A stretch of 64,000 nucleotides of DNA from Terribium retamae (lineage in GTDB: Bacteria > Pseudomonadota > Alphaproteobacteria > Rhizobiales > Rhizobiaceae): the NCBI RefSeq assembly GCF_022347545.1, contig NZ_JAKREW010000011.1, positions 62,001 through 126,000 of the forward strand. The letters are read 5' to 3'. The notes beneath the pieces are model-generated. The model had not been told where the DNA came from, did no database searches, and was given only the letters and a program-made list of their open reading frames with translations. This document shows, piece after piece, positions 1 to 64,000 of the stretch (within the stretch, counting starts at the first letter, position 1; each line of letters begins with the position of its first letter). Position numbers and translations under genes: made by a program.

Positions 1-1224
1 ATCGAGATGGTTCGCTTCGACCAGTCCGGACTTCTCGATCGCATGGCCATTGCCGGCAAGCTGACGCCTGGCTTGATGACACAGGTCGCGCGGATGGTGG
101 TGCGTTATCACCGCGGTGTTCCAGCCGTCCATTCCGGCAGCGGAACATCGAACATCGGTGGCGTGCTGGATATCAACGCGGCTGGTTTTGCAAGCAGCCA
201 TGTCTTCGATACGGTGGAAATCAGGACACTCACGGAAGCTTTTCGAACCGCACTCGCGCGTCATTCCCGCCTGCTTGATGAACGCGAGGCCGCTGGGCGT
301 GTCCGGCGTTGCCATGGCGACCTGCACCTGCGCAACGTCTGCCTTTTGAACGGCGAACCCCATCTGTTCGACTGTATCGAGTTCAACGATCAGATCGCCA
401 CGATCGACATCCTATACGACCTTGCGTTCCTGCTGATGGATCTCTGGCATCGCGGTTTCCCCCAGTTCGCCAACCTGGTGATGAACCGCTATCTCGATGA
501 GGCCGACGAAGAAGACGGCTTTATCCTGCTGCCGTTCTTCATGGCCGTGCGCGCAGCGGTTCGCGCGCATGTGACGGCAACTCAGGTGGAGGAAGGCAGC
601 GCGGACGGCGCAAGACTGGCCGCCGAGGCAAGATCTTATTTCGAGCTTGCCCGCTCATTGCTCGCTGAAAAGCCGCCGCGCCTGATTGCAATCGGCGGAT
701 TGAGCGGCTCCGGCAAGACGACAGTGGCCGAGGCAATTGCCCATGCGATCGGCGCACCACCCGGTGCGCGGATCATCGAGAGCGATCGCATCCGCAAGGC
801 CCTGCATGGCGTGCCGGCTGAGACAAAACTCCCCGACAAGGCTTATCGCCCGGAGGTTTCCGAACGGGTCTACCGCCAGATTGCATGGCGCAGCGACCTG
901 ATCCTCGCCCAGGGTGGTTGCGTCCTGGCCGATGCCGTCTTCGACAAGCCAGGCAACCGTGACAGCATCGAGCGGGTCGCTCGCGACAGGTCCGTGCCCT
1001 TTACAGGCTTTTGGCTGACGGCTGACCCAGCGATACTTTGGTCCCGCATCCGCGAGCGCAAGAACAATCCTTCCGATGCCACGGTCGACATCCTGTCCAG
1101 GCAATTGCAGCGGGATGTCGGGCAGGTCAGTTGGCGTGCAATCAAAACCGATCGGCGTATAGAAGAGATCGGATTGGAAATACTAAAATCCCCAACCTCT
1201 AAACACCGACCTCAACCTCATTGA
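1..1224 (+). CDS. APH-like / AAA kinase fusion protein, 5' truncated
   Basis: The reading frame is open at base 1, so the N-terminus lies upstream; the first in-frame ATG (base 7) falls inside the kinase-like domain. The first about 220 residues hold an aminoglycoside-phosphotransferase-type fold with the catalytic-loop motif RCHGDLHLRN and the metal-binding IEFND. From about residue 228 a P-loop kinase domain of gluconate-kinase type begins (GLSGSGKTT). This fusion matches the COG2187 plus COG0645 architecture; the substrate is unknown. The mycobacterial homologue Rv2004c belongs to the DosR dormancy regulon, which fits the low-oxygen context here. The 3' end overlaps the convergent synthetase gene by 26 bp. 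The family call is firm and the function is open. Confidence 0.85.
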   Translation: MEMVRFDQSGLLDRMAIAGKLTPGLMTQVARMVVRYHRGVPAVHSGSGTSNIGGVLDINAAGFASSHVFDTVEIRTLTEAFRTALARHSRLLDEREAAGRVRRCHGDLHLRNVCLLNGEPHLFDCIEFNDQIATIDILYDLAFLLMDLWHRGFPQFANLVMNRYLDEADEEDGFILLPFFMAVRAAVRAHVTATQVEEGSADGARLAAEARSYFELARSLLAEKPPRLIAIGGLSGSGKTTVAEAIAHAIGAPPGARIIESDRIRKALHGVPAETKLPDKAYRPEVSERVYRQIAWRSDLILAQGGCVLADAVFDKPGNRDSIERVARDRSVPFTGFWLTADPAILWSRIRERKNNPSDATVDILSRQLQRDVGQVSWRAIKTDRRIEEIGLEILKSPTSKHRPQPH

Positions 1225-3925
1225 GATTGCTGGCGAAAGCTGGCGTATTGACCTCCAACGTGGCCACGGACAGCCCGGGCTCGCTGGGATGGTGCGACAG
1301 CGAGAAGCCGAACTCCCGGCACATGGCCAACATCTTGTGGTTCTCGTTGAGAACGATACCCTCGATCCTGTCGAGATGCTCGGCCTTGGCATAGGCGATG
1401 ATTTGCTTCAGCAATTCCCATCCGAGCCCGTGACCTTGCAGGTCGGTCCGCACGAGAAGGGCATATTCGCCTGTCGTATGATCGGGGTCGCAGCAGAGCC
1501 GGCCGATTCCGGCCAGCTTGCCAGTGCCTTCTTCCAGCGCGGCGAAAGCGATATCGCGGTCATAGTCGAGTTGTGTGAGCCGCTTCAGCATCTGGTCGGG
1601 GAAATTCTTGCGTGGCGCGAGAAAGCGTAGCCGAAGATCCCCTGGCGAGACTTTAGCCAGAAACTCAGGATAAAGCGTCACGTCTGCCGGCATGACAGGC
1701 CGCATTTGGAAGGACATGCCTGCCGTTACGAAGTCGCGGCTCCATCCCGCTGGATAGGGCCTTATGGCAAGGGCCGGGTTCGGTCCGACTTCATCCACAC
1801 GCTCTGGGTTAATTTCGATACGGGCGTCCAGTGCAATCGCGCCGTTGGCATCAACAAGCAGCGGATTGACGTCGAGAGAAACCAGGCAGGGAAAATCGAC
1901 GACCATTTGTGACAGGCCGGTCAACGCGGCCATGATCGCCGCCCGGTTGGCCGGAGCGCGGTCGCGATAGCCGGCAAGCAAGCGGCCTATGCGGGTCGCA
2001 TCGATCAAATCGGCGGCCAGCACGTCATCAAGCGGCGGCAATGCGATGGCCGTATCGTTCACCACCTCGACCGCGACGCCGCCAGCGCCAAACAGCATGA
2101 CGGGGCCGAACATCGGATCCAGATGCATGCCCAGGATGAGTTCCTGGCCATCCTTCCGCACGATCATTTCTTGAACGGCGAAGCCATCCACCTGTATTTG
2201 CGGTGACCGTCCAGCGAGGCGTTTCTCGATCGCTTTCGCCGTCCGTTCGGCTTCGTCGGCACTGGCGATATCGAGAGCCACGCCGCCAAGGTCGGATTTG
2301 TGGGAGACCATTTTCGAAAGCAGTTTGACGGCTACGCGTTCCGTGCCCTTGAGCAGGTCATCGGCCGCTTGCGCCACCTCTGCAGTCGAATTGGCAACGA
2401 TGGTTTTCGGGATTTCGATGCCGTAGAACGCGATCACCGCTTTCGCTTCCGGCTCTGTCAGCATGCTGCGTCCTTCAGCTGCGGCCTGCCGCAAGATCGG
2501 ATAGACCGCTGCCCTGCGTTCGAGGGGGCTCTCGCTCTGGCTCGCGGGAACACGCAGCAAAGCTCGCTGGGCGCGTGACCATTCACTGAGATAGGTCGCC
2601 GCGGTCACCGCATCCTCCGGCGTTTCGAAATTCGCGATGCCGGCTTCGGTCAGGATACGCCTGCCTTCGCGTGCGCTATGCTCGCCGAGCCAGCAGGCAA
2701 GCAGCGGCTTGCCAGCGATCCTGCCGCCTGTTCCAAGGTCCGCCACCGCCTTGGCCGCATCAGCCGAAGAACCAAGGCCGGTTGGGCAGTTCATGACCAG
2801 GATTACGTCCGTTTCCGGATCAGCCGACAAGGCCTCAAGCGCTGCCTCGTAGCGTGTTGGTGCTGCGTCACCGACGATGTCGATCGGGTTTGCGTGCGAC
2901 CAGGTCGATGGCAGGACGCGGTTGAGCTCATCGATCGTGGAAGGTGCCAATGCAGTCAGTTCACCGCCACGATCAATGAGCTTATCGACGGCGAGCACGC
3001 CGGCGCCGCCGCCATTGGTGACTATGGAGAGCCGGGCCTGTTCAAGCGGCGAGTGGTGGGCGAGCATTTCGGCTGCGTCGAACAACTCTGCAAGATCCTG
3101 TACGCGCAGAACCCCGGCTCGTCGCAACGCGGCATCGACCACCTTGTCGGCCGCCGACAAAGCCCCGGTGTGGGTCGCCGCGGCCTTGGCCGCCTGTTCG
3201 TGCCGACCAGGCTTGATGGCAATGACGGGCTTGAGGCGAGCAGCAGCGCGTGCCGCCGACAGGAACTTGCGCGGACTGGTGATCGTTTCGAGATACATCA
3301 CTATCGCGCGTGTGTGGATGTCCCCTGCCAGCATGTCGAGGCAGTCACCAACATCGACGTCGGCCATGTCGCCAAGTGACAGGATTCGCGAAAAGCCGAT
3401 ATTGTTGTCGGCCGCCCAGTCGACCAGCGACGTCGCGATCGCACCGGACTGCGAGAGCAAGGCGATGTTGCCGGCCCCGGCCGGCGTGTGGGCAAAACTC
3501 GCATTGAGCTTTGCAGGAGGAACCATCAGGCCGACCGTGTTCGGACCGATGATGCGCAGGAGCGAGGGTTTGGCCGCATCGAGCATCGCTTGGCGCAGGC
3601 CGTTCTCGCGCGTGAGCCCCGCTGTGATGACGACGGCTGCCCGTGTGCCTTTCTCTCCCAACTCGCGAATGAGGCCAGGAACGGTATCGGGTGGGGTCAC
3701 GATAACAGCCAGGTCCGGGATATCCGGTAGATCGGCTACTCTTGCGTAGCAGCGACGATCGCCGATCTGCTTATATTTCGGATTGAGCGGCCATATCTTC
3801 CCCTCAAAACCACCACCGACAATATTGTCGAACACCACGCGCCCGACCGACCCCACGCGGATGGACGCTCCGATCACAGCGACCGATCTCGGCGAGATGG
3901 CGCAGTCGAGATTTCGAATTGTCAT
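1199..3925 (-). CDS. ADP-forming acyl-CoA synthetase fused to GNAT acetyltransferase (Pat-like)
   Basis: A 908-residue protein: CoA-binding Rossmann domain (about 8-130), succinyl-CoA-ligase-like domains with the conserved THTGAL histidine segment (about 250), ATP-grasp domain (about 480-700) and a C-terminal GNAT domain (about 745-890, motif GHGLGWELL). Such fusions either make acetate plus ATP from acetyl-CoA or act as protein lysine acetyltransferases in which the synthetase-like part senses a ligand. The ATG at 3925 directly precedes a family-typical N-terminus. A perfect FixK/FNR box lies 54 bp upstream and is shared with the divergent DUF302 gene. Together with phosphoketolase and acetate kinase in this island it points to control of acetyl-CoA and acetyl-phosphate. 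Whether it is catalytic as a synthetase cannot be told from sequence reading alone. Confidence 0.9.
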   Translation of the reverse strand: MTIRNLDCAISPRSVAVIGASIRVGSVGRVVFDNIVGGGFEGKIWPLNPKYKQIGDRRCYARVADLPDIPDLAVIVTPPDTVPGLIRELGEKGTRAAVVITAGLTRENGLRQAMLDAAKPSLLRIIGPNTVGLMVPPAKLNASFAHTPAGAGNIALLSQSGAIATSLVDWAADNNIGFSRILSLGDMADVDVGDCLDMLAGDIHTRAIVMYLETITSPRKFLSAARAAARLKPVIAIKPGRHEQAAKAAATHTGALSAADKVVDAALRRAGVLRVQDLAELFDAAEMLAHHSPLEQARLSIVTNGGGAGVLAVDKLIDRGGELTALAPSTIDELNRVLPSTWSHANPIDIVGDAAPTRYEAALEALSADPETDVILVMNCPTGLGSSADAAKAVADLGTGGRIAGKPLLACWLGEHSAREGRRILTEAGIANFETPEDAVTAATYLSEWSRAQRALLRVPASQSESPLERRAAVYPILRQAAAEGRSMLTEPEAKAVIAFYGIEIPKTIVANSTAEVAQAADDLLKGTERVAVKLLSKMVSHKSDLGGVALDIASADEAERTAKAIEKRLAGRSPQIQVDGFAVQEMIVRKDGQELILGMHLDPMFGPVMLFGAGGVAVEVVNDTAIALPPLDDVLAADLIDATRIGRLLAGYRDRAPANRAAIMAALTGLSQMVVDFPCLVSLDVNPLLVDANGAIALDARIEINPERVDEVGPNPALAIRPYPAGWSRDFVTAGMSFQMRPVMPADVTLYPEFLAKVSPGDLRLRFLAPRKNFPDQMLKRLTQLDYDRDIAFAALEEGTGKLAGIGRLCCDPDHTTGEYALLVRTDLQGHGLGWELLKQIIAYAKAEHLDRIEGIVLNENHKMLAMCREFGFSLSHHPSEPGLSVATLEVNTPAFASNLNEVEVGV

Positions 3926-3972
3926 CGGGCGGTCTCCTTGTCGCCAGTTTCACCGGGCGCGACGAACATTCC

Positions 3973-3986
3973 TTGAGTTGGATCAA
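3973..3986. promoter_or_regulatory. FixK/FNR box 1 (TTGAGTTGGATCAA)
   Basis: Perfect TTGA-N6-TCAA dyad between two divergent genes. Its centre is about 54 bp upstream of the acyl-CoA synthetase start and about 90 bp upstream of the DUF302 start. Confidence 0.8.
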
Positions 3987-4069
3987 AGCATCGTCGGCTT
4001 CTTCCGGTTAGCTGGCGATGCGACACTCACCCGTCGGTCCGTCGCAGGCGATCGTCGAAGGAGCATTCG

Positions 4070-4456
4070 ATGAGCTACTATTTCAGCAAAAATCTCGCCA
4101 TGCCGTTCGCAGAGGCGGTCGACCTCGTCACCCGGAAGCTGGCAGGCAAAGGCTTTGCCGTGCTGACCAGAATCGACGTCCAGGAGACCATGAGGGCCAA
4201 ACTCGGCGAGGAATTCCGGCCCTATGTGGTCCTCGGCGCTTGCAATGCGCATTTCGCATGGCGCGCGCTGCAAGCGGAAGACAAGATCGGTGCGCTGCTG
4301 CCCTGCAACGTGATTGTGACCGAGCTGGCAGCGGGCCAGGTTGAGATAGCAGTGGCGGATCCCGTAATCGCAATGGGCGTCATAGCCAATCCAAAGCTTG
4401 CTGCCGTCGCGCAAGGTGTTCGGGAGTTGCTGCAGGAAGCAATCCGTGAGCTCTGA
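4070..4456 (+). CDS. DUF302 family protein
   Basis: A 128-residue protein that matches the DUF302 family: N-terminal FSKNLAMPFAEAV, central ARLGEEF-like segment and the LLPCNVIV strand followed by a conserved acidic DP motif. Members form small alpha/beta dimers of unknown function and are often found with metal or redox genes. The ATG follows a clear GGAG site (AAGGAGCATTCG). It lies 12 bp ahead of the metal P-type ATPase, so the two are almost certainly cotranscribed from the FixK box at 3973. A role in metal or cysteine handling is only inferred from this linkage. Confidence 0.85.
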   Translation: MSYYFSKNLAMPFAEAVDLVTRKLAGKGFAVLTRIDVQETMRAKLGEEFRPYVVLGACNAHFAWRALQAEDKIGALLPCNVIVTELAAGQVEIAVADPVIAMGVIANPKLAAVAQGVRELLQEAIREL

Positions 4457-4468
4457 GGGCTGCTTCCA

Positions 4469-6364
4469 ATGAACGAGTCGACAGTGCGGCTCGCACTTTT
4501 GATCATGGCGGTTCTTGGGCTCGTGGTCGGACTTGCCATCTGGTCGGCCGGGCAAGGCCCGGTTCAGCCAACGACAATCTGGGCAATAGCTACCCTGCCC
4601 GTCGTTATCATGCTGGTTGTATCGATCCTGCGTGATTTCTTGATTGGGCGCATGGGCGTCGATGCGATAGCGCTCGTGTCGATGTCGGCGGGACTGCTTC
4701 TTGGGCAGCCGCTGGCAGCCATAGTCGTTGCCATCATGTATGCCGGTGGTACCGTACTGGAGGATTTTGCGCGCGGCCGCGCAGAACGAAGCCTGCAGGC
4801 CTTGGTCGACCGCGCTCCACGCATAGCGCATAAAAAATCGACCACCGGCACAGAAACGATTTCCGCCGATCAAGTCGCCATCGGTGACGAGCTGTTGGTA
4901 CGCGCCGGCGAATTGCTTCCGGTCGACGGAATACTGATCGACCCCTCAGCCTTACTCGATGAATCCGCTGTCACCGGAGAACCGCTGCCGGTACGGCGCA
5001 TTGCCTCGGATCCTCTGCACAGCGGCACCGTCAATGCCGGAGAGACCTTTTCGATGCGCGCCTCGGCGACGGTCGGGGAAAGCACCTATGCGGCGATCAT
5101 GCGTATGGTGACGGCTGCGCAGACCGCCAAGGCTCCCTTCATTCGCATCGCGGACCGACTCGCCCTGCTGCTGCTTCCACTCACTTTGCTGGTGGCCGCG
5201 CTTGCCTGGTATCTTTCCAATGATCCGATCCGGGCCTTGGCGGTCCTGGTGGTGGCAACGCCCTGCCCGCTGATCCTGGCAGCCCCAGTTGCATTTATCG
5301 GTGGCGTGTCCCGTGCCGCACATGTTGGTATTTTGATGAAGGGCAGCACCGCTCTGGAGGCGCTTGCCAGGATAAGGACCGCCATCTTCGACAAGACAGG
5401 CACATTGACGACTGGTGGCGCAGAGCTCATCGAGATCGACCTTGCCCCTCATCAGCGAGCTGACGAGCTTCTGCGGCTGTTGGCTTCACTTGAGCAAGCC
5501 TCGCATCATGTGCTGGCGAGCTCTATCGTCCAGCTCGCCCGCAGGAAAGGCCTTGTGCTTTGCCAACCGCATCAGGTTCGCGAACATCGTGGGGAAGGTC
5601 TTGAAGGGCAAGTCGACGGCACGACAGTGTCCGCGGGTTCACGGCCGCTTGTCTTGGCAGACAAACCGCTGCCGTATTGGGCCCAGGACGGCGAAGAGCG
5701 GCATCGGGACGCGGCGGTACTCAGGGTCTTCTTGGCCTTGAATGGCGAACTTGTCGGTATCTTCACGTTCGCAGACACGCTCCGGGCTGATGTTCCCGAC
5801 ACGCTCGTTGCGTTGCGGACCTGTGGTGTGAACAGGATCATGCTGCTTACTGGAGATGACGACACAGCCGCCAACAAGGTCGCAGCCTCGCTCGGTCTCG
5901 ATGCCACAATCTCCAAGGCCACGCCTGCAGACAAGGTCAGAACGGTTGAGGTAGAAAAGCGCGCGGCGCCGACAATGATGATCGGCGACGGCATTAACGA
6001 TGCCCCCGCCCTCGCCGCTGCCGATGTCGGCATCGCCCTGGCGTCTCGGGGTGGAACCATTTCATCCGAGGCGGCCGATGTCGTCATTCTCACCGACAGG
6101 GTGCAGCCAGTGGCAGAAGCACTGCTGATTGCCAAGCATACGCGGACGATCGCGCTTCAGAGCATCACCGTGGGGCTGGCCCTATCCGGCGCAGCAATGA
6201 TCTTTGCTGCCTTGGGCATGATCACACCAGTCGCCGGCGCATTGCTCCAGGAGGGTATTGATGTTGCTGTGATACTCAATGCATTGCGCACGCTGGGTGG
6301 GACAGATGTAAGTGCATCTCGGCAAAAGCGTGCAATCAAGGCTGCAGAACCGCAGCCCCGTTGA
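4469..6364 (+). CDS. P1B-type heavy-metal translocating ATPase with TPC motif
   Basis: A 631-residue inner-membrane pump with no N-terminal HMA domain; the protein starts directly with a membrane helix. It has the actuator TGE loop (VTGEPLP), a membrane motif T264-P265-C266 in place of the usual CPC, the phosphorylated D308 in DKTGTLT, and the hinge GDGIND near residue 508. The HP locus reads HHVLA instead of the usual HPLA. TPC motifs occur in the less-studied P1B-5-like pumps linked to Ni/Fe, so copper specificity is unlikely; the metal is undetermined. It follows DUF302 in a FixK-box operon. Its last 29 bp overlap the convergent alcohol dehydrogenase gene. Confidence 0.9.
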   Translation: MNESTVRLALLIMAVLGLVVGLAIWSAGQGPVQPTTIWAIATLPVVIMLVVSILRDFLIGRMGVDAIALVSMSAGLLLGQPLAAIVVAIMYAGGTVLEDFARGRAERSLQALVDRAPRIAHKKSTTGTETISADQVAIGDELLVRAGELLPVDGILIDPSALLDESAVTGEPLPVRRIASDPLHSGTVNAGETFSMRASATVGESTYAAIMRMVTAAQTAKAPFIRIADRLALLLLPLTLLVAALAWYLSNDPIRALAVLVVATPCPLILAAPVAFIGGVSRAAHVGILMKGSTALEALARIRTAIFDKTGTLTTGGAELIEIDLAPHQRADELLRLLASLEQASHHVLASSIVQLARRKGLVLCQPHQVREHRGEGLEGQVDGTTVSAGSRPLVLADKPLPYWAQDGEERHRDAAVLRVFLALNGELVGIFTFADTLRADVPDTLVALRTCGVNRIMLLTGDDDTAANKVAASLGLDATISKATPADKVRTVEVEKRAAPTMMIGDGINDAPALAAADVGIALASRGGTISSEAADVVILTDRVQPVAEALLIAKHTRTIALQSITVGLALSGAAMIFAALGMITPVAGALLQEGIDVAVILNALRTLGGTDVSASRQKRAIKAAEPQPR

Positions 6365-7316
6365 GCCTGCCCATGCGCAGGTCATCAAGTGCCTGGTTCG
6401 CGTCTTCAAGTCGATAGGTTGTGGTGTAGGTGTTTACTCCCGCCTGTTGCGCAATTGGGAAGAACTCCCTCGCATCGCTACGCGTCAGATTCGCCACCGA
6501 AAGCACCTCTCTTTCCTGCCAAAGCAGTTCGTAAGGCATTGATGGGATATCGCTCATATGAATGCCACCGCAAACCACGCGCCCGCCTTTGCGCACTGCC
6601 CGCAACGCCGCAGGTACCAATTCGCCGACAGGGGCGAAGATAATCGCGGTATCGAGCTCAACTGGCGGCAACTCCTCGGATGTGCCTGCCCATTCCGCGC
6701 CCAATGAACGTGCAAATTCTTGCGCTTGGTGGTCGCCAGCACGTGTAAAGGCGAAAATCCTGCGCCGCTGCCAAAGCGCCACCTGCGTGATGATGTGCGC
6801 AGCCGCCCCGAAGCCGTAGAGCCCGAGGCGCTGCCCGTCGCCTGCCTTCTTCAGGCAGCGCCAACCGATCAGACCTGCGCATAGCAGCGGCGCCAGCGCC
6901 ACAGGATCTGGGGCATCGAGATCGAAGGCGAAGGCTGCGTCGGCTACGACGTGACTGGCAAAACCGCCATCGCGCGTGTAGCCGGTGAACAGCGGTTGGT
7001 CACAAAGATTCTCCGCCTCGTGTGTGCAGTAGCTGCAACGCCCGCATGTGTGCCCAAGCCAAGGGATGCCGACACGCCGACCGAGACGGCCCGTGCTTAC
7101 CCCCTGGCCGACGAGGTCTACAATTCCGACGATTTCGTGCCCAGGAACCAAGGGCACCGTCGGATTGGGAAGGTCGCCGTCGACGACATGCAGATCGGTC
7201 CGGCAGATCGCGCATGCTTCAACCCTCACCCTGATTTCGCCTGGCCCTGGGACCGGATCAGGGCGATTGACGAGAACCAGCGGCGTACGAGGCCTGTCCA
7301 ATACCATCGCCTTCAT
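6336..7316 (-). CDS. Zinc-dependent alcohol dehydrogenase
   Basis: A 326-residue medium-chain dehydrogenase/reductase. The catalytic zinc ligands are in CAICRTDLH and the PGHE motif; the structural zinc has four cysteines (CGRCSYCTHEAENLC). The Rossmann loop LGLYGFGAAAH is present though slightly degenerate. It oxidises alcohols or, more likely under oxygen limitation, reduces aldehydes to regenerate NAD+. The start ATG at 7316 lies 4 bp after the stop codon of a small membrane ORF, suggesting translational coupling, and both are preceded by a FixK box at 7539. The natural substrate is not inferable. Confidence 0.92.
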   Translation of the reverse strand: MKAMVLDRPRTPLVLVNRPDPVPGPGEIRVRVEACAICRTDLHVVDGDLPNPTVPLVPGHEIVGIVDLVGQGVSTGRLGRRVGIPWLGHTCGRCSYCTHEAENLCDQPLFTGYTRDGGFASHVVADAAFAFDLDAPDPVALAPLLCAGLIGWRCLKKAGDGQRLGLYGFGAAAHIITQVALWQRRRIFAFTRAGDHQAQEFARSLGAEWAGTSEELPPVELDTAIIFAPVGELVPAALRAVRKGGRVVCGGIHMSDIPSMPYELLWQEREVLSVANLTRSDAREFFPIAQQAGVNTYTTTYRLEDANQALDDLRMGRLNGAAVLQP

Positions 7317-7320
7317 GGAT

Positions 7321-7482
7321 CTAGCGCCGGCGCTGGGCTTTCACGCGTTGAGGCACAGCTCGACGTCCAGATGCCGGACGATGTCGCCTATCCCCATCTT
7401 TCGTTTCGAAATAGATCGCCGCGCCGGCGAGATAGGCAAGACCCAGCAGTGCAGCGTAGACGGAGATGAGGCCAGCGGACAT
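7321..7482 (-). CDS. Small single-span membrane protein (53 aa), unrecognised
   Basis: A 54-codon frame too short for usual gene calling. The ATG at 7482 has an excellent ribosome-binding site (AAAGGAG, about 7 bases upstream). The product begins MSAGLISVYAALLGLAYLA, one strongly hydrophobic helix, followed by a charged, Arg-rich tail. The TAG stop is 4 bp before the alcohol dehydrogenase start, and a perfect FixK box is centred about 63 bp upstream of the ATG, the spacing expected for a FixK-activated promoter. I do not recognise the family. It may anchor or help a membrane enzyme, but that is speculation. Coding status is supported by SD, coupling and promoter position, not by a known homologue. 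Confidence 0.6.
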   Translation of the reverse strand: MSAGLISVYAALLGLAYLAGAAIYFETKDGDRRHRPASGRRAVPQRVKAQRRR

Positions 7483-7538
7483 GATCAGGCTCCTTTGTCA
7501 GACCTGGCTCATGATTGCAGCGCCGGGTGGCACACGCC

Positions 7539-7552
7539 TTGATCATCGTCAA
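7539..7552. promoter_or_regulatory. FixK/FNR box 2 (TTGATCATCGTCAA)
   Basis: Perfect TTGA-N6-TCAA dyad between the small ORF/alcohol dehydrogenase pair and the divergent Crp/Fnr regulator gene. It is centred about 63 bp upstream of the small ORF and about 147 bp upstream of the regulator, so the regulator may control its own gene. Confidence 0.8.
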
Positions 7553-7692
7553 TCCCTGGATTCGGCACAGTTTGCCGCCGCAGGCGCGCTGAGGTGCTCC
7601 CTCTACGTAGTTTCCCCTACGGATAGAACCGAATTTCGCCGAACCGCGATTCGCGCGATTGCTGTTGTCACGAACTCTCTGGGACGACAGCC

Positions 7693-8340
7693 ATGTACGC
7701 ACAAACTTCCATTCAGATTGAACTGCCGTCAGTGTTTCCCCGGCAAGCGCCAACGGCATCCCCCGAGGGATCAGTGGCTCACCCGGTGAGTTTCTTTTCC
7801 CCAGGCTCGGAAATCTATGCCCAGGGCGAAAAAGCCAAGGCTGTTTATCAAGTCGAGTTCGGTGCTGTCCGTATTTACAGGCTCCTCGCTGATGGACGCA
7901 GGCAAATCAGCGCTTTTCATTTTGCAGGCGAAACCTTCGGCTTTGAAGGCGACATTACACATCATTTCTTCGCCGAGGCGATCAACTCGACCGGGGTGCG
8001 CGTTTTCCGTGTCGGTTCGGGGACAGACCTGTCCCACCACCTACTGCCTCTCGCGCTCAAGGGACTGACTAGGGCGCAAGAACATCTGCTCGTGCTGGGT
8101 CGTCAAAATGCAATCGAACGCGTTGCGGCCTTCCTGCTCGACATGGCGGAACGCCAGGGAGATTTGCGCCAGATAGACTTGCCGATGTCCCGCATCGACA
8201 TCGGGGACTATCTTGGCCTTACCATCGAAACCGTTTCGCGCGTCTTCAGCCGCCTGAAGGAAAAGGGCGTCATCCGCCTCCATAGCCTCCGCCGCATCGA
8301 GGTGCTCAAGCGGGATGCATTGCGCGCCATGGGCGAATGA
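7693..8340 (+). CDS. Crp/Fnr-family transcriptional regulator, FixK-like
   Basis: A 215-residue regulator with an N-terminal cyclic-nucleotide-binding-like beta-barrel (about 25-125), a dimerisation helix (about 130-155) and a C-terminal winged helix-turn-helix. The recognition helix reads ETVSRV, giving the E179-S182-R183 triad that reads TTGA/TCAA half-sites in FNR and FixK. The protein contains no cysteine, so it cannot carry the oxygen-sensing 4Fe-4S cluster of FNR; it behaves like FixK, whose oxygen signal comes from elsewhere. It is the obvious candidate to bind the eight TTGA-N6-TCAA boxes of this island, including the one upstream of its own gene. The start at 7693 has a weak SD, and a later start is possible. 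Confidence 0.9.
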   Translation: MYAQTSIQIELPSVFPRQAPTASPEGSVAHPVSFFSPGSEIYAQGEKAKAVYQVEFGAVRIYRLLADGRRQISAFHFAGETFGFEGDITHHFFAEAINSTGVRVFRVGSGTDLSHHLLPLALKGLTRAQEHLLVLGRQNAIERVAAFLLDMAERQGDLRQIDLPMSRIDIGDYLGLTIETVSRVFSRLKEKGVIRLHSLRRIEVLKRDALRAMGE

Positions 8341-8383
8341 AATCGCCCGTAAAACGCATCCGATTCAACCGTGGAGAAAGACA

Positions 8384-8902
8384 ATGAAGACCACGCTGAC
8401 CACTCACACCGGATTTCGCTTTGAGGTCCGCCGCGCACGTCCGGCTGATGAACCGATCGTGGCCGAGTTCTTCAAGCATGTTACCCCCGAGGATCTCCGT
8501 TTCCGCTTCCTGGGCACGATGAAGGAAGTATCTCATGAGCGGTTGGTGGCGATGACCCGCTCCGATGATCCGAGTATTCACAACTTCCTCGCATTCTCCG
8601 CCGACGGCATGCTGATCGCAGTGGCCACGCTCGCCAGCGATGAGACAGGGAAGCGTGGTGAGGTCGCGATCTGCATTCGCCAGGACCGCAAGCATCTCGG
8701 CGTCGGCTGGGAGTTCCTGCGCCATATCGCACGCTTTGCCCAGGAGCACGGCCTCGAAGCGCTACAGTCGATTGAAGACCGTGAGAACCACGCCGCAATC
8801 GAACTTGAGCGTGACATGGGCTTTACCGTTTCGACCGCTCCCGACGATCCGACGCTCGTCGTGGTCGAACGCAAATTGGGCACGACTGCCTTGCCAACTT
8901 AA
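8384..8902 (+). CDS. Stand-alone GNAT acetyltransferase, paralogue of the Pat C-terminal domain
   Basis: A 172-residue GNAT protein. The start at 8384 is chosen because of the GGAGAAAG site 4-11 bases upstream and because it gives a family-typical N-terminus. It aligns by eye along its length with the GNAT domain of the acyl-CoA synthetase at 1199-3925: RPAD, then LRFRFL (LRLRFL in the fusion), then GVGWEFL (GHGLGWELL in the fusion), then an ENH loop. It lies 43 bp after the FixK-like regulator gene and is probably cotranscribed. It may acetylate proteins, perhaps metabolic enzymes, without the ligand-sensing module of the fusion protein. The acceptor is unknown. Confidence 0.85.
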   Translation: MKTTLTTHTGFRFEVRRARPADEPIVAEFFKHVTPEDLRFRFLGTMKEVSHERLVAMTRSDDPSIHNFLAFSADGMLIAVATLASDETGKRGEVAICIRQDRKHLGVGWEFLRHIARFAQEHGLEALQSIEDRENHAAIELERDMGFTVSTAPDDPTLVVVERKLGTTALPT

Positions 8903-9083
8903 GATCATCCTTCCGGGACGACTGTCAGCAAGCCGTGCCAGCTTGGCGCGGCTTGTTTCTTTTTCTGCCGAGAGATTGATGAAACGTCGATGAATTGCTG
9001 CGCATGAAGTATTATCGACCTAAGCGTTCTGCAGCCAAGTGGAATCACTTTGCCACAAAAATGCTGCGAAAACAGTAATTTAG

Positions 9084-9120
9084 ATCGTTTCGCGTTTTGG
9101 TAAAAAACGGAAACGCTCTA
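9084..9120. repeat. Intergenic palindromic repeat (copy 1) at the nitroreductase stop
   Basis: On the minus strand the TAG stop of the nitroreductase gene runs into AGCGTTTCCGTTT, followed by an imperfect complementary arm (GCGAAACGAT). A related element (TAG-CGCGTTTCCGTTT) sits in the same position after uxaC near 46910-46937. It is probably a dispersed rhizobial repeat that forms a 3' hairpin. The rest of the 215-bp gap from 8903 holds nothing I can name. Confidence 0.5.
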
Positions 9121-10257
9121 GGCATCGGTTGGGATCAGAACCGCTTCCACTTGCCTGCGCGGTGAATAGGGAAGCACTGGGCCGTAGCCGAAACGCATCA
9201 CGATATCTGGGCGGCGGCCGGACATTCCGACTAGGCTTGCTAGCTGCGCTCTGAGGGCCGGGACTTCGATCGGTTGGTTGACAAAGGCGTGTTTCAGGCC
9301 GAGGGCGGTCGCCTGCAGGGCGAAGCGCTGGCAGGCGCGACCGGCACGCACCCAATGCTCCTTGTCGTCGTGCTCTGACACGAAGATCGCGATCCCAGCG
9401 GACGAGCGAAGCTGCCGAGCGTATTTGTCGTTTTCCTTCGCGGCATCGAAGAAGAAATCAAACAGGAGGCCGCCGAGCCAAGGCGGCGCGGAGGGGTTGC
9501 CGCTCGCCGCGCTGAACAGACCATCACCAGTTTCAAGCGCCTGGCGCGGATTGAAGCGCAGCCAATGTTTCAGCTCGCGCTCGAACGCCGGATCCGCCAT
9601 CTGCATTGTGTTTCCCGAAACGACAAAATCAAGGACTCGTTCGATCTCCTGACCATCGGTTATAAGGTGCAGGTCGACGCCAGGAATGCAGCTTGCGGCG
9701 GCTAGAAGTACCAGATCGGCGGCAGTGACGGATCGTCCGTCATATTCGGCGCGGGTTGACTGACGCTCGGGGATCGCCGCGAACAGAACCGAGCGTTCGG
9801 CTGGCCCGGCGCCGAACTCGAGAACCACAGAGCCGTCACCACTTGCATCGAACCGCGGTTCGCCGCGCCAGCCCTGCTCTGCCGCAGCAATGGCCAGGTT
9901 CTCGGCAGCGCAGCCTAAGCTGGCGAACAGGTGGTGATCATCGGGATCGACCACAGGCGTACGGCGGGTGAAATCCGGAAGGATTGTGATGCGGCCTTGC
10001 CCGGTACGGAAGCGCCAAGGCTGGGTATTGTGGCCATTTGCCGCCAGCGTTGCGTAGCGAATGAGGTCTATGAGGGCCGGAGGTTGAGCGAGCTTTGCCC
10101 GCGTGGCCGCCACAGCAGTTGCGTAGCCCTCCATCGAGCCTATACGCGAGAAGCTAAAGGCTGCGGCGCTCGCCAGCGCCAGCGCACTCCCGCCAACAAT
10201 CACCCGCCGCCTGTTCACAGCCCGCGCCCTCACTTGATAAGCAACAAGGTACCGCAT
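9118..10257 (-). CDS. Acg-type nitroreductase-family protein with Tat-like signal
   Basis: A 379-residue protein. The N-terminus has a twin-arginine motif (NRRRVIVGG) followed by a hydrophobic stretch, suggesting Tat export or membrane anchoring. The body is an FMN-nitroreductase fold of the Acg class, with the NTQPWRF segment typical of FMN binding near residue 75. Acg proteins of mycobacteria are dormancy-regulon members proposed to sequester or use flavin. It follows mgtA in the same direction after a 118-bp gap, with two one-mismatch FixK-like sites (10234-10247 and 10273-10286) close to the start. The start may be the ATG at 10257 or a GTG at 10233; neither has a convincing SD. Confidence 0.8.
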   Translation of the reverse strand: MRYLVAYQVRARAVNRRRVIVGGSALALASAAAFSFSRIGSMEGYATAVAATRAKLAQPPALIDLIRYATLAANGHNTQPWRFRTGQGRITILPDFTRRTPVVDPDDHHLFASLGCAAENLAIAAAEQGWRGEPRFDASGDGSVVLEFGAGPAERSVLFAAIPERQSTRAEYDGRSVTAADLVLLAAASCIPGVDLHLITDGQEIERVLDFVVSGNTMQMADPAFERELKHWLRFNPRQALETGDGLFSAASGNPSAPPWLGGLLFDFFFDAAKENDKYARQLRSSAGIAIFVSEHDDKEHWVRAGRACQRFALQATALGLKHAFVNQPIEVPALRAQLASLVGMSGRRPDIVMRFGYGPVLPYSPRRQVEAVLIPTDA

Positions 10258-10375
10258 CGCTAAGTGGAGACCTTGATTTCGCGCAAGGCGCCTGGATACG
10301 GTCGGCAGGGCGGCATCGGTCGACCTTGTTTCTGTGGTCTTCGTCCCTTTCGTCCCATTCTGGCTGAGCGGAGCT

Positions 10376-13006
10376 CTAGCGCGCGGCGCCCGTCCATCTG
10401 CGTTTTAAAATACGCGGATCAAGCAGGCTTTTCGCTTTGTGCCTGTTGTCGACCTCGTGGTCGAAAAGCCAATGTTTGGTCCATTCCGAAACCAAGACGT
10501 AGAATCCGGCTATTCCCAGCAAGCCCAGCAACACGTGCAAAGGCAAAGGGACCAGACCAAACCAGGTCGACACGGGCGAATAGGGAATGAAAACAGCAAC
10601 AGCAGCCACCGCCGTAACCAGTATGGCGAGCAGTCGACTGGGACGGCTCGCCCAGAATGCCTTGCGCGTGCGTATGACAAGCAAGATCACAAGTTCGGTC
10701 ATAACCGACTCGATGAACCAGCCAGTCTGAAACATGGAGGCGCTTGCTTTCACGTAATAGAGCAGGAAAGCAAAGGTCGCGAAATCGAATACCGAACTGA
10801 CGAGCCCGAAGCTCACCATGAAGCGCCTGACGAAATGAATGTTCCAGTGGCGCGGCTGCCGCAACTGATCGGCGTCGACATTGTCGCTTGCAATGGCCAG
10901 CGAAGGGATGTCGGACAGAAAGTTATTGAGCAGGATCTGCTTGGCCAGCAGCGGCAGAAACGGCAGGTAGAGCGACGCGGCGGCCATACTGATCATATTG
11001 CCGAAATTGGCGCTCGTCGTGATGGAAATATACTTCATCGTGTTGGCAAACGTCTTGCGCCCATCGTCCACGCCCCGCACAAGCACGCCGAGATCGCGCT
11101 TGAGCAGGATGACATCAGCGGCCTCTCGAGCGACATCGACAGCGCTATCGACAGAGATGCCTATGTCCGCCTCGTGAAGCGCCGGCGCATCGTTGATGCC
11201 GTCACCGAGATAGCCGACGACATGGCCGCGTCTGCGTAGCGCTTCCACGATGCGCTCTTTTTGGTTGGGATCGATCTCCACGAAGAGCTCGGTGTCTCGG
11301 ACCTTGGCGAAAAGGGCATTTTTCGTCAGCTTCCCAAGATCTTCGCCCGTCAGGATTCGATCCGAACGCAGGCCGATCGCCTGGGCCAGGTGCGCCGCCA
11401 CATAGCGGTTGTCCCCGGAGATCATTTTCACGCAAATACCGCGATCGGCTAAAGCCTGCAGCGTTTCCCGCACACCTTGCTTTGGCGGGTCGAGAAAAAG
11501 CAGGAATCCGGCGAAAGTCAGCGAGCTTTCATCGTCGCGACTGAATTTCTCCTGCCCACGAAAACGCCGGATCGCCACCCCCAGAACGCGATAGCCCTGG
11601 CTGCTCCATATCCGAAACTTTTCCTCGATCGCTTGACGTTGAGCCAAATCAAGAGGTCTTCTATCGCGGCAATCGCGCACGAACGCGCACACCTCAAGCA
11701 CGTTTTGGACGGCGCCCTTGGTAACCAGCAATTGTCCGCCAGACCTCTGCTGCACAACAACGGACAGTCGCTTGCGAACAAAGTCATATGGGATCTCGTC
11801 GACCTTGGACCACGCTGACACCCCTGGAGCAGGTTGCGTATTGGCGATCGCTTCATCGAGCGGATTTTTCAGCCCGGTCTGCAATGTCGCATTGAGCTGG
11901 GCCCAAAGCAGGATCTCATCTGAAGGGTTTCCCTCCCGGTCGAACCAACCATCGAGATGGATGACACCTTCTGTCAGTGTCCCTGTTTTGTCCGTGCAAA
12001 GCAGGTCCATGCTGCCCAGGTTCTCGATTGCATCCAGACGGCGTACGATGACACCACTGGCAGCCATCACGCGTGCCCCTTTCGCGAGGGTGACACTGAT
12101 GATGGCCGGGAGAAGTTCCGGTGTCAGGCCGACGGCCAGGGCAAGCGAGAAAAGAAGGGATTCAATCAATGGCCGGTGGAGCATCAGATTGGCCATGAAA
12201 ACTATTAAGACGATGACCAGCATGATCTCGGTCATCAGATGGCCGAACTGCCTGATCCCACGCGCAAATTCAGTCTCGGGCTCGGCTCGCTCAAGTGCTT
12301 CGGCGATCGATGCGAATTCCGACTGAGAACCCGTCGCCACGACGAGCGCCTTGGCAGTTCCGCTTCGCACCGACGTACCTGCGAACACCACATTTGTACG
12401 CTGAGCCAAGCGCGCATCGGGGGAGCTAGGGCCGACTGACTTGATCACCGGAAAGGTTTCGCCGGTCAAGGCCGCTTCGCTGACGTTGAAATCCCGCGCT
12501 TCAAGTATGACGCCGTCCGCCGGAATAAGGTCTCCAGCCGACAGGCTGATCACGTCACCGGGAACGAGGTCTTCAACTTTGACCGTGGCCTCCATCCCAT
12601 CCCGTAACGCCAGCGCTTGGCGCGACATGCGCTGCCGAAGTGCCTCCATCACTTGCGAGGCACCGTATTCTTGCGTGAAACTCAGAATGCAGCTGGCCAG
12701 GACGATCGCACCGATAATTATGGCTTCATGTCCCTCGCCGACAAATGCCGACACAAGCGCGGCAAAGACGAGAATGAGGACGAGCGGACTACGGAATTGG
12801 CGAGCGAGCGTCGCAAGGGCCGTGGTGCCGGGACGAACGCTCAGCAGATTGCGACCATATGTTGCGAGCCGTGCCTTCGCATCGGCGCACGAGAGACCAG
12901 CCGGTGAACTTCCCAGATCGTTCAACAACACGTCTTGACCCAGCGCCCAGTAAGCGCTGCCGTCGAAGATCGCCGGATGGCTGACGGTTCGTTTCTCGCT
13001 TGTCAT
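10376..13006 (-). CDS. mgtA: Magnesium-importing P-type ATPase
   Basis: An 876-residue P3A-type ATPase. The start at 13006 begins MTSEKRTVSH, preceded by GGCGGA; an in-frame upstream ATG at 13120 would overlap the stress-protein gene and add a non-homologous tail. It shows the actuator TGE (LTGETFPV), the phosphorylated D339 in CTDKTGTLTEG, the hinge GDGINDAPAL and about ten membrane helices. MgtA/MgtB pumps import Mg2+ across the inner membrane at the cost of ATP. It lies 44 bp downstream of a universal stress protein gene and is probably cotranscribed from the FixK box at 13925. Low-oxygen control would be unlike the PhoP-driven control known in enterics. No Mg2+-sensing leader is visible. 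Confidence 0.92.
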   Translation of the reverse strand: MTSEKRTVSHPAIFDGSAYWALGQDVLLNDLGSSPAGLSCADAKARLATYGRNLLSVRPGTTALATLARQFRSPLVLILVFAALVSAFVGEGHEAIIIGAIVLASCILSFTQEYGASQVMEALRQRMSRQALALRDGMEATVKVEDLVPGDVISLSAGDLIPADGVILEARDFNVSEAALTGETFPVIKSVGPSSPDARLAQRTNVVFAGTSVRSGTAKALVVATGSQSEFASIAEALERAEPETEFARGIRQFGHLMTEIMLVIVLIVFMANLMLHRPLIESLLFSLALAVGLTPELLPAIISVTLAKGARVMAASGVIVRRLDAIENLGSMDLLCTDKTGTLTEGVIHLDGWFDREGNPSDEILLWAQLNATLQTGLKNPLDEAIANTQPAPGVSAWSKVDEIPYDFVRKRLSVVVQQRSGGQLLVTKGAVQNVLEVCAFVRDCRDRRPLDLAQRQAIEEKFRIWSSQGYRVLGVAIRRFRGQEKFSRDDESSLTFAGFLLFLDPPKQGVRETLQALADRGICVKMISGDNRYVAAHLAQAIGLRSDRILTGEDLGKLTKNALFAKVRDTELFVEIDPNQKERIVEALRRRGHVVGYLGDGINDAPALHEADIGISVDSAVDVAREAADVILLKRDLGVLVRGVDDGRKTFANTMKYISITTSANFGNMISMAAASLYLPFLPLLAKQILLNNFLSDIPSLAIASDNVDADQLRQPRHWNIHFVRRFMVSFGLVSSVFDFATFAFLLYYVKASASMFQTGWFIESVMTELVILLVIRTRKAFWASRPSRLLAILVTAVAAVAVFIPYSPVSTWFGLVPLPLHVLLGLLGIAGFYVLVSEWTKHWLFDHEVDNRHKAKSLLDPRILKRRWTGAAR

Positions 13007-13050
13007 TGTTGTCCGCCGTCTTGCCTCAGTAATGGACTGCGGCCGGACCC

Positions 13051-13863
13051 TCAGTTCGACAAGAGGCGATTGATGCCACGTTCGGCCATCAACGTGCGGG
13101 TGATCCCCCCAAAGGCCCATTCCCTCAGCCGACTGTGGCCGTAAGCTCCAGAGACGATCAAATCGGCGCCGATCATGTGCGCGAATTCCACCAACTGATG
13201 GCCGCCAGGCTCGCCGAACAGCACCTCCGTTCGAGCCGGAACCCCTTGGCTCTTAAGCCACAGCAATATTTCGGCAAGGCTGCTGCGCACATCGGGGCCG
13301 GCCTCGCCTGCCATGGTCGCAACGACAACCTCCTTGGCCCTGATTAGAAATGGCAGCGCGTCGCTCACAGCACGTCTGGCTTCGCGGCTGTCTTTCCAGG
13401 CGACAAGGACAGTCTTGCCGACGAGGTGTTCGGCATTGTTTGCTGCCAACAGGACCGGCCGACCGGCTCCCAGCACCAAGCTGCCAATATCAAGTGCCCG
13501 AAAGGCATCATCCCCTCGATCGTGACCTGTCACAAGAAGGTCCGCCGCCCGGGCTACGGTAATGAGGGCGCTTGTCGGGGTGTGGATATGTTGCATCCAT
13601 CGACCTCCGATCGAGGCGGGAACAAGCTCTTCGAAGGCATCGCGCAACTCGGCCAAGTGCTTCTCAAGCTCCCTGCGCCGAGTCTCCATGATATCGCCTT
13701 CGTAGACGAGGCCCTTTTCGGTTACCACCAAGGGAGGGACATCTGCGGCGGCAAAGCCGATCAGTTGCGCCCCGAAATGCACTGCCAGTGCTGACGCGAG
13801 CTTCACGATCGGTATGGGATCCACGTCAACGGCCAAATTGACGATGACTGTTTTGTAGGACAC
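13051..13863 (-). CDS. Universal stress protein, tandem Usp domains (copy 1)
   Basis: A 270-residue cytoplasmic protein with two Usp folds. The C-terminal one keeps the family-like GAYGHSRLREW motif near the end. The GTG at 13863 is chosen because it gives the N-terminus VSYKTVIVNL, which matches MDYKTILVNL of the second copy at 19362-20183, and has GAGG about 8 bases upstream. The copies share the VAWKDTREARRAV-like segment and the whole C-terminal block, so they are paralogues. A perfect FixK box is centred about 68 bp upstream, and mgtA follows. Usp proteins of this class promote survival under energy limitation; the ligand is unknown. Confidence 0.88.
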   Translation of the reverse strand: MSYKTVIVNLAVDVDPIPIVKLASALAVHFGAQLIGFAAADVPPLVVTEKGLVYEGDIMETRRRELEKHLAELRDAFEELVPASIGGRWMQHIHTPTSALITVARAADLLVTGHDRGDDAFRALDIGSLVLGAGRPVLLAANNAEHLVGKTVLVAWKDSREARRAVSDALPFLIRAKEVVVATMAGEAGPDVRSSLAEILLWLKSQGVPARTEVLFGEPGGHQLVEFAHMIGADLIVSGAYGHSRLREWAFGGITRTLMAERGINRLLSN

Positions 13864-13924
13864 ACCGACACCTCGCTGGGGATGATGGAATGCTTCCAAT
13901 CACACGCTTCAAGCATGCTGCGCA

Positions 13925-13938
13925 TTGACGTCCGTCAA
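13925..13938. promoter_or_regulatory. FixK/FNR box 3 (TTGACGTCCGTCAA)
   Basis: Perfect TTGA-N6-TCAA dyad centred about 68 bp upstream of the Usp/mgtA operon. It is also about 200 bp upstream of the divergent FixJ-like gene. Confidence 0.8.
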
Positions 13939-14132
13939 AATCCATGACGGCATTTCGTACCGGGACAGCGGGTGCTACATCAGTTACATCCCAGCCGAAA
14001 ACGGCCTTCGACGGGCGACGGCCTGAGTAAAAAGCTTGCCTGGACATGGCATCCCCGCTCGGTGTCCGAGCAATCATCGAGGAACCGCTTTGTGGCTCAC
14101 CTTGCGTATTGTTGAGAAGGACGAAACTTCCA

Positions 14133-14744
14133 GTGCCGGATAAAGTCGTTCATGTGGTCGATGATGACGTTGATGTTCGAAAATCCTTGGGGTTCCTCCT
14201 CGCGACGGCCGACTTTGCCGTGCGCCTGCATGACTCCGCCACGGCATTCCTCGCCGCGGCTTCGAGCGAGATCCATGGCTGCATTGTTTCCGATGTGCGC
14301 ATGCCCGGCATCGACGGCATCGAATTCCTGCGTCTGCTGAGAGAGCGCGGATACATGGTGCCCGTCATCATCATTACAGGGCATGCCGACGTTGCGCTTG
14401 CGGTTCAGGCAATGAAGCAGGGGGCGGTCGATTTCATCGAGAAGCCGTTCGAGGACCAAGTGCTGATCGATGCCATCCATTCAGCGCTCGAAAATCGCGA
14501 TCCGTCAGCCACTGCGCGCGCGCAAGCCACTGACGTCCGCAACCACCTGTCCATGCTTTCGCAGCGCGAGCGGCAGGTTCTGGACGGTCTTGTCGCAGGC
14601 CAGCCAAACAAGAGCATCGCTTATGATTTGGGCATCAGCCCGCGCACCGTCGAAATTCACCGCGCAAACGTCATGAACAAGATGGGGGCTGGCAGTCTCT
14701 CGCACCTGGTACGCATGGCCCTGGCCGTCGACTTAAAAGGCTAG
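14133..14744 (+). CDS. FixJ-type response regulator (REC plus LuxR-type HTH)
   Basis: From the GTG at 14133 the protein is 203 residues long, the usual FixJ length. In this numbering the phosphoacceptor is D54 (SDVRMPG) and the conserved lysine is K104 (EKPF), exactly as in FixJ, which supports this start over an ATG at 14046. The receiver domain (about 1-120) is followed by a LuxR-type HTH (LSQRERQVLDGL, then SPRTVEIHRANVM). FixJ is phosphorylated by the haem kinase FixL and activates fixK under low oxygen. No histidine kinase is in this window, so it is an orphan here. Linkage to a FixK-like gene and FixK boxes suggests the same cascade. Confidence 0.88.
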   Translation: MPDKVVHVVDDDVDVRKSLGFLLATADFAVRLHDSATAFLAAASSEIHGCIVSDVRMPGIDGIEFLRLLRERGYMVPVIIITGHADVALAVQAMKQGAVDFIEKPFEDQVLIDAIHSALENRDPSATARAQATDVRNHLSMLSQRERQVLDGLVAGQPNKSIAYDLGISPRTVEIHRANVMNKMGAGSLSHLVRMALAVDLKG

Positions 14745-14956
14745 CGTGGCGCGGGAAGAACCACATTCTCGGTGATTTCGGAATCCCACAGCCGCCAGTG
14801 CGTTGGGCGAATATCGACGGGAGCACCGGTGACGACGTTGCGCCAACCGCCTCGCTCTCTTTGGCAGGGAAATATGAGGGCGTGTACGCCATCCTGATCT
14901 ATGACGGCAAGTTGGAGATCTTGGCCAAGGGGCGCATTTGCGACGGGATTCCACAT
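14741..14956 (-). CDS. Small conserved hypothetical protein (71 aa)
   Basis: A 72-codon frame from ATG 14956, convergent with and overlapping by 4 bp the FixJ-like gene. The sequence looks like a genuine soluble protein: MWNPVANAPLGQDLQLAVID, a DGVHALIFPC core and a C-terminal VDIRPTHWRLW. I recall this pattern from small rhizobial proteins of unknown function but cannot name a family. An ATG at 15004 would add 16 residues, but it overlaps a near-FixK site (TTGATTTTGATCAT, 14991-15004). SD sites are weak for either start. Confidence 0.55.
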   Translation of the reverse strand: MWNPVANAPLGQDLQLAVIDQDGVHALIFPCQRERGGWRNVVTGAPVDIRPTHWRLWDSEITENVVLPAPR

Positions 14957-15436
14957 TGCGCCAGTCTGCTGAAAGCTTGAGCCTCGCGCTTTGATTTTGA
15001 TCATTTTTGCGCATGGCCACCGACAGATTTTATCCTCTCGCAGAGAGTAAGCACGTCCGGCCCTGCCGGTTACAAAAGCCAAACTGCCTCACGCGGGTCC
15101 ATAATCCCGTTTGGTTCGGATCAAAAGATACTGATGGGCTCGATGCTTGAATGCAGATCGACAAGAAGAGGCAAATTCGTTCATGCGCCTGCGACATTGG
15201 GCATCGTTGCACGAACCTTGCTGGTTAGCTCCAATCGCCCCCTAAGCTCTTGCGCATCCGAGGGCTGGGCGCGAAAGCCGGAGGGGACGGTCTTGAGCGG
15301 GCACAAGACAATCTTCGCTGACGAGTGGGCAAGACGCCTCGTGCGGCGAGCCGCGCTGTCACGTTGAGCGCAGTATAGCCGCAAACCCGCGCATATATCC
15401 CCGGTAATCCGCCAGCCTTCCGGCTGCGCTCGCCGC
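14957..15436. other. Intergenic stretch with two near-FixK sites
   Basis: About 480 bp with no convincing gene. It contains TTGATTTTGATCAT (14991-15004) and TTGGTTCGGATCAA (15111-15124), each one base from the perfect box, both upstream of the small protein gene at 14741-14956. A 77-codon plus-strand frame (15134-15367) shows no protein-like features. Confidence 0.5.
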
Positions 15437-15823
15437 CTAGGGCTTTTCCACGCGCGCCACCTGGTAGGTGTGCAGCGCATTCTTGCGGCCGATCGAGACA
15501 TACTCGCCGGTGACGAACCGTTCCTCACCCAGCCGAAACCCAATTTCGTCGTCCTGGTCGCCTGCTTCATAGTCGAAGTACCACTGACCGCCTGGCTTGC
15601 GGCGAAGGTGTCCGACGCGCGTTTCACCATCGCCGTTGAAACGCCGGACCCGGCACAGAGCCTGATGCGTCTTCCATTCATGAGGATCAAGCTGACCTTC
15701 CTCATCCAACGGCACCAAAAGATCGTAACCTGCATTTTGATCGCCGCCGGGGTGCCCCTTTTCGCGGGCGAGCAAAAGCCGCACATGACGGAATCTCGGT
15801 GTCAGGTCGGTCACTAGGGTCAT
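15437..15823 (-). CDS. Conserved hypothetical protein (128 aa)
   Basis: A 128-residue, charged, soluble protein with no membrane segment. The start at 15823 begins MTLVTDLTPRFRHVRL. The conserved-looking core includes YDLLVPLDEEG, the HQALCRVRRF segment and GEYVSI. I recall it as a recurrent alphaproteobacterial protein of unknown function in low-oxygen clusters; no domain can be named. It has its own promoter candidate: a perfect FixK box centred about 58 bp upstream that overlaps the stop codon of the preceding MgtC-like gene. It may therefore be expressed both from that box and by read-through. Confidence 0.75.
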   Translation of the reverse strand: MTLVTDLTPRFRHVRLLLAREKGHPGGDQNAGYDLLVPLDEEGQLDPHEWKTHQALCRVRRFNGDGETRVGHLRRKPGGQWYFDYEAGDQDDEIGFRLGEERFVTGEYVSIGRKNALHTYQVARVEKP

Positions 15824-15874
15824 GGTCGTTTCCTTTCTTCTCACCAAGGATGCGCAGCCGGCAGGAAACGCGCT

Positions 15875-15888
15875 TTGATCCGTGTCAA
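15875..15888. promoter_or_regulatory. FixK/FNR box 4 (TTGATCCGTGTCAA)
   Basis: Perfect TTGA-N6-TCAA dyad centred about 58 bp upstream of the 128-residue protein gene. Its last four bases overlap the TGA stop of the upstream MgtC/DUF4010 gene. Confidence 0.75.
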
Positions 15889-17147
15889 AAGGCTGGCTCG
15901 GAAATCGTCATCAAGAAAGGCGTGGCCGCCAGTCCTGCGGCCAGCAACGTTGCCATTGACAAAGGAAACCAGAAACGCAGCGGAGCCGTGATCATCGCCA
16001 GCACCAGCCTCAGCAGCGCGTTAAGAGCCATTGCCAACAAAACCGCCTTGCCGGCAGCTTCCGGCGTTATTGCAGTCCCGACGAGGCGAAGCGCGCTCAA
16101 CACTGCAACGTCGACATCAACTGCGCCCGACAGCGCCGACGTCAGGAGCAATCCTGGCGTGCCGACATGAGCCGCAATCGCGCTGCTCGCAACCGCCACC
16201 GCTGCCAGCATAAGCGCAAAGGCCAGCAGCGGACCTAGATCGAAGGGGCTGCGTTGAGGCGGTTCCAGTGTGGTCGTATCGGCGCGCTTGAGGAGAAAAA
16301 TCGCTCCAGCGAATGCGAATGTCGCTGCCGCTGCCAAGGCGGGCAAGGCGATTGCCGCAAGGACCGCCGGCCCGATGACAGCCACAAGCAAACACACGCG
16401 CATGATCGAAACCATAGCCGCCAGCGATGCCGCGCCAGCCAACGGTATCGGCGCGTCACCGGCCTTGGCGCTACGCCCAAGGGCGAGCGTAACCGCCGTC
16501 GAGGATACCAGCGCGCCGCTGACTGCGCTGACAATGAGGCCTCGCGTCGAGCCGAAAACCCGCACGGCGATATAGCCAAGATAGGAGATGGCGGCGGTCA
16601 AGACGGTGAAAAGCCAGATTTGTCGCGGGTTCACCGCGGCCCATGGATCGATAGTCCGATCAGGAAGTAGCGGCAGGATGACAGCGGTCATGACCGTAAG
16701 GATCAATGCTGATCGCAGCTCGACCCAAGTCAGACGCTTGAGCATGCCATGCAGGTACTCCCGGCTGGCAAGCACAGCTGCGAGCGCAGCCCCCACACCT
16801 GCTGCCACTTGCATGTCCCCGACGACTGCCAGGGCGCCAAGTGCAAAAACGCCAAGCCCGGCGATCACCCCCGTCGCACTGAAATCGTCATCCTTGGTAG
16901 ATTCTCGCATCTTGTAGAGCGTAAAGATCGCCGCAAAACTGACGAAACCAGTAACGAATATCGCGACCGATCCCATCGTCTGGGCAAGTGCCGCAAAGAT
17001 GCCTCCCAAGAGCCCCACGATTCCGAAAGTGCGTATGCCAGCGACGCGGCTGTGATCGGGTTCGTCGCGCTCGCGCCACCCGCGTTCAAAGCCAACAAGC
17101 AAACCGATTGCGAGGGCAAGCCCCAGTCGGAAGGGCAACGTTTCCAT
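15885..17147 (-). CDS. MgtC/SapB-DUF4010 membrane protein
   Basis: A 420-residue polytopic inner-membrane protein. The start at 17147 (METLPFRLGLALAIG) puts the MgtC-type N-terminal helix and its LLVGFERGWRERD loop at the usual place; an ATG at 17219 adds a non-homologous tail. The MgtC domain covers about 1-135 and the DUF4010 domain about 170-410, with many Ala/Leu-rich helices. MgtC proteins help bacteria cope with low Mg2+ and modulate membrane potential or the ATP synthase; the DUF4010 part is uncharacterised. It is 88 bp downstream of the pyridoxamine-oxidase-like gene and probably in the same transcript. An Mg2+ pump is in the same island, so a shared ion-homeostasis role is plausible. 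Confidence 0.85.
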   Translation of the reverse strand: METLPFRLGLALAIGLLVGFERGWRERDEPDHSRVAGIRTFGIVGLLGGIFAALAQTMGSVAIFVTGFVSFAAIFTLYKMRESTKDDDFSATGVIAGLGVFALGALAVVGDMQVAAGVGAALAAVLASREYLHGMLKRLTWVELRSALILTVMTAVILPLLPDRTIDPWAAVNPRQIWLFTVLTAAISYLGYIAVRVFGSTRGLIVSAVSGALVSSTAVTLALGRSAKAGDAPIPLAGAASLAAMVSIMRVCLLVAVIGPAVLAAIALPALAAAATFAFAGAIFLLKRADTTTLEPPQRSPFDLGPLLAFALMLAAVAVASSAIAAHVGTPGLLLTSALSGAVDVDVAVLSALRLVGTAITPEAAGKAVLLAMALNALLRLVLAMITAPLRFWFPLSMATLLAAGLAATPFLMTISEPAF

Positions 17148-17235
17148 CTTCTCGATCCAATTGGTCGCCGTCGGACGCCATCTCCGACCTTCGGCCGAAA
17201 ATGTCACAGTCGGCTGCATGTGACCTGATCAATCC

Positions 17236-17688
17236 TCAGACCGTTTCCTTGGCCTCACGCCCAGACAGCTGATCGACAAGAATGCGAAAGAAAACATGGT
17301 CGGAGTGATCCGAAAGAGGCGGCGTGGTTAGCTTGAGCGCGCCGGGCTCCCACCAGTCCAAATGCTTGCTCAGCAAAGACCAGGCGTGATCGCGTTGTTG
17401 CTTGTGGCCAATGCGATCCTGAAGCTCTTCATAGGAGCCGTCTGCAACCACACTTTTCCACTCCCGGCCACTGCCGCGCTCTTCAATAGCGACCGAGACT
17501 CTTGGATTGGCGCGCATGAAGTCGATCTTCTTGCCTGGCATAGAAAAGGCGTAGAGGTAATTGTGCTCATAGGCGAAATAGAGGGGAACCACATAAGGCG
17601 TGCTCTCCTTCGCGCAGGCCAAGTGGCCAAATCGGGAAGAACCCAACAGATGGGTGCACTCCAAAGTGCTCAGTGAACGTATCAGCAT
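17236..17688 (-). CDS. Pyridoxamine 5'-phosphate oxidase-like flavin/nitroreductase-fold protein
   Basis: A 150-residue split-barrel protein. The ATG at 17688 is chosen over 17754 because it has a strong GGGAG site 7 bases upstream and gives the usual N-terminus (MLIRSLSTLEC). Recognisable segments are GHLAC, the VPLYFAYE strand, and PGKKIDFMRANPRVS followed by WKSVVADGSYEEL, typical of small PNPOx-like proteins that bind FMN, F420 or haem. The biological substrate is unknown. It heads an operon with the MgtC/DUF4010 gene. The nearer FixK box (17827) is centred about 145 bp upstream. Confidence 0.85.
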   Translation of the reverse strand: MLIRSLSTLECTHLLGSSRFGHLACAKESTPYVVPLYFAYEHNYLYAFSMPGKKIDFMRANPRVSVAIEERGSGREWKSVVADGSYEELQDRIGHKQQRDHAWSLLSKHLDWWEPGALKLTTPPLSDHSDHVFFRILVDQLSGREAKETV

Positions 17689-17826
17689 CTGGATCTCCCG
17701 GCCGCCTCCCACGAGTTGCACACAACGACAACGCCATAGGTTGGTCACGAACAAGCTAGAGTCAGGATGGGACGACCATCAGACGTCGCCTCCGTTTTCA
17801 CCTTACGTCCCCAGTTTCGCCCGGCA

Positions 17827-17840
17827 TTGAGCGAGATCAA
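17827..17840. promoter_or_regulatory. FixK/FNR box 5 (TTGAGCGAGATCAA)
   Basis: Perfect dyad in the divergent gap between the PNPOx-like and BON genes, about 145 bp upstream of the PNPOx-like start. Box 6 lies 76 bp away, so each direction may have its own site. Confidence 0.75.
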
Positions 17841-17902
17841 AATTCGCACTTATCGAACGCCTCACTTGCCGGACGGCGATTGTCCCTCCGTGAGGAACCA
17901 AC

Positions 17903-17916
17903 TTGACTGCGATCAA
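17903..17916. promoter_or_regulatory. FixK/FNR box 6 (TTGACTGCGATCAA)
   Basis: Perfect TTGA-N6-TCAA dyad centred about 82 bp upstream of the BON-protein start. Confidence 0.8.
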
Positions 17917-17991
17917 GGCCGTCCTTCGCCATCAAGAACAATATCGACAGCCGTGAGGCGGATGGTCCGCCAAATCTTGAAGGTGAGCGAG

Positions 17992-18642
17992 ATGAGCGAC
18001 ATCGCATTGAGACAAGACATCATTGACGAACTCGAATTCGAGCCGAGTATCGATGCAGCCGACATCGGGGTGGCGGTCGAAAACGGCATTGTGACGCTGA
18101 GCGGCCACGTTGCGACCTATGCCGAAAAAATCACCGCCGAAGGCGTCGTACGTCGGGTCAAGGGTGTCAGGGGCATTGCAGAAGAGATCGAAGTCAGGCC
18201 GACCGGCGCACACCGAACCGCGGACGATGAGATCGCCAAGCGAGCCATCGAGTCGATCAAATGGTCGACCTCGGTGCCGGAAGGAGCGGTCCAGGTCATG
18301 GTGCAGAAAGGGTGGATAACGCTCAGCGGCGAGGTCGGCTGGTGGTATCAGAAGACGGCAGCTGCCGATGCGGTAAAAGGTCTAGCCGGCGTGACTGGGG
18401 TTTCGAACCACATCGAACTCAAGCCGCGGGCCTCCGCCGGCGACGTCAGAAAACGCATTGAAGATGCTTTCAGACGCAACGCAGAGGTTGAAGCGCAGGC
18501 GATCAAGGTTGATGTGCTTGCAGACGGCAAAGTGCGACTTGAAGGCAAGGTCCAGCTCTGGTCGGAACGCAGTGCTGCGGAACGTGCCGCCTGGTCGGCA
18601 CCTGGTGTCAAGTCCGTTGAAGATCGCATCACGGTGGGATAA
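17992..18642 (+). CDS. Triple BON-domain protein
   Basis: A 216-residue protein made of three BON modules at about 5-70, 76-143 and 148-215, each with the V-ENGIVTLSGHV-type strand (VTLSGHV, ITLSGEV, VRLEGKV). The ATG at 17992 has AGGTGAG upstream; longer forms from 17767 would run through both FixK boxes and are rejected. No signal peptide is seen, although BON proteins such as OsmY are usually periplasmic and bind membranes or phospholipid, so this one appears cytoplasmic. Stress-linked BON proteins commonly accompany Usp genes. A strong terminator follows. Confidence 0.88.
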   Translation: MSDIALRQDIIDELEFEPSIDAADIGVAVENGIVTLSGHVATYAEKITAEGVVRRVKGVRGIAEEIEVRPTGAHRTADDEIAKRAIESIKWSTSVPEGAVQVMVQKGWITLSGEVGWWYQKTAAADAVKGLAGVTGVSNHIELKPRASAGDVRKRIEDAFRRNAEVEAQAIKVDVLADGKVRLEGKVQLWSERSAAERAAWSAPGVKSVEDRITVG

Positions 18643-18664
18643 GCCCCTGCTACGATCAGCGATG

Positions 18665-18697
18665 AAAAAGGTGCGATCTGACGGTCGCACCTTTTTT
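18665..18697. terminator. Rho-independent terminator after the BON gene
   Basis: Hairpin with stem GGTGCGA/TCGCACC and an 8-base loop, flanked by five A on the left and six T on the right. It can work in both directions, serving the convergent quinone-reductase gene as well. Confidence 0.85.
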
Positions 18698-18726
18698 CTG
18701 GCCGCCCCTTCCCCAACGCGTCGGGT

Positions 18727-19320
18727 CTAGTGCGCACGCGCACCAAATGAGCGCATCCGATCGATCCATTTGTGCCGACGACTGTCGGTGACGGTTTCCA
18801 CCGAGCCGAGAAATGTTTGGCGGACCGGACGAATGCCGACGAAATTGAGGATGCTGTGGCGCATGCCGGCGATCCCGTGCCCAAGAAACCAGAACCGATA
18901 CAAGACAGCGGGCATCCCCATGGTAACGACAACATGCGCCGAGCATTTGGTGAACAGGCTCTTGGTGAAACCTGCCTTTCCGGGCTTCGGATATGCGAAA
19001 GCGATACCTGGACGCATGACCTGCTCCAGGAACGCCTTCAGCAAGGCCGGCATTGTTCCCAACCAGAGCGGGAAGACAAACACCAAATGATCGGCATGTT
19101 TTATGGCTTCGATCGCCGCCTTCAAGTCAGGGGCGATCATACCGTTCCGGAATTCCTCCATGGTTCGCAGGAGCGGGAAATCCAGTCTGGCGATGTCGAT
19201 CTCACGCACATCATGGCCGGCTGCACGGGCGCCTTCGGCATAGTTCGAAGCCAGCGCACGGCAAAGCCGCTTTGGATCAGGATCGGGATGACCGACAATA
19301 ACGACGATGCGACGTTGCAT
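18727..19320 (-). CDS. Flavodoxin-fold NAD(P)H dehydrogenase (quinone), KefF/MdaB-type
   Basis: A 197-residue flavoprotein. The ATG at 19320 has TGGAG about 8 bases upstream; longer frames start in non-homologous sequence. It carries the N-terminal FMN-phosphate loop (VVIVGHPDPD), the FPLWLGTMPALLK segment that binds the flavin ring and quinone, and the G-M-P active-site region. Such enzymes make two-electron reductions of quinones and protect against redox cycling; KefF also gates a K+ efflux system, and a K+ channel gene is nearby (24121), though not adjacent. It is 41 bp downstream of the second Usp gene and is probably cotranscribed from the FixK box at 20255. Confidence 0.88.
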   Translation of the reverse strand: MQRRIVVIVGHPDPDPKRLCRALASNYAEGARAAGHDVREIDIARLDFPLLRTMEEFRNGMIAPDLKAAIEAIKHADHLVFVFPLWLGTMPALLKAFLEQVMRPGIAFAYPKPGKAGFTKSLFTKCSAHVVVTMGMPAVLYRFWFLGHGIAGMRHSILNFVGIRPVRQTFLGSVETVTDSRRHKWIDRMRSFGARAH

Positions 19321-19361
19321 AACGATCTCCAGGTCTCCAGAACGACAAAGCCGGATATTCT

Positions 19362-20183
19362 CTAATTGGAGAAGAACCGGTTGAGGTCGGTCTGGTCGAT
19401 GAGGGAACGTGTCACGCCGCCGAAAACCCATTCCCGTAGGCGACTGTGACCATAGGCTCCGGAAACGACGAGATCGGTTCTGTGCTCCTTCAAGAAGGAG
19501 ATGAGATCGTTGCTGTCTCGAGTGCCCTCGATGGCGTGAGTCCGCGCCTTGATGCCATGCCCGGCGAGAAATGACGCGACATCCGAAAGGCTTTCGCGCA
19601 GCCAGATGTCTATTTCGCCGGCAATCGCGACAATGTCGACTTCCTCCGCGGCCGCAAGCAAGGGAACCGCATCGGCAACCGCGCGGCGCGCTTCGCGCGT
19701 ATCCTTCCAAGCAACTGTCACCCTCTTCGTCAGCATTCGGTCGGCGTCCTTCGCAGCGATCAGGATCGGTCGTCCCGCTTGCAGGACGACGCTGCCCGGA
19801 TTGCACGTGCGGAAAGCGTCTCCGGTGGCGGCACCTTCCGAAGCACTCACGACGATGAGGTCGGCAAATCTGGCCGCCCGTGCCAATCCCTGACTTGGGC
19901 CTTCGAGGCTATCGCGCCAGTGCGCCTCGATCTTGCCGCCGACAATTTTCTCGAATTCACCACGCACCCTTTCGAAGTCGCGGGCTATGTCCTTGCGGAT
20001 CATCTGCCAGGCTTCGGTAGCCAACTCGCCCCCTTCGACACCAGTCACCAACAAAGGAGCATCAGCGGCACAGAAACCAATCAGTTTGGCTTGGAAGCGC
20101 TCTGCAAGATCAGCCGCTGCGGTGATGATCGGAACGACAGGACCGTCAATATCCAGATTGACGAGGATGGTTTTGTAGTCCAT
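19362..20183 (-). CDS. Universal stress protein, tandem Usp domains (copy 2)
   Basis: A 273-residue protein, paralogous along its whole length to the Usp at 13051-13863: the same N-terminal YKTILVNLDID, VAWKDTREARRAV middle segment and C-terminal GAYGHSRLREWVFGGVTRSL. The ATG at 20183 has AAGGAG about 12 bases upstream. It heads a two-gene unit with the quinone reductase. A perfect FixK box is centred about 78 bp upstream. Two such proteins under the same regulator suggest either dosage or different partners. Confidence 0.9.
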   Translation of the reverse strand: MDYKTILVNLDIDGPVVPIITAAADLAERFQAKLIGFCAADAPLLVTGVEGGELATEAWQMIRKDIARDFERVRGEFEKIVGGKIEAHWRDSLEGPSQGLARAARFADLIVVSASEGAATGDAFRTCNPGSVVLQAGRPILIAAKDADRMLTKRVTVAWKDTREARRAVADAVPLLAAAEEVDIVAIAGEIDIWLRESLSDVASFLAGHGIKARTHAIEGTRDSNDLISFLKEHRTDLVVSGAYGHSRLREWVFGGVTRSLIDQTDLNRFFSN

Positions 20184-20254
20184 GGCCGAATACTCTCCTT
20201 GCTGCGACCTGCGTCGATGCGATCAAGGATAGTCCGCCCAGAAAGCCATGCGCC

Positions 20255-20268
20255 TTGACCACAATCAA
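20255..20268. promoter_or_regulatory. FixK/FNR box 7 (TTGACCACAATCAA)
   Basis: Perfect TTGA-N6-TCAA dyad about 78 bp upstream of the Usp copy 2/quinone-reductase unit, in the gap behind the phosphoketolase gene. Confidence 0.8.
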
Positions 20269-20375
20269 AGCGCATGACGGAACTTGGTTCCGGTACTTCG
20301 CGTCTGTTGCAACCTGATCTGGCCGGGCCGCTTGAAACTCCTGCAACAGTGGCAAGGCGACGCTCATGCGTGGCC

Positions 20376-22763
20376 TTATTTAGCGCTCGACCAACGCCAA
20401 TTGCGCACCTCCGGCATGTCGATGCCGTGCTGGCGGATATAGAGCCGGTGCTCGATCAACCTGTCACGGATGCTCTGTTTGACATGCGCCGCTGATACAC
20501 TCAGTCGAGGGACGCGATCGAAGACATCGGCCGCCAGGTGAAACCGGTCGAGATCGTTGCGCACCACCATATCGAAAGGCGTGGTCGTCGAGCCCTCCTC
20601 CTTGAAGCCGCGCACATGCATGTTGTCATGGTTGGTGCGCTTGTACGCGAGGCGATGAATAAGCCACGGATAGCCGTGATAGGCGAAGATAACGGGCTTG
20701 TCCTTCGTGAACAGTTCATCGAACTCAATATCCGAAAGGCCGTGAGGATGTTCGGTCTTCGGCTGCAAAGTCATCAAGTCGACAATGTTGATCACGCGGA
20801 CTTTCAAATCAGGGGCATACTCCCGCAAGAGGTCCACAGCCGCCAGGGTCTCCAGTGTCGGGATGTCTCCGCAGCAGGCCATCACGACGTCCGGCTCGCC
20901 GTCCTGATCGCTGCTTGCCCACTCCCATATCCCGATACCTTTCGAACAGTGTTTGATCGCCTGATCCATCGTCAGCCATTGCGGCTGCGGCTGCTTGCCG
21001 GCAACGATGACGTTGACGCGGTTCCAACTGCGCAGACAGTGGTCGGTGACGTGAAGCAAAGTGTTGGCGTCCGGCGGAAAATACACCCGCACGATGTCCG
21101 CTTTCTTGTTGACGACATGATCAACGAAACCCGGATCTTGGTGGCTGAAGCCATTGTGATCCTGCCGCCACACATGGGATGTCAGCAGATAGTTCATCGA
21201 CGCAATCGGTCGCCGCCAGGCGACCTCTTTCGAAGTCTTCAGCCACTTGGCGTGCTGGTTGAACATGGAATCCACGATGTGGATGAAGGCCTCATAGCAA
21301 GAGAAGAAGCCGTGCCGACCCGTCAGGAGATAGCCTTCAAGCCAGCCCTGACAGGTGTGTTCCGACAATATCTCCATGACGCGACCGTCTGGCGACAGAT
21401 GGTCGTCGTAAGCGAAGGTCTCGGCATTCCAGGTGCGACCGGTCACCTCAAAAACATCCTGCAGACGGTTCGAGGCGGTTTCGTCGGGGCCGAACAAGCG
21501 AAAGTTCCGTGGTTCGGCATTGGCACTGAGCACGTCGCGCAGAAAGCGGCCGACGAGACGCGTGGATTCCGCGTCCGCCTTTCCTGGCCCTTCAACCGCA
21601 ACTGCGTAGTCCTTGAAATCCGGCAGTCTGAGAGGGCGCATCAATGCCCCGCCATTGGCGTGTGGATTGGCACTCATCCGTCGGTCGCCCTTGGGCGACA
21701 TTGCCGCGATTTCGGGCTTCAATTGGCCAGCCTCGTTGAACAGCTCGTCCGGTCTGTAGCTTCGCAGCCATTCCTCGAGCAGCCCGAGATGCTCCGGCTT
21801 TTCCATCGTGAAAGGCACTTGGTGCGAGCGCCAGTAGCCTTCCGCCTTGAGCCCATCGACAGTCTTGGGGCCAGTCCAGCCCTTGGGCGTTTTCAGAATG
21901 ATCATCGGCCATACAGGCCGCTTCGTCACCCGCTCGCCTCGAGCCTTGTCCTGAACGTTGCGGATGGTCGAGAAGGCATCATCGAGCGCACGAGCCATTG
22001 CCTGGTGCATAGCCCCCGGCTCCTCGCCTTCGACGAGAATCGGCGCATAGCCGTAACCTTCAAACAACGCCTTCAATTCTTCCGTCGGAATGCGGGCGAG
22101 CACGGTTGGGTTGGCAATCTTGTAACCGTTGAGATGCAGGATGGGTAAGACAGCGCCATCACAGACTGGATTGAGAAACTTGTTGCCGTGCCAGGACGTC
22201 GCGAGCGGTCCTGTCTCCGCCTCACCGTCTCCGACGACGCAGGCTGCGATGAGATCGGGATTGTCGAACACGGCCCCAAAAGCGTGGCTCAACGAATAAC
22301 CGAGTTCGCCGCCCTCATGGATCGAGCCCGGTGTTTCGGGTGCGGCATGGCTCGGTATTCCCCCAGGAAAGGAGAACTGGCGGAACAAGCGGCGCATGCC
22401 GTCCGCATCCTGCGACACCTCCGGGTAAAGCTCGCTGTAGGTACCCTCCAGCCAGGTCGAGGCAACCACGCCAGGAGCGCCATGCCCAGGCCCCGCGATA
22501 AACAGCACCTGTTCGTCTGTGTGCCGGATGACACGATTGAGGTGCGCATAGATGAAATTCAAACCTGGTGTTGTCCCCCAATGGCCTAGCAGCCGCGGCT
22601 TGACGTGTTCCTTGGCCAAAGCTTCACGCAGGAGCGGATTATCGAGCAGATAAATCTGCCCGACAGACAGGTAGTTGGCGGCACGCCACCATTTGTCGAT
22701 GAGATCAAGCTCATCTTGGGACAATATCGCTGTGCTCGGAACGGGACTCTTCTGATTAGCCAT
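20376..22763 (-). CDS. xfp: Phosphoketolase (xylulose-5-P/fructose-6-P)
   Basis: A 795-residue thiamine-diphosphate enzyme of the usual length. It splits xylulose 5-phosphate, and often fructose 6-phosphate, with inorganic phosphate to acetyl-phosphate plus a triose or tetrose phosphate. The ThDP motif [18 protein letters not shown] is intact, as are [12 protein letters not shown] and GPGHGAP near the N-terminus. It faces acetate kinase across a 156-bp gap with a FixK box, so acetyl-phosphate made here can give ATP and acetate. No phosphotransacetylase gene is in the window. Confidence 0.95.
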
Positions 22764-22861
22764 TGCGGATTCTCCGGCTTGTACGGCGAGCGCTGAGGTT
22801 GCGGCGCCCTATCGAAACGGACAAAGATAGCCTCAACGTGACAAGTCGCCCGATTTTGTCC

Positions 22862-22875
22862 TTGATATCCATCAA
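22862..22875. promoter_or_regulatory. FixK/FNR box 8 (TTGATATCCATCAA)
   Basis: Perfect TTGA-N6-TCAA dyad in the xfp/ackA divergent gap. It is centred about 51 bp upstream of ackA and about 105 bp upstream of xfp. Confidence 0.8.
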
Positions 22876-22919
22876 GGCAATTGTTCACCCAAGCGCCAAG
22901 AAGAGTTCTGGAGGCCAGT

Positions 22920-24119
22920 TTGACGGATACCATCCTGGCGCTGAACGTCGGCTCTTCCAGCCTTAAGTTCGCGCTGTTCTCGACCGACAGCGGTGAATGG
23001 CCTGAGCTCCTGTTGCGGGGAGCTATCGAGGAACTGGCCACAGCACCCCGTCTGAAGATGCAGGCAGCCGACGGTACGCTGCTGCAAGAGGTGGTTTGGA
23101 AAGACAGCGGCGATATCGACGCCGTTCTTCCTTCATTGCTTGATCTGATTTCAGCCAAACGAGAACGGGAAAAATTGGTGGCTGTTGGTCACCGCGTGGT
23201 TCACGGCGGGCGCGATCTCTCGGCACCTCAACTGGTGACAACCGATCTTCTTACCGCGCTCGATGACCTGGTGCCTCTTGCGCCGCTGCACGAAGCGCAG
23301 AATATCGCACCAATCCGAACGCTGATCCGGTTGCGGCCTGAACTGGCTCAAGTCGCTTGTTTCGACACCGCATTCCACCGCACGATGCCGGACGTTGCCG
23401 CACGCATTGCACTGCCGCGCGACTATGAGGCCGCAGGCATTCGACGCTATGGCTTTCATGGATTGTCCTATGAATATGTCTCCAGGCGCTTGAGGGAGAT
23501 TGCGCCGCACCTTTCGAAAGGACGCGTCATCGCCGCGCACTTGGGTAACGGTGCGAGCCTTTGCGCACTGCAGGACGGCCGCAGCATCGATACGACCATG
23601 GGGTTTAGCGCGCTGGACGGGCTGATGATGGGAACACGCCCCGGAGCTCTGGACCCGGGGGTCCTGCTTCATCTTCTTCAGCAGAGAGGCATGAGCGTCG
23701 CGCAGGTCGAAGATCTGCTCTATCGGCGCTCAGGCCTCCTCGGTGTGTCTGGCAACATAGCAAGCGATATGCGGGTACTGATCGCCAGCTCGGAGCCTTC
23801 CGCGCGCGAGGCGATTGACCTCTTCATTTATCGGTGCGCCGGCCAGATCGGCGCCCTCGCATCTGCCTTGAACGGCCTGGATGGGTTCGTATTCACGGCA
23901 GGAATTGGCGAACACTCGCCCATCATCCGGAAGGCGATCTGCGATCGTCTGCAGTGGCTGGGCGTTGAGATCGATGAGGATGCCAACAGCAACAACGCGC
24001 CCGTCATCAGCACCGAAGCCAGCACGGTGGAAGTGCGCATCGTCCCGACGAACGAGGAAGCCATGATCGCCCACCATACGCTGTCGAGAGTGAGCGGATT
24101 GCGGACACCCGACGCCTAA
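22920..24119 (+). CDS. ackA: Acetate kinase
   Basis: A 399-residue ASKHA-fold kinase that interconverts acetyl-phosphate plus ADP with acetate plus ATP. The start is a TTG at 22920 with a near-ideal GGAGG site five bases upstream; it places the phosphate-binding NVGSSSLKF motif at the family position. Other signatures are HRVVHGG (catalytic-site region), CFDTAFH, HLGNGAS and DTTMGFSALDGLMMGTR. The 3' end stops 2 bp before the convergent K+ channel gene. Divergent pairing with phosphoketolase and the shared FixK box point to substrate-level ATP production when respiration is limited. Confidence 0.95.
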   Translation: MTDTILALNVGSSSLKFALFSTDSGEWPELLLRGAIEELATAPRLKMQAADGTLLQEVVWKDSGDIDAVLPSLLDLISAKREREKLVAVGHRVVHGGRDLSAPQLVTTDLLTALDDLVPLAPLHEAQNIAPIRTLIRLRPELAQVACFDTAFHRTMPDVAARIALPRDYEAAGIRRYGFHGLSYEYVSRRLREIAPHLSKGRVIAAHLGNGASLCALQDGRSIDTTMGFSALDGLMMGTRPGALDPGVLLHLLQQRGMSVAQVEDLLYRRSGLLGVSGNIASDMRVLIASSEPSAREAIDLFIYRCAGQIGALASALNGLDGFVFTAGIGEHSPIIRKAICDRLQWLGVEIDEDANSNNAPVISTEASTVEVRIVPTNEEAMIAHHTLSRVSGLRTPDA

Positions 24120-24120
24120 A

Positions 24121-24552
24121 CTAGAAATGTTCACCCGCCCGGAAAGGACCAATTCTGGTTCCTGCCGCGATCAGATAGGCGGTTGACCAGCCGATGAGCA
24201 AGAACCCGTTGATTCCTTCCAGCGCAGCAAACATGCGCCAGCCGGGATCAGGAACAATGTCGCCATAGCCGATGGTCGAGAACGTGACCGTCGAAAAATA
24301 GAGCGCGGTCGCGAAATCTGGCAGAAGACCCAACAGCCAATAGCATCCTGCCCACACCCAGATTTCGACGGTCAGCACGCCAAAGAGCCCGATTACGACG
24401 CTGATCATGGCCACCACGCGACTGTGCTGGCCATGCATGCGAAAAGCCGCCACAAGTCTTGCCATCACATGAGTAACGGTGATCAGTCCAAACGTATGGA
24501 TCAGTACCGTGAGCCCGATTATCACGGTGCCACCAGCAAGTGAGCCAGCCAT
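24121..24552 (-). CDS. Two-pore-helix type K+ channel protein
   Basis: A 143-residue membrane protein with the potassium selectivity filter TIGYGD at about residue 92, preceded by a pore helix (ALYFSTVTFS). Hydrophobic segments at about 10-35, 45-75 and 112-138 suggest an Ion_trans_2-type subunit, which would assemble as a tetramer in the inner membrane. There is no RCK/TrkA ligand-binding domain, so gating is not obvious. It lies tail-to-tail with ackA, and I found no FixK box in front of it, so membership of the regulon is uncertain. Confidence 0.88.
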   Translation of the reverse strand: MAGSLAGGTVIIGLTVLIHTFGLITVTHVMARLVAAFRMHGQHSRVVAMISVVIGLFGVLTVEIWVWAGCYWLLGLLPDFATALYFSTVTFSTIGYGDIVPDPGWRMFAALEGINGFLLIGWSTAYLIAAGTRIGPFRAGEHF

Positions 24553-25183
24553 GGTCGCCTCAGCACATTATAGAAGCTTGCTGTTATCCCAATCTTGGAT
24601 AAGCGGCTTTGCGCTTGCGCAAATGGACGACATTAATCTGGCCTTGAACGTCCCGACTTAGGTACCAAGTCCTGAACAGGCTAACAGCGGTTGCGATCAA
24701 CCGCCATCAGCGCCAGACAGGCCATAACCAGAGTTGAAAGACACTCTCTCCGGAATGCTGTAGGTCGCACCGACCCATTACACCGATCCATTGCATAGTG
24801 TGAACCCGCTCGAATTGGAGAACAAACACGGGCTCTTCCGGTCGGGGATGTCAATGGCAACGAACCTCCGCGACCACTTCCCCCTTGTACAGATTCCGAT
24901 AGCGTTGAGGGGCGACTGCATTCGAGATGGCGAAAGGTGCCGCGCAATTCGCGAAAGCGGGCACACCAGCGGCCCAATTTTTCGACAGGCACGCATCACG
25001 CCCCGAGATGAGCCGGTGTACCTCGCCGTTGCAGCATCGACTGGGGCGGCATGTATTTGCGATGCCGTCGGCCAAAGCGACGGGCGTGTATCGCATTGTG
25101 TCGGCTGCCAATCATATACGTTATCTTACAAATTCGGAGAGCGTCGAAATTTTTGAGACACAAAGCCCCGGCTTTCCTGGCGC
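24553..25183. other. Intergenic stretch, no gene recognised
   Basis: About 630 bp between the K+ channel gene and the exported hydrolase. Short frames on both strands lack SD sites and protein-like composition. No FixK box, tRNA or repeat is seen. It marks the border between the stress island and the catabolic genes. Confidence 0.5.
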
Positions 25184-25996
25184 GTGTTCGTCAACAAAGA
25201 AAGCACCGTGTCTATCCAACATTACCTGATTGCAGCCCTGGCCACCGGAGTGATGATGCTCTCCGGTCCGGCCTCGGCGGACCAAAAACCAACCATCGTT
25301 CTCGTGCACGGCGCCTTCGCGGATTCGTCAAGCTGGAATGGGGTTATCAAGGACCTCCAGGCCGATGGCTATTCTGTGGTAGCGGCTGCCAACCCGTTGC
25401 GGAGCGTTCAGGCTGATGCGCGGTCTGTCGCATCCGTCATCGCCAGCATTAAGGGGCCTGTGGTGTTGGTCGGCCACTCCTATGGGGGAAGTGTCATTTC
25501 CGCTGCCGCGACTGGCCACGTCAACGTGAAGGCGCTTGTCTATGTTTCCGGTTTCGCACCCGACAAAGGTGAGAGCGCGATCCAACTGACGGGGAAATTT
25601 CCTGGAAGCACACTTGGCGCCGCGCTTGCCGCGCCTGTCGCTCTCCCGGACGGCGGAACCGATCTCTACATCGACCAGGGCAAATTTCACGATCAGTTCG
25701 CGGCGGACGTGCCAGAGGCCGAAGCCAGGCTGATGGCGGCCGGCCAACGCCCAGTGGCGGAGGCGGCCTTGAAAGAGCCGGCTGGCGTCCCCGCTTGGAA
25801 AGAGAAGCCATCATGGTTTGTCTATGGCGACGCCGACAAGAACATTCCACCTGAAGGAATGAAGTGGATGGCAAAGCGCGCAGGCTCGAAGGAAACGGTC
25901 GTCGTCACGGGCGCTTCGCATGTCGTGATGGTTTCCCACGCCGAGACCGTTGCCGACGTCATCGAAAAAGCCGCGAAAGGAACGACCGACAAGTGA
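25184..25996 (+). CDS. Exported alpha/beta hydrolase
   Basis: A protein of up to 270 residues, beginning at GTG 25184 or, equally possible, at GTG 25208. A Sec signal peptide ends around MMLSGPASA-DQ. The mature part has the oxyanion HGAFAD segment, the nucleophile elbow GHSYGG (Ser), and the late catalytic residues in YGDADKNIP (Asp) and ASHVVM (His). Members of this salicylate-esterase-like group act on small esters; the periplasmic substrate here is unknown. It stands alone and is separated from the convergent peptidase gene by a terminator-like hairpin. Confidence 0.88.
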   Translation: MFVNKESTVSIQHYLIAALATGVMMLSGPASADQKPTIVLVHGAFADSSSWNGVIKDLQADGYSVVAAANPLRSVQADARSVASVIASIKGPVVLVGHSYGGSVISAAATGHVNVKALVYVSGFAPDKGESAIQLTGKFPGSTLGAALAAPVALPDGGTDLYIDQGKFHDQFAADVPEAEARLMAAGQRPVAEAALKEPAGVPAWKEKPSWFVYGDADKNIPPEGMKWMAKRAGSKETVVVTGASHVVMVSHAETVADVIEKAAKGTTDK

Positions 25997-26001
25997 CGAG
26001 A

Positions 26002-26027
26002 AGGAGGCGCCTTCACAGGCGCCTCCT
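26002..26027. terminator. Terminator-like hairpin between convergent genes
   Basis: Perfect 10-bp stem AGGAGGCGCC/GGCGCCTCCT with a 6-base loop, between the hydrolase stop and the end of the peptidase gene. No U tract follows, so termination may need Rho or the hairpin may only protect 3' ends. Confidence 0.6.
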
Positions 26028-26068
26028 AATCGCCCTGTCGGCGGCCGGTCGCGGTCGAGTAGGCTTTC

Positions 26069-27211
26069 TCAGCCGAACGGTTCCGTCGGGCTGTTGCCGG
26101 GCTTGGTGAACCATTGCGCCCCTTCGTCGGTCATGTGGATATGGTCTTCCAACCGAATGCCGAATTGCCCGGGCACCACGATCATCGGTTCATTAGAAAA
26201 ACACATGCCTGGACGAAGCGGTGTTTTGTTGCCGCGGACGATGTAAGGCTCCTCGTGAATTTCCAATCCCAGCCCATGCCCTGCTCTGTGCGGGAGTCCC
26301 GGCAGCCGATAGTCAGGACCTAGGCGATGGCGTGAAAGCACGGATCGCGCGGCATCATCGAGGCTTTGGCACTCTGCGCCGATCTGCGCTGCATCGAATA
26401 CCGCCTGTTGGGCTTCGCGTTCAGCCCGCCAGATACGCGCGTACTCCGCATTCGGTTCTTCCATCACATAGCTGCGCGTCAGATCGGAATGGTAGCCGTC
26501 GATGCGTGTGCCGGTGTCGACCAGGATGGCCTGGCCCTTTTCCAGGATCTGGTCACCGTCGGCGCCATGCGGGAGTGATGTGGCGACGCCGAAGGACACG
26601 ATGCAGAAGGTTGAGCCTCGCACCGCGCCCAATGCACGGTGTTGTTCATCGATGTAGCGCACCACTTCCGAGGCTCGGATCCCCGGCTTCATAATAGCAT
26701 GTGCGCGTTTGTGCACCTCGAGCGTCAGTTCCATCGCGTAGCGGATCAGCGCGATTTCCGAAGGCGACTTGCAGAGCCGAAGGTCACGGATCAGCCGAGT
26801 GCCGTCGACCAGCCGTTCAGCACCCAGGTGCCGGACAAGCGCATGGTATATGAAGAGCGGCAAGGCGTCGTCGAGCGCGATGCTGCCCCTGAGGCCTGCG
26901 AGCGTTGCGACAAGCGCCGCCGGGCTTTCCTCCTCCTCCCAGGTCGCGATATCGGCGGCCAGGTGCGGCAGTGTCTCCACCCGGCTGCGCTCAAAGGCTG
27001 GAACGATGTAGGTAAGCGCAGTCGGCGTCACCAGCGCGCCAAGCATGCGCTCGCTCTGATGCCAGACCAGACCGGTGAAATAGCGAAGGCTCTCGGTGGA
27101 GCCGAGCAGGACCGCAGCGATGCCATCTGCCTCCATTTTTTCCCGCAGCCTTTGAAGTCGGTCACGTCTTTCGGCATCGGTGATCGCCGCTGGACGGTCT
27201 GAAAGAGACAT
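26069..27211 (-). CDS. M24-family metallopeptidase (Xaa-Pro dipeptidase-like)
   Basis: A 380-residue creatinase/prolidase-fold protein. The ATG at 27211 has GGAG about 8 bases upstream. All five metal ligands of the M24 active site are visible: two Asp (DTGTRIDGYHSDLTR), His (HRAGHGLGLEIH), Glu (FSNEPMIV) and Glu (IRLEDHIHM). It is the last gene of the hydroxyproline operon, 77 bp after the proline-racemase homologue. The likely role is cytoplasmic cleavage of Xaa-Pro or Xaa-Hyp dipeptides to feed hydroxyproline to the pathway; the link to hydroxyproline is inferred from context only. Confidence 0.88.
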   Translation of the reverse strand: MSLSDRPAAITDAERRDRLQRLREKMEADGIAAVLLGSTESLRYFTGLVWHQSERMLGALVTPTALTYIVPAFERSRVETLPHLAADIATWEEEESPAALVATLAGLRGSIALDDALPLFIYHALVRHLGAERLVDGTRLIRDLRLCKSPSEIALIRYAMELTLEVHKRAHAIMKPGIRASEVVRYIDEQHRALGAVRGSTFCIVSFGVATSLPHGADGDQILEKGQAILVDTGTRIDGYHSDLTRSYVMEEPNAEYARIWRAEREAQQAVFDAAQIGAECQSLDDAARSVLSRHRLGPDYRLPGLPHRAGHGLGLEIHEEPYIVRGNKTPLRPGMCFSNEPMIVVPGQFGIRLEDHIHMTDEGAQWFTKPGNSPTEPFG

Positions 27212-27287
27212 GTTTGCTCCGGTATTTGGTAACGGCAGGAGCAGCAACTTACCTCGCGATCCCAGCCGCAGTCGTAGTGGCAGCGCG

Positions 27288-28319
27288 TTAGGCTTTCTTC
27301 GGCCAGGTATCCGCAAGCCGGTACCCTTCCGGCCAGGGATCGTCGGGATCGAGCATGTGCTGGTGCGTGCCGGTGATCCAGGCACGGCCCGAGATTTCCG
27401 GCAGCACTGCCGGGCGGCCGCCCACGGTCGTGGTGCCAACGATACGGCCCGTGAAAGTCGAGCCGATCACCGAAACCGCCGTCAAACGATCTTCCAGCCC
27501 CATTTGACCGCGCGCATGCAGGACAGCCATGCGCGCCGACGAGGCAGTTCCCGTCGGCGAGCGGTCGACCTTGCCGGGCTGGATCGCCACGGCGGCACCG
27601 GCCCGCAAGCCCTCAGGAGTACGCTCGACAGGGCCCGCGAACAGGCAGAACGAGAAATGTCTCCAGTCCGGGTTTTCCGGATGGTTGAACCCGAGAGCGG
27701 CATTGGCCGCATTGGTGATGCGCACGCCGAGCCGCGCAATATCGAGCGTTTCATCGGGCTTGAGGGCAAAGCCCATCGCCGCCGCATCGACGATGACGAA
27801 CGAGTCGCCGCCATAGGCAGTGTCGACGGTGAGTGTGCCGAGCCCTTCAACCTCGAGCTTGGCATCGAGACGGTCGGCAAAGCTTGGCAGGTTGCGCACG
27901 AAGATGCGCTCGGCCTTGCCGTTGCGGCATTCCGCCCGCACGCGTACCAGCCCGCCCGGCGCTTCCAGCGTGATCTCCGTCACCGGCTCCTGCATCGGCA
28001 GGATGCCGCTGTCCAACAGCACGGTCGAAACGCAGATCGAGTTCGAACCGGACATGGGCGGCGTGTCTTCCGGCTCCATGATGATGAAGGCTGCATCCGC
28101 CTCCGGATGCTTCGGCGGTACCAGCAGATTGACGTGCCGGAACACGCCACCGCGCGGCTCGTTGAGCACGAAATTGCGCAAGGTGTTGTCACGGGCGATC
28201 CAGCGGCTCTGTTCCCAGATGGTGTCGCCCGGCGGCGGCGTGACCCCACCGACGATGACATCGCCCACCTCGCCTTCGGCATGTGCCGAAATCACATGGA
28301 TGGTTTTCGAACTGCGCAT
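27288..28319 (-). CDS. Proline racemase-family protein with Ser90/Thr256 in place of the catalytic cysteines
   Basis: A 343-residue member of the proline racemase superfamily. The ATG at 28319 ([16 protein letters not shown]) has GAGGAG upstream. At the position of the first catalytic cysteine it has S90 ([10 protein letters not shown]), and at the second T256 ([11 protein letters not shown]). Two-cysteine members racemise or epimerise; members with Thr at the second site, such as human C14orf149 (Thr256), dehydrate trans-3-hydroxy-L-proline. A Ser/Thr pair therefore argues against racemase activity and suggests a dehydratase or a new reaction. It sits between aconitase X and the M24 peptidase in the operon. 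Confidence 0.85.
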
Positions 28320-28329
28320 CGCAAACTCC

Positions 28330-30021
28330 TCAGGAAAGCCAGGCAGGCAGGCGCACCGGCACACGCCCGGTGAGTGCAGCGGTCACGCAATCGGCAAGGC
28401 TGCCGAGGCGCACGGCACGGCCGGACAGACCTGGCCCGTAATGTGCGTATTTGCCGGAATTGGTCATCACGGCGCGTGTACGCGTCGGGAACACCGGCTC
28501 CGAGATCGAGCACCAGCACAGGTCCGGCACCACCTGCACGCCGCTTTGTTCCAACCGCGCTAGCGTGCCGTCGGCGCGAGCATCAGCGATGACTGCGTTG
28601 CCGGCGGTGACGATTATCGCCGCGTTAGGATGACGCTTGCGTCCGTCCAGCACAGCCGCCAGCGCGCGGCATTCCTGCAGCGAGGCATGTGGGCTGCCTA
28701 TGGCTATGAGTTCGACCTCTTCCGGTCCCGAATTGAGGTTTTTCCACCCAGCGGCAAGGTCATCGTGCGTGATGACGGCATGGTCGGCATCGGCCGCATC
28801 CGCACCATCGGCTTCGGGCGTCACCCCTTCGACATGAAGCATCGGCGCGGCTGAGGTGGTTCCAAACGCTGCGCACAGTGCCTTGAGATCGTCGCGCGAC
28901 GGCTGGGCTTCAGCAAGGCCGCGCAGCAGCGGAATGCGGTCCGGCGCCGCATGGCCGGCGAGATAGCCGAGCAGCGGCCAGAACGCATCGTCGACGCCAG
29001 CCGGAACCTCTACCTCGATGATGCGCCGGGCCTTGCGGTGTTCGTCGAGATAGACTCCTGAAAACGGGGCACGCCCCGTCAGGGCAATGCACAAATCGAG
29101 GAAATCGGGGTGCTTTGCTGTGCGGGCACCAAGCACGGAATTGGCGAAGATCACCGCATTGGACTCCGCCCAGGCGATGGGCTCGCCGCTTTTCGGCGCA
29201 CTGTCGAGCAGATAGGGAGAGCAAGTGAAAGTCGGCCGGCACCCCATGCGCACATAAGCATCCGCAAGGCGCGCGGCAGGATCGCCGAAACCGTGCGCGA
29301 CACCTTGTGTCTGCCAGTTGGCGCGATCCACCGAAATGGCGTTCATCGTCGTCGGAACCCGGACCTGGGCACCAAGCTCCGCCATCTTTTCGGCGAAGGT
29401 CAGATTTGCGGGACTGGCATAGATACAGCCATCGATATGCGCTTGTGTCACATCCACCAGACTGCGCGCGCCTTGCTGCACGGCCATGGCGCAGATGATG
29501 CGCATGGCCTGCTGCACCGCGATGCCATCGCGCCCATCCATCATGGCACGATCGGCCTCTGTCAGGTCGAGCGCACTGCTGGCCGGCGGGCTGACCGATA
29601 GCCTCAGGCCATCGGCCTCGATTGCCTTCTCGCTTATCTGCACGGTCGTGGCCTTGGCCAGCGCGGCAAAGGCACCCGGCTCAAGACGCAGAACAGGCAA
29701 CGGTTTACCGAAGAGTTCCGAGGCGATCAGTGCCCCGAGGGTCAGCACGTCCTCGGCTTCCGAAAAGATCAGCGCCGCCGGCGCGCGCCCGTTCAGTACG
29801 AGGTCCAGCAGCACACCGGATCCGGTGCAGGAACCGCGGCTCGACGGCATCATCAGGACAGCGCCGGTCAGGCAGCTCCCATGCAGCGGATGGTGCACGT
29901 CGATCACACGAGCGGTAGCGGGATCAACCCCACCCCAAAAACTCAACGCTTCCTGTGTTGCGATAACAGTGCCTTGCGCCGTGCCGGCGAGAATCGACCG
30001 GGCGGGAGAAGTCTCGCTCAC
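28330..30021 (-). CDS. Aconitase X (fused small and large subunits), probable cis-3-hydroxy-L-proline dehydratase
   Basis: A 563-residue single-chain aconitase X. The N-terminal about 130 residues form the swivelling small domain (formerly DUF126; [12 protein letters not shown] motif). The rest is the large catalytic domain (formerly DUF521) with [12 protein letters not shown] and the [10 protein letters not shown] segment. Fused (type I) bacterial AcnX enzymes were shown to dehydrate cis-3-hydroxy-L-proline to delta-1-pyrroline-2-carboxylate; archaeal two-subunit forms act on phosphomevalonate. Placement between hydroxyproline genes strongly favours the former. The ATG overlaps the stop of the epimerase gene (ATGA). 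Confidence 0.9.
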
Positions 30022-31019
30022 TTGACGACAAAACCGTGCGCGAAGGGATCGCGATCGTCGATAAAGATGGTGTTGATACCGGTCATTCGCGCCCAGCCCG
30101 CGATCGAGGGAATGATCGCGTCGCGATCCGCTACCTGTGTCGCAGCCTCGACGCGGCCGTTGAACAGCGAACCGATGATCGATTCATGCACGAATTCATC
30201 GCCGACTTTCAGCTTGCCCTTGGCAGCAAGCTGCGCCATGCGCGCCGAGGTGCCAGTTCCACAAGGCGAACGATCGATAGCCTTCTCGCCATAGAACACT
30301 GCATTGCGGGCATGAGCGCCATCCTGCGTCGGCTTGCCGGTCCATTGGATGTGGCTGAGGCCCTTGATCTCGGGATGCAACGGGTGGACGAACTCGTATT
30401 TCGCATTGAGGGCTGCGCGCAGCTTCGGCGACCAGCCGACAAGTTCGCCGGCCGTATGGTCGGCCATGTCGCGGAAATTCTTTTGCGGCTCGACGATGGC
30501 GTAGAAATTGCCGCCATAGGCAACGTCGACGACGATCTCGCCGAGGCCTTCGACCTCAGCGGTCAGACCCTCGGCGTAGAGAAACCCCGGGACGTTGGTG
30601 AGGCGCACCTCCTCCACGAAACGGCCTTCCTGGCGATAGGTGATGTCGACCTTGCCGGCAGGAGCGTCGATGGAAAGCTTGCCCGGTTCGCGCGGTGTGA
30701 TCAGGCCGTTCTCGATACCCATGGTGATGGTACCGATGGTGCCGTGGCCGCACATCGGCAGGCAGCCGGAGGTCTCGATGAACAGCACCGCGACATCGCA
30801 GTCGGGGCGTGTCGGCGGATAGAGGATCGAACCCGACATCATGTCGTGCCCGCGCGGCTCAAACATCAGTCCGGTGCGGATCCAGTCGAAGTCGCGCAGG
30901 AAATGCGCCCGCTTTTCCAGCATGTTCGCGCCTTCGAGTCGCGGCCCGCCGCCAGAGACGAGGCGAACCGGGTTTCCGCAGGTGTGTCCGTCGATGCAAG
31001 AGAAAGTGTGGGTTGCCAT
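30018..31019 (-). CDS. hypRE: 4-hydroxyproline 2-epimerase
   Basis: A 333-residue proline racemase superfamily enzyme with both catalytic cysteines: C90 (MCGHGTIG) and C253 ([11 protein letters not shown]). It converts trans-4-hydroxy-L-proline to cis-4-hydroxy-D-proline, the first step of the pathway. The start at 31019 ([17 protein letters not shown]) gives the usual length; a start at 31037 would add six residues. It overlaps the next gene by 4 bp and follows the dehydrogenase gene closely, so the two successive enzymes are cotranslated. Confidence 0.93.
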
Positions 31020-31033
31020 GGGCCGGGACCTAG

Positions 31034-32278
31034 TCAAAAGCGTTGCGGCGAGAAGGATGTAATGTCGATGGCGGACGGTTGTCCGGTCAAGAGATCGGCA
31101 ACGATACGTGCTGTACCAGCCGACTGGGTCAAGCCAAGATGGCCATGACCGAAGGCGTGGACGATATGCGGCGTTGCCTGCGCACTACCGATAGCCGGCA
31201 GGCTGTCCGGCAGCGAGGGCCGGAAACCCATCCACTGCACGCCGCCGTGAGGCTTCAGGCCGGGCAGAAACGCTTGCGCCTTCTTCAGCATCGCTTCCGA
31301 ACGACGGAAATTCGGCGGCAGTTTCAAGCCTCCAAGCTCCACCGCGCCGCCGACGCGGATGCCGGTGGACAGGCGGGTGACGACGAAACCATGTCCGCCG
31401 AAAGTCACCTGCGTGCGCAGGTCGAAAGCGTCCTGAGGCAGAGTGGTGTTGTAGCCACGCTCGGTTTCCAGCGGAATGGTCTCACCGATGGTCCTGGCGA
31501 TCCTGTGTGAAAAGGCGCCGGCCGCAAGCACAACCTTGCGTGCTCGCCGCACGGCGCCATCGGCAGCAATGATCTCCACACCACCCTCAACGGAACGCAG
31601 CGCAGTGATTTCGGCACGCTCGACCGTGCCGCCCCGGGTGATGAAATGTTCGGCCAGCGCAAGCGTGTAAAGCCGCGGGTCGGCGATAGAGTACCAGCCC
31701 GGCGTGAAGGTGCCGTGGGTGAAACGCGATGCAAGACCAGGCTGGATTTCCTCGATCTCGGCCTTGTTGAGATGGTGGAACTCGATGCCGTGTTCCTCCC
31801 GTGCCGTCCAGCCGGGTAGCGAAGCCTTGAACTCCGCCTCGCCTTCATAGACCTGGAGGTTGCCTTCCTTGCGCAGCATCGGCAGTGTTCCGGTCTGCTG
31901 CAGGAAAGGTTCAAGCTCGGCCTTCGACAGGTCCATCAGCGCGGTCTGGGCGGCGGTGGAGTGAGCCACATGCTTGGGCGAACAGGCGCGCCAGAAGCGG
32001 AACATCCAGGGCGCGATCTGGACGGCATAGGCAGGCGGTACCGACAAAGGCCCGAGCGGATCGAGCAACCATTTTGGTGCTTTCTTCAGGATGCCCGGCG
32101 AGGCAAGCGGAAGAATATCAGTGAAAGCGAAAGCGCCCGCATTGCCGGCGGAGGCACCCGCGGCCGGGCCTTCGCGATCCAAAACCGTGACATTCAGCCC
32201 GCGCGCTTGCGTGGCGATCGCCGCCGAAAGCCCGACGACCCCTGCCCCGATGACGATGACGTCGAGCTGCTTTCCCAT
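31034..32278 (-). CDS. hypO: FAD-dependent D-hydroxyproline dehydrogenase (D-amino-acid dehydrogenase family)
   Basis: A 414-residue flavoprotein of the DAO superfamily. The N-terminal dinucleotide fold GAGVVGLSAA binds FAD, and the C-terminal GHGHLGLTQSAGTA segment closes the flavin site. It would oxidise cis-4-hydroxy-D-proline to delta-1-pyrroline-4-hydroxy-2-carboxylate, passing electrons to the respiratory chain. Two adjacent ATGs (32281, 32278) are possible; GAGAG fits the second. It lies 7 bp after the ABC ATPase gene and just before the epimerase gene. Confidence 0.9.
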   Translation of the reverse strand: MGKQLDVIVIGAGVVGLSAAIATQARGLNVTVLDREGPAAGASAGNAGAFAFTDILPLASPGILKKAPKWLLDPLGPLSVPPAYAVQIAPWMFRFWRACSPKHVAHSTAAQTALMDLSKAELEPFLQQTGTLPMLRKEGNLQVYEGEAEFKASLPGWTAREEHGIEFHHLNKAEIEEIQPGLASRFTHGTFTPGWYSIADPRLYTLALAEHFITRGGTVERAEITALRSVEGGVEIIAADGAVRRARKVVLAAGAFSHRIARTIGETIPLETERGYNTTLPQDAFDLRTQVTFGGHGFVVTRLSTGIRVGGAVELGGLKLPPNFRRSEAMLKKAQAFLPGLKPHGGVQWMGFRPSLPDSLPAIGSAQATPHIVHAFGHGHLGLTQSAGTARIVADLLTGQPSAIDITSFSPQRF

Positions 32279-32285
32279 CATGCTC

Positions 32286-33008
32286 TCAATGCGTTGCCGC
32301 AAGGAACTTCTTCGTCTCGGTATGTTGCGGCGCGTCGAATAGCTGCTCCGGCGGCGCGATTTCGGCCATGATCCCCTGGTGGAAGAAGGCGACGCGGTCG
32401 GAAACCTCGCGAGCGAACTTCATTTCGTGGGTCACGCAGATCATCGTCATGCCTTCCGAAGCAAGCATCCTCAGCGTGTCCAGAACTTCGCCAACCAGCA
32501 TCGGGTCAAGTGCCGAGGTTACTTCGTCAAACAGCATATAAGTCGGAGACATCGCGAGCGCACGCGCTATCGCCATGCGCTGCTGCTGGCCGCCCGACAT
32601 GCGGTTCGGGTAGACGCCGAGCTTCTCCGCGAGGCCGACATGGGTCAACTGCTTGACTGCGATTTCTTCGGCCTTCTCCTTGGACAGGCCAAGGACCTTG
32701 CGTGGCGCCAGCATCACGTTCTCCAGCACGGTCAGATGCGGGAATGCATTCCATTGCTGGAAGACGATGCCTACCTTCTGGCGTAGCTTGTTGAGGTCGG
32801 TGCCCTTGGCGTGAACATCGGTGCCGTCGATGACCACCCTGCCCGACGCAATCGTCTCGAGCCCGTTGATGCAGGTGAGCAGTGTCGACTTGCCCGAGCC
32901 CGAGCCGCCGATGATGGTGACGACCTCACCTTTCTTGACGGTCAGGTCGATGCCTTTCAGGACCTCCAGAGGTCCGAAGGATTTGTGGACGTTTTCGATC
33001 TCAATCAT
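32286..33008 (-). CDS. Polar amino-acid ABC transporter ATPase
   Basis: A 240-residue GlnQ/HisP-type ATPase that drives uptake from the periplasm. Walker A is GGSGSGKST, the signature is MSGGQQQRMAIARAL, Walker B is YMLFDEVTSALDP, and the switch is VTHEM. The start MIEIENVHKSFG at 33008 overlaps the upstream permease gene by 8 bp. With the two permeases and the binding protein it makes a complete importer, probably for hydroxyproline. Confidence 0.95.
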   Translation of the reverse strand: MIEIENVHKSFGPLEVLKGIDLTVKKGEVVTIIGGSGSGKSTLLTCINGLETIASGRVVIDGTDVHAKGTDLNKLRQKVGIVFQQWNAFPHLTVLENVMLAPRKVLGLSKEKAEEIAVKQLTHVGLAEKLGVYPNRMSGGQQQRMAIARALAMSPTYMLFDEVTSALDPMLVGEVLDTLRMLASEGMTMICVTHEMKFAREVSDRVAFFHQGIMAEIAPPEQLFDAPQHTETKKFLAATH

Positions 33009-33654
33009 TAGGTGACCAGCGTTCTTCGAGATACCTGCCGAAGCGAGCGATGGGCAGGCTGATGACGAAATAAATGGCACCGCACAGAAGCAGGATGAAC
33101 AAAGGCTCCTGCAGCCGGGTAACCAGGATCTGCGAAGCGCGCAGCAGTTCGATGAGGCCGAGCCACAGCACCAGCGCGGAATCCTTCATCACGCCAAGCG
33201 TCAGGCCGATCCACGACGGCAACGACACACGAATGGCGAGCGGTGCCACGATGTAGCGCATATCCTGCCACCAGCTCATGCCGAGTGAGCGAGCAGCGCG
33301 GCGTGTGTTGACCGGCACGGAGTCGATGCCGCCACGAACGATCTCGGTGCAGTAGGCTGCCGTATAGAGCGACAGCACCACGCAAGACGTCGTGAACGGA
33401 GGCCAGCCCATCTTGGCGATGGACTGCAAGGCGTTGCCCAGCACGAGCTGGATCAGCAACGGAACCGAACGGAAGATATCCAGAGCGAAGGTCAGCGGAG
33501 CCGACCAATAGGGTCCGAACTGGAAGCGGATGATACCGAACAGGATGCCGAGGACCGTGCCGGCGGCCACCGAAACCGCCGTGACGGCAAGCGTCATGCC
33601 GGCGCCTTGGGCCAGGAAGGCGAGATCACTCCAGGTAAGAGCTGTGCTGAACAT
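33001..33654 (-). CDS. Polar amino-acid ABC transporter permease (second)
   Basis: A 217-residue inner-membrane permease of the His/Glu/Gln family. About five membrane helices are visible, with the EAA-type loop around RRAARSLGMSWWQ that docks the ATPase. The start at 33654 is chosen for homology (MFSTALTWSDL). It pairs with the permease at 33665, which has the same N-terminal pattern, as the two half-channels of one importer. Confidence 0.93.
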   Translation of the reverse strand: MFSTALTWSDLAFLAQGAGMTLAVTAVSVAAGTVLGILFGIIRFQFGPYWSAPLTFALDIFRSVPLLIQLVLGNALQSIAKMGWPPFTTSCVVLSLYTAAYCTEIVRGGIDSVPVNTRRAARSLGMSWWQDMRYIVAPLAIRVSLPSWIGLTLGVMKDSALVLWLGLIELLRASQILVTRLQEPLFILLLCGAIYFVISLPIARFGRYLEERWSPND

Positions 33655-33664
33655 CCTACACGCC

Positions 33665-34330
33665 TCAGTACCGGAACATGCGCGCGGCAAGCAGGCGCGC
33701 AGCCAGCGTGACCACCTTCGCGATGACGTAATAGATCACCGCCGCAAGCGCGAAGAACTCGAACGTGCGGAACGAGCGGGCGTTGAGTTCCTGCGTGACG
33801 CCTGCTAGATCGGAGTTCATGCTGACGGTTACGCCTAGCGACGTCATCAGGATCGCCCAGACCATCTGGTTGGTGGCCGGCAGGAAGGCGATGCGCAGCA
33901 TCTGCGGCAAAACGATGTAGCGGAACGCCTGCAGCGAGCTCATGCCCAGCGAGCGGCCTGCGCGCGTCTGCGTATCGGGAATGGCCTTGAGCGCGCCGCG
34001 GAAATTTTCCGCCAGATAGCCGGCATTGTTGAAGGCAATGCCCGCGAGGAGCGCCGTGAAAGGACTGAGATGGATGCCGAAATTGCCTAGTCCAAAATGC
34101 GCCATGTAGATCTGGAAAAGCGCCGGCGTATTGCGCGCCACCTCCACCCAGGCGGTGGCGATGCCGGAAAGGGCACGGTTGCCTGAAAGCCTGAACAAGG
34201 TGAGCGCGATGGCCAGGGCTAGCCCTATCGCCATCGACAGAAGCGCAATTTCCAAGGTGACCAGAGCGCCGTCGAGCATCTGCGGCAATGCCCTGAACGC
34301 CTGGTTCCAGTGGAAGGTGTAGCTGAACAT
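33665..34330 (-). CDS. Polar amino-acid ABC transporter permease (first)
   Basis: A 221-residue permease of the same family. The N-terminus MFSYTFHWNQAF is followed by a first helix from about 20, and the EAA loop TRAGRSLGMSSLQAFRYI contacts the ATPase. The next permease gene begins 11 bp after its stop. The start at 34330 is preferred over 34363 on N-terminal similarity to its partner. Confidence 0.93.
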   Translation of the reverse strand: MFSYTFHWNQAFRALPQMLDGALVTLEIALLSMAIGLALAIALTLFRLSGNRALSGIATAWVEVARNTPALFQIYMAHFGLGNFGIHLSPFTALLAGIAFNNAGYLAENFRGALKAIPDTQTRAGRSLGMSSLQAFRYIVLPQMLRIAFLPATNQMVWAILMTSLGVTVSMNSDLAGVTQELNARSFRTFEFFALAAVIYYVIAKVVTLAARLLAARMFRY

Positions 34331-34398
34331 CGCCGCTTCGCCTTTTCGGAAGATCGGCGGCACGAGAGCTAGTCCGCGCCGCCCGGGAAACGGTCAGA

Positions 34399-35205
34399 TC
34401 AACGGTAGACGCCGTTCACCGACAAAGACGGCAGATCGCCCCCAACCCACTTCTTGTAGAGTTCGGCATAGCGGCCAGTGCGAACCTGCTGGTTGATGAA
34501 CAGGTTCAGGTAATTGATCAGGCCGTATTCTTCGCGGTTGGTGAAAAGCGAGACATAATCGATGTCATACGGCGCCTTGCCGACCACCGAAATGCCTGGG
34601 AACTTGCCCGTCTTCACATTGGCCTGCGCAACCGTGGAGGTGGAGACCGTGGCGTCGATCTGACCCTGGCTCAGCGCCAGGAAGACGTCGGCCTGGGTCT
34701 GGTAGGGACGGAATTCGCCGGCACCCCATTCCTTGACCGACTTTTCGAGCGCGATGGCTTCGAACGTGCCGGCGGTGGCGCCTACCGTCTTGCCCTTCAT
34801 ATCTTCGAAGGACTTGACGCCCGACTTGTCGTTGGCGGTTACCGCCATTTCAAAGGCAAAATAAGGAACGGTCATGCCCACGGTCTTGGCACGCTCCAGC
34901 GTGTCGGAAGTCGAAGCCACACCGACATCGACGCGACCGGACATCAAAGCTGGAATGCGCTCGGGGAAAGGTGTTTCCACGATCTCGGCCGTAACCCCGA
35001 GTGCCTTGGCGAGATCGTTGCAATAATCGACGTCGAAGCCGATCGGGTTGTTGCTCGCGTCACGCGCGCCCATGGGCGGAAAATCCAGCACCACGGCGCA
35101 GCGCAGGGTGCCGGAAGCGATGATGTCGTCGAGCTTGTCGGCGAGGGCCTGACTGCTCAGCGCGGTTGCGGTCATGAGCCCGAAGGCGAGGACCGAGATC
35201 TTCAT
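34399..35205 (-). CDS. Periplasmic amino-acid-binding protein (family 3)
   Basis: A 268-residue solute-binding protein with a Sec signal peptide cut after about residue 22 (SSQALA-DK). The family-3 motif is visible in NPIGFDVDYCNDLAKALG, followed by PFPERIPALMSGRVDVG in the first lobe. It delivers substrate to the two permeases encoded just downstream. Hydroxyproline as the ligand is inferred from the operon, not from pocket residues. The 147-bp leader upstream contains the palindrome at 35286. Confidence 0.93.
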   Translation of the reverse strand: MKISVLAFGLMTATALSSQALADKLDDIIASGTLRCAVVLDFPPMGARDASNNPIGFDVDYCNDLAKALGVTAEIVETPFPERIPALMSGRVDVGVASTSDTLERAKTVGMTVPYFAFEMAVTANDKSGVKSFEDMKGKTVGATAGTFEAIALEKSVKEWGAGEFRPYQTQADVFLALSQGQIDATVSTSTVAQANVKTGKFPGISVVGKAPYDIDYVSLFTNREEYGLINYLNLFINQQVRTGRYAELYKKWVGGDLPSLSVNGVYR

Positions 35206-35285
35206 GTTTTGCTCTCTCCCTGAGTGTTGCCGGTCGGTTGACCGCGCGCACTATTTCGTGTCGCCGCGAACAAATCAATCAGAAA

Positions 35286-35298
35286 ATACAATTTGTAT
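35286..35298. promoter_or_regulatory. Palindrome ATACAATTTGTAT upstream of the transporter genes
   Basis: Perfect 13-bp dyad (ATACAA-T-TTGTAT) about 87 bp upstream of the binding-protein start, in an AT-rich patch with a further GTATAC at 35307-35312. TTGT/ACAA half-sites resemble FCD-type GntR operators and recur near the other promoters of this cluster. Confidence 0.5.
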
Positions 35299-35352
35299 TC
35301 AGAAAGTATACGGATTGAATATTCCCGGCCACTCAGGAGCGTCGCCCGCTCC

Positions 35353-36870
35353 TCACGCTGAGGAAATCTCGGGCAACAGGGCCTCCGGAACGTTCTGGTA
35401 TGCGACCGGGCGCAGGAAACGACGAATGGACATGGTGCCGACGCTGGTCGCGCCGAAATTGGTCGAAGCCGGATAAGGCCCGCCATGGACCTGTGCATCG
35501 ACCACTTCGACGCCGGTCGGGAAGCCATTGACCAGCACCCGTCCGGCCTTGCGTTCCAGGATAGGCATCAAGCGGCGCGCGGCCTCAAGATCTGCGTCCT
35601 CCATGTGGAGAGTCGTGGTCAGTTGCCCCTCGAAACCGCGGGCGATCTCTTCCATCTCGTCCAGAGACCCAACCTTCACCACCAGGCCGAGCGGACCGAA
35701 AACCTCCTCACCCAGTGCATGATCGGACAGAAATTGCGCCCCTGTCGTCTCGAACAGATTGGGAGTCGCAGCGCGGCCGGAGGGCTGGGTCACCAGCAAA
35801 GGCTTGACCGAATTGCGCTCGGCAAAGCGAGCCTGCCCGTCGCGATAGGCCTTAGCGATACCATCCGTCAGCATCGTCTGTGCGCCGACCTTGCCGAGCG
35901 CCTCGACCGTCGCACCGATGAAACGATCGGCATCTGGACCGTCGATTGTGACCGCTATGCCGGGATTGGTGCAGAATTGCCCGGCGCCCAGCGTAAGCGA
36001 CCCTGCCCAGCCCTGCCCCAGAGCCTCGGCACGCGCCTTCAAAGCTTCAGGCAACAACAGCATGGGATTGACCGAGCCGAGTTCGCCGAAGAAGGGGATC
36101 GGTTCCGGACGGGCAGCGCAGAGGTTAAAGAGAGCACGACCACCGGCAAGCGAGCCGGTAAAGCCTACAGCCTTGATCAGCGGATGCTGCACCAACGCCT
36201 CGCCGACCTGACGATTGCCCCCCTGTATCAACGAAAAGACGCCGGGATGCATGCCGCTCTTTTTGATTGCCGCCTCGATGGCCTGGGCGATGATCTCACC
36301 GGTACCGGGATGCGCCGAATGCCCCTTGACCACGACAGGGCATCCCGCTGCCAGCGCGGCTGCGGTATCGCCCCCTGCCGTCGAAAAAGCCAGTGGAAAG
36401 TTGGAAGCGCCGAAAACCGCAACCGGTCCGATCGGACGTTGGATCAGCCTGATTTCCGGGCGCGGCGCCGGCTGACGATCTGGCATCGCCGCATCGAAGC
36501 GCAGATCAAGGTAATCGCCCTTCTCGATATGATCGGCAAAGAGCCTGAGCTGTCCCGTCGTCCGGCCGCGTTCGCCTTGCAGCCGCGCCTGCGGCAAACC
36601 GGTTTCCTGGCTGCCGATTTCGGTGATCGCTTCCGCGCGCTCCTCGATCTCGTCGGCAATGGCGCGCAGGAACTGCGCCCGTACAGCGCGCGTCGAATAG
36701 GCGTAACTCCAGAACGCTTCTTCGGCCGCCTCGCAAGCCTGGTTCACCAGATCCACAGTTCCGACGGCAAAGGAATGCGCAGGGCCATGTGCGGGTGCGC
36801 TTTCGAAAGTGCTCGGGCCATCAAGCCATTCGCCGGCGATGAGATGTTTCCCCTTGGGCGTAAAGACCAT
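35353..36870 (-). CDS. hypH: 2-oxoglutarate semialdehyde dehydrogenase (NADP+-type aldehyde dehydrogenase)
   Basis: A 505-residue aldehyde dehydrogenase of the ketoglutarate-semialdehyde class. It has the catalytic cysteine in GAGQFCTNPG, the general-base glutamate in FFGELGSVNP, the cofactor segment FGASNFPLAF and the VKGHSAHPGT region. It oxidises 2-oxoglutarate semialdehyde to 2-oxoglutarate, the last step of 4-hydroxyproline breakdown. The gene is divergent from the LDH2-type reductase with 121 bp between starts. Confidence 0.92.
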   Translation of the reverse strand: MVFTPKGKHLIAGEWLDGPSTFESAPAHGPAHSFAVGTVDLVNQACEAAEEAFWSYAYSTRAVRAQFLRAIADEIEERAEAITEIGSQETGLPQARLQGERGRTTGQLRLFADHIEKGDYLDLRFDAAMPDRQPAPRPEIRLIQRPIGPVAVFGASNFPLAFSTAGGDTAAALAAGCPVVVKGHSAHPGTGEIIAQAIEAAIKKSGMHPGVFSLIQGGNRQVGEALVQHPLIKAVGFTGSLAGGRALFNLCAARPEPIPFFGELGSVNPMLLLPEALKARAEALGQGWAGSLTLGAGQFCTNPGIAVTIDGPDADRFIGATVEALGKVGAQTMLTDGIAKAYRDGQARFAERNSVKPLLVTQPSGRAATPNLFETTGAQFLSDHALGEEVFGPLGLVVKVGSLDEMEEIARGFEGQLTTTLHMEDADLEAARRLMPILERKAGRVLVNGFPTGVEVVDAQVHGGPYPASTNFGATSVGTMSIRRFLRPVAYQNVPEALLPEISSA

Positions 36871-36930
36871 GTGACGTTCCTGTCCTGAAAGATTGGATGC
36901 GCAAGCGCCTGGATTGCAGCTGTCGATTAT

Positions 36931-36953
36931 TTGTATACTCTATGTATGCATAA
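36931..36953. promoter_or_regulatory. Candidate GntR operator/promoter patch between hypH and the reductase gene
   Basis: AT-rich block with TTGTATAC followed by GTATGCATAA in the 121-bp divergent gap. The TTGTATAC half recalls the sites at 35286 and 35306. It may cover both promoters. Confidence 0.35.
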
Positions 36954-36991
36954 TATCAACCGGCTACACCATGCCCTGCCATGAGGAAGAA

Positions 36992-38029
36992 ATGGACGCA
37001 ACCATCATCATGCCGATCGGTACGCTTCACGAGCATGTCGAGGCGATCTTCCGGAAAGCGGGACTCAACGACATTCAGTCAGCAGCCCTTGCCCGAGTGA
37101 TCGTGGCCGGAGAACGCGATGCCTGCAAATCGCATGGCATCTACCGGATCGAAGGGGCATTGCGTACCGTCAAGGCCGGCAAGGTGAAACCGGATGCCGT
37201 GCCTGAGCTCATGCCTCGGGAGCACGGCGCGATCGTGCGGGTAAATGCCCGACACGGTTTTGCCAATCCAGCTTTCGAGCTCGGCTTGCCTGTGCTGGCG
37301 GAACGCGCTCGCGTTTCGGGCATTGCAGCCCTTGTCATCAACGACTGCACCCACTTCTCAGCACTATGGCCGGAGGTCGAAGCCATAACCGTGCATGGTC
37401 TTGCCGGTCTGGCCATGTGCCCGAGCTATTCGACTGTAGCGCCGGCCGGCGGCAACAAGCCGTTGCTCGGGACCAATCCTTTTGCTTTCGGCTGGCCGCG
37501 AGCCGGCAAGGATCCCTATGTCTTCGATTTCGCGACCTCGGTTGCCGCGCGCGGTGAGATCGAGTTGCATCGACGCGCCGGCAAGGCTCTGCCTGAAGGC
37601 TGGGCGATCGACGCGCAAGGCAACCTCACCACCGACCCGGAGGCCGCGCTTGCCGGCGCCATGCTGCCGTTCGGGGGACACAAGGGTTCAGCCATCAGCA
37701 CGATGATCGAACTCCTTGCAGGCGTCATGATCGGTGACCTCACCAGTCCAGAAGTGCTCGACTACCTCGGCACCACGACACTGGCTCCGCCGCACGGAGA
37801 GCTCATCATCGCGTTTTCCCCGGAGGCCTTTGCCGCGGGTCGTCCGGGAAATCCTTTCGAACGGGCAGAAGTGCTGTTCGATGCCATCGTCGACCAAGGC
37901 GCTCGCCTGCCCTCGCTGCGCCGCTACGTCGCCCGTGCCAAATCCCAGGCCGAGGGGATCACGCTGACGGCTTCCGAAACGGAACAGCTCGAGCGTCTCC
38001 TCGCCCTCGGACTGGACGCCGTTTCTTAA
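36992..38029 (+). CDS. LDH2/MDH2-family reductase, probable delta-1-pyrroline-2-carboxylate reductase
   Basis: A 345-residue member of the malate/L-lactate dehydrogenase (LDH2) family. The ATG at 36992 has GAGGAAG upstream; an ATG at 36971 would add seven residues. Family marks are GERDACKSHGIYR, the ARHGFANPAF segment and GTNPFAFGWPR for NAD(P)H binding, and GGHKGSAI near the active site. Members of this family in hydroxyproline clusters reduce delta-1-pyrroline-2-carboxylate, the product of 3-hydroxyproline dehydration, to L-proline. That would complete the 3-hydroxyproline branch started by aconitase X. It is the only plus-strand gene of the cluster. Confidence 0.88.
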   Translation: MDATIIMPIGTLHEHVEAIFRKAGLNDIQSAALARVIVAGERDACKSHGIYRIEGALRTVKAGKVKPDAVPELMPREHGAIVRVNARHGFANPAFELGLPVLAERARVSGIAALVINDCTHFSALWPEVEAITVHGLAGLAMCPSYSTVAPAGGNKPLLGTNPFAFGWPRAGKDPYVFDFATSVAARGEIELHRRAGKALPEGWAIDAQGNLTTDPEAALAGAMLPFGGHKGSAISTMIELLAGVMIGDLTSPEVLDYLGTTTLAPPHGELIIAFSPEAFAAGRPGNPFERAEVLFDAIVDQGARLPSLRRYVARAKSQAEGITLTASETEQLERLLALGLDAVS

Positions 38030-38062
38030 GGCATTCGCAAACGACCGATGCGCCGAAAAAAG

Positions 38063-38093
38063 AAAAGGCCCTTCCAGATGGAAAGGCCTTTTT
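38063..38093. terminator. Bidirectional Rho-independent terminator
   Basis: Hairpin AAAAGGCCCTTCC-AGAT-GGAAAGGCCTTTTT with A and T tracts on either side, between the convergent reductase and deaminase genes. Confidence 0.85.
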
Positions 38094-38113
38094 CGTCAGG
38101 AACGCTAGGCAGG

Positions 38114-39076
38114 TCAGCCCTTATGCGCCTGCACCGCGCCAGGCAGCTTGCTCCACTCGGCATACCAGCTGTTGAACAGTTTGAACTGTGCCTCGCAATA
38201 GCCGCGTTGGCTGTCGGTCAGGGCGTCCGTCTCGTTGAAGTGAAGCGTATATTCCTTGTCGCCCTTCAGTACCATCATGTGCTTGAAGTAGAGGACAAGG
38301 TCCGGGCCTTCGTCGAAGGAGGACAGAACGGCCAGCGCCTGCTCCAGCTCCTGGGCACGCTGGCGCGCATCGACGTCACCCGTCGCAGCGGCTTGGGACA
38401 GATTGCAGAGGTGGATCACTTCCTTCGGCAGGACATTGCCTATGCCCGTGATGGCACCTGTCGCGCCACAATTCACGAAACCGTGGAAGACAGCGGTATC
38501 CACACCGATCATCAGCGAAACGCCATCATCGCGGCTGGTAATGTTTTCTGCCGCATAACGCATATCGGCATTGCCACCGAATTCCTTGAAGCCGACGAGG
38601 TTCGAATGCTCTGCGCGCAACGCGAAGAAGAGATCGGCACGCGTGGCAAAGCCGTAGTACGGGCTGTTGTAGATCACCGCAGGAAGATCGGGCGCGGCCG
38701 AGAGGATAGCCTTGAAATGCGCCTTCTGAGCGGTCAGCGAGGGGCCTCGTGACAGAACGCGGGGGATGACCATCAGACCCTGCGCGCCCACCTTTTGAGC
38801 ATGAGCGGCATGCGCCACGGCGGATGCGCTGTTGATGGCGCCGGTGCCGACGATCACCGGCACGCCCGCCTTCACCAGGCGTTCGACGCCCTCCATGCGC
38901 TGCGCATCTGTCAAAAGCGGCCAATCGCCCATCGAGCCGCAATAAACCACCGCGGACATCCCCTCGGCGATCAGCTGCTTACCCTTGCGCACGAGCGCAT
39001 CGAAGTCCGGGCTCCGATCCTCCTTGCAGGGTGTCATCAATGCGGGAATTACGCCGGAGAAGATCCTCGCCTTCAT
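38114..39076 (-). CDS. hypD: DapA-family 1-pyrroline-4-hydroxy-2-carboxylate deaminase
   Basis: A 320-residue TIM-barrel enzyme of the dihydrodipicolinate synthase/NAL family. The Schiff-base lysine lies in VGFKEFGG and the catalytic tyrosine in YNSPYYG. In hydroxyproline clusters this family hydrolyses and deaminates delta-1-pyrroline-4-hydroxy-2-carboxylate to 2-oxoglutarate semialdehyde. The gene follows the GntR gene in the same direction, after a 127-bp gap with a TTGTCGACAA site, so it can be transcribed on its own. Confidence 0.92.
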   Translation of the reverse strand: MKARIFSGVIPALMTPCKEDRSPDFDALVRKGKQLIAEGMSAVVYCGSMGDWPLLTDAQRMEGVERLVKAGVPVIVGTGAINSASAVAHAAHAQKVGAQGLMVIPRVLSRGPSLTAQKAHFKAILSAAPDLPAVIYNSPYYGFATRADLFFALRAEHSNLVGFKEFGGNADMRYAAENITSRDDGVSLMIGVDTAVFHGFVNCGATGAITGIGNVLPKEVIHLCNLSQAAATGDVDARQRAQELEQALAVLSSFDEGPDLVLYFKHMMVLKGDKEYTLHFNETDALTDSQRGYCEAQFKLFNSWYAEWSKLPGAVQAHKG

Positions 39077-39177
39077 CTCAAAAGCTCCTGTTGGCCTGTC
39101 GCACCGGCAGAAGATCTGTGCACGGCAGCCGTGCGCAATCCCTGCCCTCGACAGAGATTATACTATTTGAATTTTAT

Positions 39178-39187
39178 TTGTCGACAA
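39178..39187. promoter_or_regulatory. GntR operator candidate TTGTCGACAA (copy 1)
   Basis: Perfect 10-bp palindrome about 106 bp upstream of the deaminase start, in an AT-rich promoter-like region. An identical palindrome precedes the GntR gene at 39921. Confidence 0.65.
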
Positions 39188-39203
39188 GAAATCGACAGCG
39201 AAT

Positions 39204-39911
39204 TCACAGCGCGATGCTAAGATGCCCGCCGCGCTTAAAAAGCTTCTGGATCTGATCCACGATCTGCTCGGCATGCTCCTTGGCAAGACGATCGGCCGCC
39301 TCGACATCTCTCGCCGCAATGACCTTGATCATGTCCTCGTGTTCATCGACGAAGCGTTGCGGCAAACGGTCATCGTAGGATTGATAATAGAGCCGCAGAA
39401 GCCGGCGCCCTTCGTTGAGGAGACGGTTGAACAGGCCGGTGAAATAAGGATTGCGGCCGGCCTCGGCGATTGCCGAATGCAAGGCGGCGTTTGTGGCGAT
39501 CATCGCGAGAGCATCCTGCGCCTCGACGGCTTTGGCAAAATCCGCCTGATGCGCGTGGATCACCTGCAAATCCTCTAGGCGGTGATGCTCGGCGGCCAGC
39601 CGCGTGGTGACACGGTACATCAACACCAGCGCATCGAAATAGGTATGCATGTTGAGGAAATCGATGTTCGACACCATGGTCGAGCGATTGGGCAATGTAT
39701 CGATCAGTCCCTCGCCGGCCAATCGTACCAAGGCTTCGCGAATAGGCGTGCGCGACATCTTGAAACGCTCGGCCAACTGCACCTCGTCGATCGGGCTGCC
39801 GGGCGGCAGCACGAGATCGAGGATTTCGTCGCGCAGAAGGTCGTAAACCATCTTCACGCCCGAACCGCGCTTGCGCTCGGGAACTGAATTGGTGTCGGCA
39901 GTGCTCATCAT
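39204..39911 (-). CDS. GntR-family (FCD) regulator of the hydroxyproline operon
   Basis: A 235-residue repressor/activator. The N-terminal winged HTH has the GntR signature (LAERFKMSRTPIREALVRL) at about 45-65. The C-terminal FCD domain binds the effector, probably hydroxyproline or a pathway intermediate; metal-binding histidines are expected in its core (TNAALHSAIAEA). Identical TTGTCGACAA palindromes lie 10-19 bp upstream of its own start and upstream of the deaminase gene, which suggests autoregulation and pathway control. ATGs at 39911 and 39908 are equally good starts. Confidence 0.9.
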   Translation of the reverse strand: MMSTADTNSVPERKRGSGVKMVYDLLRDEILDLVLPPGSPIDEVQLAERFKMSRTPIREALVRLAGEGLIDTLPNRSTMVSNIDFLNMHTYFDALVLMYRVTTRLAAEHHRLEDLQVIHAHQADFAKAVEAQDALAMIATNAALHSAIAEAGRNPYFTGLFNRLLNEGRRLLRLYYQSYDDRLPQRFVDEHEDMIKVIAARDVEAADRLAKEHAEQIVDQIQKLFKRGGHLSIAL

Positions 39912-39920
39912 GCATCCCTC

Positions 39921-39930
39921 TTGTCGACAA
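39921..39930. promoter_or_regulatory. GntR operator candidate TTGTCGACAA (copy 2)
   Basis: Identical to the site at 39178. It lies just upstream of the GntR gene SD (AGAGGG), so binding would block expression of the regulator itself. Confidence 0.65.
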
Positions 39931-40055
39931 AAGGAATACGTTCGACGGTCGATCGGATCAATATTCGATGAACGTAATGACCAGCTAGATCAACCGGCAA
40001 TATCTTCAGTCGCGCGTCTTCCCCCTCAAGCCACATCAAGCGCCACCGCCACTAT

Positions 40056-41018
40056 TCATAGAAACCTGCCGAACACCTTCTGGACGACAGGGATAGCAAG
40101 CAAGCCGACGGCGAGGCCGATGATGCCCGCCGCCGCCGCTGATATCAGGAACGTTACGAGGCCACTTGCCGCGGGAGCCGAATGGCCGGCTTTTTCCGCC
40201 GCTGCCTCGATAAGATGCGCCGGGGCGCCATATCCAAATGTTTCGAGGCCATGCACGAGAATACCACCGCCCACCCAGATCATCGCGGCGGTACCAACTG
40301 CGGCAAGCACCTTGAGGAAGTATGGCATACCCGTCACGATCCCCCTTCCGAATGCGCGGGACGCAGAACCAAGGCCAAGAAGCCCCCTGTCGTTACTTGC
40401 CAGGGTCAGCCCGAAATCGTCGGCCTTCACGATGATCGCAACAACACCGTAAACTCCAAGCGTGATCCCGATACCGACCACTGCAAGGATGAGGGCCTGT
40501 GTCGGCACGTTGGTGGATGGAATTGCCGCCAATGTGATGGCCATGATTTCGGCCGATAGAATGAAGTCTGTTCGGATAGCCCCCTGAACCTTCTCATTCT
40601 CCAGCCTGGAGGGGTCGATAACCTCGGTCGCATCCGCGCCGCCGTGCTTCTCCTCTGAATGGGGAAAGAAAGCTTCCAGCACCTTTTCCGTGCCCTCGAA
40701 GCAGAGATAGATGCCCCCAATCATCAGAAGTGGCGTGATCGCCCAAGGAGCGAGCCAGCTTAACAGCAGAGCAGCCGGCAGAAGGAAGATAAGTTTGTTC
40801 CTCAGAGAGCCTATCGTGATCTTCGCGATGATCGGCAGTTCCCGCTTCGCTGTGAAACCAACGACATAGCGGGGTGTCACCGCTGCATCGTCGATGACGA
40901 CACCTGCAGCCTTGGCGCCCGCCTTCGTCGCTTGGGCGGCGACATCATCGATCGACGCCGCGGCGACCTTTGCAATGGAAGCAACATCGTCCAGCAAGGC
41001 AAGCAGTCCAGAGCTCAT
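40056..41018 (-). CDS. DUF808 family membrane protein (YedI-like)
   Basis: A 320-residue integral membrane protein matching DUF808: N-terminal LLALLDDVASIAK, then a soluble segment through DDAAVTPRYVVGF, then helices with GGIYLCFEGTEKV and the acidic loop after it. The family is widespread and of unknown function. It is a single gene with 144 bp and 37 bp gaps on either side of the upstream and flanking regions, not clearly tied to either catabolic operon. Confidence 0.88.
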   Translation of the reverse strand: MSSGLLALLDDVASIAKVAAASIDDVAAQATKAGAKAAGVVIDDAAVTPRYVVGFTAKRELPIIAKITIGSLRNKLIFLLPAALLLSWLAPWAITPLLMIGGIYLCFEGTEKVLEAFFPHSEEKHGGADATEVIDPSRLENEKVQGAIRTDFILSAEIMAITLAAIPSTNVPTQALILAVVGIGITLGVYGVVAIIVKADDFGLTLASNDRGLLGLGSASRAFGRGIVTGMPYFLKVLAAVGTAAMIWVGGGILVHGLETFGYGAPAHLIEAAAEKAGHSAPAASGLVTFLISAAAAGIIGLAVGLLAIPVVQKVFGRFL

Positions 41019-41162
41019 TCGGAATCCTCAATGTGGATAAGGAAGACACTTTGGCTCAAGAAGTGTGACCCTGTCATGAGGCCATAGGAAATTGCCCACC
41101 GTCTTGGGTGCAATTGCTCGTCCGCGAGCCATCGACATATTCGAATAGCTCGTCACGTCGCC

Positions 41163-41498
41163 CTAGATAAAGTCGGCACGGTGCGGCGTGAAGCTGTCGA
41201 CGAGACGGCCGGCTTCGAGCGCCCTCACCCCATGGACGAGGTTCGATGGCACGATGAAGGAATCGCCCATGGCAAGTGTCTCCGTCCTGCCGTCGATGGT
41301 CACTTCGAAACGGCCTTCGGCGATATAGCTTGCCTGGACATGCGGATGCGAATGCAGGGCGCCGACGCCCCCCTTCTCGAAGCCGAACTCGACCACCATC
41401 AGTTCATCGGTATGAACCAGCACGCGGCGGCGGTTGCCATCCGGAGTGGCGGTCCATTCACGATCGGCCGCGCGGGAAAAGACCTCGGTCTGTGTCAC
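41163..41498 (-). CDS. Small cupin protein of the uronate operon
   Basis: A 111-residue single-domain cupin. The GTG at 41498 has GGGAG eight bases upstream and begins 20 bp after the kduD stop. The metal-binding cupin motif 1 is visible in HSHPHVQASYIAEG and motif 2 in PSNLVHGV. Small cupins of this type occur in pectin and uronate degradation operons (KdgF-like). KdgF helps ring-opening of unsaturated galacturonate, which would fit upstream of KduI, but the activity is inferred. Confidence 0.85.
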   Translation of the reverse strand: MTQTEVFSRAADREWTATPDGNRRRVLVHTDELMVVEFGFEKGGVGALHSHPHVQASYIAEGRFEVTIDGRTETLAMGDSFIVPSNLVHGVRALEAGRLVDSFTPHRADFI

Positions 41499-41517
41499 AA
41501 ACTCAACTCCCTTTTGA

Positions 41518-42282
41518 TCAACGGGCGAGCCAGCCGCCGTCCACCGGTACCACGGCGCCGTGCATATATTTCGAAGCCGGCGCCAAGAGGAACACGGCGG
41601 CGTCCCCGATGTCGTCGGCCTCGCCCCAGCGGCCAGCCGGAATGCGGCCGAGGATCGCGGCATTTCGGTCGGGATCGTTGCGCAACACCTCGGTGTTGTT
41701 GCTGACGATATATCCCGGAGCGATTGCATTGACGTTGATGCCTCTGGCCGCCCACTCGCAGGCAAGCAACCGGGTAATGCCGAGCACGCCGTGTTTCGAG
41801 GCGGTGTAGGAAGCGACCCGGATGCCGCCCTGGAATGACAGCATCGAGGCAATGTTGACGACGCGTCCTGTTCGGCCGCCCGCCATCACCTTGCGGGCAA
41901 AGGCCTGGGTGAGAAAGAACAGGGATTTCAAATTGACGTCCATGACGTCGTCCCAGTCCTCTTTGCTGAAGTCGATCGCATCGCCGCGACGAATGATGCC
42001 CGCATTGTTGACGATGCCGTCGATCGGTCCGTGTCCGGTCCAGGCGGCATCCAGCATCGCAGTCGCGGCCTGGTGATCGGAAAGATCGCAGGTGATGGGC
42101 GCGAAGGATGCGCCGACCGCTGCGAGTTGAGCGGCAGTCTCGTCCATGGCCGAGCGGCCGACACCCAGCACGGCGCCGCCTGCCTTGCCGATCGAGATGG
42201 CGATGCCCTGGCCGATGCCGGTGTTGGCGCCGGTCACCAGGATGCGCCGGCCTTCCAGGCTGAAAGCGGAAAGATCGCTCAT
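41518..42282 (-). CDS. kduD: 2-dehydro-3-deoxy-D-gluconate 5-dehydrogenase
   Basis: A 254-residue short-chain dehydrogenase. It has the cofactor motif TGANTGIGQG, the NNAG loop (VNNAGIIRR), the catalytic Ser in ASMLSFQGG and the YTASK tetrad Tyr/Lys. The FQGGIRVASYTASKHGV block is characteristic of KduD, which reduces 2,5-diketo-3-deoxygluconate to 2-keto-3-deoxygluconate (KDG). It overlaps the kduI stop by 4 bp (ATGA), so the two successive enzymes are translationally coupled. Confidence 0.92.
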   Translation of the reverse strand: MSDLSAFSLEGRRILVTGANTGIGQGIAISIGKAGGAVLGVGRSAMDETAAQLAAVGASFAPITCDLSDHQAATAMLDAAWTGHGPIDGIVNNAGIIRRGDAIDFSKEDWDDVMDVNLKSLFFLTQAFARKVMAGGRTGRVVNIASMLSFQGGIRVASYTASKHGVLGITRLLACEWAARGINVNAIAPGYIVSNNTEVLRNDPDRNAAILGRIPAGRWGEADDIGDAAVFLLAPASKYMHGAVVPVDGGWLAR

Positions 42283-43124
42283 CGCAGTTCACCGATATCG
42301 ACCGGATCGACATCGGTGTAGTCGACATTGTCGCCCGCCATCGCCCAGATGAAGGCATAGTTGGACGTGCCAGCGCCGGAATGGATCGACCAGCCCGGCG
42401 ACAGCACCGCCTCTTCGTTCTTCATGACGATGTGACGGGTCTCGTCCGGCTCGCCCATGAAATGGAACACGCGCGCACCCTCGGTGAGGTCGAAATAGAG
42501 ATAGGCTTCCATGCGGCGGTCATGCACATGGCATGGCATGGTGTTCCACACCGAGCCCGGCGCCAGCTGCGTCATGCCAACAACCAACTGGCAGGTCTTC
42601 GCGCCTTCCGGATGGATGAACTGGAAGATCGAGCGCTCGTTCGAGGTCTCCTGGCTGCCGAGGTCGAGCCGCCTGGCATCGGCGATGCGGATCAGCTTTG
42701 CCGGCAGTTCCTGATGTGCAGGCGCACTCAGCAGATAGAACTTCGCCGGCGCCTCCGGATCGGTCGAAGCGAAGGAAACCGTTTCGGTGCCCTTGCCGAC
42801 ATAGACCATGTCGCGCGTGCCGACTTCGAAGCTCTCACTGTCCGCCCGAACGGTTCCGGCGCCGCCGATGTTGACGGCGATCAGTTCGCGCCGATCGAGG
42901 AAGTTCTTGGTCCCGGTCGGCTTGATCGCTTCCAGCACGAGCGGAGTTGCCAACGGAACCGCGCCGCCGACGACCATGCGGTCATAGTGGGTATAAGTGA
43001 GATGGACCGCACCGGCATGGAAGAGATCGGCGATGTGGAAGTTGTGGCGCAGTTCGTCCGTGCCCATCGCCGCTGCGGCATTGGGGTCGATGGCATAACG
43101 GGACGAATAGCTGGTGGCTGTCAT
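42279..43124 (-). CDS. kduI: 5-dehydro-4-deoxy-D-glucuronate isomerase
   Basis: A 281-residue cupin-fold isomerase of the standard KduI length. The N-terminus SSRYAIDPN is followed by the metal-site segment WNTMPCHVHDRRMEAYLYFDL and late FIWAMAGDN, all typical. It converts 4-deoxy-L-threo-5-hexosulose uronate to 2,5-diketo-3-deoxygluconate, the substrate for KduD. The gene is 27 bp downstream of the GntR gene. Confidence 0.95.
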   Translation of the reverse strand: MTATSYSSRYAIDPNAAAAMGTDELRHNFHIADLFHAGAVHLTYTHYDRMVVGGAVPLATPLVLEAIKPTGTKNFLDRRELIAVNIGGAGTVRADSESFEVGTRDMVYVGKGTETVSFASTDPEAPAKFYLLSAPAHQELPAKLIRIADARRLDLGSQETSNERSIFQFIHPEGAKTCQLVVGMTQLAPGSVWNTMPCHVHDRRMEAYLYFDLTEGARVFHFMGEPDETRHIVMKNEEAVLSPGWSIHSGAGTSNYAFIWAMAGDNVDYTDVDPVDIGELR

Positions 43125-43150
43125 TTCGGATGCTTCTTTCTGGATTGCAG

Positions 43151-43924
43151 TCAGGGCTTCTTTGGTGATTTCTCGGCCGCCAGATATTCCGCCTGCTGGG
43201 TGGTGAGGCGCTGGCGATAACGATCCTGCGCGGCAATCAGATGCGCGCGCATGGCGGTGCGGGCAGCGTCCGGATCGCCGGCTGATATCGCCTGCAGGAT
43301 CGAGAGATGCTCGCGCTGCAGGCCGGTCAGATATTCGTTCGACAACACCTCGACGGAATACCAGGGCGAGGCGCGGTCGCAGGGAATGGTGCGATCGCCG
43401 AGCGCGTCGAGGATCTCGACATAGAAAGGGTTGTTGGTGGCCGACGCTATTTCGCGATGGAAAGCGAAATCGGCCTTGCCGGTCGGCTCGCCGAGATGCA
43501 GCAAGCGGTCGAACTCGAAGAAGGCTTCCTGGATCAGCGCTTCCTGCGCCGCGTTGCGGCGCATTGCGGCCAAACCCGCACTCTCGATCTCGATGCCCAT
43601 GCGCACTTCCAGCACGTTGATCGCCTGGCTGACCTTCTTGATCTCCAGGCTGAAGGAGGAAAAGGTCAGCGCGGGGTGCTCGAGCACAAAAACGCCGGCA
43701 CCCTGCCGTGATTCCACAAGGCCGTCGGCCGCCAGGCTCGCCATCGCCTCGCGGATCACGGTGCGCGAAACGCCGAAGGTTTCCGTCATCTGCCCTTCCG
43801 TCGGCAGTTTCTGGCCCGGCATGATCTGGCCGCCGACGATCTGGGCACGCAAGGTCGCCACCACACGCTCGGCGAGCTTGGGTTTGCGTTCGATGCGCAG
43901 GTCTTCGGCGGTTTCTGATGCCAT
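43151..43924 (-). CDS. GntR-family (FadR/FCD) regulator of the uronate operon
   Basis: A 257-residue regulator. The winged HTH at about 15-80 carries LPTEGQMTETFGVSRTVIREAMASL, of which the VSRTVIREA helix is the reader; the FCD effector domain follows. Position inside a uronate operon and this architecture resemble ExuR/UxuR. It is 10 bp after the TRAP large permease gene. The dyad at 48407-48431 between uxaC and uxuB is its best candidate operator. Confidence 0.9.
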   Translation of the reverse strand: MASETAEDLRIERKPKLAERVVATLRAQIVGGQIMPGQKLPTEGQMTETFGVSRTVIREAMASLAADGLVESRQGAGVFVLEHPALTFSSFSLEIKKVSQAINVLEVRMGIEIESAGLAAMRRNAAQEALIQEAFFEFDRLLHLGEPTGKADFAFHREIASATNNPFYVEILDALGDRTIPCDRASPWYSVEVLSNEYLTGLQREHLSILQAISAGDPDAARTAMRAHLIAAQDRYRQRLTTQQAEYLAAEKSPKKP

Positions 43925-43933
43925 GATCGATGC

Positions 43934-45214
43934 CTATTTGAAAACGCTCGGCAGCCAGAGCGAGAGCGCAGGTATGTAGGTGACGAGGCCTAATACCACG
44001 AGGCCGGCGGCATAGAAGGGCCAGATCGATCGCATTGCCTCCCAGACCGAGATCTTGCCGACGGCACAGGCGACGAACTGCACCGCCCCCACCGGTGGCG
44101 TGTTCAGCCCGATGCCGAAATTCAGGATCATAATGACGCCGAAATGCACCGGGTCGATGCCGTAGGCCACCGCTACCGGCAGGAAGATCGGCGTGCAGAT
44201 GATGATGGTCGGCCCCATGTCCATGAAGGTGCCCAGCACCAGCATCAGCACATTGATCAGCAACAGGATGATGATCGGGTTGTCGGAAATCGTGTTCATC
44301 CAGGCAATCAGCGATGCCGGCACGCGCAGGAATGCCATGAGCCAGGAAAACGCCGCCGCCATGCCGATGATCAGGAGCACCATCGCGGTCGTGCGCACCG
44401 CGCCGAAGGTGGCATGCACGAAGTCGTTCCAGGTCATGCGGCGGTAGACGAAGGCAGTGACCGCAAGGGCATAGAGCACGGCAATGCAGGAACTTTCCGT
44501 CGCCGTGAACACGCCGGAGCGGACGCCGCCGAAGATGATGCCGATTAGAAGCAGGCCAGGAATCGAGATCAGGAAATATTGGCCGACCTTGGCAAATCCT
44601 GGAAACGGTTCGGTCGGATAGCCGCGCGAGCGCGCCACGAAATAAGCCGTCACCATCAAGGCTGCGGCATAGAGCAAGCCAGGGATGACACCGGCGGTGA
44701 ACAGGTCGGCAATCGAAATCTTTCCGCCGGCCGAGATCGAATAGATGATCATGTTGTGCGAGGGCGGCAGCATCAGCGCGATCAATGCCGCCATCGAGGT
44801 TATGTTGACGGCATAATCGGCGCCATAGCCGCGCTGTTTCATCTGCGGGATCATCACGCCACCGACGGCCGCCGCTTCAGCAACGGCGGAGCCGGAGATA
44901 CCGCCGAACAGCGTGGCGGTGACGATGTTGACCTGACCGAGGCCGCCTCGGATATGGCCGACCAGTGAAGCTGCGAAGGCGATGATCTTCTGCGCTATGC
45001 CGCCGCGCACCATCAGGTCCCCGGCGTAGATGAAGAAGGGGATGGCCAGCAGCGAAAAGACGCTCATGCCGGAGTTGAGGCGCTGGAAGATCACCAGCGG
45101 CGGCAGGCCCATGTAGAGCACTGTGGCGAAGGAGGCGACACCGAGGCAGAAGGCGATCGGCGTGCCGATCAGCATCAGCAGCGTGAAGACACCGAACAGG
45201 ATCAGGATTTCCAT
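43934..45214 (-). CDS. TRAP transporter large permease (DctM)
   Basis: A 426-residue inner-membrane protein with about 12 helices, including family segments GTPIAFCLG, GGISGSAVAEAAAVGGVMIP and LPPSHNMIIYS. It forms the sodium-driven transport channel with the small DctQ subunit encoded 4 bp upstream. The likely cargo is a uronate, judged from the operon. Confidence 0.95.
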   Translation of the reverse strand: MEILILFGVFTLLMLIGTPIAFCLGVASFATVLYMGLPPLVIFQRLNSGMSVFSLLAIPFFIYAGDLMVRGGIAQKIIAFAASLVGHIRGGLGQVNIVTATLFGGISGSAVAEAAAVGGVMIPQMKQRGYGADYAVNITSMAALIALMLPPSHNMIIYSISAGGKISIADLFTAGVIPGLLYAAALMVTAYFVARSRGYPTEPFPGFAKVGQYFLISIPGLLLIGIIFGGVRSGVFTATESSCIAVLYALAVTAFVYRRMTWNDFVHATFGAVRTTAMVLLIIGMAAAFSWLMAFLRVPASLIAWMNTISDNPIIILLLINVLMLVLGTFMDMGPTIIICTPIFLPVAVAYGIDPVHFGVIMILNFGIGLNTPPVGAVQFVACAVGKISVWEAMRSIWPFYAAGLVVLGLVTYIPALSLWLPSVFK

Positions 45215-45218
45215 CGCG

Positions 45219-45779
45219 TCAGGCCTTCACTTTGGCGGTGTCGAGTTCGGCGGCGACTTCCGCCGGCGGCAGTTCGTCGAGGATGTCGTCGATCGGCTGG
45301 CCGGCGAGCCGCAGCACCATGCGCTCCAGCGAAAACAGGCAGATCAGTGTGCCGCCAGCGACCAGCGGCACGTAGTCCCAGCCGCCCGAGATTCGCAGCG
45401 ACGGCAGCGTGGTGTTCCAGGTCAGCATGACGAGTTGGGAGCCATACCAGACCATGCCTATGCCGAAGGCGAAGGCGACGATGTCGGAGATCATGCGTAG
45501 CCATGCCTTGCCGCCCTTGGGCATGACATAGAGCAGGACATCGAAGCCCATGTGATAGTTCTCGCGCACGCCGACGGCCGCGCCCAGAAAGATAAACCAG
45601 CTCATCAGCATGACGGCGCCAGGTTCAGTCCAGCTCGGCGAGTCGTTCAGCACGTAGCGGCAGAACACCTGCCAGGCGACGATTGCCGTCATAACCACAA
45701 GGCCTGCGCCTGCCAGCCACAGTGACAGCGTACTTAGCCAGGAAAGCGCCTTGGCCGATCTTTCCAGTTTTGCAGGCAT
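45219..45779 (-). CDS. TRAP transporter small permease (DctQ)
   Basis: A 186-residue four-helix membrane protein. The start at 45779 (MPAKLERSAKALSW) has GGGAG about 9 bases upstream. Family marks are VFCRYVLNDSPSWTEPGAV and the GVRENYHMGFDVL loop. Downstream dctM begins after 4 bp. Upstream, a strong hairpin separates it from the binding-protein gene, which probably lowers its expression relative to DctP. Confidence 0.92.
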   Translation of the reverse strand: MPAKLERSAKALSWLSTLSLWLAGAGLVVMTAIVAWQVFCRYVLNDSPSWTEPGAVMLMSWFIFLGAAVGVRENYHMGFDVLLYVMPKGGKAWLRMISDIVAFAFGIGMVWYGSQLVMLTWNTTLPSLRISGGWDYVPLVAGGTLICLFSLERMVLRLAGQPIDDILDELPPAEVAAELDTAKVKA

Positions 45780-45837
45780 GCTCTTGTCTCCCGGAGGGGA
45801 CGGGCAGGCAACTGGGCCCGCCCACTGGAGTGTTTCT

Positions 45838-45885
45838 GCGCATCGCGCTTTCCGAAAATCGATTCCGATTTTCGGGCCGATGCGC
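45838..45885. repeat. Intercistronic rhizobial palindrome between dctP and dctQ
   Basis: Nested dyad: inner arms CCGAAAATCG/CGATTTTCGG with loop ATTC (45852-45875) and outer arms GCGCATCG/CGATGCGC (45838-45845, 45878-45885). It is of the kind dispersed through rhizobial genomes. As RNA it would form a stable hairpin in the operon. Confidence 0.75.
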
Positions 45886-45892
45886 GGCTGCG

Positions 45893-46870
45893 TCACTGAA
45901 CGGCCTGGACGTCTTCGACCAGCTTCTTCAGCACCGGGTCGGTGATGTGCTTGTCGTAGACGGGGTTCATGGCATCGATGAAGCCCTGCTTGTCCGGCGT
46001 GGTTATCTTGGCGCCGGCCGCTTCAACCTTGGAACGGGACTCGGCGGTCTTGGCGGCCCACAATTCGCGCTGCTTGGCGACACTGTCCTTGGCTGCCTGT
46101 TTGAAGATCGCCTGGTCTTCCGGCGTCAGCTTGTCGAAGGCGGCCTTGTTCATCACGAACACCTCCGGAAGGATCGTGTGCTCGTCGAGCGAGAAATTCT
46201 TCGCCACCTCGAAATGCTTGGCCGTGTCGTAGCTCGGGAAATTATTTTCCGCGCCGTCGATAACCCCGGTTTCGATGGCTGAATAGACTTCACCATAAGG
46301 CATGGGCGTGGCGTTGGCGCCAAGCGCCGCGACCATATCGACGAAGATGTCCGACTGGATGACGCGGAACTTCAGGCCCTTCATGTCGGCCACCGAATTG
46401 ATCGGTTTCTGCTTGTTGTAGAAGGAGCGCGCACCGGCATCGTAGAAGGCAAGCGCCACCAGCCCCGCCGGCTCGAACGCCGCCTTGATCTGGTCGCCAA
46501 TGGCGCCGTCCATCACCTTGTGCATATGCTCTTCCGAGCGGAAGATGTAAGGCAATGCTGGGACGATGGTTTCCTTCACCGTGCCGTTGAAGGGCGCCAT
46601 GGAAACGCGGTTGAGCTCGATGACGCCCGAGCGCACCTGTTCGATCGTGTCCTTCTCCTCGCCGAGCTGGGCCGAGTGATAGACCTCGACGGCGTAACGT
46701 CCGGCCGTGCGTTCCTTGACCAGTTCACCGAAGTATTTGACCCCCTCGACGGTCGGATAGCCGTCGGGATGCGTATCAGACGATTTCAGCACCGTCTGGG
46801 CAAGTGCGGTGCCGGTCGTCAGCGATGCGGCGAGCAGCGCCAGACCGGCCAGTTTCGAAAAATGCAGCAT
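45893..46870 (-). CDS. TRAP transporter solute-binding protein (DctP)
   Basis: A 325-residue periplasmic protein with a signal peptide ending at about residue 24 (TGTALA-QT). DctP marks are the GGI/GELVKERTAGRYAVEVY segment, PLPYIFRS-type strand (ALPYIFRSEEHMHKV) and the conserved arginine stretch LKFRVIQSDIFVDM that clamps the carboxylate. Uronate binding is inferred from the operon. It is the most upstream transporter gene, 64 bp after uxaC. Confidence 0.93.
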   Translation of the reverse strand: MLHFSKLAGLALLAASLTTGTALAQTVLKSSDTHPDGYPTVEGVKYFGELVKERTAGRYAVEVYHSAQLGEEKDTIEQVRSGVIELNRVSMAPFNGTVKETIVPALPYIFRSEEHMHKVMDGAIGDQIKAAFEPAGLVALAFYDAGARSFYNKQKPINSVADMKGLKFRVIQSDIFVDMVAALGANATPMPYGEVYSAIETGVIDGAENNFPSYDTAKHFEVAKNFSLDEHTILPEVFVMNKAAFDKLTPEDQAIFKQAAKDSVAKQRELWAAKTAESRSKVEAAGAKITTPDKQGFIDAMNPVYDKHITDPVLKKLVEDVQAVQ

Positions 46871-46907
46871 CGGTTCCTCCCATTTATATCGGTAAAAACA
46901 AAAAGTT

Positions 46908-46937
46908 AGAGCGTTCCGCGGAAACGGAAACGCGCTA
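46908..46937. repeat. Intergenic palindromic repeat (copy 2) at the uxaC stop
   Basis: On the minus strand the uxaC TAG stop runs into CGCGTTTCCGTTT and then GGAACGCTCTAA. It shares TAG-N-GCGTTTCCGTTT with the element after the nitroreductase gene (9084-9120). Confidence 0.55.
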
Positions 46938-48344
46938 GAGTCGGTATGCTTTCTTTGCCAGCGTGTAGGCCAGTTCCGGCGCCAGCTCGCACGCCTCGTC
47001 CTCCCTCAGGCGATGCTCTGAAACGAGGCGGGCGAGAAAGGCACAGTCGACCCGGCGCGCCACGTCGTGGCGTGCCGGTATGGATGGAAAGGCACGGGTG
47101 TCGTCATTGAAGCCGACGGTGTTGTAGAAGCCGGCGGTTTCGGTGGTCATCTCGCGAAAGCGGCGCATGCCTTCCGGGCTGTCGTGAAACCACCAGGCAG
47201 GCCCGAGCTTCAGCGCCGGATAGACACCGGCCAGCGGCGCCAGTTCGCGCGCATAGCTGGACTCGTCCAGCGTGAAGACGATGACCGTGAGGTCGCGCTC
47301 AAGACCGACTGCGTCGAGCAATGGCTTCAGCGCGGCGACATAGTCGGTGGAGGTCGGAATATCGAATCCCTTGTCGCGGCCGAACCGCTTGAGCATCGAC
47401 GGCGAGTGGTTGCGCCAGGACCCAGGATGGACCTGCAGCACCAGCCCATCGTCCAGGCTCATCTTCGCCATCTCGGTAAGCATCTGGGCGCGGAACAGTC
47501 GGCGCTCACGTTCGTCGGTAGAACCGGCGCGGATACGGTTGAACAGTTCCTGCGCAGCCGCCCGCGAGAGATTGGCCGTCTCCGCCGTGGCATGGCCGTG
47601 GTCAGTCGACGTGGCGCCGCAGCTCTTGAAGTAGGCCCGGCGCTGGCGATGCGCGTCGAGATAGCCGGCCCAGCTGCCTGTATCGCAGCCGGTGATTTCG
47701 CCGAGGCGGTCGAGATTGCCTGCAAAGCCGTCGAAATCGGGATCAACCACTGCGTCCGGCCGGTAGGCCGTGATGACGCGACCCTGCCAGCCGCTCTCAC
47801 GGATCTGGCGGTGCCAGGCAAGGTCATCCAGCGCGCCGTCGGTGGTAGCGATGACCTCGATGTTGAAACGCTCGAACAGCGCGCGCGGCCGGAACTCCTC
47901 GCGCTGCAGGCATTCGGCGATCGCGTCGTAGTGTCGGTCCGCGTTCGCCGCGGTCAGCGGTTCGGTGACTCCGAAGAGATCAGACAAGACATAGTCGAAC
48001 CAAAGCCGGGTCGGCGTACCCCGGAACAGAAAATAATTCTCAGCAAACAGACGCCAGATCTTGCGACCGTCTGTCTCGACCGGCGCGCCATCGAGCACAG
48101 GGACGCCGAGATCTTCCAGCCTGACGCCTTGGCTGAAGAGCATGCGGAAAACATAGTGATCCGGCACGATCAGAAGCTGCGCCGGGTCCGGGAACGGCTC
48201 ATTGAGCGCATACCAGCGCGGCTCGGTGTGGCCATGCGGGCTGACGATCGGCAGGGATTTAACGAGACCGTAGAGCTCGCGCGCTATCCGGCGGACCGAA
48301 GGTTCGGCCGGAAACAGCAAGTCTGGATCGACAAGCGAACTCAT
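46935..48344 (-). CDS. uxaC: Glucuronate (uronate) isomerase
   Basis: A 469-residue TIM-barrel amidohydrolase-superfamily isomerase of the standard UxaC length. The N-terminal metal site SPHGHTEP, the FRGTPTRLWFDY segment, the LQVHPGSWRNHSPS core and the late GFNDDTRAFPSIPARHDVARR block are all typical. It isomerises D-glucuronate to D-fructuronate, and galacturonate to tagaturonate. It is the first gene of the minus-strand uronate operon and faces uxuB. Confidence 0.95.
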   Translation of the reverse strand: MSSLVDPDLLFPAEPSVRRIARELYGLVKSLPIVSPHGHTEPRWYALNEPFPDPAQLLIVPDHYVFRMLFSQGVRLEDLGVPVLDGAPVETDGRKIWRLFAENYFLFRGTPTRLWFDYVLSDLFGVTEPLTAANADRHYDAIAECLQREEFRPRALFERFNIEVIATTDGALDDLAWHRQIRESGWQGRVITAYRPDAVVDPDFDGFAGNLDRLGEITGCDTGSWAGYLDAHRQRRAYFKSCGATSTDHGHATAETANLSRAAAQELFNRIRAGSTDERERRLFRAQMLTEMAKMSLDDGLVLQVHPGSWRNHSPSMLKRFGRDKGFDIPTSTDYVAALKPLLDAVGLERDLTVIVFTLDESSYARELAPLAGVYPALKLGPAWWFHDSPEGMRRFREMTTETAGFYNTVGFNDDTRAFPSIPARHDVARRVDCAFLARLVSEHRLREDEACELAPELAYTLAKKAYRL

Positions 48345-48406
48345 GATGACCGTGCCGCTCCTCCTTCGGCGCTTTAATGGCTAGGAGCGGCACGAGGTAA
48401 TGTCAA

Positions 48407-48431
48407 CATACAAAAACTGTAATGTTGTATG
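48407..48431. promoter_or_regulatory. Candidate operator CATACAA-N11-TTGTATG
   Basis: 7-bp inverted repeat centred about 75 bp upstream of uxaC and about 118 bp upstream of the uxuB leader. A second, overlapping dyad (CAACAT at 48404, ATGTTG at 48422) lies within it. It is the best candidate site for the GntR regulator of this operon. Confidence 0.55.
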
Positions 48432-48536
48432 ATAAGTTTGTTGCGCCCCACCAGAACGCGGTGTAGGCAGCGAAGGAAAGGTTGCTAAAACAGAAGAGCG
48501 TTCGGCCTGTCCTGCAGCGACCTCGGGAGGAACAAC

Positions 48537-48560
48537 ATGACAAAGCGAGCCGTCGCGTGA
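48537..48560 (+). CDS. Seven-codon minicistron overlapping the uxuB start
   Basis: ATG at 48537 with an excellent GGGAGG site six bases upstream encodes only MTKRAVA and stops with TGA at 48558. That TGA overlaps the GTG start of the uxuB frame (GTGA). It is either a translational-coupling leader or the mark of a frameshift near the 5' end of uxuB. Confidence 0.5.
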   Translation: MTKRAVA

Positions 48561-50026
48561 CGGACCTGTCCAATGCATCACTCGCTGCTTTGCCGGCAGA
48601 TATCGCGCGTCCGGGCTACGATCGCTCGGCTGTAACGCCAGGCATCGTACATCTCGGCGTCGGCGCCTTCCATCGCGCACACCAGGCCATTTATGTCGAC
48701 GACTGTCTGGCCGCTGGCGAAACCGGCTGGGGTATCGTCGGGGCATCGCTGCGCAGTCCGGATACACGCGACGCGCTGGCGCCGCAGGACTGCCTCTACT
48801 CGCTTGCGGTGCGCGATGGCCAAGGCGAGAGTTTGCGGGTTGTCGGCTCGATCCTGTCGCTTCTCGTTGCGCCGGAAAATCCGGAGAGATTGCTGGAAGC
48901 ACTCTGCCTGCCGTCGGTGCACATCGTCACGCTGACCGTCACGGAAAAAGCATATTTGCGCAACGCGGCCGGAGATCTCGACTTGGCCCATGCCGACGTC
49001 ATGTGGGACCTGGCCCATCACGACCGCTCGAAAACTGTTTACGGCTTCATCGTTGAGGCTGTGGCTCGCCGACAGGCCGCCGGTATTGGGCCATTCACCG
49101 TGCTTTCCTGCGACAACCTGCCGGCCAATGGCAAAACGCTGCGCCGCCTGCTGCTGCAATTCGCCGAAGCCCGCGACGCGAAGCTTGCCGCCCAGGTCGA
49201 ACAATCGATCGCCTTCCCGTCGAGCATGGTCGACCGCATCGTGCCAGCGACAACCGACGCCGACCGCACGCGCGTAGCCGCTGCGCTTGGCGTTGCGGAT
49301 GCCTGGCCGGTGCGGACCGAGCCGTTCAGTCAATGGGTGGTCGAGGACCGTTTTCCTGCGGGCCGCCCGGCCTGGGAGCGCTTCGGCGTCACTATGGTGG
49401 ACGATGTCGGCCCCTTCGAAGACATGAAGCTTCGCCTGCTCAACGGCTCGCACTCGGCGATCGCCTATCTCGGCTTGCTCTCCGGCCATGAGACGGTAGC
49501 CGATGCCTTCTCTGACCCAATGATACGGCGTTTCGTACAAGGCCTCTGGAACGAGGCCATCCCCACTCTGCCCGACAATGCCGGCCTTGACCCAAAGGCC
49601 TATATCGGAAAACTGACCGATCGCTACGACAATCCAGCCTTGCAACACCGCACCGCGCAGATCGCTAATGACGGAAGCCAGAAACTGCCGCAGCGCATCG
49701 TGGCAACGGCTGTCGAACAACTTCGGCGCGGCGGCGCGATCGATCACCTGGCACTGGTTGTTGCTGCTTGGATCGCGGCTTGTGAGGCTCGTGGAGGTGC
49801 ACTCGACGCGGATCTGTTCACCGATCCGCTCGACGCACAGCTTGCAGGCGTGTTCGCCGGCTTATCGTCCGCCGCCGCCGACACAGTCTCGCAGGTGTTC
49901 GACCGTACCGGCTTTGCCACGGGACAAGCGGAGCGACCGGACCTGCAAAGGGCGGTGAGCGCTCATCTCGATGTCATTCGCAACGCCGGTATCGGTGCCG
50001 CGATCGCAACTCTCGCGGAGGGCTAG
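48557..50026 (+). CDS. uxuB: D-fructuronate reductase (mannitol dehydrogenase family)
   Basis: A 489-residue member of the long-chain mannitol dehydrogenase family. It has the NAD-binding segment VHLGVGAFHRAHQA, the LSCDNLPANG motif, and the catalytic lysine region DMKLRLLNGSHSAIAY. It reduces D-fructuronate to D-mannonate. The first possible in-frame start with family-like sequence is GTG 48557, which has no SD of its own; the good SD belongs to an out-of-frame ATG 20 bases upstream. It is followed directly by uxuA (TAG-ATG). Confidence 0.9.
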   Translation: MTDLSNASLAALPADIARPGYDRSAVTPGIVHLGVGAFHRAHQAIYVDDCLAAGETGWGIVGASLRSPDTRDALAPQDCLYSLAVRDGQGESLRVVGSILSLLVAPENPERLLEALCLPSVHIVTLTVTEKAYLRNAAGDLDLAHADVMWDLAHHDRSKTVYGFIVEAVARRQAAGIGPFTVLSCDNLPANGKTLRRLLLQFAEARDAKLAAQVEQSIAFPSSMVDRIVPATTDADRTRVAAALGVADAWPVRTEPFSQWVVEDRFPAGRPAWERFGVTMVDDVGPFEDMKLRLLNGSHSAIAYLGLLSGHETVADAFSDPMIRRFVQGLWNEAIPTLPDNAGLDPKAYIGKLTDRYDNPALQHRTAQIANDGSQKLPQRIVATAVEQLRRGGAIDHLALVVAAWIAACEARGGALDADLFTDPLDAQLAGVFAGLSSAAADTVSQVFDRTGFATGQAERPDLQRAVSAHLDVIRNAGIGAAIATLAEG

Positions 50027-51223
50027 ATGAAACAGACCTGGCGCTGGTTCGGGCCCGACGATCCGGTTAAGCTCGCGCATGTCAGGCAGGCCGGCGCCAC
50101 CGGCATCGTCAGCGCGCTGCATCACATAAATGATGGCCGTGCCTGGCCGGGCGACGAGATCGCCAAACGCAAGGCTGAGATCGAGCAGGCTGGGCTCACC
50201 TGGTCTGTGGTCGAAAGCATCATCGTGCACGAAGAGATCAAGACCCGCACCGGCCGCTACCGTGACTGGATCGAGAACTACAAGCAATCGATCCGCGCCG
50301 TCGCCAGGGCCGGCATCCGCACGGTCTGCTACAATTTCATGGCCATTACCGACTGGACGCGCACGGATCTCGATTTCGCCATGCCGCATGGCGGCACGGC
50401 GCTTCGCTTCGATGCTGTCGACTTCTGCGCTTATGACGTACTGGTGCTGAAACGCGCCGGCGCCGAGGCAGATCACCCGCCCGAGCGTGTCGAGGCCGCC
50501 CGGTGGCGGCTGGCCAAGAAGAGCGAAAGCGCGCTCGCGACACTGGAACAGAACCTCATCGGCTGGGTGCCTGCACGGGAATTCATCTTCGACCGCGACA
50601 GCTTCCGGCGCGCGCTCGACGTCTATCGTGACATCTCGCTGGAGGATTTCCGCGACAACCTCTTTGCTTTCCTGCGCGAGATCGTCCCGGTGGCTGAGGA
50701 GGTCGGCGTGCGCATGGCGATCCATCCCGACGATCCGCCCTTCCCGATCTTCGGCCTGCCACGGGTGGTCTCGACGGCGGCCGACGCTCGCAAGCTGCTC
50801 GATGCCTGTCGCTCGCCATCGAACGGGCTGACGCTATGTGCCGGCTCCTATGGCGCCAACGCTGCCAACGATCTCGTTGCCATGGCCAAGGAATTCGCGC
50901 CCGACATCCATTTCGCGCATCTGCGCAATGTCACCAAGGAGCCCGATGGATCGTTCCACGAAGCCGAGCACCTGGAAGGCGACACCAATATGGTGAGGCT
51001 GGTGGCGGCCTTGATGCGGGAGGAAGCACGACGAAAGGCCGAAGGCCGCACCGACTGGCAGATCCCGATGCGGCCCGACCACGGCCACGCCATTGTCGAC
51101 GACATCGGCAAGAAGGTGAACCCGGGCTACTCCTGCATCGGCCGCCTGAAGGGCCTGGCGGAGCTGCGCGGCATCATGCGCAGCTTCGAGACATTTGGCA
51201 TTCCGGGCGAGGCAAGCCGGTGA
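50027..51223 (+). CDS. uxuA: Mannonate dehydratase
   Basis: A 398-residue TIM-barrel enzyme of the UxuA family, starting at the base after the uxuB stop. Typical parts are [14 protein letters not shown], the [11 protein letters not shown] segment, [14 protein letters not shown], the metal site [17 protein letters not shown] and HFAHLRN, and the C-terminal DHGHAI. It dehydrates D-mannonate to 2-keto-3-deoxygluconate. It overlaps the next gene by 4 bp (GTGA). KDG kinase and aldolase genes are not in the window. Confidence 0.96.
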
Positions 51224-52251
51224 GCAGGCTGCGCCTCGGGGTGATCGGTCTCGGCATGGCTGCGGCGCCGCATGCGCAAAGCCTGCTCGACCTCGCCAGC
51301 CGCGTCGAAGTGGTTGCTGCCTACAGCCCGACGCAAACCCGGCGCGAGGTCTTCGCCAAAAATTACCGCCTGCCTACCTGCGAAGACTCAGCCACGATCT
51401 TCGATGACAGCAGCATCGATGCCGTTCTGATCCTGACGCCGCCCAACACGCATCTCGATCTGGTGCAGCGTGCAGCGGCAGCCGGCAAACACGTCTTGCT
51501 GGAAAAGCCACTAGAGACCAGTCTCGAACGTGCCGAGACGCTTGTCGCAGCGGCAGACGCTGCTGATGTCAAGCTGGGCGTGGTGCTGCAGCATCGTTTC
51601 CGGCCGACCGGCGTTGCACTGGGCGAATTGGTGAGCAGCGGTCGGCTCGGCACGCTTGTCAGCGCCTCCGCCCGCCTGACCAACTGGCGGCCGCAAAGTT
51701 ATTACGACCAGCCCGGGCGCGGCACCAAAGCGCGTGATGGCGGCGGCGTGCTGCTGACCCAGGCGATCCACACGCTCGACCTGCTGATCTCGGCAGCCGG
51801 CCTGCCGGATGAAGTGACCGCCTATGCTGTGACGAGCCCGGTGCACCGCATGGAGACCGAGGATCTGGTGGCGGGCGCGATGCGCTTCGGCAACGGTGCC
51901 ATCGGCTCGATCACCGCCACCACTTCCGCCTATCCCGGCTATCCGGACGCTATCGACATCATAGGCACGAAGGGCATGGCGAGGCTCGATGGCATCAAGC
52001 TGTCAGCCGCGTTCCATGACGGCAGTGACTACCACTTCGAAGACGAAGGCGTCGGTGGAGGTACGGGTGCCGATCCGATGGCGTTTTCCCATCAGCATCA
52101 CCGCGCGGTCCTCGCCGATTTCCTCGACGCAGTCGAAATGGGACGTCAACCCAAGGTCAGCGGCCATGAGGCGCTGAAGGTGCACAAGCTGATCAATGCG
52201 CTGCTGCACTCTGCGGACACTGGGAGCCCACAACCGGTTTTGCGTCGCTAG
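51220..52251 (+). CDS. Gfo/Idh/MocA-family oxidoreductase
   Basis: A 343-residue NAD(P)-dependent oxidoreductase. The GTG at 51220 overlaps the uxuA stop, so it is translationally coupled. The Rossmann start is [15 protein letters not shown]; the EKPLE motif (LLEKPLETS) supplies the catalytic lysine, and the [16 protein letters not shown] region the histidine. The substrate is not known; in uronate operons members of this family act on uronic acids or their lactones, or on galactosides. The 3' end overlaps the convergent phosphatase gene by 4 bp. Confidence 0.9.
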
Positions 52252-52856
52252 CGCAACGCGCACGTCGACTTGCCATCTCCAGCTGACGGCTTCCATGCCG
52301 CCAATGCCTGGCGGCAAAGATCGAGCATGGCAGGCTGCGGCTGGGTGTCATCGAGCCCACGGCATGATCGAACGTGGAGCAGCGCATCCTCGAAAGCCGG
52401 GAAGCGCTCAGGTCGCGCAAGGTGCAGATAAAGCGCAATGGTGCCGGCGGAACGGCTGCGCCCGCCCCGGCAATGCACCAGCACATTGCCAGCCCGGTGC
52501 GGCGGATAATGTGCCTTGCCCGGACTTTTCTGGTTGACGATCCCGTACAGGACCAACACGGCCCCGAGCAGATGGTGGGCGATGTTGCCCGGTCCGTCGA
52601 TCAGGCCGATATGCGTGCGCCTGACGATAGTGCCGTCGCCGAGCGCCAGCGGCGGCATCTCGACGTTCACCGCCAGGTTCATCGTCGAGGTGATGCCGTT
52701 GCGCAAAAGCAGTTCGGCATCGTTCGCGGCAACCGCGTTGCCAATGAACAGCGTCTTTCCTTCGTCGTCGATATCCGCGAGCACGGGCAGCAGAACCGGG
52801 AGACGATCTTCCTCTTCCTCGGTTATCGGCCGGTTGTCACTGTGGTTGATGTTCAT
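52248..52856 (-). CDS. Dual-specificity/tyrosine phosphatase-family protein
   Basis: A 202-residue cysteine phosphatase. The P-loop HC-x5-R is intact (H128-C129-RGGRS-R135, followed by SAG), with the general-acid aspartate plausibly in the LIDGPGN loop. It is the last gene of the ABC-importer operon, 10 bp after the MBL-fold hydrolase gene. Prokaryotic members attack phosphoproteins, phosphoinositides or small phosphoesters. Pairing with an importer suggests a small imported phosphoester rather than protein signalling, which is inference. Confidence 0.85.
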   Translation of the reverse strand: MNINHSDNRPITEEEEDRLPVLLPVLADIDDEGKTLFIGNAVAANDAELLLRNGITSTMNLAVNVEMPPLALGDGTIVRRTHIGLIDGPGNIAHHLLGAVLVLYGIVNQKSPGKAHYPPHRAGNVLVHCRGGRSRSAGTIALYLHLARPERFPAFEDALLHVRSCRGLDDTQPQPAMLDLCRQALAAWKPSAGDGKSTCALR

Positions 52857-52866
52857 GCTCGCAGTC

Positions 52867-53982
52867 CTATTCCGCCGCTTTCAGTAACTGGTCTCGATCG
52901 AGAGGCAAGGAAACAACCTTCGTTCGGCATAGGCGGCCGCGAAGCCATTGCCCAAGCCGCGGCATCTCTTCCGGCCGCACGAAAGCCGCCACGACTTTCT
53001 GCGCGCCGGTGCGGGTGACGAGGTCCATCGTGTCCTGCAGCCGGGGATGGACATTCCAGCGCAGCCATCGCGCTTCGTCGCACTGGAGCATATCCCAGGC
53101 CGGCGTCTTTTCCGGGACATGACCTGAAAACAGAAAGCGGAATCCCTCATCCCGACGCTGTAGCAGTTGCGCCGCCAATCCGGTCTCCGCATTGGCCTCC
53201 GTCGCCACGATCACCTGATCCGGCGACCATTCGTTATCGAGGGCCATCGAGCCCAGCAGCGTTGCGATAGCTGCACGTTTGTCATCGCCGGTCATGCCCG
53301 TTTCGTCATCCGCAAGGCGTTCCATTTCCCGACGCACGACCGGGCAGGCGATCGCCTTCAGGCCCAGTCCACTCAAGGCCAGCATCATTTCCGGCCCCCG
53401 CCCGCCCGCCGGCACGCACAGCACCGCGCCCTTCACGGCGAAATCAGCAATGGCTTCAATCTGCGTTGAAAGCGCCTCGTCGAAATCACCATAGGACGCA
53501 TCGGTTATGAGGCAGCCCGCTGCGGGCGGCTGGTCGAAAGGCAACAGCAGCGATTCCGCGCTCCAGTCCCCCATGTAAAGAACGCCACCATGATCGGCGA
53601 AATGAAACCAGATGCCGCCGGGCGCATGGCCGTTTCTGCCGACAGTGACAGGCAGGCCGGCGATTTCGGTTTTCCCGCTGATCGGCAGCTCGAAACGCCG
53701 TTCGAGCGGGAGTATCGCTTCGGCGATCTGGCGAAACGTCTGAGCCGTCGCATAGACCGACGGATTGCCGATCTGGCCTGCAAGATCCAGCGAGCCGACA
53801 TGATCGATATGGGCGTGGGAAAGGCAGATCGCGTCGACCGATCCGACGTCCGAAAGGTCGGGCTTCACACCCGGTTGCGGACCCTCGCCGAGATCGAGGA
53901 GAATACGCCGACCATGCATGTCCAGCAGGAAGGCGGCTGGGAGCTTGCCACCCTGCCCGCTGACAACCGTCAATTTTGCCAA
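52867..53982 (-). CDS. Metallo-beta-lactamase-fold hydrolase (beta-CASP/RNase-like)
   Basis: A 371-residue protein. The TTG at 53982 has AAGGGG about 8 bases upstream and overlaps the permease stop by 13 bp. The zinc motif H56-x-H58-x-D60-H61 (SHAHIDH) is complete, followed by later ligands (GRNGHAPGG, MGDWS). The C-terminal half (DASYGDF, AGGRGPEMM, FSGHVPEKTP) resembles beta-CASP phosphodiesterases that act on nucleic acids, but a narrower substrate is possible. It lies between the ABC permease and phosphatase genes, suggesting stepwise cleavage of an imported phosphodiester. Confidence 0.82.
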   Translation of the reverse strand: MAKLTVVSGQGGKLPAAFLLDMHGRRILLDLGEGPQPGVKPDLSDVGSVDAICLSHAHIDHVGSLDLAGQIGNPSVYATAQTFRQIAEAILPLERRFELPISGKTEIAGLPVTVGRNGHAPGGIWFHFADHGGVLYMGDWSAESLLLPFDQPPAAGCLITDASYGDFDEALSTQIEAIADFAVKGAVLCVPAGGRGPEMMLALSGLGLKAIACPVVRREMERLADDETGMTGDDKRAAIATLLGSMALDNEWSPDQVIVATEANAETGLAAQLLQRRDEGFRFLFSGHVPEKTPAWDMLQCDEARWLRWNVHPRLQDTMDLVTRTGAQKVVAAFVRPEEMPRLGQWLRGRLCRTKVVSLPLDRDQLLKAAE

Positions 53983-55703
53983 GGAATTACCCCTTTCGGC
54001 AGGTGGCGTGAGAAGCGGGTCGCCACCAGCATCAGGATCAGCACGGCCGCGATCATCAGGCAACCGACAGCGGCGGCAAGCGTCGATGATCCGCCTTCCT
54101 CCAGGAAGACCACCATCGGACCGATGGTGCGGGCATTGGAGGAGACGAGCAGAATCGAGACCTGGATCTCGTTGAGAGCGCTCATGAAGACCATGACACC
54201 GCCTGCAACCGCTGCGGGCGCGACGAGCGGGATGACCACATCCCGCATGCGTGCCAGGAAACCTGCACCCGCCACCTGGGCCGCCTCTTCCATGGCACGG
54301 TCGACCTGCGCGAAGCCGCTGAGGACGGGACGCAGCGCGAGAGCCAGGAAGCTGGAGAGATAGGCGGCGAGGATGATCCAGACGGTCCCGTAAATGCTGA
54401 AACCGAGAACAGGCAGCGGCTTGAGGAAGAACAGGATCATCGCCACGGCCAGGATGATGCCGGGAAGCGCATAGGCGAGTTCGCTGAAAAGATGCAGCAT
54501 GCGCACCAGCGGCCCGCGCTTCCAGACGATGAAGTAAGCCATGAACAGCGACACGGCCATCAGGATGACGACGGTGACCGACGTCAGCAGCAGGCTGGTC
54601 AGGAACGCGTTGCGGATCGAAGCCTGATGGACGAGGGCATTGGCATAGTTCACCAGCGTCAGGGTTTTCCAGCTCAGTTCCTGGCCGAAGCCGGTGACCA
54701 GCGACGTGGCCACCAGCGCAGACAATGGCAAAGCCATGGTGAGCACGATGAACAGCCAGCTGGCAGCTTCGACGACGGGGCGCCAGCGCCCCAACCTTAT
54801 TTCGAGCGAACGGCCGATGCCGTCGACGCGCACGTCGTTCCGCTGGCCGAGCCAACCGCTGATGGCGACTCCGACAATGGTCAGTGTCGACAGAAGCAAA
54901 GCCAACACTGCCATGTCGGCGAGTGCCGAAGGACCGTAACTGTTCATCTGTTGGTAGATCAGCGTGATCAGGGTCGGGTATCGCGCCGGAATACCCAGCA
55001 TCGCCTGGATGCCGAAATTGCTGATCGACGACACGAAGGCCAGCGCGGCACCGGCGAACAGGCCGGCCCGCGCCAGAGGCATGATGATGGTGAAGATCAG
55101 CGTCCAGCTGGTGGCGCCGGCGGCGCGCGCAGCCTCGACCAGTTCGGCAGGCAAGCGTCGCAACGCTGCCCGCACGGTCAGGAACACCAGCGGCGCGTGA
55201 TAAAAGCCCAGCAGCAGGATGATGCCGCCTGGTGAATAGAGCGGGTGGCGTCCGCCATCGTGCAGGGAAAGTCCCAGCAGGCCCAAGACAGGACTGGACG
55301 GCGAAAAGGCCTGCACCCAGGCAAGAGCGGTCACCTGCGGAGGGATCATCAGCGGCAGCACGAATGCGAAGACCCAGGCCGTCTTGAATCGCATGTCGGT
55401 GAGCACGGTGAGTGCAGCGGCGATGGTGCCGAGCACCATGGCAAGCATCGTGGACAGTACAGCGACGACCAATGTGTTGGTCGAGGCCGTCAGCACCTTC
55501 TTCTTCCAGAGCAATTCGGCAACATGGCCGAAATCGATCACGCCGGCCGGTGCGATCGCGGCGATGGCAAGACGCAGCAGCGGTGCGAAAGACAGGCCGG
55601 CGACGAAGATCACCAGCAGCCCCAGCACCATCCATTCAGCCTTGGGAAGAAGCGCCGGCAACCGCCGGCGCTCCTGAATCCCTTCCATGGCAATCAGCGC
55701 CAT
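53970..55703 (-). CDS. Fused ABC importer permease (Fe3+/polyamine type)
   Basis: A 577-residue inner-membrane protein in which two permease domains are fused, as in FbpB/ThiP. Each half has about six helices and its own EAA loop: AARAAGATSWTLIFTIIMPLARAG in the first and AAQVAGAGFLARMRDVVIPLVAP in the second. The gene begins 14 bp after the binding-protein stop. The cargo cannot be read from the permease. Confidence 0.93.
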   Translation of the reverse strand: MALIAMEGIQERRRLPALLPKAEWMVLGLLVIFVAGLSFAPLLRLAIAAIAPAGVIDFGHVAELLWKKKVLTASTNTLVVAVLSTMLAMVLGTIAAALTVLTDMRFKTAWVFAFVLPLMIPPQVTALAWVQAFSPSSPVLGLLGLSLHDGGRHPLYSPGGIILLLGFYHAPLVFLTVRAALRRLPAELVEAARAAGATSWTLIFTIIMPLARAGLFAGAALAFVSSISNFGIQAMLGIPARYPTLITLIYQQMNSYGPSALADMAVLALLLSTLTIVGVAISGWLGQRNDVRVDGIGRSLEIRLGRWRPVVEAASWLFIVLTMALPLSALVATSLVTGFGQELSWKTLTLVNYANALVHQASIRNAFLTSLLLTSVTVVILMAVSLFMAYFIVWKRGPLVRMLHLFSELAYALPGIILAVAMILFFLKPLPVLGFSIYGTVWIILAAYLSSFLALALRPVLSGFAQVDRAMEEAAQVAGAGFLARMRDVVIPLVAPAAVAGGVMVFMSALNEIQVSILLVSSNARTIGPMVVFLEEGGSSTLAAAVGCLMIAAVLILMLVATRFSRHLPKGVIPWQN

Positions 55704-55717
55704 TTTCTATCTTTCTA

Positions 55718-56683
55718 TCAACCGCCGAAAATCTTGGTGAACTTCTCGCGGGTCTCCTTGTCGGTCGCCACTGCATTGTCCGCATCCATCGGCAGGAGCT
55801 TGATGTCGGACAGTTTCGGGAAGCCGGCCGGCGGCGTGATCGAAGGATCGATCGGCAGGTTGCCCTGGGTAACCACGAGTTCCTGGCCCTCCTTGGAGAG
55901 CAGGAAGTCGATGAACTTCTTCGCGCCGTCCGCATTTTTGGCGGTCGACATGATCGCGACCGGCTCGGTGATGAAGGAGACGCCATCCTTCGGGAAAATC
56001 AGGTCGACGGGCGAACCCTTGGCCTTGGCCCGGATGACGTCGGCATCGGCAATGATGCCGTATTTGGCCAGACCGCTGGCGACGGCCTTGAGGGCTGGAC
56101 CATTGCCGCCTTCCGGCGCGATGTCGAGTTTGGCGAGGCCTTCATAGAATTCCCAGCCGATACTCGGAACGTTGACCACGCTGTGAAGATGATTGAGCGC
56201 GGCGCCCGAATAGAGCGGGCTCGGCACGGCGATCTGGCCCTTGTTGTCTTCCGTCAGCAAGGCGCTCCAGGTTTCGACCGGCTTGGCCTTCTCAGTGTTG
56301 TAGGCGATGCCGGTGGAGATGATCTTGGTGCCGAAGAACGTCATGTCCTTGTCGTAGGTGCTCTTGTCGTAGGAGCCGACCGGCGCCTGTGGATAGGCCA
56401 TCAGTCGGCCTTCCTTCTTCAACTGGCCAAGGTTGATGGTGTCGGCGACCAGCAGCACGTCCGGCTTGACGTCACCGGCTTCGATTTCAGCGCGCAGGAC
56501 GTTCAAGAGCTGGCTGGTGCCGTTGCGGGTCCATTCCACCTTGATGTCGGGGTACTTGGCCTGGAAGGCGTCGACGGTCTGCTGGGCGATCTCAGGCGAC
56601 TGCGACGTGTAGAGGGTCAAGGTTTCGGCGTTAACGGCTGTCCCGCTCAATAAGACGAGCGTGAGGGCAGTGGTGAGGCGCAT
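55718..56683 (-). CDS. ABC importer periplasmic binding protein (family 1, Fe3+/phosphonate-like)
   Basis: A 321-residue solute-binding protein with a signal peptide ending at about residue 19 (GTAVNA-ET). The mature N-terminus LTLYTSQSPEI and the KYPDIKVEW segment are typical of the FbpA/PhnS group. The tyrosine pair used by iron-binding FbpA near the C-terminus is not evident, so iron is less likely than an anionic organic cargo such as a phosphonate or phosphoester. That judgement is tentative. Confidence 0.9.
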   Translation of the reverse strand: MRLTTALTLVLLSGTAVNAETLTLYTSQSPEIAQQTVDAFQAKYPDIKVEWTRNGTSQLLNVLRAEIEAGDVKPDVLLVADTINLGQLKKEGRLMAYPQAPVGSYDKSTYDKDMTFFGTKIISTGIAYNTEKAKPVETWSALLTEDNKGQIAVPSPLYSGAALNHLHSVVNVPSIGWEFYEGLAKLDIAPEGGNGPALKAVASGLAKYGIIADADVIRAKAKGSPVDLIFPKDGVSFITEPVAIMSTAKNADGAKKFIDFLLSKEGQELVVTQGNLPIDPSITPPAGFPKLSDIKLLPMDADNAVATDKETREKFTKIFGG

Positions 56684-56715
56684 AAGGAACTCCTGTTGCT
56701 GAGTGAAAAAAGTCG

Positions 56716-57786
56716 TCAGGCAGCGGCGGGAATGACCCAGCCGTCGCGGATGCAGACCTGGATGGTGTCGTCCGCAGGAATGGCGACATCTGCCGGTGCG
56801 TGCAGCGTCAGCTGCAGGGCCGGGTCCGCGGTAGCGATGAAATCGACCTGGCTATGGTTGCCGCGATAGATGACCCGCTCGACCTTGCCGGCGAAACCAT
56901 CGTCCCCCGGCTGGGCCAGACGCATCGCCGAGGTGTGGACGGAAAGCTTGGCCGATGAACGAACTTGCTCGCTCCTGCGGGCCCGGACACGATGGTCCTT
57001 GCCGAAGATACTGACGATCGCCGCCTCGGCTTCGGGGCGCACATCCCGCACAGGCAACACCTGGCCGTTGCCGATGAAACGGGCGACCATTTCGCTCTGC
57101 GGCTCGCGATAGAGATCACGCGGCCGGTCAAACTGCACCAGTCGGCCTCGATCGATCACCGCGATGCGGTCGGCCAGCGCCATCGCCTCGGACTGATCAT
57201 GGGTGATGTAGACCATGGTGGCGCCGGTATGGCGGTGGAAACGCACGAACTCGTTTTCCATTGCCGCCCGCAGATGCACGTCAAGATTGGCCAGCGGCTC
57301 GTCCAGCAGCATCACTGAGGGCTTGGCGGCAAGACAACGGGCCAAGGCGACACGCTGGCGTTGGCCTCCGGACAGATCGGAAGGCGCGCGCTCGGCCAGA
57401 TTTTCCATGCCGACGACCGACAAGGCCTCGCGGCTGCGCTGTAGACGTTCCTGAGAATTCACGCCGGCGATCTTGAGCGCATAGCCGACATTGTCGGCCA
57501 CGCTCATATGCGGCCAGAGCGCATAGTTCTGGAAGACGATGCCGATGTTGCGCTTTTCCGGAGGCACGTTCGCCTCCCGGGACGATACGACGCGACCACC
57601 GAGCTGGATCGTGCCTTCGTCTGGCGTTTCGAAGCCGGCGAGCAAGCGCAGCAAGGTCGTCTTGCCGCAGCCCGAGGGTCCGAGAACCGCGATGAATTCG
57701 CCGTCGACGATGTGCATTGCCACGCGATCGAGAACGCGTTTGCCGCCATACATCTTCGACAGGTCACTGATGACGATATCGGCCAC
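56716..57786 (-). CDS. ABC importer ATPase (FbpC/PotA type)
   Basis: A 356-residue ATPase with Walker A GPSGCGKTT, signature DLSGGQRQRVALARCL, Walker B SVMLLDEPLANLD and switch ITHDQSEA. The C-terminal about 110 residues form a TOBE/OB regulatory domain. It is the first gene of the five-gene operon and faces the LacI regulator across the 16-bp palindrome at 57871. Confidence 0.95.
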   Translation of the reverse strand: MADIVISDLSKMYGGKRVLDRVAMHIVDGEFIAVLGPSGCGKTTLLRLLAGFETPDEGTIQLGGRVVSSREANVPPEKRNIGIVFQNYALWPHMSVADNVGYALKIAGVNSQERLQRSREALSVVGMENLAERAPSDLSGGQRQRVALARCLAAKPSVMLLDEPLANLDVHLRAAMENEFVRFHRHTGATMVYITHDQSEAMALADRIAVIDRGRLVQFDRPRDLYREPQSEMVARFIGNGQVLPVRDVRPEAEAAIVSIFGKDHRVRARRSEQVRSSAKLSVHTSAMRLAQPGDDGFAGKVERVIYRGNHSQVDFIATADPALQLTLHAPADVAIPADDTIQVCIRDGWVIPAAA

Positions 57787-57870
57787 GTCGACGCCTCAAC
57801 GATTTGAAAAGAAAGGTTTTTCTTGAATTCTTGCTCTGGACAATCGCATTGCAACTTCATAACAATGCGT

Positions 57871-57886
57871 TTGCACACGTGTGCAA
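57871..57886. promoter_or_regulatory. LacI-type operator TTGCACACGTGTGCAA
   Basis: Perfect 16-bp palindrome with the central CG expected for LacI-family operators. It lies 85 bp upstream of the ABC ATPase gene and 89 bp upstream of the lacI-type gene. Confidence 0.8.
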
Positions 57887-57974
57887 TTTAGCGAGCTTGT
57901 GCTTCAGTTTTATGACGGCAAAGACAAAAGTTCAGATTGCTCGGCGGCCTTTGCGCCACGATGGAGGATCGACA

Positions 57975-58982
57975 ATGAAGAGCGGTTTCATCACGGCGGC
58001 GGACGTCGCAAGGGAAGCCGGCGTCTCGCGTTCCGCCGTCTCGCGAACCTTTACCCCGGGCGCCAGCGTGTCGAAGGATGTGCGGGAACGTATCCTGCGC
58101 GCCGCGGAAAAACTCGGTTACCGGGTCAACAGGCTGGCCCAGGGTCTGCAGATGGCGCAGTCCAACCTCGTCGGCGTGGTGGCAGCCAACCTGACCTCCC
58201 CGTTCAACACTGCCCTGCTCGATGGCATCAGCGCCGCCCTCTTCAAGCGCGGGCTGCAATGCATGCTCTTGAATGCGGAAGCCGCACGCGACGATATCGG
58301 CAACCTTGTCAACCAGGTCCTGGAATATCGGGTGCGCGCAGTGATCATCCTTTCAGGCGCACCGCCAGAAGAGATCATCGAAGCCTGCCTGCGCAATGAT
58401 GTCCGCCTTATCCTGATCAATCGCGGCACGCTGCCCGGCAACGCCGACAAGATCGATACGGATGATTTGACCGGCGGACGACTGGCGGCCGAACGCATGT
58501 TGCAGGATGGACGACGCCATGTCGCGATCATGCGCAGCGGCAACGGCAGCGTTAGCCAGAAGCGACGTGTTGAGAGCTTCGTCACCCGTATGAATCAGGC
58601 GGATGTTAAGATCACAGACTGGATGCGTGGTCCGAACAGTTTCGAAACAGGGTGTGAGGCCGCCCGCATATTGCTGGCCGACAAGTCGATCGATGGCGCT
58701 TTCTGTGCAACGGACCTGATCGCCCTCGGCTTCCTCAACACCGCCCGGTTTGAGCTGGGCATCCAGGTGCCGCGCGACTTCTCCATCATCGGTTTCGACA
58801 ACATCCCGGAGACCGAATGGCCGTCGCATAGGCTGACCACGGTCAGCCACCCCGTCAAAGCTTTCATCGAAGCGATCCTGAATTGCCTCGACGACGATCG
58901 CCAGTTGTCCGAAGGCGCACTGAACTTCACGATCCCGGTGGAGCTGATCGAACGGGGCACAACCGCGGCCCATGACGCGTAG
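57975..58982 (+). CDS. LacI-family transcriptional regulator
   Basis: A 335-residue repressor. The ATG at 57975 has GGAGGATCGACA upstream. The N-terminal HTH is TAADVAREAGVSRSAVSRTF, followed by the hinge helix ERILRAAEKLGYRVN that contacts the central CG step of the operator. The periplasmic-binding-like domain from about 60 to 330 binds the inducer. Its target is almost certainly the divergent importer/hydrolase/phosphatase operon and its own gene through the palindrome at 57871. The inducer would be the imported compound. Confidence 0.93.
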   Translation: MKSGFITAADVAREAGVSRSAVSRTFTPGASVSKDVRERILRAAEKLGYRVNRLAQGLQMAQSNLVGVVAANLTSPFNTALLDGISAALFKRGLQCMLLNAEAARDDIGNLVNQVLEYRVRAVIILSGAPPEEIIEACLRNDVRLILINRGTLPGNADKIDTDDLTGGRLAAERMLQDGRRHVAIMRSGNGSVSQKRRVESFVTRMNQADVKITDWMRGPNSFETGCEAARILLADKSIDGAFCATDLIALGFLNTARFELGIQVPRDFSIIGFDNIPETEWPSHRLTTVSHPVKAFIEAILNCLDDDRQLSEGALNFTIPVELIERGTTAAHDA

Positions 58983-58994
58983 TCGACCATAGTC

Positions 58995-59026
58995 AGGCGG
59001 CCGCGACAGATGGGGTGCGGCCGCCT
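58995..59026. terminator. Hairpin between convergent lacI and TonB-receptor genes
   Basis: Perfect 10-bp stem AGGCGGCCGC/GCGGCCGCCT with a 12-base loop. There is no U tract, so it is terminator-like rather than a proven terminator. Confidence 0.55.
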
Positions 59027-59040
59027 CCCCGGGCAACGGA

Positions 59041-61131
59041 CTAGAAGCTTCCTTTTACACCAACGCCGAACGTACGTGGCATGGTCATGCTCGCTTCGAC
59101 GCCGCCGATGCCGCGGTTCTGCTGCATGTAGGTGGGCGCGCGTTCGTCGAAGATGTTCTTGACATAGCCGTAGACCTGCAAGTGCTCGTTGAAGTCGTAG
59201 CTCGCACGGGCATCGGCGATCGTGTAGGGCTCGATCAGATAGCTCGGCGTGTTGGCGGTGTCGGAATAATATCTGTCCAAATGGCGAACCTCGCCGGAGA
59301 GATTGAACTTTTCCGTCACGTCCCAACTGGCGCCGAAGCTCAGCATGTAGCCGGGCGACTTGGCGAACTCGTTGCCTTCATAGGCGACGTTGCTCGAAAT
59401 CCTATCGATGCGCGTATGCAGCAGACCGGCGCTGGCCTTGAGCGTCAGATCGTCGAGGATGCGATAGTCGGCTCCGACCTCGAGCCCGTAGGCGTGCGCC
59501 TTCTCGGCGTTGATCGTGTAGGACTGCGCGACACCCGAGGAGATCACGACAGGGATCGTGTACTGGGCATTCTTGAAATCCATGTAGAACAGATTGCCGT
59601 TCAGGGTGAGTGTGTCGTCCAGCAAATTGGCGCGAGTGAACAGCTCGTAGTTCCAAAGCGTCTCTTCCTCGAACGGCATCCACTTGCGCGCATTGAGATT
59701 GAGCGACACGCCGCCTGGATTGTAACCGCGGTTCACCGTCGCCCCCACGGTGAGGTCCGGCGTCACGGCATAAGCCAGGGAGACTTTCGGCAGCAGCGCA
59801 CTGAAAGTGGTGTCGAAATCGACCGGCTGCGGCGCAAAGACCGATTTGCCCTCGCGCTGTATGTGATCCTGCTGGTAACGTAGGCCGCCGGTCAACGTCC
59901 AGAAATCGGTAAGCCGGTAGCTCGCCTCACTGAACAGGCCGAGATTCTGTTTGGTGTCGTCGAAAGTCGACAGGCCGCTGAGATACAGCACCTCGTCGCT
60001 CTTGGTGTGAGCGTAATAGACACCCGCTACACCGCTCAGGGCATCGCCCTGTTCGCCGAAGGTCACACGTGCTTCATTGGATGCATTCTTCTGCTCGACA
60101 TCGGCATCGCCATTGTTGACGAGGCCGGTGGTGCGATGGACGGACGAAGCCGAATACTGCGTCTGGTTGAAGAACCTGAGGCCGTTGCCGACGTCATAGC
60201 TGATGTCGAGGATGCCGGTGTTGGTGTCCTGCTTCCAGGTCGGCATCGTCGTGGTGATGTGTTCGAGATTCTCGAACGGCGCCGATGCCGCCTCCTGGGA
60301 TGGCCGGTTCGACCTGTTATGCGAATAAGTGAACTTCGCCTCGAGACCGGGAATCTCGGCCGGTTGCCACAGCAGCTTGAAGCGGGCATTCAGCGCCGCG
60401 AAATCCTGGTCGGTATCGCCATGCTGGAACCGGGGGCTGATATAGTCGATGAAGGTATCGCGGCCCGAATAGTCGACAGCCAGGCGCGCCGCGAGTTCAT
60501 TGTCGGCGATCGGCCCGTTCAGCATGAACGAAGCCCGTTTCGAATTGTAGCTGCCGATCTCCGCCTGATAGGCGCCTTCGGGTGTGAATGTCGGGTCCTT
60601 GGTGTTGACGATGATCGCGCCGGCGATGGCGTTGGCACCTTGCGAAGTCGTCTGAGGCCCACGGAAGACCTCGATGCTGTCGACATCCCAGACCGATGAC
60701 GCGCCGAAATAGAATTCATTGTAGTTCAGGTAGTGACCGTCGAGGTTGATGGTGGCTCGCGGTACCGTGCCACCCCAGAAAGAACCCTGTCCCGTGAGCG
60801 GACCTTGCGTGTCCTGTCCACGGATGATCGGCGTGCTGACGGTATCGGTGAAGACGACATTGGGCACGTCCTGGATCACCTCGGACACGGAAGCATCGCC
60901 GGTCTTCTCCTTGGCGATCTGCTCGCCAGTGATGACGGTGACGGATGAGGCCGTGTCCTTGAGGCTGCGCGCGATCTTCTCGCCGGTGATGACGATCCGC
61001 TCGAGCAAGGTACTGCTTTCAGCCGCGGCCTGCGGTTTTTCCTGTGCCGAGGCGGCAGTCGCCGCGAGCGCCGACACAATCGAAAGCGTGCTGGCGCCAA
61101 GCTTTAGTGACGCAAGAATATGAGAAGGCAT
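59041..61131 (-). CDS. TonB-dependent outer-membrane receptor
   Basis: A 696-residue receptor. The ATG at 61131 gives a signal peptide (LGASTLSIVSALAATAASA); a longer frame to 61404 is not signal-like. A TonB box (ERIVITGEKI) and plug domain (about 60-170, with IRGQDTQGP) are followed by a 22-strand barrel that ends in a C-terminal phenylalanine (GVKGSF). Such receptors take up siderophores or other large ligands. The nearby siderophore-type ABC ATPase and LLM monooxygenase may belong to the same uptake path, although they are on a separate transcript. Confidence 0.92.
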   Translation of the reverse strand: MPSHILASLKLGASTLSIVSALAATAASAQEKPQAAAESSTLLERIVITGEKIARSLKDTASSVTVITGEQIAKEKTGDASVSEVIQDVPNVVFTDTVSTPIIRGQDTQGPLTGQGSFWGGTVPRATINLDGHYLNYNEFYFGASSVWDVDSIEVFRGPQTTSQGANAIAGAIIVNTKDPTFTPEGAYQAEIGSYNSKRASFMLNGPIADNELAARLAVDYSGRDTFIDYISPRFQHGDTDQDFAALNARFKLLWQPAEIPGLEAKFTYSHNRSNRPSQEAASAPFENLEHITTTMPTWKQDTNTGILDISYDVGNGLRFFNQTQYSASSVHRTTGLVNNGDADVEQKNASNEARVTFGEQGDALSGVAGVYYAHTKSDEVLYLSGLSTFDDTKQNLGLFSEASYRLTDFWTLTGGLRYQQDHIQREGKSVFAPQPVDFDTTFSALLPKVSLAYAVTPDLTVGATVNRGYNPGGVSLNLNARKWMPFEEETLWNYELFTRANLLDDTLTLNGNLFYMDFKNAQYTIPVVISSGVAQSYTINAEKAHAYGLEVGADYRILDDLTLKASAGLLHTRIDRISSNVAYEGNEFAKSPGYMLSFGASWDVTEKFNLSGEVRHLDRYYSDTANTPSYLIEPYTIADARASYDFNEHLQVYGYVKNIFDERAPTYMQQNRGIGGVEASMTMPRTFGVGVKGSF

Positions 61132-61430
61132 GAAGTCCCCGATCGCCCAAACAAGAAAACGCTGGCTGGGAACAGACCGTGGCTCGCGGATTGAAGAATT
61201 CCACAATGCATAGCGCATTCCGCATGTCAACACGCAGGGTGTTTCCAGCCATGCGTGCCGACGATCTTCTCGCAGGCAAGCCCGCCCCTTGTCGGGTGCG
61301 ATTGATCGCGAGGCCGAAGCACCGTAACGTCGCCTCGTCGTCAGCCGAGATCCATCCTCGTTCCTTTCAGCCTTGATGTTGCCTATATGATTGTCCCAAG
61401 CCACACACTCCTGCCGCCCGGACAGAACTC
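61132..61430. other. Divergent intergenic stretch, no gene seen
   Basis: About 300 bp between the receptor and IclR starts. No perfect dyad, Fur-like box or small ORF was recognised by eye. Confidence 0.45.
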
Positions 61431-62219
61431 GTGAAACCAGACCGTTCCGACGACGAAGGCGGCGGCACCGGCAAACGCTCCAAGACCATCCAATCGGTGT
61501 CCATCGCCGCTCGGTTCCTCGACATTCTGGCGAGAGCCGATGGTCCGCTGGCGCTGGGCGAAGTTGCGCGGCAGGGGCGCACGGGGACCTCGACGGCGCA
61601 TCGTTACATGCAGAGCCTGGTACGCGAACGGCTGGTGGCCCAGGATCCGATGACCGGTCGCTACGATCTTGGGCCGACCGCGCTCAGCATCGGCATGGGT
61701 GCGCTGCGACGCGTCGAGCCCGTCGAAGTCTCGGCGCGCCTGATGAAGACATTGTCGTCGGAGATCGCCGCGAGCTGTGGCGTCGCCATCTGGACCGACC
61801 AGGGGCCGACCATCATCCGCTGGTACCGCAGCTCGGATTTTTCGATCAGCACCGTGTCACTCGGCGACGTGCTTCCGCTCGACAACACGGCGTGCGGCCT
61901 GGTCTTCCAGGCCTATCTGCCGCGCGAGACTGTCGCAGCGGCCCGCAAGCGGCAACCCGCCACGTTCAGAGGCAGTCCGCCGTCGAAGGAAACGCTCGAT
62001 GCGGCGCGCCAGGCCGTCGGCGTTGAACTCAATGAGCATCTGTTTTCGCTGTTGACCGGCAAGGCGGCACCGGTGTTCGACGCACAGAACGAGATCGCCT
62101 GTGTCGTCACCACCGTTTCCTTCGTGAAGACGGCCGAGGCTGACGATCATTGGAATGCCTTGCGTGCCATGGCCCGGCAGGCCTCGCTGGAATCCGGATC
62201 CTCCCGAGACTGCGGCTGA
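61431..62219 (+). CDS. IclR-family transcriptional regulator
   Basis: A 262-residue regulator starting at GTG 61431. The winged HTH lies at about 20-80 (ALGEVARQGRTGTSTAHRYMQSL), and the IclR effector domain at about 90-250, with the conserved cysteine in DNTACGLVFQAYLP. It is convergent with the monooxygenase gene, with 8 bp between stops. Its likely targets are the TonB receptor gene and possibly itself. The effector is unknown. Confidence 0.9.
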   Translation: MKPDRSDDEGGGTGKRSKTIQSVSIAARFLDILARADGPLALGEVARQGRTGTSTAHRYMQSLVRERLVAQDPMTGRYDLGPTALSIGMGALRRVEPVEVSARLMKTLSSEIAASCGVAIWTDQGPTIIRWYRSSDFSISTVSLGDVLPLDNTACGLVFQAYLPRETVAAARKRQPATFRGSPPSKETLDAARQAVGVELNEHLFSLLTGKAAPVFDAQNEIACVVTTVSFVKTAEADDHWNALRAMARQASLESGSSRDCG

Positions 62220-62227
62220 ACTGAGCC

Positions 62228-63502
62228 TCAGCGGATGCCCAGGTGCTGCCTCAGCGTGGAGCCCTCATAATCACGGCGGAACAGGCCGCGTTCGACCAGC
62301 GCAGGTACCAGTTCTTCGAAGAACAGGTTCAGCGAATTCACCGAACCGCCGGGAAGCGCGATAAACCCATCGAGGGCGCCGGCCTCGAACCGCTCGACGA
62401 TATCATTCAGAACATCGTCCACGGTGCCAACGGACACCCAATGCGCTGAACCGACGACCTCCGGCCGTGCCAGGACCTCCTCCATGGTCGGATTTTTGGC
62501 CAAGATGAAACGGCGCAAAAGGTCGGCATGTGTGCGGCTGCGGACCGGATGCTCGGAAGCGGGAAGCAGGTCGGCCGTGATGCGGCTGTCCGGCGCAAGC
62601 GCCCCAACGTCAAGCCCGAGCACCGCCTTCAGTGCGGCGACGCGGCGCTCGCGCGTCAGGTGCGCATGGGCGCGTGCGTGCAATTTCCAGGCCTCCTCGC
62701 GCGTCCTGGCAAGAAAGAAGTAAAGGCCGGGCAAAACACGCACGGCATCTGCAGAACGCCCATGCCGCTCTGCCCTTCTGCGCAGATCAGCGCGCAATTC
62801 GATACCGTCGCCGATATCCGGCATGGCGGCAAAGGTCGCATCCGCAACCGACGCGGCAAAGCTGCGGCCGATTTCGGAAGCACCGGCCTGAAACAGAGGC
62901 GGCGGGCCAGCGTCGTGTCCCGGAACGTTGAGGGGCCCTTTCACATGGAAGAACTCGCCGGCGTGGTCGATGGCCTGCACCGGTGCTGAAGATGAACTAC
63001 CGGGGTAGCTCGCCCATAGGTGCCGAACGAGATCGGTGAATTCCGCCGCCTTGCGATAGCGGACTTCCGGCGCCGGCATCGGTTCGTCCCCGAAATTCTC
63101 GGCGCCCTCGATCGAGGTCACGATGTTCCACCCGGCCCTGCCGTTGCTGATCCAGTGCAGCGATTGGATCTGGCGGGCAACAATGTAGGGCGGATTGAAG
63201 GTGGTCGAGGCGGTGGTGACCAAACCGATCTTCTCGGTTTCTCGTGCAATCGAGGCCAGCATCATCGTCGGATCGAGCCCGACGAAGGTCGGCGAGTGCG
63301 CCGCCATGGCCTGGTTCATGACGAGATAGTCAGGCCTGAAGACGAAATCGAGCTTTGCTCTTTCGGCGGCCTGGGCGAGTTCGGCATAATATTCGACAGG
63401 CCCCATGCCCGCTGACAACGCCTCATCCGGATGCGGGCGCTGTCCCTTGAGCCAGGTGGGTGTCAGGCTCAGTCCGATATGCAATTTTCTGTCCGTGCTC
63501 AT
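62228..63502 (-). CDS. LLM-class FMN-dependent monooxygenase (NtaA/SnaA/DszA type)
   Basis: A 424-residue flavin-dependent monooxygenase of the nitrilotriacetate/sulfur-compound subgroup. Typical segments are GLDPTMMLASIARETEKIGLVTTASTTFNPPY and the RAGWNIVTSI strand, then the FQAGASEIGRSFAA loop. It uses reduced FMN from a separate reductase. Its ATG overlaps the stop of the ABC ATPase gene (ATGA), so the two are coupled. Subgroup members cleave C-N, C-S or aminopolycarboxylate bonds; here an imported chelate or sulfur compound is plausible. Confidence 0.9.
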   Translation of the reverse strand: MSTDRKLHIGLSLTPTWLKGQRPHPDEALSAGMGPVEYYAELAQAAERAKLDFVFRPDYLVMNQAMAAHSPTFVGLDPTMMLASIARETEKIGLVTTASTTFNPPYIVARQIQSLHWISNGRAGWNIVTSIEGAENFGDEPMPAPEVRYRKAAEFTDLVRHLWASYPGSSSSAPVQAIDHAGEFFHVKGPLNVPGHDAGPPPLFQAGASEIGRSFAASVADATFAAMPDIGDGIELRADLRRRAERHGRSADAVRVLPGLYFFLARTREEAWKLHARAHAHLTRERRVAALKAVLGLDVGALAPDSRITADLLPASEHPVRSRTHADLLRRFILAKNPTMEEVLARPEVVGSAHWVSVGTVDDVLNDIVERFEAGALDGFIALPGGSVNSLNLFFEELVPALVERGLFRRDYEGSTLRQHLGIR

Positions 63503-64000
63503 GCCGATTGTTTTCTGCTGTCTGGGGCCGCCGGTATCGGACGTCCCTTCGGGATGACCAGCGGAGTTGCCGAAACCGGGTCGGCGATGATGATCGAAGG
63601 CAGGCCGAAGACGGCCTCGACCAGCTGCTCGGTGACGACTTCGGCTGCCTTGCCTTCGGCAACGACGGCGCCGTCCTTCATGGCAACCAAATGAGAGGCG
63701 TAGCGGCAGGCATGGTTGAGATCGTGCAGCACGGCAACAACCGTGCGTCCCCGACAGTTGAGGTCGGCCAGCAGGTCGAGCAGTTCGATCTGATGGGCAA
63801 TGTCCAGGAAGGTGGTCGGCTCGTCCAGCAGGAGGATCGGTGTTTCCTGAGCCAGAACCATGGCGATCCACACCCTTTGCCTCTGCCCGCCCGAGAGTTC
63901 ATCCATCAGCCGATCCGACAGATCGGCCATATGCGTGACTTCCAACGCGGCGGCCACCGCCTTTTCATCGGCCTTCGACCATTGCCTGAGGAAGGATTGG
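63499..64000 (-). CDS. Siderophore-type ABC transporter ATPase, 5' part beyond the window
   Basis: The frame is open at base 64000, so the N-terminal half with Walker A is missing. The visible 166 residues have the signature LSGGQRQRVWIAMVLAQ, Walker B ILLLDEPTTFLD and the switch VLHDLNHACRYASH, characteristic of FecE/FhuC ATPases. A short C-terminal extension follows. It is translationally coupled to the monooxygenase gene and presumably follows FecCD-type permease genes outside the window. Confidence 0.9.
   Translation of the reverse strand, partial: QSFLRQWSKADEKAVAAALEVTHMADLSDRLMDELSGGQRQRVWIAMVLAQETPILLLDEPTTFLDIAHQIELLDLLADLNCRGRTVVAVLHDLNHACRYASHLVAMKDGAVVAEGKAAEVVTEQLVEAVFGLPSIIIADPVSATPLVIPKGRPIPAAPDSRKQSA

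Follow-up and report, generated by a model that had tools for sequence, protein, structure and literature searches.

A probable low-oxygen small membrane protein family of Mesorhizobium, encoded behind a FixK-type box and ahead of changing partner genes

Results and discussion

Features of the locus

The window, i.e. the whole stretch of 64,000 nucleotides that was analysed, carries on its minus strand a small ORF of 53 codons plus stop, read from the ATG at 7482 to the TAG that ends at 7321, between a box of the FNR/FixK type and the gene for an alcohol dehydrogenase (ADH) that scores 338 bits against the TIGR02822 cut-off of 283.5 (Table 1). The initial annotation had placed an overlooked 53-residue membrane ORF at this position, which proved right, but it had left the strand unstated: the product of the minus strand is MSAGLISVYAALLGLAYLAGAAIYFETKDGDRRHRPASGRRAVPQRVKAQRRR, and the plus-strand translation of 7321-7482 is a different peptide. 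The AAAGGAG Shine-Dalgarno sequence that it had named is likewise present (7496-7490), with a spacing of 7 nt to the ATG. Longer ORFs in other frames overlap the small ORF, for example those at 6951-7469 and 7048-7542 of the plus strand.

Table 1. Coordinates of the genes and predicted signals around the small ORF in the window
Feature	Positions	Strand	Basis or remark
Zinc-binding alcohol dehydrogenase family protein gene (TIGR02822)	6336..7316	minus	downstream gene
4-nt gap TAG ATCC ATG, small-ORF stop to ADH start; no ADH ribosome site	7317..7320	minus	sequence
Small ORF including stop TAG	7321..7482	minus	gene for a predicted 53-aa single-pass membrane protein
Shine-Dalgarno AAAGGAG of the small ORF	7490..7496	minus	sequence; anti-SD duplex -8.1 kcal/mol
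Predicted transcription start	7504..7504	minus	inferred from box/-10 spacing, 41.5 bp from box centre
Predicted -10 element AATCAT	7511..7516	minus	RATNWT consensus at fixed offset
FNR/FixK-type box TTGATCATCGTCAA (minus-strand reading TTGACGATGATCAA)	7539..7552		sequence; present upstream of all copies
Gene for divergent CRP/FNR-family regulator, FixK-like, no cysteine	7693..8340	plus	FixK model 197 bits
GNAT acetyltransferase gene, beyond the regulator	8384..8902	plus	start chosen by script

As judged from its sequence, the protein consists of one helix of about 20 hydrophobic residues (segment LISVYAALLGLAYLAGAAIYF) with a short N-terminus before it and a basic tail behind it. The best 19-residue stretch (residues 5-23) has a Kyte-Doolittle mean of 2.04 and is followed by a net charge of +8, which bears out the single helix and basic tail noted initially; across the 44 family copies of at least 40 residues the best stretch averages 2.0, with a minimum of 1.43. 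With one predicted transmembrane helix and fewer than 70 residues it has the make-up of a single-pass small membrane protein, and its charge distribution points to an N-out/C-in orientation. An AlphaFold2 model of the window protein has a helix at residues 3-30 and 16 residues with pLDDT of at least 90, and a loose basic tail with pLDDT of about 50-54 (mean of the model 70.7).

Distribution and coding potential of the family

A profile search (E <= 0.001) recovered homologues in 31 of 146 Mesorhizobium genomes and no family match in the other 115. The 31 carriers have 49 copies: 18 genomes possess one ADH-linked and one phasin-linked copy, 8 an ADH-linked copy only, and 5 a single copy in another arrangement. 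Order-wide (397 genomes) and family-wide (394 genomes) profile searches gave full matches in the same four genomes of this genus; the remaining three weak partial matches of the former and the two weak matches of the latter, in other genera, were rejected as chance, being partial, inside long frames or spanning stops. Because these wider searches scored the best 16 first-look candidates per genome and the genus search the best 44, distant members may have escaped detection, and the true number of carriers could exceed 31 of 146. Within the limits of the order- and family-wide searches, the family is confined to Mesorhizobium, with no convincing member outside it; a family profile search of the collection of named genomes likewise gave 11 loci, all from Mesorhizobium. 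Exact peptide patterns of the small ORF found no relative among the genome contigs, and plasmid records held no match to any family protein at E <= 1. Twenty-one family members matched no Pfam family; two single-member matches each came from NCBIfam (E 0.046 and 0.098, neither to CcoQ) and PHROGs (E about 0.005, to unnamed families); the one match of a PDB profile search, to CD4 at E 0.44, was dismissed as chance-level. The literature covered, i.e. parts of articles outside subscription journals and supplements (including PMC4999443, PMC5082802, PMC6515984, PMC7713065 and PMC7298713), does not mention the family.

Over the first 27 codons, the small-ORF frame has a pN/pS of 0.30 in the ADH-linked copies (22 counted), 0.42 in the phasin-linked ones (18) and 0.37 in a further 4; in the five alternative frames the ratio is 0.43-1.99. 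The low values among the latter (0.43-0.65) all come from the antisense frame whose third positions are shared with the real frame, and which in the ADH-linked copies lies at 0.43, below 1. When all 44 copies are pooled, the real frame has a pN/pS of 0.50 versus 0.64-1.54 in the others, and third codon positions are the most variable (entropy 1.14 versus 0.73 and 0.63). Over 26 codons, the copy in the window's own genome (G000) differs by 8.0 synonymous and 5.0 non-synonymous changes from that of G092 and by 9.0 and 7.0 from that of G028; relative to the more distant G056 the counts are 7.5 and 13.5, and the bias is weaker. The substitution counts took in 44 of the 49 copies. Left aside were G122a, which the script had not captured, G125, with a gap of one codon, and three broken copies (G085a, G075a and G139). 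The pattern indicates purifying selection on the amino acids of the helix, a sequence that copies with different partners have in common. A GFGR motif, present in the tail of most relatives, is missing or degraded in the copies of G000, G092 and G028.

The ribosome sites of the 46 copies with the family start captured have energies of -4.0 to -9.3 kcal/mol. Disruption of the frame in relatives had been named at the outset as the observation that would tell against the ORF; it is seen in only three of 49 copies, too few to overturn it. G085 has a stop at codon 9, and the frame is lost after about 28 codons in G139 and about 22 in G075, with G085 and G075 retaining a second family copy. The homologous frames in 31 of 146 genomes, the coding pattern of substitution and the box upstream of all 49 copies together set the small ORF above chance.

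Promoter, regulator and the predicted low-oxygen island

All 49 copies of the small ORF have a TTGA-N6-TCAA box 63-80 bp upstream (46 counted by script; the remaining three at -71 in L022 of G122, at -70 in L016 of G085 and 70 bp upstream in G075), and because the copies and their leaders are related to one another these are not 49 independent events. In the window the centre of the box is 63 bp from the ATG, matching the distance of about 63 bp given in the initial annotation. In the 46 box-aligned leaders a RATNWT consensus occupies positions 36-41 from the box start, its last T being kept in 44, and the spacing from box to RATNWT is fixed while the ATG stands at varying distances from the box. 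Transcription beginning 7 nt past this consensus would start 41.5 bp from the box centre, which is the class II position of Fnr in the available part of PMC7713065. This geometry predicts a class II promoter of the FNR/FixK type with its start near 7504 and a leader of 22 nt in the window. The correctly placed FixK-type box and the conserved geometry uphold the proposal, itself a prediction, that the small ORF is the first gene of a low-oxygen transcript.

The divergent regulator encoded across the box from the small ORF has FixK as its best NCBI model, with a score of 197 bits against a cut-off of 300. Since it has no cysteine and its FixK match falls short of that cut-off, we regard it as a FixK-like protein rather than a cysteine-type, oxygen-sensing FNR. 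The regulator and acetyltransferase genes stand across the box in 23 of the 26 ADH-linked copies; in G076 and G088 no regulator lies beside the copy within 1.5 kb, their regulators being elsewhere, and the stretch from G122 is not long enough to decide.

The window's own genome contains 42 sites of TTGAYNNNNRTCAA (pattern TTGAYN4RTCAA, counted genome-wide) versus 2 for the reversed control. Seventeen of these fall within 34.5-84.9 kb of contig 22, about 50 kb around the small ORF and 0.8% of the genome. Genes of this region encode arginine deiminase, ornithine carbamoyltransferase, carbamate kinase, phosphoketolase, acetate kinase and a universal stress protein, along with additional ORFs that by eye are stress-protein-like and chaperone-like. 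Collectively, the boxes and this gene content point to a low-oxygen island as the predicted neighborhood of the small ORF. A search for the regulator (E <= 1e-50) gave matches in 30 of 31 carriers and 60 of 115 non-carriers, and arginine deiminase occurs in 25 of 31 versus 43 of 115; as both are also present in many non-carriers, membership of the small gene in the wider island is optional.

The stretch dense in FixK boxes spans positions 1-24000 of the window together with 34.5-62 kb of contig 22 (L174, L175) and includes genes for P-type ATPases; an Acg-family FMN oxidoreductase (NF047509, Rv3131-like) is encoded at 9118-10257 on the minus strand. An island with an Acg-family oxidoreductase, stress proteins and P-type ATPases presumably recalls the mycobacterial DosR gene set. 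At its edge (contig 22, 31330-37667; L174) a look at the sequence picks out response-regulator-like and sensor-like ORFs, which could be a local oxygen-sensing pair.

Changing downstream partners

Twenty-six of the 49 copies precede ADH or its remnant. In the window the stop stands 4 bp ahead of the dehydrogenase start, as initially noted (TAG 7323-7321, ATCC, ATG 7316), and this gap is shared by only one other ADH-linked copy, that of G092; among the other 24, 23 have gaps of 47-177 bp and G106 has only a dehydrogenase fragment. The ADH starts of G000 and G092 pair poorly with the ribosome (-1.7 and +0.5 kcal/mol), and ADH has a ribosome site of its own (-5.5 to -9.8 kcal/mol) in 22 of the 24 loci checked, a list that left out G028 and G106. 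Because G028, whose ADH is about as close to that of the window (91-92% identity versus 89-90% for G092), has a 75-bp gap, the short gap is probably a derived state. The arrangement implies translational coupling of the small ORF and ADH in the window's genome. The coupling originally proposed thus holds as an arrangement in the window's genome and G092, but fails as a general statement about the family, with two of 26 copies so arranged.

Twelve ADH loci of the genus are without the small ORF, namely 11 of 72-76% identity and the second ADH of G139 (81%). None has a regulator in the stretches examined, and only one of the twelve, that of G082, has a box within 700 bp (TTGATGCTGGTCAA, 200 bp upstream). 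At three loci, L132 (G106), L067 (G116) and L079 (G074), the ADH gene is fragmentary or frame-broken and the adjoining small ORF and box are intact.

The other 23 copies precede different genes, so the family is not tied to the dehydrogenase and is not an alcohol-dehydrogenase accessory. In all 18 phasin-linked copies the next gene is Phasin_2-like (just below the Pfam cut-off in the two tested), at gaps of 23-30 bp in 11 and 74 bp in one, and with a 4-bp overlap in six, so that a stop close to or overlapping the next start is not a family-wide trait. An extended tail of the small ORF gives this overlap with the phasin start in L069, L070, L072, L115, L117 and L121. Behind it come a gene that fully matches PHA synthase, in 14 of these 18 copies, and one for cytochrome c, in 17. 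The marker of the phasin-linked locus called USP has no Pfam match at 1e-5, and its name was kept on account of 42% identity to the window gene at 13051-13899, which matches Usp. Among the five remaining copies the next gene encodes a phasin in G025 and G118, cytochrome c in G125 (frames read) and a PNPOx-like protein in G110; in G025 a dehydrogenase without a small ORF lies about 9.6 kb away. In G113 (L066) the box and small ORF are followed directly by the gene for a homologue of Mll3241, the MlotiK1 channel, which suggests low-oxygen control of this channel homologue in G113.

Functional interpretation

We consider it likely that the small ORF encodes a genuine low-oxygen inner-membrane protein of Mesorhizobium with a function of its own, expressed from a FixK-type class II promoter and acting in the clade of the window as a gate for ADH. 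At low oxygen a regulator of the FixK/FNR type, perhaps the divergent one (7693-8340), would bind the box at 7539-7552 and activate a class II promoter that, by the conserved geometry, starts near 7504. As the short leader bears the strong ribosome site of the small ORF, the peptide would be made first. In the window's genome ribosomes ending at the TAG would restart 4 nt on at the ADH ATG, and the small ORF would set ADH output, because ADH has no ribosome site of its own. The peptide would act as a membrane component of the low-oxygen response and not as an ADH subunit, given that box and small ORF also stand before genes for phasin and PHA synthase, cytochrome c, a PNPOx-like protein and a K+ channel. 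Our guess is that it accompanies an energy or transport complex as an accessory peptide; the single-helix AlphaFold2 model of the protein alone points to no partner. We infer both the gate and the membrane function, and the former is the better supported of the two.

That the small ORF is only a cis-acting translated leader, whose translation opens or feeds the next gene and whose peptide does nothing, would explain its place directly behind the box in every copy, its varying partners and the coupling arrangements of G000, G092 and six phasin-linked copies. We regard this as unlikely: a leader of this kind does not account for the purifying selection on the helix amino acids of copies with different partners, and most ADH-linked copies have long gaps followed by an ADH with its own ribosome site. 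A more speculative proposal, to which we give slender odds, is a portable unit of FixK promoter and membrane-inserting leader gene, placed before unrelated low-oxygen genes of Mesorhizobium. As its leader peptide would insert during translation, the whole transcript, and with it the synthesis of whichever enzyme, phasin or channel is encoded downstream, would be held at the membrane, and re-initiation would set the downstream dose. A spurious ORF might be argued from its shortness, the longer ORFs overlapping it and the three broken copies, and is next to incredible when frame, start, ribosome site, helix and box are kept in the 46 unbroken ones.

A role as membrane anchor or subunit specific to this dehydrogenase fits the adjoining and apparently coupled ADH of the window and the ADH or remnant behind 26 copies. 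Against it stand the 23 copies before other genes, the 12 ADH loci in Mesorhizobium that have no small ORF, the intact small ORFs beside reduced or broken ADH in G106, G116 and G074, and 182 plasmid records with an ADH relative (E <= 1e-60) and no family match, which together make it very unlikely. By analogy, a small single-helix protein in a low-oxygen setting might also be a CydX-like accessory subunit of cytochrome bd. CydA is present in 26 of 31 carriers, and in G125 it lies on the same contig, about 15 kb from the small ORF (L061, G125:C4; 98362-99843). However, no CydA (E <= 1e-40) is found in five of 31 carriers (G057, G075, G106, G117 and G122, the last 79% complete) versus six of 115 non-carriers, which, with the missing Pfam matches, leaves a bd-oxidase subunit extremely improbable.

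The preferred reading, that of a low-oxygen membrane protein and local ADH gate, adds a conserved family of small proteins to the predicted low-oxygen regulon of nitrogen-fixing symbionts, in which small proteins are under-annotated. The initial reading should be widened to a family with changing partners and narrowed with regard to the 4-bp gap, to the window's genome and G092. The family offers a natural series for translational coupling, in which the same ORF precedes a gene with or without a ribosome site, and a case of one small membrane gene that keeps its promoter as its downstream partner changes. The MlotiK1 homologue ties one copy to a channel with many solved structures.

Comparison with known systems

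CydX is a small single-helix subunit of cytochrome bd from a low-oxygen setting, and the small ORF resembles it as a short single-pass protein in such a setting. Unlike CydX, the family has a long basic tail and no Pfam match, its next genes in annotated copies are not cydAB, and it does not occur only together with cydAB, as five carriers, one of them an incomplete assembly, are without CydA. CcoQ/FixQ and similar small proteins of the cbb3 oxidase have one N-terminal helix and FixK-type control, both of which the small ORF shares as predicted features; it differs in having no Pfam match and no match to CcoQ in NCBIfam at E <= 0.1.

In the available part of PMC7298713, peTrpL of Sinorhizobium meliloti is a translated leader ORF. 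The small ORF resembles leaders of this type as a short first ORF of its predicted transcript that in some copies looks coupled to the gene behind it, and differs from them, as far as that source describes them, in its conserved membrane helix and unrelated partner genes. In the low-oxygen regulons of Alphaproteobacteria, the available parts of PMC6515984 and PMC7713065 mention no homologue of the small protein; they describe, for Bradyrhizobium diazoefficiens, ADH, USP, phasin and DUF302 genes that low oxygen induces and, for Sphingopyxis, boxes centred at about -41.5. It is in these ADH, USP and phasin genes, and in the geometry of the box, that such regulons resemble the Mesorhizobium locus.
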